This document shows positions 1-42,131 of a stretch of 42,131 nucleotides of DNA, one piece after another (positions within the stretch are counted from its first letter, which is position 1; each line of letters starts with the position of its first letter). Both the position numbers and the translations under genes were made by a program. This stretch comes from Parabacteroides sp. GTDB lineage: Bacteria > Bacteroidota > Bacteroidia > Bacteroidales > Tannerellaceae. The notes under the pieces are model-generated. The model worked only from the letters and a program-made list of their open reading frames with translations, was not told the origin of the DNA and did not search any database. The stretch is from the NCBI GenBank assembly GCA_017937385.1, contig JAGBDR010000032.1, positions 1 through 42,131 of the forward strand, read 5' to 3'.

Positions 1-71
1 ACCTATATAAGGAATCTCTTTTTAGGAGGAAAGGGGAAAGCGAATTTTTCAGAATGAAAAGGCAAAAAGGA

Positions 72-113
72 GAAACGGACGTCTCCGTTTCTTGGAAAAA
101 CGGAGCATTTTCC
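72..113. repeat. Two short palindromes with 22-bp centre spacing
   Basis: The first unit is GAAACGGA (72-79), loop CGTC, then TCCGTTTC (84-91), a perfect 8-bp stem. The second is GGAAAA (94-99) and TTTTCC (108-113) around an 8-base loop. The two centres, 81.5 and 103.5, are exactly 22 bp apart. The same spacing occurs in unrelated palindrome arrays at 2354-2413 and 21616-21648. A weaker inverted repeat, TTTTC/GAAAA, lies at 46-60. The function is unknown; transcription termination of a left-hand gene is one possibility. Confidence 0.55.
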
Positions 114-384
114 GATTTCTTCCTTTTTCATAGCAAGGTCCATTTTCATAGTTAAGCCTTTGCTTTAATAATTTCTTCAAAGAAACGGTTTAATTTTGTC
201 CTGTGCAACTTTTCGTGATACTTTTTATTGAAAAATCGCAATACTCATTTTTTTTTCATAAGTCGTATGGCTATTTTTCTTGTAACTGTTCTCTTTTTGA
301 AAAGGTCTTATCCCGAACTCGGGTTAATAGAATTAGTTTGTTGATTGGATTGACGGATTGCGGATTTTAGGTTGTATTTTGCAA

Positions 385-430
385 TGAAAGTTAAAATGAA
401 AGTTAAAGTGAAAGTTAAAGTGAAAGTTAA
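385..430 (+). repeat. 12-bp tandem repeat, about 3.8 copies
   Basis: The unit is TGAAAGTTAAAG with one A/G variation. Copies start at 385, 397 and 409, with a partial copy at 421-430. It is a simple low-complexity tandem repeat in the A/T-rich spacer about 170 bp upstream of aroA. Its length may vary between strains; no function is evident. Confidence 0.8.
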
Positions 431-566
431 TTTGATCATTAAAGATGGATTTATTTCTTCTTGGTAAGGATAATTATTTATTGAAAGAGAAGAAAAATGA
501 TTGTAGGTAAACTAATAAAATAGTGATATTAGGTTAAATATAGTCATGTCTTCTCAATAATTTCCG

Positions 567-574
567 TACTTTTG
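567..574 (+). promoter_or_regulatory. Probable -7 promoter box of aroA
   Basis: TACTTTTG matches the Bacteroidota primary sigma -7 consensus TAnnTTTG and ends 22 bp before the aroA ATG, so the leader would be only about 15 nt. No clear -33 TTTG is visible at the expected distance, so the call rests on the -7 box and its position. Confidence 0.55.
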
Positions 575-596
575 TACTCCATTTTAATGCAAAAGT

Positions 597-1844
597 ATGA
601 GTTATACAATAAAATCTCCTGTTTCACTGAAGGCTTCCATCCAGCTTCCCGCATCCAAGAGTATCTCCAATCGTGCGTTGATACTCAATGCGCTGAGTTA
701 TAGTCCGTATGAGATTCGGAATTTGTCGGATTGCGATGATACGGAAGTGATGGTGAGGGCGTTGAATTCGAATGAACGCGACTTTGATATAAAGGCCGCG
801 GGGACTGCGATGCGGTTCCTGACGGCTTTTTTGTCTAAGGTGGTGGGCGAGTGGACGATTACCGGGACGGAGCGGATGAAAAACCGCCCGATCAAGATCC
901 TGGTGGATGCGCTCAATGCGCTGGGGGCACGGGTGGAATATATGGAGAAAGACGGTTTCCCGCCGCTCCGCATTTTCGGAAGCGCGTTGCAGGGAGGCGA
1001 GATTTCGCTTGCCGGAGGGGTCAGTTCGCAGTATATATCGGCGTTGCTGATGATTGCGCCTCTGATGGAGAACGGGTTGACGTTGCATCTGGAAGGGGCT
1101 GTCATTTCAAAGCCCTATATCAACCTGACCTTGCAACTGATGGAACAATACGGGGTGAAGGCGGAATGGAACGGGCCGGCCATCCGGGTAAGGCCGCAGG
1201 AGTATCGTCCGGTTCCCTTTACGGTCGAATCCGACTGGAGTGCCGCTTCCTACTGGTATGCCATGATGGCGTTGTCTGGAAATGCTGAGATCGAACTGTT
1301 GGGATTGTTCAAGAACAGTTTGCAGGGAGATGCCGCCGGCGCCGGACTGTTCGCGCAGTTGGGCGTAGGGACGGTTTTTACCGACCGGGGTGTTGTCCTG
1401 AAGCACAACGGGAACCGGACAAAGAAACTGAACTATAACTTCGTCAATGAGCCGGATCTGGCGCAAACCTTTGTCGTGGCCTGTGCGCTGCTGAATATCC
1501 CTTTCCGTTTCACCGGTTTGCAAAGCTTGAAGATAAAGGAAACCGACCGTATCGAAGCACTCAAGACGGAGCTGCGCAAGTTGGGGTATCTCTTGACAGA
1601 CTGCAACGGAAGCATCCTGGAATGGAACGGCGAACGGTGCGAGCCGCAGGCGCATCCTGTGATCGCGACCTATGAAGACCACCGCATGGCAATGGCATTT
1701 GCACCCGCTGCGTTGGTACGGCCGGAAGGAATCGAGATCGCTGACCCGCAGGTGGTCAGCAAAAGCTATCCGCATTTTTGGGAAGACTTGCAAAAAGCGG
1801 GGCTTTTGGTAATGGACAATGGAGAATTGACAATGGACAATTAG
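597..1844 (+). CDS. aroA: 3-phosphoshikimate 1-carboxyvinyltransferase (EPSP synthase)
   Basis: This enzyme joins shikimate 3-phosphate and phosphoenolpyruvate to give EPSP in the cytoplasmic shikimate pathway for aromatic amino acids. The 415-residue protein has the family landmarks: LPASKSISNRAL near residues 17-28 (substrate-binding Lys21, Ser22, Arg26), AAGTAMRFLTA near 67, KETDRIEAL near 315 and DHRMAMAFAPAAL near 365. The ATG at 597 follows a good -7 box. The last ~10 residues (MDNGELTMDN) do not look like the conserved C-terminus. They are encoded by a low-complexity AATTGACAATGG-type intergenic repeat that also supplies the TAG stop, so the natural end was probably near residue 404. 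No other aromatic pathway gene lies nearby. The downstream small gene starts 55 bp later on the same strand. Confidence 0.96.
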   Translation: MSYTIKSPVSLKASIQLPASKSISNRALILNALSYSPYEIRNLSDCDDTEVMVRALNSNERDFDIKAAGTAMRFLTAFLSKVVGEWTITGTERMKNRPIKILVDALNALGARVEYMEKDGFPPLRIFGSALQGGEISLAGGVSSQYISALLMIAPLMENGLTLHLEGAVISKPYINLTLQLMEQYGVKAEWNGPAIRVRPQEYRPVPFTVESDWSAASYWYAMMALSGNAEIELLGLFKNSLQGDAAGAGLFAQLGVGTVFTDRGVVLKHNGNRTKKLNYNFVNEPDLAQTFVVACALLNIPFRFTGLQSLKIKETDRIEALKTELRKLGYLLTDCNGSILEWNGERCEPQAHPVIATYEDHRMAMAFAPAALVRPEGIEIADPQVVSKSYPHFWEDLQKAGLLVMDNGELTMDN

Positions 1845-1898
1845 GGGCCGTTGTCTGGAATTTCATTGTCAATTGTTCATTGTCAATTGTCAATTGTT
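1812..1898. repeat. AATTGTC/GACAATT repeat forming a hairpin across the aroA stop
   Basis: Iterated CAATTG, GACAATGG and CATTGTC words fill this stretch. AATTGACAATGGACAATT (1825-1842) pairs with AATTGTTCATTGTCAATT (1871-1888) over 18 positions with one G-U. The aroA stop codon (1842-1844) begins at the inner end of the stem, and the next gene's ATG (1899) abuts the end of the repeat. Related words recur at 9248-9266 next to the kdgK stop. Confidence 0.75.
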
Positions 1899-2339
1899 AT
1901 GTGGTATATTGTTTTAGGAATAGTCGTTTTGGGCATCGTTGCGGCCATCGCCGGTTATGTTCGGAATCGGAAATTGCAACGGATGCTGGAACGTGGGGAA
2001 ATCGATGAGATCCCCGAAGGGGCGGTTCTCGAATCGTCCGCTGGTGACGAATGTTGCGGACAGCACGAAACCTGCGAACGCGATAGCCTGTTGGCTGCGG
2101 TCAGCAAGAAAATCGAGTATTATGACGATGAGGAGCTGGACCGTTTCCGGGGAGTTGAGGCGGATGCCTATGACGAGGAAGCCGTGGACGAGTTTCGCGA
2201 TGTGCTTTACACCTTGCAGGAGATAGAGGTGGCCGGATGGTTGCGCAGCCTGCAACTGCGGGCGATTAATCTGCCGGATGAACTGAAAGACGAAGCGTTC
2301 CTGATTGTCGGCGAACGGCGCATACATTCAGTCCCATAA
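1899..2339 (+). CDS. Membrane-anchored hypothetical protein
   Basis: This is a 146-residue protein that I do not recognise as a named family. It begins with one hydrophobic segment (about residues 2-20, WYIVLGIVVLGIVAAIAGYV). A short basic stretch (RNRKLQRM) follows, which would place the rest in the cytoplasm by the positive-inside rule. The remainder is acidic, with a CC pair and a third Cys near residues 51-58 (ECCGQHETC) and a helical C-terminal half. I chose the ATG at 1899 rather than the in-frame one at 1851. The first 16 codons from 1851 are pure AATTGTC-type repeat, and the membrane segment starts right at 1899. It sits between aroA and a metal permease on the same strand. The cysteine cluster could bind a metal, but that is only inference. 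Confidence 0.7.
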   Translation: MWYIVLGIVVLGIVAAIAGYVRNRKLQRMLERGEIDEIPEGAVLESSAGDECCGQHETCERDSLLAAVSKKIEYYDDEELDRFRGVEADAYDEEAVDEFRDVLYTLQEIEVAGWLRSLQLRAINLPDELKDEAFLIVGERRIHSVP

Positions 2340-2353
2340 TCATGAAACAAAAA

Positions 2354-2413
2354 TCCCATGGGCATGGGACTGAAATCCCATCGGCATGGAACTCCCGTCC
2401 CATCGGCATGGGA
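2354..2413. repeat. Three palindromes at exact 22-bp intervals
   Basis: Units TCCCATGGGCATGGGA (2354-2369), TCCCATCGGCATGGAA (2376-2391) and TCCCATCGGCATGGGA (2398-2413) each form a stem TCCCAT/ATGGGA around a four-base loop; the middle one has one mismatch. Starts are 22 bp apart. The array fills the 123-bp spacer between the hypothetical gene and the metal permease. It could be a mobile or expanding intergenic repeat, or an iterated protein-binding site. Confidence 0.8.
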
Positions 2414-2462
2414 TCGGAGTCGCCTGCCGGAAAACCGGAAAATGGATATAAGGAGATAGAAA

Positions 2463-3266
2463 ATGGATTTACTTCAATATGATTTTTTCCAACATGCCCT
2501 GTTGGGCAGTCTGTTGACCGCGATCGCTTGCGGAATTGTCGGGACCTATATCGTGTCGCGGCGGCTTGTTTTTATCAGCGGAGGGATCACGCACGCCTCT
2601 TTCGGGGGGCTGGGATTGGGCTTCTATTTAGGGATGAATCCGATCTGGATGGCGATGTTGTTTTCCGTGCTCTCTGCCTTCGGGGTGGAATGGATGAGCA
2701 AGACGCAGGACGTGCGTGAAGATTCAGCCATTGCCGGAGTCTGGTCGTTGGGGATGGCATTGGGGGTTATTTTCATTTTTCTGACGCCCGGATATGCTCC
2801 CAATCTTTCCGCCTATCTGTTTGGGAACATTCTGACGGTTTCGACGGCAGATATTGTCTATATTGCCGTTTTGGCGTTGTTGCTGGTTGTTTTTTTCTCC
2901 CTTTTCCTGCGGGAGATCGTTTATGTGGCGTTCGACCGGGATTTTGCGGTGACGCAAGGGCTGCCCGTCAAGGCGGTCGAGTATCTGATGATGGGCTGCA
3001 TCGCCGTGACGATCGTCCTTTCGATCCGTTTGGTCGGGATCATGCTGTTGATGAGCTTGCTGACGTTGCCCCAGATCACGGTGAACCTATTTACGTCAGA
3101 CTTCAAGAAGATCATGTTCGGAAGTATTGCCGTCGGTTTCTTCGGATGTGTGGCGGGGCTGGTCCTTTCCTATTTCCTGAATGTGCCTTCCGGCGCGTTT
3201 ATCATTCTGGTCCTGGTCCTTTTCTTTTTGATAGTGAAAGCAATAAAAGCGGTTTTGCAGCGTTAA
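2463..3266 (+). CDS. Metal ABC transporter permease, ZnuB/MntB (ABC-3) family
   Basis: This is the inner-membrane channel subunit of a zinc- or manganese-type ABC importer. The 267-residue protein has the usual length and is almost entirely hydrophobic helices. Family features include the N-terminal QHALLGSLL-type opening with IVSRRLVFISGGITHASFGG near residue 30-50 and a C-terminal half of the form VKAVEYLMMG...SIRLVGIMLLMSLLTLPQ near 180-200. The ATG at 2463 is preceded by a strong AAGGAG. The ATP-binding and solute-binding partners are not in the window, so they must be encoded elsewhere, and the metal cannot be assigned. The next gene starts 7 bp after the stop, so the two are probably co-transcribed. 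A 22-bp-spaced palindrome array lies just upstream. Confidence 0.9.
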   Translation: MDLLQYDFFQHALLGSLLTAIACGIVGTYIVSRRLVFISGGITHASFGGLGLGFYLGMNPIWMAMLFSVLSAFGVEWMSKTQDVREDSAIAGVWSLGMALGVIFIFLTPGYAPNLSAYLFGNILTVSTADIVYIAVLALLLVVFFSLFLREIVYVAFDRDFAVTQGLPVKAVEYLMMGCIAVTIVLSIRLVGIMLLMSLLTLPQITVNLFTSDFKKIMFGSIAVGFFGCVAGLVLSYFLNVPSGAFIILVLVLFFLIVKAIKAVLQR

Positions 3267-3273
3267 AGGGTAA

Positions 3274-6200
3274 ATGAAGAAAGGTTTCTACTATATAATC
3301 GCACTATTGATTGTCTCCTTGTTCTGGTCTTGCAGTACGAAAAAGAACACCAAGGCGAGCCGTTTCTATCACGCATTCAACTCCCGCTATAATATCTACT
3401 TTAACGGAAAGACTTCGTTTGACGAAGCGTTGCTCTCCATGCAGAATGGCTATAAGGAAAGCTATTCCGACATGATCCTGATGCATCCGATCAGTGCGCA
3501 ACCTAAGGAAAAACCTGAAACCGGCGGCCCTTTCGACCGGGCGATCGAGAAGAGCAACAAGGCGATCAAGCTCCACTCCATCAAGACAAAGCCGCCTAAG
3601 AAAGCGGGATGGCGCAACGATCCCAAGCAACGCGCCTGGCAGGAACAGGAGGAATACAACCCGTTCCTCAAGAAGTGCTGGTTGATGATGGGGCAGGCGC
3701 AGTTCTATAACGCCGATTTCTTACAGGCGTCCGCCACCTTCTCCTACATCGCCCGCCATTATGCCCAGGACGAGGAGGTGGTCGCCGAGGCCCGTCTTTG
3801 GCAGGCCCGTTGCTATTCCGAGATGGAATGGTTCTATGAGGCGGAAGATATCTTGGGGAAACTGAATACGAACGGCATTCCCCGCAGGAACCTGGACCAG
3901 TATGCGACGGTCTATGCCGACTACTTAGTGAAGAACAAGCAATATGAAGAGGCCGTCCCTTATTTCAAGACGGCGATCAAGGCCGAGAAGAACCGGCGCC
4001 AGCGTGCCCGGATGAAATACCTGTTGGGGCAGATCTATGCCGAACAGGACCAGAACGGACTTGCCTATCAGATGTTCGGGCAGGTGATCAAGGCTAATCC
4101 TCCCTACGAACTGGAGTTCGCGGCCCGCATCCGCCAGACTGAAGTGTTCACCGGCGGCAATTACCAGAAAGTGGTCAAGATGTTGCAGCGGATGGCGAAG
4201 AGCGATAAGAACAAGGACCTGCTCGACCAGGTCTACTATGCGTTGGGCAACGTCTACATGAGCCGTGAAGATACGGTGAATGCCATCAAGAACTACGAGT
4301 TAGGCGTGGAGAAAAGTACGCAGAACGGGCTGGACAAGGCGATCTGCCAGATCAAGTTGGGCGATCTTTATTTCCAGATGCGCGACTATGTCAAGGCGCA
4401 GCCGAACTTCAGCGGGGCGTTGGCTGGCATCCGGAAAGAATACAAGGACTATGAACGGGTCTCCAAACTATCTGCCATCCTGGACGAACTGGTCGTGCAT
4501 GTGGAGGCGGTTCATCTGCAGGACAGTCTGCAAACCCTTGCCAAAATGCCGGAGGCGGAACGGCTTGCCGTGATCGACAAGATCATCGAGCGGGTGAAGA
4601 AGGAGGAAGAAGAGGCCAAGGCGCTCGCCGAGAAGGAATCCTATCTGGCGGAGCAGGAGGCGAAAGGAACCGGTATCGACCGTCCGGGCACGGAGACGGG
4701 AGGCATCACTTTGCCGACGACTTCCGGCGGGAGCGGGTTCTATTTCTACAACCCGCAGGCCGTGTCGCAGGGGAAGACCGCTTTCCAGCGGAAATGGGGA
4801 CGGCGTGCGCTGGAAGACAACTGGCGCCGGCGTAAGAAAGAGATGTCTACCTTCAATGAGAACGGGATGGACGGGAATGAGGACGCAGCCGGCGAGGAAG
4901 CCGGTAGTCCGGGCGAGATGGTTGCCGATTCGCTGGAAGCCGGGTTGGAGCCTGTCGCTTCCGACGATCCGAAGACACGCGAGTATTACATCCAGCAACT
5001 TCCGTTGACGCCTGAAGACATCGAGGCTTCCAATATCATCATAGAGGACGGGCTTTACAACATGGCGATGATTTATAAGGACAAACTCGAAGATATCCCG
5101 TTGGCAACCGAAGCCTTTGAGGAACTGGAACGCCGCTTCCCGAACCACAACCACCTGTTGGAAAGCTATTACCAGGTCTACCTCATGGCGCTCCGTTCCG
5201 GAAACCAGACGCTTGCGGCTGCGTATAAGAACAAATTGCTCACGACTTTCCCCGAATCGGATTATGCCGTTGCGATTGCCGATCCGAACTACGAGTATAA
5301 CATCCGGATGATGGATCGGGTACAGGATTCGATCTACCAGGCGACTTACGCAAGTTACTTGGCGGAAGATACCGTCACCGTCCGCCGCAATTACCGCGAT
5401 GTCACGGCCAAATACCCGTTGGCGGATCTGTTGCCTAAGTTTATGTTCCTGGAGGCGCTGACATACGTGCAGGCGGGAGATGCCGAAGGATTCAAGAATG
5501 CGTTGAAGGCATTGGTCGAGAAATACCCGACGGCCGATGTGACGGAGCTGGCTGGTGAAATGCTGAAAGGTGTCCTGCGTGGGCGTATGATGGTGCAGGG
5601 CGGTATCAAGGGGATGACCTGGAACCTGCGTTTCGGTGTGGGCGACGATGGCACGTTGTCGGCTGCCGACTCGGCACGTGTCTTTACGGCCGAACCCAAC
5701 ACGCCTTACCGGATGTTGTTGCTGTTCCCGACCGGTACGCTCGACCGCAACCAGTTGCTTTTTGCCGTCGCTGCCTATAACTTTGCCAACTTTATGGTGA
5801 AAGAGTTTGACTTGAGCTTTGAGGAGGCAGGCCCGATGAGTATGCTGACGATCCGGGGCTTCTTCAATCTGGATGAAATTCTACATTATTATAAGATGAT
5901 CTACGGGGTAGACGGCTATGCGGCTGCACTGGACAAGAATGTGGCGATTCTCCCGATCTCCGACGACAACTATGAGACGTTGATGAGGGGGAAGACGCTT
6001 GAGGAATACATTGAGTTCTTCCAGGAGAATTTCGGTGAGGCTGTCCCCGAATTGGCTGCCCGTTGGAAAGCCCGTATGACGGCTGAACAGATCAAAGAGG
6101 AAGAGGCAAAAGCTGAGGCGGAAAAGACAGAAGAGGCAGAAGAAATAAAAGAGACAGAGGAAGCAAAAGGAACAGAAGAGGTGCTGCCTGTTGTGAAAGA

Positions 6201-6819
6201 TACGGTACCGGTTGAATTGCCTCTGATCGACACGACATCCGTCCGCAAAGCGGAACCGGTTCTTCCGGCAGATACCGTTCCTGCGAAGATTCTTGCCCCG
6301 GATACGGTTCCTGCGGCATCGCCCGATACCGTTCCCGCTGTTACGCCTCCTGTCGAACAGCCGAAGGAACTCACGTTGAAAGAGATCGAAGAACTCCGCA
6401 AGCGCGAAGCCGCCGAAGCTGAAGCCCGCAAGGAAGAAGCCCGCAAAGCTTTTGAAGCGGAGCAGAAAGCCGAACAGGAATTGCAGCAGAAGAAAGCCAA
6501 GGAAAACGAGGAACTGTTGAAGAAGCAAAAGGCCGAGGAAGAAGCTTTGCTGAAAGCCAAGGCCGACCGCGAAAAACAGCTTGAGCGTGACCGTAAGGCC
6601 AAGCAGCAACAGGTCGAAGCCGAACGCAAGGCGAAACTCAAGGCCCGCGAAGAACTGCGCAAGCAGAAAGAACGGGAGTACAAGGAACGCTTGAAGCAGA
6701 AGGAAAAAGAGCGCAAGCAGAAAGAACGTGCCTACAAAGAGAAGCTGAAAGCCAAAGAAAAAGCCCGCCGCGAAGCTCTAAAGGCCAAAGAGGCGGCGGC
6801 TAAGGCCAAAAGAAAGTGA
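3274..6819 (+). CDS. porW: PorW/SprE-type tetratricopeptide lipoprotein of the type IX secretion system
   Basis: In Bacteroidota, PorW (SprE in gliding species) is a periplasmic-side outer-membrane lipoprotein needed for type IX secretion, linking the secretion ring to the energised motor. This 1181-residue protein has a lipoprotein signal ending at Cys20 (LFWSCSTKKN). The conserved N-terminal block SRFYHAFNSRYNIYFNGK follows (near residues 34-51), then a long region of TPR-like helical repeats to about residue 950. After about residue 970 it becomes a Glu/Lys/Ala-rich low-complexity coiled coil interrupted by DTVPA-type repeats; the final ~130 residues are almost all K, E, A, R and Q. This tail is longer and more repetitive than the conserved core requires and may vary between strains. 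The gene starts 7 bp after the permease, and a large stem-loop follows it. The DUF6383-type protein at 33.1 kb is a plausible cargo. Confidence 0.87.
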   Translation: MKKGFYYIIALLIVSLFWSCSTKKNTKASRFYHAFNSRYNIYFNGKTSFDEALLSMQNGYKESYSDMILMHPISAQPKEKPETGGPFDRAIEKSNKAIKLHSIKTKPPKKAGWRNDPKQRAWQEQEEYNPFLKKCWLMMGQAQFYNADFLQASATFSYIARHYAQDEEVVAEARLWQARCYSEMEWFYEAEDILGKLNTNGIPRRNLDQYATVYADYLVKNKQYEEAVPYFKTAIKAEKNRRQRARMKYLLGQIYAEQDQNGLAYQMFGQVIKANPPYELEFAARIRQTEVFTGGNYQKVVKMLQRMAKSDKNKDLLDQVYYALGNVYMSREDTVNAIKNYELGVEKSTQNGLDKAICQIKLGDLYFQMRDYVKAQPNFSGALAGIRKEYKDYERVSKLSAILDELVVHVEAVHLQDSLQTLAKMPEAERLAVIDKIIERVKKEEEEAKALAEKESYLAEQEAKGTGIDRPGTETGGITLPTTSGGSGFYFYNPQAVSQGKTAFQRKWGRRALEDNWRRRKKEMSTFNENGMDGNEDAAGEEAGSPGEMVADSLEAGLEPVASDDPKTREYYIQQLPLTPEDIEASNIIIEDGLYNMAMIYKDKLEDIPLATEAFEELERRFPNHNHLLESYYQVYLMALRSGNQTLAAAYKNKLLTTFPESDYAVAIADPNYEYNIRMMDRVQDSIYQATYASYLAEDTVTVRRNYRDVTAKYPLADLLPKFMFLEALTYVQAGDAEGFKNALKALVEKYPTADVTELAGEMLKGVLRGRMMVQGGIKGMTWNLRFGVGDDGTLSAADSARVFTAEPNTPYRMLLLFPTGTLDRNQLLFAVAAYNFANFMVKEFDLSFEEAGPMSMLTIRGFFNLDEILHYYKMIYGVDGYAAALDKNVAILPISDDNYETLMRGKTLEEYIEFFQENFGEAVPELAARWKARMTAEQIKEEEAKAEAEKTEEAEEIKETEEAKGTEEVLPVVKDTVPVELPLIDTTSVRKAEPVLPADTVPAKILAPDTVPAASPDTVPAVTPPVEQPKELTLKEIEELRKREAAEAEARKEEARKAFEAEQKAEQELQQKKAKENEELLKKQKAEEEALLKAKADREKQLERDRKAKQQQVEAERKAKLKAREELRKQKEREYKERLKQKEKERKQKERAYKEKLKAKEKARREALKAKEAAAKAKRK

Positions 6820-6903
6820 TTTGATGTTTGTGAGTAATGAATAGCCTTTAGAAACGGGCTGAAATTGTTCTCCTCTGTGAAAAGCAGAAGTCATAAATAA
6901 AAC

Positions 6904-6974
6904 AAGGCGGTGTATCAAAGAGACTCTGTTCCTGTGTCAAGCACGGGAAGAAGAATCCGTTGATACACCGCCTT
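6904..6974. terminator. Large stem-loop between convergent porW and uxaC
   Basis: AAGGCGGTGTATCA (6904-6917) is perfectly complementary to TGATACACCGCCTT (6961-6974), a 14-bp stem over a 43-nt loop. The loop contains a second helix, TTCCTGTG with CACGGGAA. The position between two convergent genes suits a bidirectional terminator, but there is no long T-run after the stem on either strand, so an intergenic repeat element is also possible. Confidence 0.6.
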
Positions 6975-7008
6975 CGTAAAAGTTCCGGCCCTACGGCCTT
7001 GTGGGTGT

Positions 7009-8412
7009 TTAGAACCCGAAATATTCTTTTGCGTTATTGTAACTGATATCTTCGACCATCTTACCGATAAACGGCAGTTCGGAGGCCGGCAGCAAACCGT
7101 CTTCCACTTCGCGGCCTAAGAGGTTACACAGGATGCGGCGGAAGTATTCGTGGCGCGGATAAGACAGGAAGCTGCGGGAATCCGTCAGCATACCGACAAA
7201 GCGACTCAGCAATCCTAAGTCTGACAGTGCGTTCATCTGCTTTTCCATACCGTGGATCTGGTCTAAGAACCACCAGCCGGAGCCATACTGCATCTTGCCC
7301 GGAACCGTGCCGTCGTTGAAGCTGTAGATAGTTGTCATCAGCAACTCATTGTCGCGCGGGTTCAGGTTGTAGAAGATGGATTTTGCCAATACACCCTCTT
7401 CGTCCAAACGGCTCAGGAAGCGGGCCAGCGGAGTTGCGACTTCAGCATCTCCAATCGCATCGTAGCCGGTGTCAGGACCTAACAGCTTGAACATACGGGC
7501 GTTGTTGTTGCGGGTTGCACCGTAGTGGAACTGCTGTACCCAACCGCTTTTGGCATCCATGACGGCAAACTCGTACAACATGGCGGAGCGGAACTTGTCG
7601 ATCTCTTCGCCTGTCAGTTCTTTCTTCATACGCGCTTTCAGGAAGATCGCCTCGATTTCTGCATCCGTGTAGGGTTCGGCATAGAAAGTGGTCAGACCGT
7701 GGTCGGACAGGCGGCAACCTTGTGAGGCAAAGAAATCGTGTCGTTTCTGCAAAGCATCGATCAAGTTCTTGAAGTTGAGGATCGGCATATCGGCAGCTGC
7801 TTCCAATTTGGTCAGATAGTCGTTATAGGTATCGACATTCTCGATAGCCATTGCCTTGTCCGGGCGCCAGGTGGGAAGAACTTGGGTCTTCAGGCTACTT
7901 TGGCGGATCCGGGTATGATCGTGCAGGTCATCGATCGGATCGTCGGTCGTACATACGACCTCCACGTTCATACGCTCCATGATAGCTTGGGCGCGGAATT
8001 CGGGCGTTTGCAATTTGGCTGTACATTCGTCGTATATCTCGCGGGCGGTAGACGGGTTCAGCACCTTGTCTACGCCGAAGATGCGGCTCAGTTCGAGATG
8101 GGTCCAATGATACAACGGGTTGCGCATGGCATGCTGCATCGTGTCTGCCCATTTCTCGAATTTCTCGTATGCCGGTTTATCTCCCGTGATGTAAGCTTCG
8201 GGCACGCCGTTGGCACGCATGGCACGCCATTTATAGTGGTCGCCGCCCAACCATATTTCCGTCAGGTCGGCAAACTGGTAGTTGTCGGCTATCTGTTGCG
8301 GGATCAAATGGCAATGGTAGTCGATGATGGGCATTTGGGCTGCATGTTCGTGATACAACTTTTGGGCTGTCTCGGACTGGAGCAGGAAATTGGAGTCTAA
8401 GAAGGCTTTCAT
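7009..8412 (-). CDS. uxaC: Glucuronate isomerase (uronate isomerase)
   Basis: UxaC interconverts D-glucuronate with D-fructuronate and D-galacturonate with D-tagaturonate, the first cytoplasmic step of hexuronate catabolism. The 467-residue protein is full length and belongs to the amidohydrolase fold. The metal-binding HxH pair is His33 and His35 in IIDYHCHLIP, preceded by the typical FLLQSETAQKLYHEHA start. Other family blocks include WTHLELSRIFGV near residue 103, TTDDPIDDL near 156 and SFLSYPRHEYFRR near 412. It is the last gene of a minus-strand run kdgK, eda, uxaC. The 129-bp gap to eda carries a 29-bp perfect inverted repeat, which may separate or modulate its expression. UxuA and UxuB, the next two pathway enzymes, are not in the window. 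Confidence 0.96.
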   Translation of the reverse strand: MKAFLDSNFLLQSETAQKLYHEHAAQMPIIDYHCHLIPQQIADNYQFADLTEIWLGGDHYKWRAMRANGVPEAYITGDKPAYEKFEKWADTMQHAMRNPLYHWTHLELSRIFGVDKVLNPSTAREIYDECTAKLQTPEFRAQAIMERMNVEVVCTTDDPIDDLHDHTRIRQSSLKTQVLPTWRPDKAMAIENVDTYNDYLTKLEAAADMPILNFKNLIDALQKRHDFFASQGCRLSDHGLTTFYAEPYTDAEIEAIFLKARMKKELTGEEIDKFRSAMLYEFAVMDAKSGWVQQFHYGATRNNNARMFKLLGPDTGYDAIGDAEVATPLARFLSRLDEEGVLAKSIFYNLNPRDNELLMTTIYSFNDGTVPGKMQYGSGWWFLDQIHGMEKQMNALSDLGLLSRFVGMLTDSRSFLSYPRHEYFRRILCNLLGREVEDGLLPASELPFIGKMVEDISYNNAKEYFGF

Positions 8413-8525
8413 GATTTATGATTTGAGATTTATGATTTATGAATTGAGGAAGGGGGGGGAGATTTATGATTTATAATTTATGATTTATCAATGACGCATA
8501 AATCATAAATCTCAAATCATAAATC
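8413..8525. repeat. 29-bp perfect inverted repeat of ATTTATGATT words
   Basis: Positions 8413-8441 (beginning GATTTATGATTTGAG) are exactly complementary to 8497-8525 (ending CTCAAATCATAAATC), a 29-bp stem separated by 55 bp. The spacer contains another copy of the same words (8461-8488), which recurs unchanged at 9216-9243. The left arm begins at the base directly upstream of the uxaC start codon. In the kdgK-eda-uxaC transcript this would fold into a strong hairpin just before the uxaC ATG. Confidence 0.85.
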
Positions 8526-8541
8526 TTCAACCCTCCATCCT

Positions 8542-9210
8542 TTAACGATATTTCTTGATAACGGCCAATGCGTCACGACAGAGAACCGAGATCGCTTCCC
8601 AATTGGCGGCTGCGATCATTTCTTTCGGGAACAGTTTGGAACCCATGCCTACGCAAGTCACGCCCGCCTTGAACCAAGCAGACAGGTTTTCTTCCGTCGG
8701 TTCAACGGCTCCTGTTGCCATGATCATGGACCAGGGCATCGGGGCTTTGATGTTCTTCACGAACGAAGGTCCGCCTACGTTTCCGGCCGGGAAGATCTTG
8801 CACAGGTCGCACCCTACTTCTTGGGCGAAGCCGATTTCAGAAACGGAACCGCAGCCCGGTGTGTAGGGCACTAAGCGACGGTTGCACACCTTCGCAATTT
8901 CCGGATTGAACAACGGGCCGACGATGAAGTTCGCACCCAATTGCAAATACAGGGAAGCTGTTCCGGCATCCACGATAGAGCCGACACCCAACACCAGTTC
9001 GGGACATTCTTTTGCGGCGAACTTGTTTAGTTCAGCAAATACTTCGTGTGCGAAGTCACCGCGGTTGGTAAATTCAAATGCGCGTACACCACCTTCGTAG
9101 CAGGCTTTGACAACCTGCTTGGCGATTTCCACATCTTTATGATAGTAAACAGGCACCATCCCTGTGCTGACGATCGCGTCGAGTACCTGCATTTTGTTGA
9201 ATCTTGCCAT
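8542..9210 (-). CDS. eda: KDPG/KHG aldolase
   Basis: This aldolase cleaves 2-keto-3-deoxy-6-phosphogluconate to pyruvate and glyceraldehyde 3-phosphate, the last step of the uronate route that KdgK feeds. The 222-residue protein has normal length for the class I KDPG aldolase family. Lys138 in [11 protein letters not shown] is the Schiff-base lysine, and Glu46 in AFEFTNRG is the conserved catalytic acid. The phosphate-binding block is [12 protein letters not shown] near residue 74, with PYTPGCGS near 115. It is flanked on both sides by ATTTATGATT repeats: one ends 16 bp beyond the stop, and the other starts 6 bp upstream of the ATG. Probably co-transcribed with kdgK upstream. Confidence 0.95.
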
Positions 9211-9215
9211 GATAA

Positions 9216-9266
9216 GATTTATGATTTATAATTTATGATTTATGATTGAATTGTCAATTGTCAATT
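9216..9266. repeat. Low-complexity repeats between kdgK and eda
   Basis: Two repeat types are joined here. Positions 9216-9243 repeat word for word the 28 bases at 8461-8488 (GATTTATGATTTATAATTTA...). Then AATTGTCAATTGTCAATTA runs up to 9267, the kdgK stop codon. The same AATTGTC word lies at the end of aroA. Spacers made only of these repeats, flush with coding sequence, recur in this window. Confidence 0.75.
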
Positions 9267-10308
9267 ACCTCGACACTCGTCCTGAGGCGTCGCCGCTCAT
9301 CAGTTTTTCGACTTCTTCGACGGTTACTTGGTTGAAGTCGCCGTAGATCGTGTGTTTCAGGCAAGAAGCGGCAACTGCGAAATCGAGTGCTTTCTGGTCG
9401 TCTGTCGTATAAGTCAACAGGCCGTAGATGAGACCGCCCATGAACGAGTCGCCACCGCCTACACGGTCCACAATGTGGGTAATGTCGTAACGACGGGACT
9501 GGTACAGTTTGCCGTCGGCATAGAGTACGCCGCCCCACGTATTGTGGTTTGCATTGATGGCACCGCGCAGTGTGATGATTACTTTCTTTGCACGTGGGAA
9601 TTTAGCCATCAGTTGTGTACATACGGATTCGAATTCGGCCGCATTGACCTCGCCGTTTGTGGCTGTCACGTCGAAACCTTCCGGTTTGATACCGAAGACC
9701 TTTTCCGCATCCTCTTCATTACCTAAGATCACGTCGCAACCGGCAACCAATTCCTGCATCACTTCAGAGGCCGTCTTGCCATATTTCCATAAGTTCTTGC
9801 GGTAATTCAAGTCGCATGACACGGGGATACCCATACGGTTTGCCACTTGGATGGCTTCAAGGCAAGCATCAGCTGCGCCCTGTGAGATGGCTGGGGTAAT
9901 ACCTGTCCAGTGGAACCAGGAGGCATCCTTGAATACTTCTTCCCAGTTTACCATTCCCGGCTGGATTTCGGAGATAGCCGAGTGTGCACGGTCGTAAACC
10001 ACCTTGCTGGCACGGGCTACCGCTCCCGTTTCCAAGAAATAGATTCCTAAACGATCGCCACCGTAAACGATGTGCGAAGTCCCTACACCATATTTACGCA
10101 AATCCATCACGCAAGCACGCGCAATGTCGTTTTTGGGTAAACGGGTTACAAACTCGGTCGCAATGCCATAGTTGGCAAGTGATACAGCTACATTCGCTTC
10201 ACCGCCACCGAAGGTCGCATTCAATTTGTCACTCTGACAAAAACGGAGATAGTCTGGAGTAGCCAGCCTGAGCATGATCTCCCCAAAGGTTATTACTTTC
10301 TTATCCAT
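9265..10308 (-). CDS. kdgK: 2-keto-3-deoxygluconate kinase (PfkB family)
   Basis: KdgK phosphorylates 2-keto-3-deoxygluconate with ATP to give KDPG, the substrate of the Eda aldolase encoded next. The 347-residue protein shows both PfkB signatures. The N-terminal glycine-rich block GGGEANVAVSLANYG is at residues 34-48, and the C-terminal block VDRVGGGDSFMGG carries the catalytic base Asp287. The C-terminal signature has Arg-Val in place of the common Thr-Val, a mild variation. It is the first gene of the kdgK-eda-uxaC run and has a good promoter with a palindrome upstream. The stop codon is followed at once by an AATTGTC repeat. Confidence 0.94.
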   Translation of the reverse strand: MDKKVITFGEIMLRLATPDYLRFCQSDKLNATFGGGEANVAVSLANYGIATEFVTRLPKNDIARACVMDLRKYGVGTSHIVYGGDRLGIYFLETGAVARASKVVYDRAHSAISEIQPGMVNWEEVFKDASWFHWTGITPAISQGAADACLEAIQVANRMGIPVSCDLNYRKNLWKYGKTASEVMQELVAGCDVILGNEEDAEKVFGIKPEGFDVTATNGEVNAAEFESVCTQLMAKFPRAKKVIITLRGAINANHNTWGGVLYADGKLYQSRRYDITHIVDRVGGGDSFMGGLIYGLLTYTTDDQKALDFAVAASCLKHTIYGDFNQVTVEEVEKLMSGDASGRVSR

Positions 10309-10336
10309 GTCTATGGTTTATAATATGTTTAAGCCA

Positions 10337-10365
10337 CAAAAGTAGAAGTTTATTTTTAAATAAAC
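10337..10365 (-). promoter_or_regulatory. kdgK promoter with overlapping palindromic operator
   Basis: On the minus strand TACTTTTG (10344 to 10337) matches TAnnTTTG and lies 28 bp before the kdgK start. Directly upstream, 10348-10365 is the palindrome GTTTATTT-TT-AAATAAAC, which would sit in the promoter spacer and could bind a dimeric regulator that blocks RNA polymerase. The regulator is not identifiable from this window. Confidence 0.6.
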
Positions 10366-10474
10366 ATATCGTGTGCGCGAAAACATATAGTAATAATGGA
10401 ACTAATAACGGAAATTATGCCAGAAAGCGGAGGTGTCGTTTGTCCTTCTCTGCTCTTCGGTCATCTCTCCGTTT

Positions 10475-13012
10475 TTATGGTGTGATTAGGTAAATTACCC
10501 CTTTTTGTGTCTCGAATGTCGTTTGGAAATATTCTTTCCCGTTTGACTGGACCGGTTCGGATGTGGCTATAGCCTTGCCACCCGCTTTCACTGTGAAAGG
10601 CTGTCCGGCCCGGAGCGTGCAGCTTTTCCCCGACAGCGAACGGATATGGGCCTCTGCCAGTTTTCCTTCTTTCCAGTTCATCGCAACTTCGAAGTTCCCC
10701 CGTGCTTTCAGACCGGAAACAGAACCTTCCGCCCATACGTCGGGCAAGGCCGGCAGCAGATGGATATATCCGGCATGGCTTTGCAACAGGATTTCAACGA
10801 CACCGGCCGCATAGCCGAAGTTACCGTCGATCTGGAAAGGCGGACAGGCATCCAGCATATTGCAATACAAACCTCCTCCGTTTCTCTTCTTGGGACCGAA
10901 CTGGACAGGGTTGAACAGGTTCTGGATGATGGTGTAGGCATGGTTGCCATCTAACAGGCGTGCCCAGCAATTAATCTTCCAGCCCATTGACCAGCCGGTA
11001 GCGGCATCACCACGCAGGTTCAACGTCTGTTCTACCGCTTTGAACAAGTCCGGAGTTTGGTCGGGAGTGATTTGGTCACCCGGATAGAAACCATACAAAT
11101 GGGACAAATGGCGATGTTGCGGATCTTGTTCTTTGAAATCATACATCCATTCCTGCAATTGTCCCCGGCTACCGATTTGATACGGAAGCAATCGGTTCAA
11201 TTTCCCTTTTAGCTCGGCTCTCAGTTCTGCATCCAAGTCAAACATATCAGCTGTTTTAATGGTGCGTTCGAAAGTTTCACGTATGATAGCCATGTCCATG
11301 GTGGGGCCCATGCTTAACGCGGTTTTTTCCCCTTCGGGGGTTATAAACCAGTTTTCAGGAGAGACACCGACAGGTGTGACTAAATGTCCCTTGCCGTCGT
11401 CAATCAGCCAATCTGCATAGAATTCGGCAGCCCCTTTCATCAGTGGATAGGCTCTGTTTTTCAAGAATTCCTTGTCATCTGAATATAGATAGTGTTCCCA
11501 CAGATGACTGCACAACCAACCTTGTACCATTGGCCAAAAAGAGGCAGAGGGGACATTGTCGTTTGGCAATGACTCACGCCAAAGCGATGTATTGTGGTGT
11601 GCCACCCAGCCACGTCTGCCGTACATGTTGCGGGCTGTTTCCGCCCCGGTTTCCGACAACTCTTTGATTAATGTGAATAACGGTTCCTGGCATTCCGGCA
11701 AGTTGGCGGATTCAGCCATCCAATAGTTCATTTCAAGATTGATATTCTGTGTATAGCCACAATTCCAAGGTGGAACGATTTCTTTGTTCCACATACCTTG
11801 CAGGTTCAAAGGCTGGCCACCCGGACGGGAGCCGCTGATCATCAGATAACGTCCATATTGGAACAACAGAGCGGCCAAATCCGGGTCGGCTTTTTCGGCA
11901 AAACGGATGATACGTTCATCGGTAGGCAAGGCTTTTTGTTCCGGTGCTGATGTCAACTTCAGTTGGACACGGTCGAACAGGTTGTGATAATCTGTCAGAT
12001 GCCGTTTCTTAAGTTCTTCATATTGATAGGCTGTCGCCTTTTCTAAGATATGGGCTGCTTTCTGTGCCGGATCTATACCTTCCAGGCTGGGGCTTTTGTC
12101 GTATCCGTTGTAACTGGTGGCTAAGCTCATAACGAAATAGACTTCGTCCGTTTCGTTTACATGGATTCCGCTATCATTTATTTCGACCTTTCCCTTCGGG
12201 CAAATGGGTTTCAGTTGTGCTTCAAACAACATCCCTTTGTTTTCTATTTCATCACCGTACAAAACTCGTTTGTCGAATTTTCGGTTTCCCTTTTCATCGT
12301 AGAGTTCCGGGTGTTTATAATGATCGCCCCAGCTTTCTATCTGCTCGAACGTGCGGCGTTCCACATAGCCGGGTGCTTTTCCCTGTATGACCAGACGGTC
12401 TTTTTGACTTTTTTGTATAGCTGTCGGGTGTTCCGAGGTGAAGTCAAGCGTGATGTCGAGTCCTTTGGGGGTGTCGCTCTTCAAGTGGATGACAATCACG
12501 TTTTCCGGATGGGAAGCAAACACTTCACGTTCGTAGCGGATGCCGTTTTGTATATATTTCGTACTTGCAATGGCATCTGAAATGTTTAAGTCGCGTTTAT
12601 ATTCACTGACTTCACCGGTGCGGTTGTTTTTGATATGCAAATCGGCAAAGGGCTGGTAATATTGATGTAAACGTCCCAGCCAGTGTTTGCACACCAGGTC
12701 GCTTGCCTCCTTGTATTTTTCTTTCCGCATCAGTCCGACTACTTTGTCAAACATCTCCGGAGTCACCTTGATATCCTTGAAAAGGACGGAAGGTTCTCCA
12801 CTGTACAAAGTGTTTTCATTCAATTGCAATTGCTCAGAATCGATACCTCCGAAGACCATGGCTCCTGAGTGCCCGTTTCCGATAGGAAGTGCTTCGTTCC
12901 AGTTCCGGGCAGGCTCGTCATACCATAAGGCGAGCGGTTCTTTTTGCGGTGTTCTCGCACACGCAACCAGTAGCAATAATGAGATCAGACAAGTGATAAT
13001 GCGCATATACAT
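10475..13012 (-). CDS. Glycoside hydrolase family 95 (alpha-L-fucosidase type) lipoprotein
   Basis: GH95 enzymes are inverting exo-glycosidases that mostly remove alpha-1,2-linked L-fucose; some act on alpha-L-galactose. The 845-residue protein starts with a lipoprotein signal (LLLLVACARTP), so it is anchored in an outer or periplasmic membrane leaflet. The family opening LWYDEPARNWNEALPIGNG is near residue 29. Residues matching the known active site are the N-x-N pair Asn423/Asn425 in QNINLEMNYW, Glu553 in VSPENWF (probable general acid) and Asp729 in IDGNFGYAAG. The start could be the second Met (13006) rather than 13012. It is the last gene of the SusC/SusD locus but has its own promoter after a terminator. 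Substrate specificity within GH95 cannot be set from sequence. Confidence 0.92.
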   Translation of the reverse strand: MYMRIITCLISLLLLVACARTPQKEPLALWYDEPARNWNEALPIGNGHSGAMVFGGIDSEQLQLNENTLYSGEPSVLFKDIKVTPEMFDKVVGLMRKEKYKEASDLVCKHWLGRLHQYYQPFADLHIKNNRTGEVSEYKRDLNISDAIASTKYIQNGIRYEREVFASHPENVIVIHLKSDTPKGLDITLDFTSEHPTAIQKSQKDRLVIQGKAPGYVERRTFEQIESWGDHYKHPELYDEKGNRKFDKRVLYGDEIENKGMLFEAQLKPICPKGKVEINDSGIHVNETDEVYFVMSLATSYNGYDKSPSLEGIDPAQKAAHILEKATAYQYEELKKRHLTDYHNLFDRVQLKLTSAPEQKALPTDERIIRFAEKADPDLAALLFQYGRYLMISGSRPGGQPLNLQGMWNKEIVPPWNCGYTQNINLEMNYWMAESANLPECQEPLFTLIKELSETGAETARNMYGRRGWVAHHNTSLWRESLPNDNVPSASFWPMVQGWLCSHLWEHYLYSDDKEFLKNRAYPLMKGAAEFYADWLIDDGKGHLVTPVGVSPENWFITPEGEKTALSMGPTMDMAIIRETFERTIKTADMFDLDAELRAELKGKLNRLLPYQIGSRGQLQEWMYDFKEQDPQHRHLSHLYGFYPGDQITPDQTPDLFKAVEQTLNLRGDAATGWSMGWKINCWARLLDGNHAYTIIQNLFNPVQFGPKKRNGGGLYCNMLDACPPFQIDGNFGYAAGVVEILLQSHAGYIHLLPALPDVWAEGSVSGLKARGNFEVAMNWKEGKLAEAHIRSLSGKSCTLRAGQPFTVKAGGKAIATSEPVQSNGKEYFQTTFETQKGVIYLITP

Positions 13013-13033
13013 GATATTTTAAGATGATACAAA

Positions 13034-13076
13034 AAAGTGTCCGGATGCAAAGATAGACAATTCATCCGGACACTTT
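13034..13076 (-). terminator. Intrinsic terminator between susD and the GH95 gene
   Basis: AAAGTGTCCGGATG (13034-13047) and CATCCGGACACTTT (13063-13076) form a perfect 14-bp stem with a 15-nt loop. On the minus strand the stem is followed by a run of T (TTTTTTG), the layout of a Rho-independent terminator acting on susC-susD transcripts. The -7 box for the GH95 gene lies inside the loop. Confidence 0.85.
13048..13055 (-). promoter_or_regulatory. -7 box for the GH95 gene inside the terminator loop
   Basis: Read on the minus strand this is TATCTTTG, an exact TAnnTTTG match, 35 bp before the GH95 start. About 20-24 bp further upstream the minus strand reads TTTCA, one base from the -33 TTTG element. 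The box lies wholly in the loop of the susD terminator, so the GH95 gene may be transcribed independently of susCD. Confidence 0.6.
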
Positions 13077-13093
13077 GAAAGATTTAAAATGAA

Positions 13094-14776
13094 TTAGTAT
13101 CCCGGATTCTGTTCGATCGTGGCATAAATGTTCCGTTCGATTTCAGAAAAAGGAATCGGCCAGAGGTTATGATGATCTTGAATGGATTTGCCGGATATCG
13201 GGTTGTATTTCCGGACTCTGTCTACTAATTTCCCCATTCGTAAAAGAGTTAGAGAACGCGTCTCTTCTCCATATAGTTCGCGCAAGCGTTCATCCAACAG
13301 ATAATCGATGTCCACTTCCTCTTCTGTTGCCGGTTCAGCATGTGCGCGGGAACGAATAACGTTGATGTCGTTTGTGGCATTTCCCTTATCTCCTTTCATC
13401 AGATAAGCTTCAGCCCGGAGCAGATAGGTTTCTGCCAAACGGAAGAAATATTCGTCTTTATACGAGTTGGCTGCACCATTAACCATCAAATGGTCTCCAA
13501 AAGCAGTCATCTGAGGGCTTCCATCACTGTTTTTCAGCCACAATTCTTCCGGAAAATTATTCACACGACTGAATTTGGTAATGATCGGATACCATTGGCG
13601 GATGGAATCTGCTTGCGTATAGAATCCGTCAGCAACAAACCATTTTCCGAAATTTTCCGATTTCGGATTATCGATTCTTACGTCTCGGATAATGTTGTAT
13701 TGGGAATTTCGAATGTCATTTTCAGATCCTTTGCTCCAGATTTCATTGAAGAAATGCTTGGTGGGTTGTACCCAACCTACGCCACGTCCGCCTTTTCCAT
13801 CTGTGATCCCGGCGAATGCATTGACTTTTGTTCCGTTCTCTTCAATTTGGATATTCTGATAGAATGGGATGATCGTCCAGGGCATATTGTAGTGGCTGGA
13901 AGAACCTGCATTCAGATAGTCATATTGGATGACCCATAATGCCTCTTTGTTCCCGCTCGTTCTGTTTTGATTGTCCAGGCGGAACAGGTCCCAATAGACA
14001 TCGCCTTCCTCTGTTCGACGTGAACCGAAACGTTCGGTCATCAAGTGGAGTTCCGGATGATTGATTACAGCAGTGGCTGTTTGGATCGCTTCGTCATAGA
14101 GTTTCAGACAGATATTGATTTCTGTAAGCAAATGTTGGGCCAACTGTTTGTTTACTTTCCCATCGGCAACCGATTCGATGTTTGGTAACAAACCGATGGC
14201 TTCCTCCAAATCTCGTTTGATTTGTTTGTAAACTTCTTCACGACTTGCCCGTGTAAGGTCACGACGAGGTTCGCTGATTTCTTCCAGTACCAAGGGTACG
14301 CCTCCATACAGGTGTGCCAATGCCCGATAAGCATATCCACGGAAAAACAAGGCTTCACCTCGAATGACCTTTTTGTTGGCTTCATCTACTTTATCGGTCA
14401 TTTCAATACGGTTTAGAATGACATTGGCATTGGTGATGATACTGTAATATTCTTTCCAGAAAGTCAATGCCGGCCCGAACGTGGGAACCATTGTGTTAGC
14501 ATAGTCGTTTAACTTGGCCGGCTTGTAATAGTCGGTACTGTTATGCGCAAAATCGGTCGCATAATAAAACGTATAACGAGTGTCCGGATCAATATTGCAG
14601 ATGATCTTTCGTGATTGATTGTACAAATAGTTTAATGAGGTCTGGAAGTGTTCGTTGGTAATCATGGAGTTTTCCGGTGAATAGAAATCCAACGGTTTTT
14701 CTTCCAAGAAATCATCGCAGCCGGAAAATGTTCCGAATGCGAGTAGGGCAAGTACGATATATTTGATTGTTTTCAT
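13094..14776 (-). CDS. SusD/RagB-family surface glycan-binding lipoprotein
   Basis: SusD-like proteins sit as lipoprotein lids on SusC transporters at the cell surface and bind the glycan being imported. This 560-residue protein has a lipoprotein signal ending at Cys20 (FGTFSGCDDFLEEKP), with the DFLEEKP opening typical of the family. It also has the TPR-like block GEALFFRGYAYRALAHLYGG near residue 140-160 and a C-terminal RSRAHAEPATEEEVDIDYLLDERLRELYGEE stretch (near residue 485-515), both standard SusD hallmarks. The gene follows susC by 12 bp and is followed by a strong intrinsic terminator, so susC-susD form one transcription unit. The ligand cannot be read from sequence. Confidence 0.96.
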   Translation of the reverse strand: MKTIKYIVLALLAFGTFSGCDDFLEEKPLDFYSPENSMITNEHFQTSLNYLYNQSRKIICNIDPDTRYTFYYATDFAHNSTDYYKPAKLNDYANTMVPTFGPALTFWKEYYSIITNANVILNRIEMTDKVDEANKKVIRGEALFFRGYAYRALAHLYGGVPLVLEEISEPRRDLTRASREEVYKQIKRDLEEAIGLLPNIESVADGKVNKQLAQHLLTEINICLKLYDEAIQTATAVINHPELHLMTERFGSRRTEEGDVYWDLFRLDNQNRTSGNKEALWVIQYDYLNAGSSSHYNMPWTIIPFYQNIQIEENGTKVNAFAGITDGKGGRGVGWVQPTKHFFNEIWSKGSENDIRNSQYNIIRDVRIDNPKSENFGKWFVADGFYTQADSIRQWYPIITKFSRVNNFPEELWLKNSDGSPQMTAFGDHLMVNGAANSYKDEYFFRLAETYLLRAEAYLMKGDKGNATNDINVIRSRAHAEPATEEEVDIDYLLDERLRELYGEETRSLTLLRMGKLVDRVRKYNPISGKSIQDHHNLWPIPFSEIERNIYATIEQNPGY

Positions 14777-14788
14777 GCTGTTTGATCT

Positions 14789-17700
14789 TTAAAATTCCAC
14801 ATTAAGTCCGATAGAATAACTTTTCATGACAGGATATTTATCTGTTACCAATCCGGTTCCTGTTTCGGGATCCCAGCCGTCCCAATCAGTGAATGTCAAT
14901 AGGTTCTTGCCTGTAACATACAGTTTCAAGCGATTGATATTGAACTTCTTCAAGAATGATTGGGGGACATTGTATGATAACGTGACATCTTGCAAGCGGA
15001 CGAAGCTTCGTTGGATATACGGAGAGAAACCATAGCCTCCCAAAGCCATCGGGTAATAACCGATCTGGCGATAACGGGCATTCGGGTTTTCCGGTGTCCA
15101 GTAATCGAAGTTGAACAGGTTGCTTTGGTAGATATTGTCCGGATTGGCCAGGCTGCTGCCCGGTTGTCCGTAATAATAGTCTTTGCCTCCCTGTATGGAA
15201 TTGATCATGAATTTGAATTCCCAATCTTTGTAGCGGAAAGAATTTTGGATACTGAAACGATAGGCCGGATCTGTATATCCCAATATCTTCCGGTCTTGGT
15301 CGGCCGTGTATTTCCCGTCTCCGTTGATGTCTTCTACTTTATAGGTTCCATATTCGAATCCATCTGGAATCTTGCCTGCCAATTTATCTGCGATCTGCCA
15401 CATACCGATGATATTGTAATCATAGCATACGCCGTATGAATGTCCGATAAAGATTTTATTGGCGATCAAATCGTCTTCACGCCCGTCTCCATCGGCATCG
15501 ATTCCCAAAATGCTTTTTACTTTATTGCGGTTGCGGGAGAAGTTGAAGGTGATGTCCCAACTGAAATCTTTGGTCTCGACAGGAACACTGGTTACGGTCA
15601 TTTCAAACCCGTGGTTCCCTAATTTGCCGATGTTGCTGGGGATTTTGTCTAATCCGTTTATTTGTGGGATGTTGATATTATACAATACGTTGTTTGTCGT
15701 AGACGTGTAGTATTCCAAAGAACCGAAGATCCGGCTGTTCAAAGCACTGAAGTCTGCGGCAACGTTGAATGTATTGGTTGTTTCCCATTTCAGATCGGAA
15801 TTGGCAAGCGACTTGATCCATTGCATTTGTTCTGCGCTGGCTCCGTCTCCAAACAGATAACCGTTTCCACTTCCCATTTTTGCCAATGTCTCGTAGCGGC
15901 CTACGGTCCTGTTTCCGTTTTGTCCGTATGATAAGCGTAATTTCAGGTTGTCCATCCAATTGACATTCTCTTTGAAGAAGTCTTCTTCGCTGATACGCCA
16001 AGCGACTGCTGCTGATGGGAATACGCCGTATTTGTGGTTGCTTCCGAAGCCGGAGAACCCGTCACGACGGACAGTTCCTGTGAACATGTATTTACCGGCA
16101 TACGTATAAGCGGCACGGAACATCATGTATAAGCTGGATTCTTCCCAAGCATCGGAGCTTACTTTATTCAGGTCTGCTTGACCGGATTCCAAAGAGTTAT
16201 AGCCTAACGCGAAGTTACTGAAATGGGAAGATTCGGCTGTCGTTTTCTCATATTGGCGTTTTTCCAAACCATACACGAAGGTTGCGTTGATATTATGTTT
16301 GCCGAAAGTCCTTTTATAAGTCAAAATGTTGTCTACCGTATAATTATAGGTAGTGGCGTTCGCCTTGCTTGCTTTGCCAGTGAAGTTTTCACCCCATTCG
16401 TTGGAGTTGAACTCCTGGGCATGGATCAAATTCTGGGAAAAATTCAACCGGTAATTTAATCCTTTCAAAAAAGGAAAGTCGATGTCTGCAAAGAAGTTGG
16501 CGAATAGGTTGTACCGTCTGTTTACATCATCCTGGTCGACAGCCTGTAACGGGTTGTTGTAGTCTTTGTAGGGCTGTCTGATCAAATCTCCATTTTCGTT
16601 GTAAGGTTTGACAAGCGGTGGCATGCCCATGGCCGTACTGATGCTGGGAGCAGCACCGGAATAGTTGCTCATGGTAAAGAATGATTGTGTACCCACCTTT
16701 AGCCAATTAGTGATTTTGGTATCCAGATTTAGGCGAACATTGTATCGCTTATAAGTATCATTGATAATTAAGTTCTGCTGATCGGTGTATCCGACAGAGA
16801 AGAAGTAACCACTCAGTTCGCTTTTGCCTCGGACGCTTAAGTTGTGATTCTGGATGTAAGGATGGTCGTTGAGCAACAGATCCCACCAATTGGTATCTGT
16901 CCCGTTCATGTATCCTTCCAATGAATTGTTGTCCATCAAGTGCTTGGAGGGATCCCAGTTCGGATTCATCGTCAACATATCATCACCGATACGGCTTTCA
17001 TCCAAATAACGGTCGGCGATTTTGCGCAAGAATCCTTCCCTGTTTTCCGGATACAGATCCTTGTTGGTCGGCGACTGGAAAGAGTACGAACCGCTATATT
17101 CGATCATCGGTTTGCTCATCACCTTCCCTTGTTTGGACGTGATCAGAATCACCCCATTGCTGGCTTCCGATCCGTAGATGGCGGCGGCGCTTGCGTCTTT
17201 CAGGATGTCGATAGATTCTACGTCGTTCATATTGATATCGACCATATCGCCACGGAAAATGATACCATCCAATACGATCAACGGGCTGTTGCCACCACTG
17301 ATGGACGTACGGCCGCGGATAGACATTTCCGGATCTTTACCGGCTTCAGACACGGCTCCGACGTTCAAACCGGGAACGGTTCCCTGTAATGCCGAACCTA
17401 AACTGATGTTCGGTGATTCCTGCAAAGTCTCCAGATCGGCACGGACGACAGATCCGGCGAGGTCGCTTTTCTTGGCCGTACCGTAACCCACCACCACCAC
17501 CTCTTCCAGCTTCTGGGCGTCTTCTGCCAGCTGTACGTTGATGTTTTTCTGGTTGCCGACTGTGATTTCTTTGGTTACATAGCCGATGTAGGAAAACTGG
17601 AGGACGGCTCCTTCTGAAACGGATAATGTGTAATTGCCGTCCATATCGGTGATGATTCCGTTGGTTGTGCCTTTTTCCACGACGTTTGCACCGACGATCG

Positions 17701-18094
17701 GGCCTAAGTTGTCACTGACCGTACCGGAAACCGTTACCTGTTTCTTCTGCTGTTGGACGGTTTGGGCGGAGATGATGATGTGGTTGTTCTTGATTACAAA
17801 CGTACATCCGCTCTCTTTGAGGATCAGGGCAAGCGCTTCATTCAACGATTTGTTGTTGATAGAGGCGTTGACCCGTTTATTCAGGTTGATGACCGATTCG
17901 TCGTAGTCGACCGACATGCCCGTTTGCTTCTCTATTTCAGTGAAAGCATCCTTGATTGTGATGTTCTGGAATGGCAGCGTGATCGACTGGCTGTTGGCAA
18001 CTGTCTGTTGCGCAAAAAAGAAAAGAAAAAACATTAATGAAACGCGGAACAAACAAATTAGCTTGTTCGGTTGTATTTTCAGGTTTAATTCCAT
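14789..18094 (-). CDS. SusC/RagA-family TonB-dependent transporter with STN signalling domain
   Basis: This outer-membrane beta-barrel imports a glycan using TonB energy. The 1101-residue protein contains, in order, a signal sequence, an STN domain (about residues 45-115, including LPFQNITIKDAFTEIEKQTG) that typically contacts a FecR anti-sigma factor, and a carboxypeptidase-regulatory-like beta-sandwich (about 119-205). The SusC signature VVVGYGTAKKSDLAGSV near residue 200-216, the plug and the barrel ending GLNVEF complete it. The STN domain together with the upstream sigma and FecR genes indicates that ligand uptake signals its own induction. It is followed by susD 12 bp later. A 158-bp spacer with a stem-loop separates it from fecR. 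Confidence 0.97.
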   Translation of the reverse strand: MELNLKIQPNKLICLFRVSLMFFLFFFAQQTVANSQSITLPFQNITIKDAFTEIEKQTGMSVDYDESVINLNKRVNASINNKSLNEALALILKESGCTFVIKNNHIIISAQTVQQQKKQVTVSGTVSDNLGPIVGANVVEKGTTNGIITDMDGNYTLSVSEGAVLQFSYIGYVTKEITVGNQKNINVQLAEDAQKLEEVVVVGYGTAKKSDLAGSVVRADLETLQESPNISLGSALQGTVPGLNVGAVSEAGKDPEMSIRGRTSISGGNSPLIVLDGIIFRGDMVDINMNDVESIDILKDASAAAIYGSEASNGVILITSKQGKVMSKPMIEYSGSYSFQSPTNKDLYPENREGFLRKIADRYLDESRIGDDMLTMNPNWDPSKHLMDNNSLEGYMNGTDTNWWDLLLNDHPYIQNHNLSVRGKSELSGYFFSVGYTDQQNLIINDTYKRYNVRLNLDTKITNWLKVGTQSFFTMSNYSGAAPSISTAMGMPPLVKPYNENGDLIRQPYKDYNNPLQAVDQDDVNRRYNLFANFFADIDFPFLKGLNYRLNFSQNLIHAQEFNSNEWGENFTGKASKANATTYNYTVDNILTYKRTFGKHNINATFVYGLEKRQYEKTTAESSHFSNFALGYNSLESGQADLNKVSSDAWEESSLYMMFRAAYTYAGKYMFTGTVRRDGFSGFGSNHKYGVFPSAAVAWRISEEDFFKENVNWMDNLKLRLSYGQNGNRTVGRYETLAKMGSGNGYLFGDGASAEQMQWIKSLANSDLKWETTNTFNVAADFSALNSRIFGSLEYYTSTTNNVLYNINIPQINGLDKIPSNIGKLGNHGFEMTVTSVPVETKDFSWDITFNFSRNRNKVKSILGIDADGDGREDDLIANKIFIGHSYGVCYDYNIIGMWQIADKLAGKIPDGFEYGTYKVEDINGDGKYTADQDRKILGYTDPAYRFSIQNSFRYKDWEFKFMINSIQGGKDYYYGQPGSSLANPDNIYQSNLFNFDYWTPENPNARYRQIGYYPMALGGYGFSPYIQRSFVRLQDVTLSYNVPQSFLKKFNINRLKLYVTGKNLLTFTDWDGWDPETGTGLVTDKYPVMKSYSIGLNVEF

Positions 18095-18186
18095 ATTTTT
18101 GTCAAGTTAGATATTTAAGTAAATACTATGCATGATTGTTATCCTGCCGGATAATGAGAAATGAATAATAGTGTTGCTCGATTTCA

Positions 18187-18222
18187 AACCGGGGAGATCT
18201 GATTGGCGTCATCTTCCCGGTT
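18187..18222. terminator. Stem-loop in the fecR-susC spacer
   Basis: AACCGGGGAGAT (18187-18198) pairs with ATCTTCCCGGTT (18211-18222) over 12 positions with one G-U, loop 12 nt. The T-run (CTTTTTTT) is on the plus-strand side, where no gene points. On the minus strand, along the fecR-to-susC direction, only TTT follows. It may partly terminate or process the sigma-fecR transcript so that susC is driven by its own ECF-dependent promoter. Confidence 0.5.
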
Positions 18223-18252
18223 CTTTTTTTCATGGCTGTATCTCCTCTTGGT

Positions 18253-19245
18253 TTAGTTTATATACACTTTGTTTTCTTTTATTTTGTAATTCAGTCCTTT
18301 TATCATCTCTTTCATGACTTCCAGAACCTGTTCCAGATTTTCGTCGGGATTGAATTTCATGGTAAAGCTTCTGCCGGCGAAACGGCCTGTCTCATAGTTG
18401 ACCGTTACGTCGAATTTGCGTTCGATAGTCTTTATGATCTGGTCGAACGAAGCTGTCTGGAATATCAGGTATCCGTCGGTCCATTGCATGACGCGCTCGG
18501 CATCGACGGTATTGAGTGACAGGGTTTCCTGGCGGTGATTGTAGATGATTTGTTCGTCGGGTGACAGGATCAGGCTTGTGTCGTTCTTCAAACAAGGATC
18601 GACCTGGATTTTCCCCTCTTCCAAGGTGGCGATCGTGACATCCTGGTCTGAATAGGCATTCAGATTGAACACGGTACCGAGTGCTTTGACCGTCATGTGG
18701 GCGGTTTTGACCAAGAAAGGTTTTGCCGGGTCCTTGGCGACTTGAAAACGGGCTTCCCCGTTGAGGAACAGGAGGCGTCTTTTTCCCTTGAACTGTTTGT
18801 CATAAACCAGTAAGGAACCGGAGTTCAACCAGACTTTCGTCCCATCGGGCAGTACTACCTGTTTCCGTTCTCCGTTGGCAACGAAGCATTCTTTCAGTTG
18901 GGTTTCTTCCATGACCGGATTTACTTTTGTCAAGTAATAGTAGGTCCCGAAAGCACCCAGTAATGGCAATAGTAATATGGCGGCAATTCTTCTAATGTAC
19001 AAACCAATTGGTTTGTGAAGCGTCCGGCCGGACGCTTCAATCCGCTTATGTAGTTGAGATAATTCCCGGAAGGTAGATTCGTCGGCCTCGGCTGAAGCCT
19101 CTTCCCATAATGTGCCCATCGCCTTTTCCTTCTCTTCCTGAAACTTCCGGTCGAGTAGCCAGGCATGGAACATCTTTTGCACTTCCGGAGACAGCTCGTT
19201 CCCGAAAAATCGCTCTATTAATATATGTATGCTGTTTTTGCCCAT
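18253..19245 (-). CDS. FecR-family anti-sigma factor
   Basis: FecR-type proteins span the inner membrane, hold an ECF sigma factor inactive in the cytoplasm and receive a signal from the STN domain of an outer-membrane transporter. The 330-residue protein has a cytoplasmic N-terminal part and one membrane helix near residues 86-106 (RRIAAILLLPLLGAFGTYYY). The periplasmic FecR domain follows, with the hallmark LPDGTKVWLNSGSLLVYDKQF near residue 131-151 and FLVKTAHMTVKALGTVFNLNAY near 176-197. A C-terminal domain (DUF4974-like, from about 255) ends at VYIN. It lies 66 bp downstream of the sigma gene and upstream of susC, the normal order for such loci. Confidence 0.96.
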   Translation of the reverse strand: MGKNSIHILIERFFGNELSPEVQKMFHAWLLDRKFQEEKEKAMGTLWEEASAEADESTFRELSQLHKRIEASGRTLHKPIGLYIRRIAAILLLPLLGAFGTYYYLTKVNPVMEETQLKECFVANGERKQVVLPDGTKVWLNSGSLLVYDKQFKGKRRLLFLNGEARFQVAKDPAKPFLVKTAHMTVKALGTVFNLNAYSDQDVTIATLEEGKIQVDPCLKNDTSLILSPDEQIIYNHRQETLSLNTVDAERVMQWTDGYLIFQTASFDQIIKTIERKFDVTVNYETGRFAGRSFTMKFNPDENLEQVLEVMKEMIKGLNYKIKENKVYIN

Positions 19246-19311
19246 TTTTCGTCTTTATATGATAGCAGACGGGTAAGTGGGGAAACACACACAGCCGGAA
19301 TCCTATTTTTT

Positions 19312-19866
19312 TTAGAAAAAAAGCAATAAAGTGGAATATGCGATTTTCCGCAATTCGGCAAGGGCTTGTGTCAGATGGTTTTCTACCGTCCGTTTGCTGA
19401 TGTTCAGCCGTTGGGCGATTTCTTCATTGCTCAAACCCTCTTTTCGGCTCATGTTAAATATGTTCCGGCGTTGAGACGGCATCTTTTCCACGGCTATGTC
19501 AATGAGCAGCGACAGCTCTTTGGCGTATAGTTCTTCCTCTATCAGGTCGTCATAGACCGGCCTGTTTTGTTCTTTTTGTTGGTAGTTCTCTTCGATCAGG
19601 CTGTGTTCGTAGTAATCATAGATCATGTTGCGGGCCATGCGGAAGAGATAGGCTTTGAAAGAATCTACTTTTGCAATCGTTTCCCGGTTCGTCCAGATTT
19701 TGTAGAAGATATCTTGCGTCATGTCGCTTGCTTCTTCCGGATTCTTGATGAAACCGGTCAAGAAGTGCTTCAGTCTGGGGCTGTATTGGATATAAAGCCC
19801 GTCGAAAGCCTTATGATCTCCCTTCCCAAGTCCTTCCAGATATGTTGATTCAAGGCTGATATCCAT
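19312..19866 (-). CDS. ECF RNA polymerase sigma factor of the SusC/FecR locus
   Basis: This is an extracytoplasmic-function sigma-70 factor expected to switch on the adjacent susC operon when released by FecR. From the chosen start (MDISLEST) it has 184 residues. Region 2 covers roughly residues 12-80 (DHKAFDGLYIQYSPRLKHF, then DMTQDIFYKIW and AYLFRMARNMIYDYY). Region 4 covers about 120-175 (MPSQRRNIFNMSRKEGLSNEEIAQ, then ISKRTVENHLTQALAELR), a clear helix-turn-helix. An upstream in-frame ATG at 19998 would add 44 residues of basic sequence unrelated to sigma factors, so I prefer 19866. A near-consensus -7 box (TACTTTCG, one mismatch) lies about 42-49 bp upstream. The gene diverges from the glycosidase-like gene at 20111. 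Confidence 0.94.
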   Translation of the reverse strand: MDISLESTYLEGLGKGDHKAFDGLYIQYSPRLKHFLTGFIKNPEEASDMTQDIFYKIWTNRETIAKVDSFKAYLFRMARNMIYDYYEHSLIEENYQQKEQNRPVYDDLIEEELYAKELSLLIDIAVEKMPSQRRNIFNMSRKEGLSNEEIAQRLNISKRTVENHLTQALAELRKIAYSTLLLFF

Positions 19867-20080
19867 TTTGCTGCGTATTAAACTTTCTTTTCCTTTATTA
19901 AGAAAGACGAAAGTACGAAAAAGAATCGGAAGAACCAATGCTTTTCTGTGGGAATTTGAAAAAACATGCCTGTGGTGTGTGCGCCTCATATTCTCCATAT
20001 ATCTTCGAAAACGGATGATATTCGTAAGAATGTATAAGAAAATAGGGATAAAAGTTTCTGTTTATCTGGATGGGATCGCC

Positions 20081-20088
20081 TACTTTTG
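20081..20088 (+). promoter_or_regulatory. -7 box of the glycosidase-like lipoprotein gene
   Basis: TACTTTTG is an exact TAnnTTTG match, 22 bp before the ATG at 20111. The expected -33 region (around 20056-20061) reads TTCTGTTTA, without a clean TTTG. The distance to the ATG matches that seen for aroA. Confidence 0.55.
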
Positions 20089-20110
20089 CCGTAAACAAAA
20101 AAATGAATCC

Positions 20111-21409
20111 ATGAAGAAGAGTTCTTATATGATGGGCTTGCTGTTAGGGGCATTGGTTTCCTGTACAGCCCCGACGCCCACGCAGAAACTGGCGGATGAA
20201 ATCAGCCATGATGTTTCGTTACAGGTCGTAGATAGTATGGCACGTGCCGTGATCCGCAGCGGTTTTAATGCCGGCAGCGGTTATTCGCAGATTTGGGCGC
20301 GTGATATGAATACCTTTATTGAGGTGGCTTGCGAAGAAAGCGATCCGACTGATTTACGGAATGCCATCCTGTTGTTTTTTGCCTTGCAGCAGCCGAATGA
20401 TGAAATGATTGACGGTTATGTGCTGAAAGAGGATTTTACTTGGTATGACAACCATCCTTATTATTCGGATGCGGCACCGGATCATGTCGCTTTCAAGAAT
20501 ACGGTGGAAACCGATCAGGAATCGTCCCTGATCCAGATCGTGGGGAAATATATTCGCAAGACGGGTGACCGCAAGATCCTGAATGAGGTAATTGCCGGAC
20601 GCACGGTGTTGGATCGCATGAATGGAATGGTCGATTACTTGATGCGCGAACGGTATGATGAAAAACATGGTTTGCTTTATGGCGCTATGACGGCTGACTG
20701 GGGCGATGTGCAGCCGAACGACGATTTCGGATGTGACATGAACGAATTGTCCGATAAGGCGATCGATGTGTATGACAATGCCATGTTTATCTTAGCTCTG
20801 GATGAACTGCAATCGCTCACAGACGATAATGCCTTGAAAACAAAATGGAAAGGCATCCGTGACGGGATTGCAGCGAACGTCCGCAAGCATCTTTGGGATG
20901 CAGAGCGCCAGAAATTTATTCCCCATCTCTATCCGGAAGAATCTCCGATACCCGAAGGTTTCGATGAAAATCAAATCCATTATCATGGCGGTACGACTAT
21001 TGCCATGGAAGCCGGCCTGTTGTCCAAAGATGAAATCCGTACGGTCAATACCCAGATGTTGGAAAATGTGCGTCTTTCGGGAATGCCCAGTATCGGCTTG
21101 ACATTCTATCCGGTTTATCCCGACGGCTTTTTCCGTGGAGGCATGGCCAAGCCCTACAATTATCAGAACGGAGGCGACTGGACCTGGTTCGGAGGCCGTA
21201 CCATCCAGCAATTGATCGCCAACGGCATGGTGGAAGAGGCCTATGCCGAAGTCCGGCCGATGATCGACCGTGTCATTAAAAACGGCGGTTTCTATGAATG
21301 GTATGGACAAGGCGGAGTGCCGAGCGGTTCCGGCCAGTTTAAAGGTTCGGCCGGTGTATTGGCGAAAGCGATCGAAATGTTCCGTGATTGGAGCGAAGCG
21401 AATAAGTAG
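20111..21409 (+). CDS. Glycosidase-like lipoprotein with predicted (alpha/alpha)6 barrel
   Basis: This 432-residue protein begins MKKSSYMMGLLLGALVSC, a lipoprotein signal with Cys18, so it is exported. The body resembles six-hairpin (alpha/alpha toroid) glycosidases. The visible motifs are GYSQIWARDMNTFIEVA near residue 55, TDQESSLIQIVGKYIRKTGD near 133, DWGDVQPNDDFG and DVYDNAMFILALDEL near 200-235, and NGGDWTWFGGRTIQQL near 350. The acidic residues in W-A-R-D, D-W-G-D and G-G-D-W are candidates for catalysis. I cannot name a CAZy family. The open frame extends upstream to 19868, but that segment is not signal-like and overlaps the sigma promoter region. It diverges from the ECF sigma gene, so it may belong to the same locus. 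Confidence 0.8.
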   Translation: MKKSSYMMGLLLGALVSCTAPTPTQKLADEISHDVSLQVVDSMARAVIRSGFNAGSGYSQIWARDMNTFIEVACEESDPTDLRNAILLFFALQQPNDEMIDGYVLKEDFTWYDNHPYYSDAAPDHVAFKNTVETDQESSLIQIVGKYIRKTGDRKILNEVIAGRTVLDRMNGMVDYLMRERYDEKHGLLYGAMTADWGDVQPNDDFGCDMNELSDKAIDVYDNAMFILALDELQSLTDDNALKTKWKGIRDGIAANVRKHLWDAERQKFIPHLYPEESPIPEGFDENQIHYHGGTTIAMEAGLLSKDEIRTVNTQMLENVRLSGMPSIGLTFYPVYPDGFFRGGMAKPYNYQNGGDWTWFGGRTIQQLIANGMVEEAYAEVRPMIDRVIKNGGFYEWYGQGGVPSGSGQFKGSAGVLAKAIEMFRDWSEANK

Positions 21410-21572
21410 TTTCCCGGTTTTCTGCCTGAAAACTTGCGCGAGGAACGGGTACGGCAGATATAGAAATCGGTAGGGTTATTGTAAAATATTGTTTTATTAA
21501 CAACGAAGCATATCCTTTAAGGATTGCTGTGAATTCCGGTTTTTCATGGGGGAGGAGGGAGATTCCGCTGTG

Positions 21573-21702
21573 AAGTGCGCAGTTTTTTGCCACGAAGACG
21601 GTCGTCATCGCCCTAAAGTCGGACTTCACAGACTTCGAAGTCGGACTTCGGAAGCCGTGAAGACGGTCGTCATGGCGATGAAGTCCCTCCTCATGGCAGA
21701 AA
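21573..21702. repeat. Array of short units at 21-22 bp intervals
   Basis: AAG-initiated units start at 21573, 21595, 21616, 21638, 21660, 21681 and 21702, spaced 22, 21, 22, 22, 21 and 21 bp. Units at 21616 and 21638 share AAGTCGGACTTC, a palindrome. Those at 21595 and 21660 share AAGACGGTCGTCAT. The junction GACTTCGAAGTC (21631-21642) is itself a perfect palindrome. The spacing equals two helical turns and equals the spacing of the unrelated palindromes at 2354-2413. Confidence 0.7.
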
Positions 21703-21880
21703 AGGCCTCTTTTTCTTTTGAGATATTCGGAGCGAGGGCAACTTTTGTTTTGCTACGGACGATTCTCCGGGAGTTCAGCTTTTCCACATTGTCAGTTTTG
21801 GGGGCTTTTCGGTGACAACAAGGGGCCTTTTTTTGATTTCCTGCCGTGTTCATTCAACCGGTTGTTTTTAAGTTTCCTTC

Positions 21881-21938
21881 TGAAATAGAAAAACGTCAGG
21901 TTGGAATCGTTCAGAATTTCCCGTGAAATAGAAAAACG
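21881..21938. repeat. 15-bp direct repeat spaced 43 bp
   Basis: TGAAATAGAAAAACG occurs at 21881-21895 and 21924-21938. The 43-bp period is close to twice the 21-22 bp period of the neighbouring array, and an intermediate GAA-led word begins at 21904. It probably belongs to the same repeat field. Confidence 0.6.
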
Positions 21939-22016
21939 CTCCCGATAGGGTTATTGTATTTTTTTGCTGAACCCAAAAGCCCTTGATGATTTTAATCGCC
22001 AAGTGGTGTGAATGTG

Positions 22017-22904
22017 TTACCGCCTCCTGATCTCTACCCGCGAAGTGAGCGGATAGCGCAGGCCTTCGGAGGATTTGTAATAGACTTCGGCGGCGCCGAT
22101 TTTCAGTTTGGCTCGTATTTTGACCGGGATATGGTTTTCGTCGTCGCCGATCCAGATCTCGGCGGCTTCCTTGCTTTGGGTAAAAACATCGTCGTAGATG
22201 TCGATATAGAAATGGCGGGTCCTGTATTTCAATGTTTCGCCTCGTTCTACGATCTGTTGTCCGGTATAGCGGAAACTGATGTTGACGCGGTCGCGCCCGA
22301 TCGCTACCTGAAAAGGGAAACTGTCGCCGCTGGTCATCTTGTCCCAATCCAGGGAACGCAGGTACATCGTTGCTCCCAACATATCGAATAGATAAGCATC
22401 TTCCGCCACGAGCATCGTGTCGATCTTCGTGCGGGTAGGCGTATAACGGTGGGAATGGGCGAGTACTTTCTTCTGTTCGTAGGAGAAACGGAGGTCGTCT
22501 ATCAGATAGTAGCCGTTCTCGTTCGCCCGTTTCTCGCTCCGCAGAAGCAACATATCGGGCGTGAAGTGGCAATCGATCGTGTCCCGCATCTTGTAGACCT
22601 TCTCGAAAATGCCGGTGGTGCGGAAGAGAAGCCGGTAATGGCAGGAAGGCTTGCTTTCGTATTCCGTATCGCGGACGGAAAGGGTGGCGTGGCCTGCACG
22701 GGACATGAGAAGGCCCCATTTGAAGTACAGTTCATATTGCACCTCTTCGCCGGGGTTGAACCTGTTCCGGACCGGGATTTCCTGCGCTTTCGCACATACG
22801 GCCGATAGCAACAGTAAAAATGCCAGACACAGGCGGACGGCGTCAGAACGGCATTCCCATGTTGCCGCCGCGATTATTCCTTGACGATGATTGCTGGTTC
22901 TCAT
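22017..22904 (-). CDS. DUF3108-family exported protein
   Basis: This 295-residue protein matches the DUF3108 family, periplasmic or outer-membrane associated proteins of unknown biochemical function. The hallmark is FNPGEEVQYELYFKWGLLMSRAGHA near residue 49-73. Beta-rich sequence follows, with DTIDCHFTPDMLLLRSEKRANENGYY near 110-135. A hydrophobic export signal (VRLCLAFLLLLSAVCAKAQ) spans about residues 23-41. The first 22 residues before it are unusual for a signal peptide and overlap the 3' end of the upstream Ig-like gene by 62 bp in another frame. No later ATG precedes the signal, so the true start may be a non-ATG codon inside the overlap. The tight overlap implies translational coupling with the upstream gene. 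Confidence 0.83.
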   Translation of the reverse strand: MRTSNHRQGIIAAATWECRSDAVRLCLAFLLLLSAVCAKAQEIPVRNRFNPGEEVQYELYFKWGLLMSRAGHATLSVRDTEYESKPSCHYRLLFRTTGIFEKVYKMRDTIDCHFTPDMLLLRSEKRANENGYYLIDDLRFSYEQKKVLAHSHRYTPTRTKIDTMLVAEDAYLFDMLGATMYLRSLDWDKMTSGDSFPFQVAIGRDRVNISFRYTGQQIVERGETLKYRTRHFYIDIYDDVFTQSKEAAEIWIGDDENHIPVKIRAKLKIGAAEVYYKSSEGLRYPLTSRVEIRRR

Positions 22905-24756
22905 CTTTGTAGTTCCTTTTTTTCTTGGTTACTTCTTTCGGCTTGTTTTTCGTGATCTCAAGAGGCTTTTGCTTGGACAGCGGGGTGGAGTTGACATTCC
23001 AGGTCTCCTCGACCTGCCAGTTCTGCATGATCTCGTACATCTTGGGTGAATAATAAACGGTTTCGGGCTGCCGCTTTTCTGCATAATTGCCGGTGTCCCA
23101 TACGCCGTTTCCGTTTGTGTCGATCACGATACGGGCATAATACTTATCGGGTTTCAGATCCATGAAGAGCGCTCCGCCATCTTTCACTTTCGCCTTGCGG
23201 ACGGGAGCGTCTCCGGTGTTTAGCAATTCGACGAACGCAGTCGTGTCTACCCCGTTGATATTGAGGTAGAGGTGTCCGTATTCATCTTCTTGCTTGATCT
23301 TGAACTCACTGGAGAAGAGATCATTCCATTTCCCGTAGAAGCTGTAGATGACGGCTGAGTCTACTTCGATGCGATACTCTTCCCCATATTTCCACGGACG
23401 TTTGATGAAATAGTTCAAGCTGTTGGTCGAGTCGGGGAAGAAATCGAAATCTACGGCGTTCCAGACGGTATCGATCTTCTGGTCGAGGAAGAACATCTCT
23501 TTGCTGATGTCCGTTATCGGTTCGTTGAAAGTCACGGATATCGTGTCGAACAGGTCCATCGAACGGGGAGCGTCTATCTGCATGCCTAAGAACACGATCG
23601 GATCGGGTTCGTCTTTCTTTTTCTTCTTCTTTTCTACCGGACGGCGGCGCAACACCAATTGGACCGTGTCGGTCTGTGGGCGCAGGATATTCAGGGAGTC
23701 GCTCTTCGGATAGGAAACCTGCACTTGCAGGGTGTCCTGTTTCCAGACGGTCGAATCGGCAATCCAGTAGTTGACGGCCGCACCGCCTTCCGTCTGTTGT
23801 ACGAAATACCACGTGCTGTCTTCCGGAGTGAAATTGAGGGGGACAGGCACGGGGAGCGTGTCCAGTGGGGCGTTGAAACGCAGGGTAAAGTATTTCTCGT
23901 CTGGGCGTTCGGGTTTCACCATGTACTGGCGTTCGAACTTTTCCTTGAACAGGCGGAGTTCGATGTTGTCCGGGAAGAAACGGGTGTAGCCGATCGTCCG
24001 GATCGTGTCGATCGTCAGGCTGTCTTTCCAGGTTGTATCTTGCCGGGTTGCCGGTTCGAAGGATGGGACGATGAGAGAATCCGAAAACGCGATATCTTCG
24101 CCCGATTGGTCGAACTTGTAGTCGCGGTTCACGTCGTTGAGGGCGAAAATGTGATAGCTTCCGGGGGCGATGTTCCGGATTGTGAACTGTCCTTTGTCGT
24201 TCGTCCGGGAAGTACGGTCGAACGGGAGCTTCACGAATGCGGAATCTTCCAGGTTCTTGTGCAGGCCGACCGTGATGCCGGGCATCGGTTCGAGGTTCTC
24301 GGCATTCAACAAGACGCCCGACACTTCAAGCGTGTCGATGATGTCTCCGGTAGAGAAAGCGAACGAGAAGTTCTCAAACACGTTCTTCTCATTATTGTCG
24401 ACAATGGAATTGGTGAAGTCGATCGTATAGGTCGTGTTGGGCTTCAGCGTGTCTTTCAGCTCGATCACCGCTTTCTTTCCGGCAGAGCGGATCACCGGCA
24501 TTTCCATTTGAGGGGGAGTGATGATCACATTCTCCGAAGGTTTCTCGATCTGGATCAGTTCGTCGAACAAGATTTCGATCTTCTTACCTGTATAATTCAT
24601 CTGGTTCGGGAGTGGCGTACTGCTTACGAACTTGGGAGGCGTCTCGTCGTAGGGTCCTCCGTTCGGACTACCGATATTGGCGCACGAATACATGATAACC
24701 GACAACAGCACTCCATACAAGAGGCGGAATGAATTTCGTATATATGTATGATCCAT
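22843..24756 (-). CDS. Ig-like domain lipoprotein (SbsA/Big_5 type)
   Basis: This 637-residue exported protein has a lipoprotein signal ending at Cys25 (LSVIMYSCANIGSPNGGPYDETPPKF). The N-terminal domain (about residues 38-135) matches bacterial Ig-like Big_5 folds: PPKFVSSTPLPNQMNY, then KIEILFDELIQIEKPSENV and LKPNTTYTIDFTNSIVD. It is followed by a carboxypeptidase-regulatory-like module (about 145-225, with GQFTIRNIAPGSYHIFALND). Further beta domains include a second IDAPRSMDLFDTISVTFNEPI block near residue 390-410. The end is low-complexity (SSSRNNRGGNMGMPF). This architecture is common in Bacteroidales surface lipoproteins of unknown role. Its stop lies inside the next gene's start region. 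Confidence 0.88.
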   Translation of the reverse strand: MDHTYIRNSFRLLYGVLLSVIMYSCANIGSPNGGPYDETPPKFVSSTPLPNQMNYTGKKIEILFDELIQIEKPSENVIITPPQMEMPVIRSAGKKAVIELKDTLKPNTTYTIDFTNSIVDNNEKNVFENFSFAFSTGDIIDTLEVSGVLLNAENLEPMPGITVGLHKNLEDSAFVKLPFDRTSRTNDKGQFTIRNIAPGSYHIFALNDVNRDYKFDQSGEDIAFSDSLIVPSFEPATRQDTTWKDSLTIDTIRTIGYTRFFPDNIELRLFKEKFERQYMVKPERPDEKYFTLRFNAPLDTLPVPVPLNFTPEDSTWYFVQQTEGGAAVNYWIADSTVWKQDTLQVQVSYPKSDSLNILRPQTDTVQLVLRRRPVEKKKKKKDEPDPIVFLGMQIDAPRSMDLFDTISVTFNEPITDISKEMFFLDQKIDTVWNAVDFDFFPDSTNSLNYFIKRPWKYGEEYRIEVDSAVIYSFYGKWNDLFSSEFKIKQEDEYGHLYLNINGVDTTAFVELLNTGDAPVRKAKVKDGGALFMDLKPDKYYARIVIDTNGNGVWDTGNYAEKRQPETVYYSPKMYEIMQNWQVEETWNVNSTPLSKQKPLEITKNKPKEVTKKKRNYKDENQQSSSRNNRGGNMGMPF

Positions 24757-24791
24757 CTATATCTATTTCGAATACATTTGACAAACACGCG

Positions 24792-24799
24792 CAAAAATA
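24792..24799 (-). promoter_or_regulatory. -7 box of the Ig-like lipoprotein gene
   Basis: Read on the minus strand this is TATTTTTG, an exact TAnnTTTG match about 35 bp before the start at 24756. It is one of two back-to-back boxes in this divergent spacer. Confidence 0.5.
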
Positions 24800-24843
24800 G
24801 GGAAAAATCCGGTGAAAATTAGTGATCTATAGCGTAATTAATC

Positions 24844-24851
24844 TATCTTTG
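24844..24851 (+). promoter_or_regulatory. -7 box of the small overlapping gene pair
   Basis: TATCTTTG is an exact TAnnTTTG match, 36 bp before the ATG at 24888. It would drive both small genes. No clear -33 element is visible. Confidence 0.55.
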
Positions 24852-24887
24852 CATCTATAAGAGACAAAATCAATAACATAAAAAGAT

Positions 24888-25064
24888 ATGCAGAACACGG
24901 CGACATGCAAAAACAAATATTCTGCCCAGGCTTTATCAGAAGAAGAAAGGGATAGAATTGAATTTGAGAGGGACTGGGAAAACGGATTGACTCCGGAAGA
25001 GTTTCGTAAGATGATGAAAGAAGAAATAAGAAAGCGTTATGCCAATTATAAACCAGGAAAGTAG
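24888..25064 (+). CDS. Small charged protein, putative antitoxin
   Basis: This is a 58-residue protein, highly charged and predicted helical: LSEEERDRIEFERDW near residue 16-30, then LTPEEFRKMMKEEIRKRYANY. It has no signal or membrane segment. I do not recognise the family. Three things suggest it is the first partner of a two-gene module: its small size, a promoter directly upstream, and a 26-bp overlap with a second small gene of about 126 residues. The arrangement is typical of type II toxin-antitoxin pairs, where a small helical antitoxin precedes the toxin. The absence of an obvious DNA-binding fold (ribbon-helix-helix or HTH) leaves this open. Confidence 0.55.
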   Translation: MQNTATCKNKYSAQALSEEERDRIEFERDWENGLTPEEFRKMMKEEIRKRYANYKPGK

Positions 25065-25419
25065 TGTAATTGTTCCTGTAGTCATAAAATATTATCTTCT
25101 GGATTTAATCGATACCTTGCTGGAAAAAGAATATTTTTCTCTCATAGAATATGCAGAGGCTCTTGTAGATGATATACTTGATTATGTCTACACGATACCG
25201 GAAATACCTCACTACAGGCTTTCATCTGTCGCACAGAAACGATTCGGGCGTTATGGAAAGGACTTGCACTATGTCTTTTTCAAACGGAAGACAAGCAAAA
25301 ATACAACTTGGTATATATTCTTTTCCCGTCAAAATGGCCGGTATATCATCCGATATATTACGAACAACCATAAAGACGGGAAATACATCCGAAACGGTTT
25401 TGACGGAAGGGAAGGATAG
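25039..25419 (+). CDS. Small basic protein, putative RelE/ParE-like toxin
   Basis: This is a 126-residue protein overlapping the upstream small gene by 26 bp in a different frame. The N-terminal half is helical (KYYLLDLIDTLLEKEYFSL). The C-terminal half has beta-rich strands with aromatic and basic residues (KDLHYVFFKRKTSKNTTWYI, then FFSRQNGRYIIRYITNNH), a pattern reminiscent of the RelE/ParE fold end (strand-rich W-x-I-F-F ... R-x-x-I-R-x-I-x-N-N-H). I do not recognise a specific family and see no definitive catalytic set, so the toxin call is inference from fold pattern and gene arrangement. It converges on the DUF2851 gene with only 6 bp between stops. Confidence 0.5.
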   Translation: MPIINQESSVIVPVVIKYYLLDLIDTLLEKEYFSLIEYAEALVDDILDYVYTIPEIPHYRLSSVAQKRFGRYGKDLHYVFFKRKTSKNTTWYIFFSRQNGRYIIRYITNNHKDGKYIRNGFDGREG

Positions 25420-25425
25420 CGGACA

Positions 25426-26694
25426 TTAGGTTTGTCGCTTCAACATTCGGAAACCGATCCGGCAATATAAACATTTCTTTTTTTCACAATATTCGCGTTT
25501 TAGTTGGATTAATGCCTGGCTGTCACCGGCGTGTCGGACAGCGATGCCGGCGTTGCGGAAAGTGGAGACGATGGTGTTCTTTTCCGGTGGAATGCTTTCT
25601 AAAAGGCGGATGGCACGTTCGCAATATTCGGGTTGTTTGTTGTACAGGCCGTAGGCAAAGAACATCGGGACAACCGTGTTTATCAGTAGGATGTTCAGGG
25701 CGTTTTCGCCGATGGCCTTTTCTTTCCGGGGGGAAGCGTACCGGAAATGATAATGCGTTTCCCAATAAGCGGACGGAGGAATCCTGAAATACTTTTTGAG
25801 CTCTCCGGTGCTTCCGGCTTCCAGGAGGGCAGAGAACAGGGTATCGTGTTGTACCCAAAGGGCGGCCAGTTGGGCCACTTTCAGGTAGGGAAAGTTGACC
25901 GGCCGTGTCCGTAGGCTCTTGAACACGAAATCGTCTATCGGCGAAAGGCCGAACTTATGGCGGAGAAAATCGTACTCCCGTTGCAGCAGGCGGTAATAGT
26001 GGTCATCGTTCTCCTCCGCCAGCATACCCGCTTGCCCGAAAAGCAACGCCTCTATCTGCGAATGGCTGCTCCGTTGCTTTTGGATGCAACGGAGCGGCAG
26101 GCTCTTTGCCAACCGTTCAAAAGCGTCGTTGTTCACCCCAAAACCGAAGTTCCGGGTTAACGTAATATAAAAGACTTCGTTCCAGTCCGTTCCATACGCA
26201 TCCAAAAGGTGGAGGATGTCATGCGTTTTCCGTTCCAGCCGCTCGCTCAGCAATGCTTCCATCCAGCCGGCGATATGCAAGGGTTCGATTCCGGCTATAT
26301 GGCCGAGACAGGGGAGAACCGTTTCCCGGTAGAGTAACCAGTCTATGCTCCGGAGGACATTTTCCGGAACGGCTAAGCACATTTGGGGGATCGGCTCCCC
26401 GTTTGTCCGGACGGGCTGAAAGTCGTCCATGCCTGTAATGTGGAGGATTACGCCGTCATACGCCTTGTCCGTCTCATGATGATGATGCAGCCAGTCGGAG
26501 GATTTATCATGGATTTCGACACTTCCCGCCCATAGCGTTCCATCTATTTTTATTTTCGCATTGAAGAAATCGGGACCTGCATCCGTATTCTGCGTTCCGG
26601 GGTCGATTACTTGGACGGGGCGTCCGTCTGTGGTTGCCAATGAGGTGGCTGCGTAAAGTTTGTATTTCCAAACATAATGTAATAAACGTTCCAT
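25426..26694 (-). CDS. DUF2851 family protein
   Basis: This 422-residue protein matches DUF2851, a Bacteroidota-restricted family of unknown function. The start MERLLHYVWKYKLYA is followed by the conserved block VIDPGTQNTDAGPDFFNAKI near residue 29-48, WAGSVEIHDKSSDWLHHHH near 55-73 and YDGVILHITGMDD near 79. The C-terminus is Cys-rich (CEKKKCLYCRIGF). No export signal is present, so it is cytoplasmic. The N-terminal block with conserved Asp, Glu and His residues looks like a possible metal-dependent or nuclease-like site, but no activity is established. It diverges from dapB with its own -7 box. Confidence 0.9.
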   Translation of the reverse strand: MERLLHYVWKYKLYAATSLATTDGRPVQVIDPGTQNTDAGPDFFNAKIKIDGTLWAGSVEIHDKSSDWLHHHHETDKAYDGVILHITGMDDFQPVRTNGEPIPQMCLAVPENVLRSIDWLLYRETVLPCLGHIAGIEPLHIAGWMEALLSERLERKTHDILHLLDAYGTDWNEVFYITLTRNFGFGVNNDAFERLAKSLPLRCIQKQRSSHSQIEALLFGQAGMLAEENDDHYYRLLQREYDFLRHKFGLSPIDDFVFKSLRTRPVNFPYLKVAQLAALWVQHDTLFSALLEAGSTGELKKYFRIPPSAYWETHYHFRYASPRKEKAIGENALNILLINTVVPMFFAYGLYNKQPEYCERAIRLLESIPPEKNTIVSTFRNAGIAVRHAGDSQALIQLKREYCEKKKCLYCRIGFRMLKRQT

Positions 26695-26721
26695 CTTTTT
26701 TCAGAGTTGAGATTTATGCCC

Positions 26722-26729
26722 CAAATCTA
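26722..26729 (-). promoter_or_regulatory. -7 box of the DUF2851 gene
   Basis: Read on the minus strand this is TAGATTTG, an exact TAnnTTTG match, about 27 bp before the start at 26694. It sits 12 bp from the dapB -7 box on the other strand, so the two promoters are nearly face to face. Confidence 0.5.
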
Positions 26730-26741
26730 ATCATTATTCTT

Positions 26742-26749
26742 TATATTTG
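26742..26749 (+). promoter_or_regulatory. -7 box of the dapB operon
   Basis: TATATTTG is an exact TAnnTTTG match, 42 bp before the dapB ATG. It would drive dapB, lepB, the LepB-like gene and the WbqC-family gene, which are separated by 17 bp, 10 bp and a 1-bp overlap. Confidence 0.6.
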
Positions 26750-26791
26750 CAGCACATTATCAGTGGAAAGTTAAATATATAGATAATAAAT

Positions 26792-27508
26792 ATGAAGATT
26801 GCACTTATCGGTTATGGGAAGATGGGGAAGACCATCGAACAGATTGCGTTGGGAAGAGGACACCAGATCGTGTCTATTGTTGATATAAACAATCCGGAAG
26901 AGATACATTCCGACAACTTCAAAAGGGCTGATGTCGCGATCGAGTTTACGACTCCGGCAACGGCATTCGACAATTATATGCAATGTTTTGCGGCTGGCGT
27001 TCCGGTTGTTTCCGGCACGACCGGTTGGCTCGACAAGCTCGGACAGGTCAAGGAAATGTGTGAGAAAGAGGGGAAAACCTTCTTTTATGCCTCCAATTTC
27101 AGCATCGGTGTGAACCTGTTTTTCGCCCTCAACAAATACTTAGCAAAGATCATGAATAACTTTCCCGCCTACGATATCAAAATGATGGAAACCCATCATA
27201 TCCACAAGTTGGACGCTCCCAGCGGAACCGCTATCACATTGGCGGAGGGAATCCTTGAAAATGTGGACCGAAAAGATCGCTGGACATTGGAGACGGCCGA
27301 GAAGGCGACCGATATTCCAATCCATGCCATTCGCGAAGGAGAAGTGCCGGGCATTCACGAAATCACCTACGAATCGGATGTCGACACGATCAGCATCAAG
27401 CATGATGCGAAGAGCCGTGCCGGATTTGCCTTGGGTGCCGTTATTGCCGCCGAATTTACCGTCGGAAAGAAAGGCTTCCTCGGGATGGACGATATGCTGA
27501 AATTCTAA
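26792..27508 (+). CDS. dapB: 4-hydroxy-tetrahydrodipicolinate reductase
   Basis: DapB reduces hydroxytetrahydrodipicolinate with NAD(P)H in the diaminopimelate/lysine pathway, supplying cell-wall precursor. The 238-residue protein is slightly shorter than the E. coli enzyme, as usual in Bacteroidota. The nucleotide-binding GYGKMGKTI is at residues 7-15, EFTTPATA near 50 and SGTTGW near 75. The substrate site METHHIHKLDAPSGTA near 131-146 carries the catalytic His-His and Lys. It is the first gene of a four-gene operon that continues with two signal-peptidase-like genes, an arrangement with no obvious metabolic logic. Confidence 0.97.
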   Translation: MKIALIGYGKMGKTIEQIALGRGHQIVSIVDINNPEEIHSDNFKRADVAIEFTTPATAFDNYMQCFAAGVPVVSGTTGWLDKLGQVKEMCEKEGKTFFYASNFSIGVNLFFALNKYLAKIMNNFPAYDIKMMETHHIHKLDAPSGTAITLAEGILENVDRKDRWTLETAEKATDIPIHAIREGEVPGIHEITYESDVDTISIKHDAKSRAGFALGAVIAAEFTVGKKGFLGMDDMLKF

Positions 27509-27525
27509 AATGAGGATATAAAGAC

Positions 27526-28923
27526 ATGAAAAAGTTCACTAAAAAGCAATACATAAGGTTCAGTATAGCCGCTGTCCTTTACGGACTTTTCATCCTTTGG
27601 ATGCAAAACGGATGGTTGACGCTCGGCTATATCCTGCTTGCCGATATATTCTTGACCCAATATATTCCTTGGGGAGCCTGGAAACGTTCTAAGAACCCGC
27701 AGATACGGAATATATTGGAATGGGTAGACGATATCCTCTTTGCGTTGGTTGCCGTCTATTTCATCAATATCTTTATCTTCCAGAACTACCAGATCCCCAG
27801 TTCCTCGTTGGAGAAGTCTTTGTTGGTAGGCGACTATCTGTTTGTCAGCAAGCTCAGTTACGGACCGCGCGTGCCGAACACGCCGATCGCTTTCCCATTG
27901 GTACAAAACACATTCCCGTTCCTCAATTGCAAGTCCTACCTGGACTGGCCCGAATGGGATTACAAACGGGTGAAAGGTTTCGGCCATGTGAAACGGGATG
28001 ATATTGTCGTGTTCAACTTCCCGGCCGGCGATACGGTCGCTTTGAAGGTGCAGAACCCGGATTATTACCACTCCGTCGAACAATACGGACGGGAAGCCAT
28101 CCTTCTGAATAAGGCGGAGTTCGGCGACGTGATCTACCGCCCTGTCGACAAACGTGAGAATTATGTCAAGCGGTGTATCGGTATGCCGGGCGATATGATT
28201 GAAATTCGTGACAACCAGGTCTATATCGATGGTGTTGCCGCTGAGAATCCGGAAAAGATGCAGCTCAATTATTTTGTCGAGACAGACGGTTCCATGTTGA
28301 GCGAAGAACAATTCCGCTTGCTGGAGGTCAGCAAGGCAGACCGGATGCTGATCGACGGGAGCTACAATTCCTCGTATATGTCGAAGTTGAATATTCAGAC
28401 GAACGCCAACGGGCAGTATAATCCTATCTATCATTTCCCGTTGACGCAGAAGACATTGGAAAAGGCTAAAAAACTTCCGGTCGTGAAACAGGTGGTTCTT
28501 GAACCGGACCCCGTTGGTTCCGATTACTATTATCCGGTAGACTATCCGACCGGATGGAGCCGCGACAACTACGGTCCCTTATGGATTCCGAAAAAAGGGG
28601 CTACAATCCATTTGACGGAAGAGAATATCGGGTTGTATAAACGGTGCATTGTCAATTACGAGCACAACACGTTGGAAGTGAAAGACGGTAAGGCCTATAT
28701 CAACGGTAAGCCGGCAACGGACTATACCTTTCAATACGATTATTACTGGATGATGGGTGATAACCGCCATAATAGTGCCGACAGCCGTTCTTGGGGATTC
28801 GTGCCGGAAGACCATATCGTAGGCAAGCCGATTATGATCTGGTTGTCGTTAGACAAAGATCGCAGCCTGTTCGATGGCGGTATCCGTTGGAACCGTATGT
28901 TCCGTTGGGTACATCCGGATTAA
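27526..28923 (+). CDS. lepB: Signal peptidase I, catalytically complete
   Basis: LepB cleaves signal peptides from secreted proteins at the outer face of the inner membrane. The 465-residue protein has two N-terminal hydrophobic segments (about residues 12-48 and 69-87) followed by the S26 catalytic domain. The nucleophile is Ser94 in IPSSSLEKSLLVGDYLFVSK, and the general base is Lys215 in NYVKRCIGMPGD. The conserved box MMGDNRHNSADSRSWGFVP is near residue 405. The protein is longer than E. coli LepB because of an insert between the Lys box and the GDNR box. The next gene, 10 bp downstream, is a paralogue lacking both catalytic residues. Confidence 0.95.
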   Translation: MKKFTKKQYIRFSIAAVLYGLFILWMQNGWLTLGYILLADIFLTQYIPWGAWKRSKNPQIRNILEWVDDILFALVAVYFINIFIFQNYQIPSSSLEKSLLVGDYLFVSKLSYGPRVPNTPIAFPLVQNTFPFLNCKSYLDWPEWDYKRVKGFGHVKRDDIVVFNFPAGDTVALKVQNPDYYHSVEQYGREAILLNKAEFGDVIYRPVDKRENYVKRCIGMPGDMIEIRDNQVYIDGVAAENPEKMQLNYFVETDGSMLSEEQFRLLEVSKADRMLIDGSYNSSYMSKLNIQTNANGQYNPIYHFPLTQKTLEKAKKLPVVKQVVLEPDPVGSDYYYPVDYPTGWSRDNYGPLWIPKKGATIHLTEENIGLYKRCIVNYEHNTLEVKDGKAYINGKPATDYTFQYDYYWMMGDNRHNSADSRSWGFVPEDHIVGKPIMIWLSLDKDRSLFDGGIRWNRMFRWVHPD

Positions 28924-28933
28924 GGGATTTGAT

Positions 28934-29824
28934 ATGGGGGAAAACAATCATGATATGATGAATGGAGAGGGCGACCATGGAGGTCGCCCCTACATGGGAT
29001 GGGTGGTAACGGTTGTTATCGCCTTTCTCATTGTTGTGCCTGTCCGCCGTTACTGTATCGAATCGTACCGGATCTCGACGAATGCGATGGAAGAGGCACT
29101 ACATCAAGGCGATTATATCTTCGTGGATAAATTACCGCTTGAAGGGAATCCGGGTCGGAACAAGGTCGTGCTGTTTACCAGTCCGCTTCTGAAAGATACG
29201 GTGAGCAAGCCTTTGTTCTTGAGCCGTTGTATCGGTATGCCCGGAGATACGATCCTGGTGAGTGGCGATGGATACGAAGTGAACGGAAGACGGATCCCTC
29301 ATTCCCCCCGTTCGCTTAACACCTGTTTCATCACTCAAAAGAGTGCTTCTGATTTTCTGAAAGCCTTGCAAAAGCTGAATATACCGGTGCGGAATTGGAA
29401 GAACGAAACTTTTGGCTTTTCTTTTTCCCTGACCGCTTTCGAAGAATATCAATTGCGTGAAGAACTGACGGAAGAGATGAACATCCATTTTATCCGGAAC
29501 CAAGTTGCCCCCTATAAACTGGTCGTTCCCCGTAAAGACCGGGCGTACCGTTTGGATGAAGCGGCCCTTACCGCCTGTAAGGAGGCGATACTGACCGAAT
29601 CTGGAGAAAAGGCTGTTTTTCGTGACGGAAAACTCTATTTGGACGGACGGGAAACTACGTTTTTCTTCTTCAAACAGGATTATTACTGGATGCTTTCCGA
29701 CAATGTCGACGAATCGGTCGATTCCCGCCATCTGGGTTTTATCCCGCGTGAACATATCATCGGGAATGCCTGGTTCTGTTGGTTCAGCCGTGACAAACAA
29801 CGAATCTTTAAACCCGTAAACTGA
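28934..29824 (+). CDS. Signal peptidase I-like protein lacking the Ser/Lys dyad
   Basis: This 296-residue S26-family paralogue lies directly after lepB. It has one membrane helix (about residues 22-38) and keeps the family layout. At the nucleophile position, where LepB has Ser94 (IPSSSL), it has Ala51 (ISTNAM). At the general-base position (YVKRCIGMPGD in LepB) it reads FLSRCIGMPGD, so Lys is replaced by Ser97. The GDNR box is altered to SDNV, although the DSRHLGFIPREHIIG tail is kept. It is therefore probably a pseudoenzyme, perhaps a partner or regulator of LepB. The frame is intact and overlaps the next gene by one base (TGATG), so it is not decaying. The ATG at 28934 has AAGGGA upstream; an in-frame ATG at 28994 is an alternative, because a GGGCGACC palindrome occupies codons 12-19. 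Confidence 0.88.
   Translation: MGENNHDMMNGEGDHGGRPYMGWVVTVVIAFLIVVPVRRYCIESYRISTNAMEEALHQGDYIFVDKLPLEGNPGRNKVVLFTSPLLKDTVSKPLFLSRCIGMPGDTILVSGDGYEVNGRRIPHSPRSLNTCFITQKSASDFLKALQKLNIPVRNWKNETFGFSFSLTAFEEYQLREELTEEMNIHFIRNQVAPYKLVVPRKDRAYRLDEAALTACKEAILTESGEKAVFRDGKLYLDGRETTFFFFKQDYYWMLSDNVDESVDSRHLGFIPREHIIGNAWFCWFSRDKQRIFKPVN
28969..28989. repeat. GGGCGACC palindrome inside the LepB-like coding start
   Basis: GGGCGACC (28969-28976) and GGTCGCCC (28982-28989) form an 8-bp stem with a 5-nt loop, followed by CTAC. It resembles GTAGGGGCGACC-type palindromes that I recall as dispersed intergenic repeats in bacteria. Here it lies in frame and encodes a Gly-rich stretch of the predicted cytoplasmic tail. 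Confidence 0.65.
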
Positions 29825-30450
29825 TGCAACCTGTCTATCTTTCTACAACCTATCTGGGCCCTGTCCAGCAGTATTGCAAATTGTTCCAATATCCGGAAGT
29901 CCGTATCGAAACATCTGAAAACTACTTGAAACAGACGTATCGGAACCGTTGTACCATCGCTGCCGCCAACGGGCCGCTGGCCTTGTCGGTCCCTATCGTC
30001 AAACCGGACACGCTGAAGTGCCTGACCCGGGACATCCGTATCTCCGATCACGGAAACTGGCGCCACCTGCATTGGAATGCGCTGGTTTCGGCCTATAATA
30101 TGAGTCCGTTTTTCGAATACTACGAAGAGGATTTCGCTCCTTTTTATGAAAAGAAGTATGAATTCCTGTTCGATTTTAATGAAGAGCTGCGCCAGTTGGT
30201 CTGCCAGCTGCTTGACCTACATCCGAATGTGATCTATACGAAAGAGTACCAGCCTGAAGTCCCCAACGATTTCCGCGAGAGCATTCGCCCGAAGCATGGA
30301 GGCGAGGATCCGGAATTTGTGCCTAAACCCTATTATCAGGTTTTTCAGAATAAACACGGTTTCCTTCCGAATATGAGTGTGGTGGACTTGTTGTTCAACA
30401 TGGGACCGGAAGGGGTGTTGGTGTTGCGCGATTCGGTCAGGGGCGTATAA
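29824..30450 (+). CDS. WbqC-family protein
   Basis: This 208-residue protein matches the WbqC family, found near O-antigen and capsule genes and conserved in Bacteroidota without a firmly established reaction. The visible blocks are the start STTYLGPVQQYCKLFQYPEV (near residues 6-25) and ENYLKQTYRNRCTIAAANGP near 32-51. SVPIVKP follows near 55, and ISDHGNWRHLHWNALVSAYN near 73-92 holds the family's conserved W, H and N residues. The C-terminus has FLPNMSVVDLLFNMGPEG. Its ATG overlaps the stop of the LepB-like gene by one base, so the two are translationally coupled. It converges on the small lipoprotein gene with 6 bp between stops. Confidence 0.9.
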   Translation: MQPVYLSTTYLGPVQQYCKLFQYPEVRIETSENYLKQTYRNRCTIAAANGPLALSVPIVKPDTLKCLTRDIRISDHGNWRHLHWNALVSAYNMSPFFEYYEEDFAPFYEKKYEFLFDFNEELRQLVCQLLDLHPNVIYTKEYQPEVPNDFRESIRPKHGGEDPEFVPKPYYQVFQNKHGFLPNMSVVDLLFNMGPEGVLVLRDSVRGV

Positions 30451-30456
30451 CTCCGG

Positions 30457-30909
30457 CTACCACTTCTCAAGTTTGTAGCCATAGACCGTACCATCGGGTT
30501 TCTGATATTTCAGTTGCATTCGTTTGGAAGACAAATGGATGATTTCCAAAGAAAAGATTCCGGTGGGCAGATGGGTTTCCGGTAATGGCGCATATTTCCA
30601 CGTCCCTTTGGGGTCGCTGTCGTCATGATAAATGAACTCCATCTGCAAGGTTTTCGGGTCTGTTTCTTTCCAGGTGCCGTAACAATCAGACGATTCGTGA
30701 TGATCCAGGATCCGGATCATGGAAATGGCGGCAGACTGGAACTTCCACACGATATTGTCGTGATAGGCCGGGTCCGCCTCTCCGTTGATTGTCAGTTCGG
30801 ATAATTTCCAAAGACCGAAATAGGGACCGATGTTTCCATTGTTTTGCGTACAACCGCTCAACATGAACAAGAGAATCAGAACCCAGCTTTTAGAAAATAT
30901 AGGCTTCAT
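30457..30909 (-). CDS. Small lipocalin-like lipoprotein
   Basis: This 150-residue protein starts with a clear lipoprotein signal (LILLFMLSGCTQNNG, Cys20). The remainder reads as a small beta-barrel: GLWKLSELTINGEADP near residue 33, then GTWKETDPKTLQMEF near 83 and GTWKYAPLPETHLP near 103. This is the repeated GxWK pattern seen in lipocalin-like domains of Bacteroidota lipoproteins. No function is known. It follows the Wzi-like gene by 7 bp and is probably co-transcribed with it. Confidence 0.8.
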   Translation of the reverse strand: MKPIFSKSWVLILLFMLSGCTQNNGNIGPYFGLWKLSELTINGEADPAYHDNIVWKFQSAAISMIRILDHHESSDCYGTWKETDPKTLQMEFIYHDDSDPKGTWKYAPLPETHLPTGIFSLEIIHLSSKRMQLKYQKPDGTVYGYKLEKW

Positions 30910-30916
30910 GAGACTG

Positions 30917-32473
30917 TTATTTTTTAGTTAGAAATCCGTTATACATGACTTTTAGGAGTGCGCCGTACTGGTTCCCATATAGGTTCCCCCGGTCTATTCC
31001 GACTTGCAGGTTGACGCAAAGTCCTTTCAGATGAGGAACTTGCCAAGTCGTTTCAATCATCGCCGAGGTATCATGTACCGGTGATTTGCGCGGGACATAT
31101 CCGGTTCCGAACCCTTCTCGGTAACTTACCAGTATCCTGTAGTCTAAACAGGCTGAAAGGCTACCCGATATACCCGTATGGAACCCACGGATGCGGTTGT
31201 CCACATACTGCATATATCCATCCAGATTATATAATGTAGAGGGAAAGAACGGACTGCCGATTCCCATGCCGTGATGCGTATATCCGTTGTATTGGTAATT
31301 GTTGTAATAATTGTCCGAACCGTCGGTGTGGATGGGCATGTTCGAGCCGGGGCTGTCTTCCGGGTCAAGGTGCATGGGACCGCTCTGGTTCATAAAAGTG
31401 AGAAACTCAATGACCGCACCGGACAGGAGCCCTTTTTCAGACTGATTCCATTCCAATCCCCATATTCCATCAAATCCGTTTAGTTTACCTATTCCGGAAC
31501 CGTCATCCCAAGGCCATTGGAAATAGGCGGCGATTTTGCTTCCGGAGCGAAGCCTGTACACCGCTTTCATATCCCAGGCACCTAAATGATTGCCTTTATA
31601 ATAGGTATCTTCCCCTTTGGTGATCAGCATATCCCACAGATCCCGCAATTGGAACTTTTGTTGTTTGGAGCTTGTCATTTGTCCTTTTTTGTAATAATAG
31701 ATGTCTCCTTTGAATTGGGCGGCCGCCTGCATCCCGAATGTTACCGACAGGTTTTGTTCGGGTGAAGTCCGGAAATACAAACGTTTGTAGTGATACCAGG
31801 TATCGGCCGTGACGAAATAGTTATAGTAATTATAATGGTTTTTCAGCCAGTCCTTATCTGTCGATCTGCCGTATGCGATCTCTCCTTGTATTTGTAACAT
31901 CCCCTTGGTGAACGGGATGTTTTGGAAATCGATAAACCCAATACGCAGTCCGGGGATAGGGCGGGCATTCCCGCTTTCGACATAATCCCCGCTGCCTAAC
32001 GGATTGTTGAACAAGGCGCTTTCTTGTTCTTTCATCCCGACCATCAGGAAAACTTGTCTCCATTTCAATTCGGCATAAAGTTGTTGCAGCCAGATACTGG
32101 ATGGCCTTTGCCGGTTCGTTTCCATCTGATTGGACGAAGCGTCATACCGTTGGTAATCGGTATATGTAGAAATCCCTGAAATGAAATCGGCACCGGCGCT
32201 CCACGAGAAACGTTTGTCGCGCTCCAAAGGCTTCCAGGCCGCGAAGCGGAGCTGTGCGCCTGCCTGTTGGGTAATGGTCCCATGTCGGTTGGATGCGATG
32301 TAGTAGGGGGCAAAATCTCCTTTCCCGGCATGAGCCGTCAATGAAGCGGCATAGGCGAGACCTACGGAATCGGTTTTGTCGCTCTGTTGAGCTTGGGCAT
32401 GAACGTCGAATCCTTTTGCCAACGGCAGGCAAAATATCAGGATGACTCCCGTTAATCTATTTAATAAACTCAT
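30917..32473 (-). CDS. Wzi-like outer-membrane beta-barrel (capsule assembly family)
   Basis: Wzi-family proteins are outer-membrane barrels that anchor or organise surface polysaccharide. From the chosen start (MSLLNRLTG) it has 518 residues, with a cleavable signal ending near HAQAQQ. The rest alternates aromatic-rich beta strands characteristic of the family: APYYIASNRHGTITQQAGAQ near residue 55-75, YAELKWRQVFLMVGMKEQES, and a C-terminal strand ending NGFLTKK. An upstream in-frame ATG (32593) would add 40 residues with no signal features, so 32473 is preferred. No capsule gene cluster lies here, so the polysaccharide partner is unknown. It is transcribed away from the small RNA gene. Confidence 0.87.
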   Translation of the reverse strand: MSLLNRLTGVILIFCLPLAKGFDVHAQAQQSDKTDSVGLAYAASLTAHAGKGDFAPYYIASNRHGTITQQAGAQLRFAAWKPLERDKRFSWSAGADFISGISTYTDYQRYDASSNQMETNRQRPSSIWLQQLYAELKWRQVFLMVGMKEQESALFNNPLGSGDYVESGNARPIPGLRIGFIDFQNIPFTKGMLQIQGEIAYGRSTDKDWLKNHYNYYNYFVTADTWYHYKRLYFRTSPEQNLSVTFGMQAAAQFKGDIYYYKKGQMTSSKQQKFQLRDLWDMLITKGEDTYYKGNHLGAWDMKAVYRLRSGSKIAAYFQWPWDDGSGIGKLNGFDGIWGLEWNQSEKGLLSGAVIEFLTFMNQSGPMHLDPEDSPGSNMPIHTDGSDNYYNNYQYNGYTHHGMGIGSPFFPSTLYNLDGYMQYVDNRIRGFHTGISGSLSACLDYRILVSYREGFGTGYVPRKSPVHDTSAMIETTWQVPHLKGLCVNLQVGIDRGNLYGNQYGALLKVMYNGFLTKK

Positions 32474-32707
32474 GTACGTATGCTTTACTGAAAAAACAAA
32501 GGTCGTAATTTTAAGTGAGTGTATAAAATTTGCCGGAATTTTTTTCAGATACTTGCTATCTGAGCCGTTCGTTTTTACAGTACAGCTCTTCATGGCTAAC
32601 GAATAGGGTACTATTCTGTTGTTTCCTCAAACAGGGGAGGATGTTGTATAAATAACCTTGTTTTGTCCTGTAACCCATATATTTTGTAAAATTAAGGTCG
32701 TTTTTTC

Positions 32708-32737
32708 TTGTTGATTCGGAAAACCTATTTACCTTTG
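32708..32737 (+). promoter_or_regulatory. Promoter for a small structured RNA
   Basis: TTG (32708-32710), 19 bp, then TACCTTTG (32730-32737) gives both Bacteroidota promoter elements at standard spacing. Transcription would begin near 32744, about 370 bp before the next start codon, with an intrinsic terminator in between. Confidence 0.7.
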
Positions 32738-32743
32738 CAACGA

Positions 32744-33012
32744 TTCCATAGTGGGCAGCGGCTCACAACGTGTGGGATTGATTACATATTGTAAGCATTT
32801 TACGAAGATTATTCCTAATTAGAAATCTGACAAATTTTGAATACACCGGAATAATGGACAGTGAATGCTTGCGCTGATTACGTTATAGTTTATCCACTTT
32901 CGGTGGGTGGAGTGTATTATATCGTATAAGCGCGGGCTGTTGTTCTATTATTGGTGTATGGGCTTTGTCAGAGCCTCTAATTAAATAATAGATAACAAGC
33001 CCGCGTTTTTTT
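32744..33012 (+). ncRNA. Candidate structured small RNA, about 270 nt (6S-like rod possible)
   Basis: A promoter and a strong intrinsic terminator bracket this stretch, which has no open frame. Nested complementary segments are visible: AAGCATT (32793-32799) with AATGCTT (32864-32870), enclosing ATTATTCC (32808-32815) with GGAATAAT (32848-32855). The internal loop is symmetric, 8 nt on each side. Further hairpins are CCAC/GTGG near 32893-32906 and GTGGGC/GCTCAC near 32752-32765. The 3' end is a 21-bp stem with bulges and seven T. The extended rod with internal loops recalls 6S RNA; the promoter-to-terminator layout also fits the Bacteroidales-1 RNA class. I cannot decide without a covariance search. 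A long leader of the downstream gene is the alternative, but the terminator argues against it. Confidence 0.65.
32931..33012 (+). terminator. Intrinsic terminator of the small RNA
   Basis: CGCGGGCT (32931-32938) pairs with AGCCCGCG (32998-33005). The helix continues as GTTG with TAAC and TCTATTATT (32944-32952) with AATAATAGA (32984-32992), about 21 bp with a single bulge on each side. The loop holds an inner GGCT/AGCC hairpin, and seven T (33006-33012) follow the stem. Confidence 0.85.
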
Positions 33013-33113
33013 ATGCCCGTCATAATCATTTGCGGAGAGTTGTTTTCTCCTTCGTAAAATTAGTTGTTGGATTTTTTTACACACTATTTTATTAACAATT
33101 AATTTAAATGATT

Positions 33114-36100
33114 ATGAACAAAAAGTTTTCTACGCTTGTAGCAACGTTATTACTTAGTGGTGCGTTGTTTACGTTGAATGCTGAGGAGGCTGTTACCCCT
33201 TCTGCTGTTTCGAAGTGGCCAGATAAAGTCACGGTGGTTGAGACAGGTGAAGAGGGCAGTAAGGTTGTGAAATCAATCACATTCGCAGGTGATGTGACTT
33301 TGGAAAGCGGACAGTATCTGCTTGTCAAAGACAACGATGTCGTTATTGACGGTGCAGGTAAGACATTAAATGGCTTTATTGTCATTACTGGTAACAATTG
33401 TACGGTTAAGAATTTGAAGATTAACCATGTGTCTCCTGTTGCAAAAGGTATCGGCCGTAGAGCGATTGATGTAATTGCTGAAGGTGTAACAATCACCGGG
33501 TGCGAAATCAATTGCGGAAATGATGAAAGTGAGAATTTGACTAACGGTATCGCAATAAATCCGACGGCTCAAAAAGAAGGTGCTGAAAAAGCAAAAATTA
33601 CTATTACGGGCAATAAATTCAAAGGATTTGTTAAGACCACAGAAGATGGTGATAAGACTTGGTCTGCTACCGGTTTGATGATCGAAAGCAATGCAGCTAT
33701 TGCGACAGATTATGCTGCACTTTGGACAGATGGGAAGTCTGCACCTACTGCTGCTGCCGATTTTGAAAATATAACGTTGACTATTTCCGGAAACACATTC
33801 GAGAATTGTATAGTGGATTATGTCTGCCAGATCTGGGATACAGACAATAGTACAATCGGCGAAGTGATAGGAGTTCAAATTTCTCCGTTGTATAATAATG
33901 ATAAAACTGAAATCACAAATGGTGATGGAGTTACTGATTATGCTAAATTGGTAGCCGATGGGGTTATTGTTAAGTTTAACGGTTCCGCCGATGAATTGGC
34001 CAAGGCTTTGGAGTCAGTCAGCGATAAAGGTACTTCTCCAGTCCAAACCAAAGACGGCGTTGTTTCTACTGTCGCTCCGGCGGAGGAAGAGGTCGCTGGC
34101 TATATTTTAGCAACGAAGCCGGAAAGCGACGGTTATTATGTGCTGGCATTCACAAGTGGTGATAAGATTTATTATGTCAGCGACGCAAAAGGTTCAGTTA
34201 CCGAATTGTCTGATGAAGCTGAAATCACTGAGACTGCTTTGTGGAAAATGGAGCCGACATTGGATAAAGATGGTGATTATACATTCATCTTCAAGAACAA
34301 GAAAGACGAAACATTGACGGTTGGCGGTAATGGCTTTTTGCAGTCTGCTGTAAAAGGAGTTCCTTATGGTGTTAACGGTGTGCCGTTTGCGTTGAAGGCT
34401 GAAGATGGCAAATTGGCTACAACCGATGATGCTATTGTAAACTTTGGTCTTTACAAAGCTGGTATTTATACATTGACAGCTAAAGATTTGTATTTCTTTG
34501 AAAAAACAGGTTTTACTATCACTATTGATGGTAAATTGGCTGGCGATCCGTTTACAGGCAACCGTTTGGCTCCGATGTCTTGGAATGGTACTGAATTTGT
34601 AAACGCTGCTGATAATGAAATTAATGTATCTCTCCGTTTCAAAAACGCAGACGATGAATATGAATATATCGTAGCTAAGAAGACGAATGCAGGAGGTACG
34701 GCAGTTAATCAGTATGTATATGCATTTACTACTGTTTCTGAAAAGGATTTGATCGCTGAACGTAAGAAGGAAGCGAAGAAGCGTACTATGTTTGACGTAT
34801 TCACAGCCTTCCATAAACCGGTTAGCGCAAGTGATAACTTGGAAACATTGACGAGCATTGACAGTATCACTGTTCAGGTTTTGAACAAGGATGATATATT
34901 GGAAGCAGCTTCTGTTGGTTATTTCAAGTTGACAACTGATGGAACAAAGACTTTGGGTGCTTCTATTGATTATAAATTGTTCCCGATCACGATCAAAATG
35001 GGTAACAATGTTGTTGATCCGGCTGCTTTTTTACAGAAAAAATTCTTTACAATCACTCGCTTGGATGAAAAGAACGGTGATAGAATTTACGCTGTAAATG
35101 GTTGTGGCAATAGAGGCTGGGTAAAAGAAGCTGGAAACATTTTGGATACTCAGTGGGCTGTTACTTACGACGAAGAAGCTGCTGAATATACATTCACGAA
35201 CCGTGAAAATAAAGCTGTTTCTTTCTCGATTGCTAAAAATCAACTGCGTGAAAATGGAGATAAGACAGATGATATTTACACAGACGGTGAAAAACTGTAC
35301 AAGATTGTTGCTGTAGAAGGTGAAGTATCTGACGGTTACAACTGGTTAGGTGATGTAAAGAACCAGCGTTTCCATATCGCTCACTACTCTTCTGTTTATG
35401 AAAACAATGCTTGGATTTCTGCAGATAAGGATGGCAATGCAATTCTGAATCTTGATGAAGATGCAGCTGTTGAATTTGTTGCTAACAAAGGCAGATATAA
35501 CTCTTATGACGTAGATACAGTATTTGTTGTAAGTAAATTAGGCTACTATGATGGCACTAAGTTTACGACAGAAGATAATACGTTGAAAGTTCCTGTTTAT
35601 CGTTTCTTTAATGTCGCAGGTCAAGGATTCCAGTCATGGTTAAGGAATGATAAATATTCATTTGCTAATGTTAGTGATGATGCTGTTTATCCATTAGCTA
35701 TCCGTGAAAATGGTGATGATAAATATAACTTACGTTCAGTTGGTGAAAATGAATCAGGTAAATTAGGATTGGTATGCCAGAAGATTTATGCAGGAACTTC
35801 TACAAACTTCTTGAGTAATTGCGGTATGTATGAAGTAAACAACAGCTTGTTCGTTATTGAACCTCTGGACCGTCCGGAATACCGTCGCTTGGGTGAAACG
35901 GTTGCTAACGATGGCTTCAAAGATTTGAACGTCAACTTGGCTAAGTTCTTCCGTACAAATGTTGAAAATACATTCTTGTATGAAAACAGCCTGAACCGCA
36001 ATGCTAACAACGGCAACGGTATTGCTAAAGATAGCTTGAACTTCTTGGGTGAAGTGAACTTGGCTGACAAACCTGCTTCTGCAGCTCTGCCTCTGTTCGT

Positions 36101-36935
36101 TGATACTGCATTCGTCCGTAACGATGTAGCAACAGGTGAACCTACAACTAAACCGTTGTATATGTTGGCTGTACGCAACACCGATATGGAAGAAGATGAA
36201 ATCGTTGTTGAACCTTGCGATGCTACTAACCACCAGCACATCACAGCTGACGGTGAAAAGACTGACGACGCAAGCAAGTGTGTACACGCTACAACGAAGA
36301 AAGTTCTTTCTCGCAAGGCTGAATATTTGGTAGCTTTGACAGATACGGCTTACAATACTTCTAACAAGCAGGCTTTGTATCAGTATAATGTTCGTTTGGC
36401 ATTCGTACCGGCTACTCACTTCGAAAATGATACGTTGGTAATCGCAAGTTCAAGATACACCGGAACAAAAGATGCTGCTAAGGATACATTGAGCTTCGTA
36501 AACGAAAAGGGTGAACAGCAGATGAACGCTGCAACCTTCGCATTCCGCTTGGTTGATCCGGCTGCTGAAGATGGCGCATTCTATATTGAAGCTGAACCGA
36601 ATGCTTATGGTTATACTCAGTATGTACGTATCCACAACAGTGTACCTGTATTGGTAACAAGTTTGGATCAGGCTGCTACATTCAACGTTGAAGCCACAGA
36701 CGAAGCTGCTACTTCTAACGAAGGCATCGCTACTTCTGAAGTGAAAGTTATCGCCGGTGAAGGTCAAGTAACAATCGCTGGTGCTGCCGGCAAGAAGGTT
36801 GTGATCAGCAACATCCTGGGTCAGGTAGTCGCTAACACGGTTCTGGTTTCTGACAATGCTGTAATCGCTGCTCCTCAAGGTGTAGTTGTCGTAGCTGTCG
36901 AAGGCGAAGAAGCTGTGAAGGCTATCGTAAAATAA
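33114..36935 (+). CDS. Large exported protein with beta-helix region and DUF6383-like C-terminus
   Basis: From MNKKFSTL this is a 1273-residue protein with a cleavable signal (LVATLLLSGALFTLNAEE). Residues ~45-260 contain right-handed beta-helix repeats, with runs such as KDNDVVIDGAGKTLNGFIVI, NNCTVKNLKI and GVTITGCEI. The middle is a series of beta-rich modules. The last ~70 residues (VTIAGAAGKKVVISNILGQV, ending AVKAIVK) match the DUF6383 tail seen in Parabacteroides secreted proteins and resemble type IX sorting domains (NILGQV, then an AAPQGVVVV strand). It is probably exported by the type IX system and attached to the surface. Codons are visibly A/T-richer than in neighbours (GAA, GCT, GTA, GGT), which suggests high expression or a different origin. 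A start 6 bp upstream (33108) is also possible. Confidence 0.85.
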   Translation: MNKKFSTLVATLLLSGALFTLNAEEAVTPSAVSKWPDKVTVVETGEEGSKVVKSITFAGDVTLESGQYLLVKDNDVVIDGAGKTLNGFIVITGNNCTVKNLKINHVSPVAKGIGRRAIDVIAEGVTITGCEINCGNDESENLTNGIAINPTAQKEGAEKAKITITGNKFKGFVKTTEDGDKTWSATGLMIESNAAIATDYAALWTDGKSAPTAAADFENITLTISGNTFENCIVDYVCQIWDTDNSTIGEVIGVQISPLYNNDKTEITNGDGVTDYAKLVADGVIVKFNGSADELAKALESVSDKGTSPVQTKDGVVSTVAPAEEEVAGYILATKPESDGYYVLAFTSGDKIYYVSDAKGSVTELSDEAEITETALWKMEPTLDKDGDYTFIFKNKKDETLTVGGNGFLQSAVKGVPYGVNGVPFALKAEDGKLATTDDAIVNFGLYKAGIYTLTAKDLYFFEKTGFTITIDGKLAGDPFTGNRLAPMSWNGTEFVNAADNEINVSLRFKNADDEYEYIVAKKTNAGGTAVNQYVYAFTTVSEKDLIAERKKEAKKRTMFDVFTAFHKPVSASDNLETLTSIDSITVQVLNKDDILEAASVGYFKLTTDGTKTLGASIDYKLFPITIKMGNNVVDPAAFLQKKFFTITRLDEKNGDRIYAVNGCGNRGWVKEAGNILDTQWAVTYDEEAAEYTFTNRENKAVSFSIAKNQLRENGDKTDDIYTDGEKLYKIVAVEGEVSDGYNWLGDVKNQRFHIAHYSSVYENNAWISADKDGNAILNLDEDAAVEFVANKGRYNSYDVDTVFVVSKLGYYDGTKFTTEDNTLKVPVYRFFNVAGQGFQSWLRNDKYSFANVSDDAVYPLAIRENGDDKYNLRSVGENESGKLGLVCQKIYAGTSTNFLSNCGMYEVNNSLFVIEPLDRPEYRRLGETVANDGFKDLNVNLAKFFRTNVENTFLYENSLNRNANNGNGIAKDSLNFLGEVNLADKPASAALPLFVDTAFVRNDVATGEPTTKPLYMLAVRNTDMEEDEIVVEPCDATNHQHITADGEKTDDASKCVHATTKKVLSRKAEYLVALTDTAYNTSNKQALYQYNVRLAFVPATHFENDTLVIASSRYTGTKDAAKDTLSFVNEKGEQQMNAATFAFRLVDPAAEDGAFYIEAEPNAYGYTQYVRIHNSVPVLVTSLDQAATFNVEATDEAATSNEGIATSEVKVIAGEGQVTIAGAAGKKVVISNILGQVVANTVLVSDNAVIAAPQGVVVVAVEGEEAVKAIVK

Positions 36936-36990
36936 ACATGAATTTATAATCAAATAATTCTAAAATGTTTGGCCGCGTGCCGTTCCCCCC

Positions 36991-37018
36991 GTAGAGACGC
37001 ACGGCCGTGCGTCTCTAC
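36991..37018. repeat. Perfect 28-bp palindrome
   Basis: GTAGAGACGCACGG (36991-37004) is followed by its exact reverse complement CCGTGCGTCTCTAC (37005-37018). Palindromes with GTAGAGACG/CGTCTCTAC ends are, from memory, widely dispersed intergenic repeats in several bacterial phyla. No T-run follows, so a simple terminator is unlikely. Confidence 0.9.
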
Positions 37019-37149
37019 CTGGAACAACAGCAATTACCCTGCGACAGGCGAACAAGCGGTTAGATTTAATATTAATAATACTAAAGTATATTGAAATTAA
37101 AAGTTCTAATAGCCGTACCCCTGTGAAGGGCGAAAGCTATGCACAAAAC

Positions 37150-37203
37150 AAGCCCCTGGGAGGTAGAGACATCATGTTATTGTGTCTCTGCTCTCGGGGG
37201 CTT
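37150..37203 (+). terminator. Nested stem-loop, possible terminator
   Basis: AAGCCCC (37150-37156) pairs with GGGGCTT (37197-37203), and inside it AGAGACA (37165-37171) pairs with TGTCTCT (37183-37189). It is followed by CGTTTTG, a weak T-run. It may end the DUF6383 transcript, about 215 bp after its stop. Confidence 0.5.
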
Positions 37204-37276
37204 CGTTTTGCTGGGGGGTGTCGTTTTCGTACTGATAAAGTTTTCGTCAAGGTTGTGTGGATGAAAATAAAAAACG

Positions 37277-37284
37277 TATCTTTA
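37277..37284 (+). promoter_or_regulatory. Possible -7 box of the Rpn-family gene
   Basis: TATCTTTA matches TAnnTTTG at all but the last base, with TTG 21 bp upstream (37253-37255) and the ATG 27 bp downstream. It would drive the Rpn, SUI1 and AddA genes together. Confidence 0.4.
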
Positions 37285-37310
37285 CGGCAAAACCAAGGAG
37301 GAAACAAATT

Positions 37311-38411
37311 ATGGTCATACAGATAGCTAATCCGATTTATGATTCCGTGTTCAAATACTTGATGGAAGACGAGCGGATCGCCAAAATAATCCTTTCTGCA
37401 TTATTGAAGAAAGAAATCCTGAGTGTGGAGGCACGTCGCCATGAGTACACCAATGGGCAACGGGATAAAATATCCATGTTCCGTATAGATTTTGCCGCCC
37501 GGGTAAAGGAGGAAGATGGTTGTGACCGGTTGATTTTGATCGAACTTCAAAAGACATGGTTGGAAACGGAAACTTTGCGCTTCCGGCAATATTTGGGGGC
37601 ACAGTATAACAATCCGGAGAATATGGTTGGTGAAGGAAAGCACAAAACGGAAGCTCTTCCTATGGTGGCGGTCTATCTGCTCGGTCATCGGGTGGGTGAC
37701 ATCGAGGAGCCAGTTTTGTATGTGAACCATAAATCCTACAACTATGCCGGAATGGAAGTGACGAAAGGACTTCCGGATCCGTTTGTAGAGAGTTTGGTTC
37801 ATAACAGTATCATTGTGCAGATTCCTCTTCTCCGTGGACAAGTAAACAATCGTTTGGACAAAGTTCTCAGTGTCTTTGATCAAACGATGAAAGACAGATG
37901 TAACAATCAGGTCCTTCTGGTTGATGAAAATCGTTATGCCGGCGATCAGGATATGGAGTATATCCTTCACCGTCTTTTGACTGCCGCTGCCGATTCTAAC
38001 CTGCGTCAAGATATGAATGTCGAAGATGAATACTTCAAAGCTATTGAAGAACGTGATACTGCAATCATGAATCGCGATAAAATGATTGCTGAAAAAGATC
38101 TGCAATTGGCTGAGAAGAATACGCAGCTTGCCGAGAAAGATACACAGCTTGCCGAAAAGGATACACAGCTTGCCGAGAGAGACACGCAGCTTGCCGAAAA
38201 GGAAAATCAGCTTGTTGAGAAGGATACGCAGCTTGCCGAAAAGGATATGCGGATCACTGTGATTGGTACGGAATTGGCAGAGCAAAAAGCCCAAATGTAT
38301 TCCATGATCCGGAAAATGTATCAACAAGGAATGCCGGAGGAAAGTATTGCTCAGTTTACCGGATTACGTGTGGATGAAATACGGGAGTTATTAAGAAAAG
38401 ATGAAATATGA
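37311..38411 (+). CDS. Rpn-family PD-(D/E)XK nuclease with heptad-repeat tail
   Basis: Rpn (recombination-promoting nuclease, formerly transposase_31) proteins are DNA endonucleases of the PD-(D/E)XK superfamily. The 366-residue protein begins MVIQIANPIYDSVFKYLMED, the normal family start. Its nuclease core includes RIDFAARVKE near residue 61-70 and DRLILIELQKTW near 75-86, giving the D...ExQK catalytic pattern. After about residue 255 come seven 7-residue repeats (AEKDTQLAEKD type), a coiled coil encoded by a 21-bp tandem repeat. The end, GMPEESIAQFTGLRVDEIRELL, looks like a resolvase-type helix-turn-helix. The ATG at 37311 has AAGGAGG 10 bp upstream; the frame is open back to 37257 but lacks a ribosome site there. 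Its stop overlaps the SUI1 gene start by 4 bp. Confidence 0.88.
   Translation: MVIQIANPIYDSVFKYLMEDERIAKIILSALLKKEILSVEARRHEYTNGQRDKISMFRIDFAARVKEEDGCDRLILIELQKTWLETETLRFRQYLGAQYNNPENMVGEGKHKTEALPMVAVYLLGHRVGDIEEPVLYVNHKSYNYAGMEVTKGLPDPFVESLVHNSIIVQIPLLRGQVNNRLDKVLSVFDQTMKDRCNNQVLLVDENRYAGDQDMEYILHRLLTAAADSNLRQDMNVEDEYFKAIEERDTAIMNRDKMIAEKDLQLAEKNTQLAEKDTQLAEKDTQLAERDTQLAEKENQLVEKDTQLAEKDMRITVIGTELAEQKAQMYSMIRKMYQQGMPEESIAQFTGLRVDEIRELLRKDEI
38091..38237 (+). repeat. 21-bp tandem repeat, seven copies, inside the Rpn gene
   Basis: Seven in-frame 21-bp units (consensus GAGAAAGATACACAGCTTGC plus C) start at 38091 and then every 21 bp. Each encodes one heptad EKDTQLA. Codon variation between copies (GAT/GAC/AAT, ACA/ACG) shows that it is not a very recent expansion throughout. 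Copy number may differ between strains. Confidence 0.9.
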
Positions 38412-38752
38412 AGAATAACGATTGGAAAGACCGTCTGGGTATTATGTATTCGACAAACCCAGATTTTCAATACAATACAGGAGAGTCAACCGAAGAAGAA
38501 ACGCTGCCGAAAGAGAAACAGCAGTTGCGTGTTGCATTGGACAAGCGGAACCGGGGCGGTAAAGCCGTGACATTGGTAACCGGTTTCCGGGGGACGACCG
38601 GAGATTTGGAAGCACTTGGCAAACTCCTGAAAGTAAAATGTGGTGTCGGAGGATCGGCCAAAGACGGGGAAATCATCATACAAGGTGACCTGCGTGCGAA
38701 GGTTCTGGAACTATTGCAAAAAGAAGGCTATGGTAAAAGCCGTATAATCTGA
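38408..38752 (+). CDS. SUI1/eIF1-family translation factor (YciH)
   Basis: Bacterial YciH is homologous to eukaryotic eIF1/SUI1, which binds the small ribosomal subunit and influences start-codon choice; its role in bacteria is less clear. The 114-residue protein has the SUI1 core in its C-terminal 75 residues: LRVALDKRNRGGKAVTLVTG near residue 41-60, then LGKLLKVKCGVGGSAKDGEI and IIQGDLRAKVLELLQKEGY. The N-terminal 35 residues are a flexible extension. The start overlaps the Rpn stop (ATGA), and the AddA gene begins 4 bp after its stop, so the three are one transcription unit. Confidence 0.95.
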   Translation: MKNNDWKDRLGIMYSTNPDFQYNTGESTEEETLPKEKQQLRVALDKRNRGGKAVTLVTGFRGTTGDLEALGKLLKVKCGVGGSAKDGEIIIQGDLRAKVLELLQKEGYGKSRII

Positions 38753-38756
38753 TTGT

Positions 38757-41700
38757 ATGCTGACCGTTTATAGAGCTTCCGCCGGAGCAGGGAAAACGCA
38801 CAAGTTGACAGGTGAATATCTGACCTTATTATTTACGGGGCCGGGTGCTTTTCGGCGTATTCTGGCTGTTACCTTTACGAACAAGGCGACGGACGAGATG
38901 AAAACCCGGATTGTCGATGAATTGTATAACTTGGCTTCCGGCAGGAAATCGGATTATGTGGAATTGCTGAAGTCCGCTTATGCGTTGACGGAGTCTCAGG
39001 TACGGAAGCAGGCGGCTAAAATATTGATTGATATCCTGCACGATTATTCCGCTTTCAATATCAGTACGATCGACCGCTTTTTCCAGCAGACCATGCGTGC
39101 CTTTACGCGCGAGATTGGTTTGCAGGGCGGTTATGGGATTGAGATGGACCAGGAACTGGTGCTCACGACAGCCATCGATAATCTGTTGTCGGATCTTGAA
39201 AAACCTGAAAGCAAGGAATTGCTGGGCTGGTTGCTCCGTTTTGCGGAAGATAAGATAGAAAACGGTGGGGAATGGAACCTCCGGAAAGATATTATGGCCT
39301 TGAGCCGGGAGGTATTCAAGGAAAGTTATAAGGCGTTCAGTGACGCGGTGGGCCGGGATATCGAAGATAAGAAAGCGTTGGAAGACTATAAGAACGTGTT
39401 GTATGGAATCATCCGTTCGGTGGAGGCCGCAGCCAAAGAGTTGGGCGAACGTGGTTTGACGATCCTGAATAAATACGGGCTCAAAGTTACCGACTTTAAA
39501 GGTGGCAGCCGTTCGCCCTTGACGCTTCTCGACCGTTTGGCACAGGGTGAGATGAAAGAACCGTCCGCTACTTTTATCGGCTTGGCAGATAATTTGGATG
39601 GTTGTTTTACGAAAACAGTTTCGCTCGGTACCCGGCAGATCATCGGATGTGCTTTTGAGGATGGTTTGAACGATTGTATCAAAGGAATTGTTTCTTTGTT
39701 TAATAATCTGACGGACTATCATACTGCCCGTGAAATTGTCCGTTATTATTATACATTGGGGATTCTGACCGATGTGTCCCGTCAGATAGCCGCCTACCGG
39801 GAAGAAAAGAATGTAATGTTGATTGCTGACACGACCGAATTGCTGAATAAGGTGATCGGAGGCAGTGACGCGCCTTTCATTTACGAGAAGACCGGTACGC
39901 ATGTCGATCATTATATGATAGACGAGTTTCAGGACACGAGCGGAATGCAATGGAACAATTTCCGTCCGCTGATCGAGGAGAGCCTTGCGCACGGCCGGGA
40001 TAATCTGATCGTTGGGGATGTGAAGCAAAGCATTTACCGTTTCCGTAACTCGGATTGGAAGTTGTTGGACGAACAAGTACAATCCGATTTCTCTCCCGAA
40101 GAGGTACGTGAAGAAACGCTGAAAGACAACTGGCGCAGTTGCCGGAATATTGTTGAGTTCAACAATGCTTTGTTTACGACGCTTCCGGGTGTCCTTCAGG
40201 CGTTTTATAACGAAGCGTTGTCGGCCTCTTCCCTCAATGAAAAGCAACGTGCGGCTTTTTACACCAAGATCATGTCTGCCTATACTAAAAGTTTTCAACA
40301 AGTTCCTTCTCCTTTCCGGCAGAAAGACGGGCATGTGCGGATCGAATTTCTTTCCGGCGATGACGATAGGGATTGGAAAGCGGAAGCGCTTGGACGTTTG
40401 CCCGGCGTGCTGGAGATGTTGCAGGATAACGGATATGCGCTGAAAGACATTGCGATCCTTGTCCGTACCAACCAGGAGGGAGCGCAAGTGGCAGATACTT
40501 TGCTGACCTATAAGGAAACGCATCCATCCGACCGTTACAACTACGATATTATATCGGATGAGGCACTGTTTGTCAGCGGTTCGGCGGCTGTCCGTTTCAT
40601 GGTGTCCTTGTTGCGTTACTTGAAAAATCCGGAAGACCGGACGAACGGACAGATCGCTTTGTATTCGTATCAGGTGTTGAAAGGAATATTTGGCGTTGAG
40701 ACTCCGGCCTTTCCGCCGGAAATAGCCTCGGCCCTGCAAATGCTTTCCCGTCAATCCCTCTATGAAATAACGGAAGGGCTGTTTCGCCTTTTTGCGGCCG
40801 ATTTTCCGGAAAACGAACAGGTTTTTGTCCAGGCGTTCTTGGATATGGTGTCCGAATATGCCCAGAAGGAAAGCGCGGATTTGAACCGTTTTCTGAAGTG
40901 GTGGAACGAAACGGGCTGTCGGAAAACAATTGCTACGCCGGACGGACAGAACGCGATCCGCATCCTTACGGTTCATAAGTCGAAAGGACTGGGCTTTAAG
41001 GTCGTGCTTATTCCTTTTGGCGACTGGGAGATCGACCACAAACCGACGAAGCCCGTGATCCTCTGGTGTCACCCGAAAGAGAAACCGTTCGACCGCCTGC
41101 ATCTGGTTCCTGTGCGTTATGGCCAGTCGCTTGGAAAGACGATTTTTGCCGGTGACTACTTCCAAGAGCGCTTGCATGCCTTTATCGATAACTTGAATAC
41201 ATTATATGTAGCTTTTACCCGTTCGAAAGAAGAACTGATCGTGTTCTCTCCGCGTCCGAAAAAGCTGAAGGAAGAAACCGGTGAAGTGGAAAAGATATCG
41301 ACTTTGACCGATGCTTTATGGGCCGGCTTGCGTATGGACATTCCTGATACGCGTGAGGGAGAGAAATTGATTTCGTTGCCTGCCGCTTTCGATACCGCGA
41401 CCGGTGTTTTCGAGTTGGGCGACTGGTGGCATCCGGTAGCAAAGGAGGTGAACCGGGAGGTTCTGGAGATCGGGATGGCGCGTCTTTGTTCTATCTCTCC
41501 CGATGACCGCTTGCAATTGCGCCTGCATGGCAAAGGTTATTTCTTTGATAATGCCCGCCGGAAACATGGGGCTTTGATGCACGAAGTGTTGAGCCGTATC
41601 CGTACCCGTAACGATATTCCGCGGTCGGTCGAGCGGTATCGCCAGGAAGGAGTTATCGACAGGGAAGAGGCGGTGGCACTTGCCGCACGCCTTGAGGAGT

Positions 41701-41984
41701 TGTTGAGCCTGCCGGAGGCAGCTGCCTGGTATGACGGTGCGGCACGGGTGTTGAACGAGGTCGATATCCTGTTCGGCAAAGGGATGTCCAAACGCCCGGA
41801 TCGCGTGATGATTACCGGGAGCCGGGTTGTCGTGGTGGACTATAAGTTTGGAGAACACACGGACCAGCGTTATCACAGCCAAGTACGGAACTATCTGAAA
41901 TTGATCCGGCAAATGGGCTATGACGAGGTCGAGGGTTTCCTTTGGTATGTTGAATTAAACAAAATAGAAGCCGTGAAAGGGTGA
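38757..41984 (+). CDS. addA: AddA-type UvrD-family helicase-nuclease
   Basis: AddA, with AddB, processes DNA double-strand ends for recombinational repair. The 1075-residue protein has the superfamily 1 helicase set: Walker A ASAGAGKTHK (Lys13), motif II DEFQDTS at Asp389, motif III GDVKQSIYRFRNSDW, motif V TVHKSKGLGFKVVLIP near residue 738 and motif VI LYVAFTRSKEEL. The C-terminal RecB-type nuclease domain shows the catalytic pattern GALMHEVLSRI, then VVVVDYKFGEH (Asp1028, Lys1030) and QVRNYL, so it appears active. In Bacteroidota the partner gene for a PD-(D/E)XK AddB protein normally follows directly. Here an ISAs1-family element begins 7 bp after the stop, so the partner, if present, lies beyond the insertion. 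Confidence 0.93.
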   Translation: MLTVYRASAGAGKTHKLTGEYLTLLFTGPGAFRRILAVTFTNKATDEMKTRIVDELYNLASGRKSDYVELLKSAYALTESQVRKQAAKILIDILHDYSAFNISTIDRFFQQTMRAFTREIGLQGGYGIEMDQELVLTTAIDNLLSDLEKPESKELLGWLLRFAEDKIENGGEWNLRKDIMALSREVFKESYKAFSDAVGRDIEDKKALEDYKNVLYGIIRSVEAAAKELGERGLTILNKYGLKVTDFKGGSRSPLTLLDRLAQGEMKEPSATFIGLADNLDGCFTKTVSLGTRQIIGCAFEDGLNDCIKGIVSLFNNLTDYHTAREIVRYYYTLGILTDVSRQIAAYREEKNVMLIADTTELLNKVIGGSDAPFIYEKTGTHVDHYMIDEFQDTSGMQWNNFRPLIEESLAHGRDNLIVGDVKQSIYRFRNSDWKLLDEQVQSDFSPEEVREETLKDNWRSCRNIVEFNNALFTTLPGVLQAFYNEALSASSLNEKQRAAFYTKIMSAYTKSFQQVPSPFRQKDGHVRIEFLSGDDDRDWKAEALGRLPGVLEMLQDNGYALKDIAILVRTNQEGAQVADTLLTYKETHPSDRYNYDIISDEALFVSGSAAVRFMVSLLRYLKNPEDRTNGQIALYSYQVLKGIFGVETPAFPPEIASALQMLSRQSLYEITEGLFRLFAADFPENEQVFVQAFLDMVSEYAQKESADLNRFLKWWNETGCRKTIATPDGQNAIRILTVHKSKGLGFKVVLIPFGDWEIDHKPTKPVILWCHPKEKPFDRLHLVPVRYGQSLGKTIFAGDYFQERLHAFIDNLNTLYVAFTRSKEELIVFSPRPKKLKEETGEVEKISTLTDALWAGLRMDIPDTREGEKLISLPAAFDTATGVFELGDWWHPVAKEVNREVLEIGMARLCSISPDDRLQLRLHGKGYFFDNARRKHGALMHEVLSRIRTRNDIPRSVERYRQEGVIDREEAVALAARLEELLSLPEAAAWYDGAARVLNEVDILFGKGMSKRPDRVMITGSRVVVVDYKFGEHTDQRYHSQVRNYLKLIRQMGYDEVEGFLWYVELNKIEAVKG

Positions 41985-41991
41985 TATATTT

Positions 41992-42131
41992 CAGGGCAAC
42001 CGCACCAAAATGTTTCAAAAGACAGCCATCCATAGTATCTTTGCAGAATGAATACATTTCCTTATTTTTCATCAGTGACAGATCCTCGTGTGACGGGTCG
42101 TTGTCTTCATTTATTGTCAGATATATTATTG
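41992..42131 (+). mobile_element. Left end of an ISAs1-family insertion sequence (cut by window edge)
   Basis: The sequence CAGGGCAACCGCACCAAAA, starting at 41992, resembles the CAGGGC terminal inverted repeat of ISAs1-family elements. A transposase gene starts 56 bp further in. The element begins 7 bp after the addA stop. The right end and any target duplication lie outside the window. Confidence 0.75.
42048..42131 (+). CDS. ISAs1-family transposase, N-terminal fragment
   Basis: The first 28 codons of a transposase are visible before the window ends. FSSVTDPRVTGRCLHLLSDI shows the DPR-x-x-x-x-x-x-H-x-L-x-D-I spacing of the N-terminal domain associated with ISAs1/H-repeat transposases (PF13808 type). 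A TATCTTTG box (42036-42043) lies only 4 bp before the ATG, so either the transcript is nearly leaderless or the match is chance. The catalytic DDE domain would lie beyond the edge, so activity cannot be judged. Confidence 0.8.
   Translation, partial: MNTFPYFSSVTDPRVTGRCLHLLSDILL

Follow-up and report, generated by a model that had tools for sequence, protein, structure and literature searches.

A LepB-like protein lacking the signal peptidase dyad is encoded next to lepB in Parabacteroides and other Bacteroidales

We have analysed a window of 42,131 nucleotides from Parabacteroides sp., a gut bacterium (assembly GCA_017937385.1, contig JAGBDR010000032.1), in which an intact signal peptidase I gene, lepB, is followed by a second gene of the S26 family. 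This paralogue (28934..29824, plus strand) encodes a probably membrane-anchored, LepB-like pseudo-signal peptidase of 296 aa, which by its sequence would be unable to use the Ser/Lys mechanism. Purifying selection on the gene shows that its product still does something. The loss of the general-base Lys is the rule of the paralogue family, and the loss of both catalytic residues is true of the window but not universal. A role of the paralogue with LepB is likely.

In the window, the paralogue belongs to the row dapB-lepB-paralogue-wbqC on the plus strand. The row begins with dapB (26792..27508; TIGR00036 5.3e-45, PF05173, PF01113 and gene order), and continues with lepB (27526..28923), which alignments and profile identify as an active-type signal peptidase I of 465 aa with Ser94 and Lys215. 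The end of lepB at 28923 lies 10 nt before the paralogue start, and the TGA stop codon of the paralogue shares one base with the ATG of the WbqC-family gene (29824..30450, plus strand; PF08889 8.9e-32 and gene order in relatives). The minus-strand neighbours encode a DUF2851 protein and a Wzi-like capsule assembly protein (25426-26694 and 30917-32593), and a 1275-aa protein with a C-terminal DUF6383 (PF19910) is encoded at 33108-36935. A perfect palindrome with 8-bp arms, GGGCGACC..GGTCGCCC, lies at 28969-28989 within the 5' coding end of the paralogue; it is the sole exact copy in the genome, which rules out a genome repeat. Many orthologues begin about 20 residues later, and Met21 of the paralogue may be the true start. 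Elsewhere in the genome there is a third S26 protein (L001, G000:C34), whose Ser/Lys dyad is intact (IPSDSM, YYIKRC) and whose box E reads GDKGMNSQDSR.

The alignment of the two adjacent proteins places ISTNAM (47-52) of the paralogue on IPSSSL (90-95) of LepB, so that Ala51 (codon 29084..29086, plus strand) occupies the nucleophile column of Ser94. Likewise, FLSRC (95-99) aligns with YVKRC (213-217), and Ser97 (codon 29222..29224, plus strand) takes the general-base column of Lys215. The PDB search alignments of both proteins gave the same columns: Ser94 and Lys215 of LepB correspond to the dyad of E. coli signal peptidase I on IPSGSM and YIKRAVG, where the paralogue has Ala and Ser. Accordingly, the residues of an active type I signal peptidase, the nucleophile Ser of box B and the Lys of box D, were both missing from the paralogue. 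Compared with E. coli LepB (1b12, 1t7d, 3s04), it also differs in having SDNV in place of GDNR. This SDNV (255-258; LepB 411-414) belongs to a degenerate box E, SDNVDESVDSR (29696..29728, plus strand, from alignment and column counts), which reads GDNRHNSADSR in LepB. On the other hand, MPGD (102) and DSR (263) are retained. The first-pass annotation had proposed, by eye, both substitutions, the change of GDNR to SDNV in an open frame with MPGD and DSR kept, and the tight packing between lepB and the WbqC-family gene, and all of these stand.

Membership in the S26 family is indicated by the fold and by the Pfam Peptidase_S26 profile (PF10502, 6e-27), which together rule out a chance alignment as the source of the likeness. 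The NCBIfam equivalog model for signal peptidase I (TIGR02227) scored the paralogue at 95.5 bits with a cut-off of 47; thus profile annotation would call it 'signal peptidase I' despite the missing dyad. The AlphaFold model of the paralogue (pLDDT 92.0, pTM 0.83) has one N-terminal helix (19-40), the S26 fold and an inserted alpha/beta domain at about 124-190. Its tied best fold matches were E. coli signal peptidase and the inactive SipA of S. pyogenes. The Foldseek superpositions on these chains gave modest scores because the inserts differ (TM by query 0.34-0.38 and by target 0.45-0.71, with an rmsd of 8-12 Å over all columns).

We searched 123 Tannerellaceae genomes, and found the paralogue in 108 of them; seven have a lepB locus without it, two (G198 and G230) were unresolved, and six gave no match. 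Among 107 readable paralogues, the Lys column holds Ser in 77, Gly in 28, and Asn and Ala in one each, and the Ser column holds Ala in 49, Ser in 41, Lys in seven and other residues in ten. The adjacent LepB proteins have Lys, GDNR and DSR in 108/108 and Ser in 107/107 readable rows, the last row having a gap there. Scoring the two columns in genes that follow lepB, as the first-pass annotation had suggested, found no intact dyad in these 107 copies or in 44 copies of a second family, f60. Its statement that both residues are lost holds in the window and in 66 of the 107 copies, but is too broad elsewhere, as the other 41 keep Ser and the loss of Lys alone is universal. A local mutation or sequencing error is ruled out, since Lys is absent from every orthologue read in the two families.

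The genes lepB and the paralogue are on one strand in 107/107 Tannerellaceae pairs, and wbqC is close downstream in 104 of them. In five of the seven Tannerellaceae loci that lack the copy, lepB runs straight into wbqC; of the other two, one has a gene between lepB and wbqC and one has no visible wbqC. An unrelated ORF stands in place of the missing paralogue in the lepB-wbqC gap of G149 (L222); we take its HAKCY motif to be phospholipase-D-like. All six copy-less f60 loci have lepB directly followed by wbqC (3-218 nt), and in most copy-less loci of other families (62/73) no wbqC was found after lepB. The paralogue is accessory, because seven Tannerellaceae genomes keep lepB without it, and LepB is independent of the paralogue there and in the six f60 loci that have lepB alone. 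The order lepB-paralogue may reflect vertical inheritance only.

The paralogue is under purifying selection. Against four near relatives, the dN/dS values were 0.056, 0.072, 0.118 and 0.091 for the paralogue and 0.077, 0.049, 0.062 and 0.046 for LepB; these come from a set of 13 genomes in which pS was below 0.62 in 7 paralogue and 8 LepB pairs of 78, and saturation is nearly reached in the pair with L007. Together with the kept fold and a dyad that is never intact in the Tannerellaceae and f60 copies, these values bear out the earlier description of a maintained pseudoenzyme. In the paralogue clade, the columns of LepB S94, K215, G411, R414, S417, P91 and K97 are mostly replaced, as are 17 further positions conserved in LepB, and both groups keep G59, P103, G104, N257, D263, S264 and R265 at 90% or more. 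Within the paralogue, the SYRIST strand lies at the 6th-34th variability percentile and S97, R98 and C99 at 17, 1 and 11; the nucleophile column has about median variability, and so do V78, V79, F95 and L96, which are also on the side of the cleft. The GDNR Arg ranks at the 88th percentile.

Family f60 is Bacteroidaceae-like, as its copy in L012 groups with a Bacteroidaceae record in a quick tree (support 100). Its 50 loci were 30 best matches and 20 picked by hand, so that the presence of the paralogue in 44 of the 50 gives no prevalence. None of the 44 has Lys in the Lys column, which holds Gly, Ser, Asn, Ala, Cys or Tyr, and the nucleophile column is Gly in 33, with three gaps where short rows align poorly. 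The f60 LepB rows have Ser/Lys in 47/49, the remaining two being incomplete sequences. Short f60 paralogues of about 200-258 aa (L333-L349, among the matches listed) keep the S26 core and seemingly lack the inserted domain. Among the 107 other-order loci, which include L012 from f60, lepB was read in 103; an S26 copy adjoins it in 30 and none in 73. The dyad states of these copies include intact SK as well as QS, GS, NS, RK, KK, EM and others. Tandem or second copies at L019, L030, L265, L278 and L289, in other Bacteroidales families, often keep Lys with Ser replaced (KK, RK, MK, NK), which is the reverse order of loss.

When 85 rows were placed in a tree without the dyad columns, 36 LepB rows formed one clade (99) and 38 paralogues another (SH-aLRT 100). 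The latter contains 17 Tannerellaceae and 14 f60 copies, besides 7 that represent seven more families, and not one of its members has Lys in the Lys column. A third group holds 11 further copies in mixed dyad states, two of them intact. The trees were built from subsets (122 of 192 prepared rows; 85; 89) by a fast method; many of their branches are weakly supported, and some rows are long. The loss looks old because the 38 dyad-less copies form one clade apart from the LepB rows, and the simplest reading would be a single ancient duplication, after which the main clade lost Lys early. The paralogue would stem from an ancient duplication of lepB in tandem; the general-base Lys would have disappeared in, or close to, the ancestor of a clade found in several Bacteroidales families, after which the nucleophile Ser would have drifted. 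This order comes from the tree and the columns, and the direction is inferred, as the tree method places no root.

A similar arrangement was observed in family f159, which includes Sediminibacterium sp. MAG03 (L085). Like the paralogue, 22 f159 copies are S26 proteins of about 300 aa that have lost the dyad and lie downstream of an intact lepB, a position judged in the loci that reach lepB. Unlike the paralogue, they are nearly fixed for one pair of residues (Asp/Gln in 21, Asp/Gly in 1) and in the best tree they are nested among active copies. SipA shares the Asp that these LepB-tandem copies (L353-L397) have in the nucleophile column. In 20 of the 22 loci lepB is visible, 19 times with Ser/Lys and once incomplete. 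In eleven other f159 loci the copy measures 326-380 aa and has Ser/Lys; lepB is visible in only one of these loci (L402). In the best tree (89 rows), the f159 Asp/Gln clade (100) grouped with active copies (96) and outside the Bacteroidales clade; a joint clade of the f159 copies and the Bacteroidales paralogues was not rejected (AU p 0.354). An independent origin of this working-plus-dead pair is plausible. As selection keeps the gene intact and such pairs recur in related bacteria, the paralogue is probably no relic but a helper.

For the coupling of the paralogue to LepB, we compared evolutionary rates in 64 of 109 genomes, those with all four genes long enough. With dapB and wbqC held constant, the partial correlation of distances was 0.65 between the paralogue and LepB, 0.08 between the paralogue and wbqC and 0.005 between the paralogue and dapB; in the comparison of distances, other pairs covaried as well, at 0.39 (wbqC-dapB), 0.33 (lepB-wbqC) and 0.20 (lepB-dapB). 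With branches fixed and alignments trimmed, the paralogue gave 0.454 with LepB, 0.28 with wbqC and 0.06 with dapB, and the remaining values were 0.452 for wbqC-dapB, 0.27 for LepB-wbqC and 0.25 for LepB-dapB. The covariation of the paralogue with LepB is thus non-specific, because that of wbqC and dapB is equally strong and LepB covaries with both wbqC and dapB. Taken together, gene order and rate covariation are suggestive of a shared function of the paralogue and LepB.

We consider the chances about even that the paralogue assists at the LepB step as an accessory partner that does not itself cut. Encoded right after lepB, it would share the membrane of LepB. In this case, its retained peptide cleft, its inserted domain or both may hold the cleavage region of the preprotein or LepB itself, and the outcome would be an altered choice or speed of the substrates that LepB cuts.

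Inactive homologues of signal peptidases are known as a kind. According to the passages available of one study, SipA of S. pyogenes (PDB 4n31) has Asp48 and Gly85 in place of the dyad, keeps its cleft and has no detectable peptidase activity; it is essential for pilus polymerisation, and its authors did not detect peptide binding (PMC4049620). The paralogue resembles SipA in its S26 fold, with both dyad residues replaced and the peptide cleft kept, in addition to being tied to it as best fold match. However, the gene of SipA lies among pilin and sortase genes in a Gram-positive bacterium, whereas the paralogue is flanked by dapB, lepB and wbqC in Bacteroidales, and its inserted domain is larger than that of SipA. 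Similarly, the available part of another paper describes SpsA of S. aureus as an inactive and dispensable homologue beside the essential active SpsB (PMC12445088). As far as that account goes, both genomes combine an active signal peptidase with a homologue that lacks the two conserved catalytic residues. In Tannerellaceae this homologue lies beside an intact signal peptidase gene in 107/107 pairs, with the Lys of LepB present in 108/108; the paralogue differs from SpsA in following a much longer LepB. The genes spsA and spsB are presumably adjacent. Therefore, the first-pass remark that no role had been described for such a partner overlooked SipA and SpsA (PMC4049620 and PMC12445088, as far as their passages go). 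For Bacteroidota, a Q-rule of signal peptidase substrates has already been described (PMC5837995, in part), and the passages available of two Q-rule papers do not mention such a paralogue. In the literature searched, mostly titles and abstract openings, we found no inactive copy in tandem with LepB in Bacteroidota, and accordingly no description of this branch.

The example of SipA leads to a different reading, in which the paralogue is a substrate-specific assembly chaperone that binds the signal or sorting region of one export class, for example fimbriae, without LepB. We regard this as unlikely, considering that the profile scan found no pilin family among the eight flanking proteins of the window. 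Fimbrillin (PF06321) showed no link to the paralogue either, with matches in 4/12 genomes that have it and 2/13 that lack it, in a set of 25 genomes picked by hand and with a profile that misses some fimbrillins. It is likewise unlikely that the paralogue is a regulator of LepB or a membrane scaffold that acts through the helix and the inserted ACT/ferredoxin-like domain, with the dead cleft as a structural remnant. The SYRIST strand and S97-R98-C99 are among the better conserved columns, and the short f60 forms, which seem to drop the insert and keep the S26 core, show the opposite of what this reading predicts.

A specialised peptidase that still cleaves with a rearranged active site is very unlikely. 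The nucleophile column does hold Ser in 41/107 Tannerellaceae copies, and DSR and the conserved Lys66 (Lys in 102/107, Arg in five) remain; against this, the Lys column offers no base in 107/107 Tannerellaceae and 44/44 f60 copies, and the nucleophile column holds a wide range of residues. Lys66 aligns with a Lys also present in LepB and is therefore no new base. Ser261 of the paralogue, equivalent to Ser417 of LepB, falls in the column of E. coli Ser278, which presumably holds the Lys; the window has Ser there, but 94 of 106 readable Tannerellaceae copies have Ala or Gly. A functionless duplicate in decay is the least credible account: the paralogue has a higher rate of evolution than LepB (mean distances in the tree, over untrimmed frames, of 2.07 and 1.08, with 1.84 for wbqC and 1.11 for dapB), some lineages lack it and three of the Tannerellaceae matches listed contain stops (G152, G258, G229), but DSR is kept in 106/106 readable Tannerellaceae copies, the gene is retained in several families, and purifying selection (dN/dS 0.06-0.12 to near relatives) rules out a decaying pseudogene.

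In summary, the reading of the paralogue as a non-cutting partner of LepB bears on how signal peptidase I is viewed, since the bacterial enzyme is usually treated as a single protein. More tentatively, signal peptidase I of many gut Bacteroidales might be a two-subunit machine, in which the catalytic LepB works with a dead paralogue that selects or presents substrates; such a machine would resemble the eukaryotic complex in spirit, and similar pairs might have evolved more than once. If this is true, the conserved dead partner would give the Sec pathway of gut Bacteroidales a level of control that has so far gone unrecognised.
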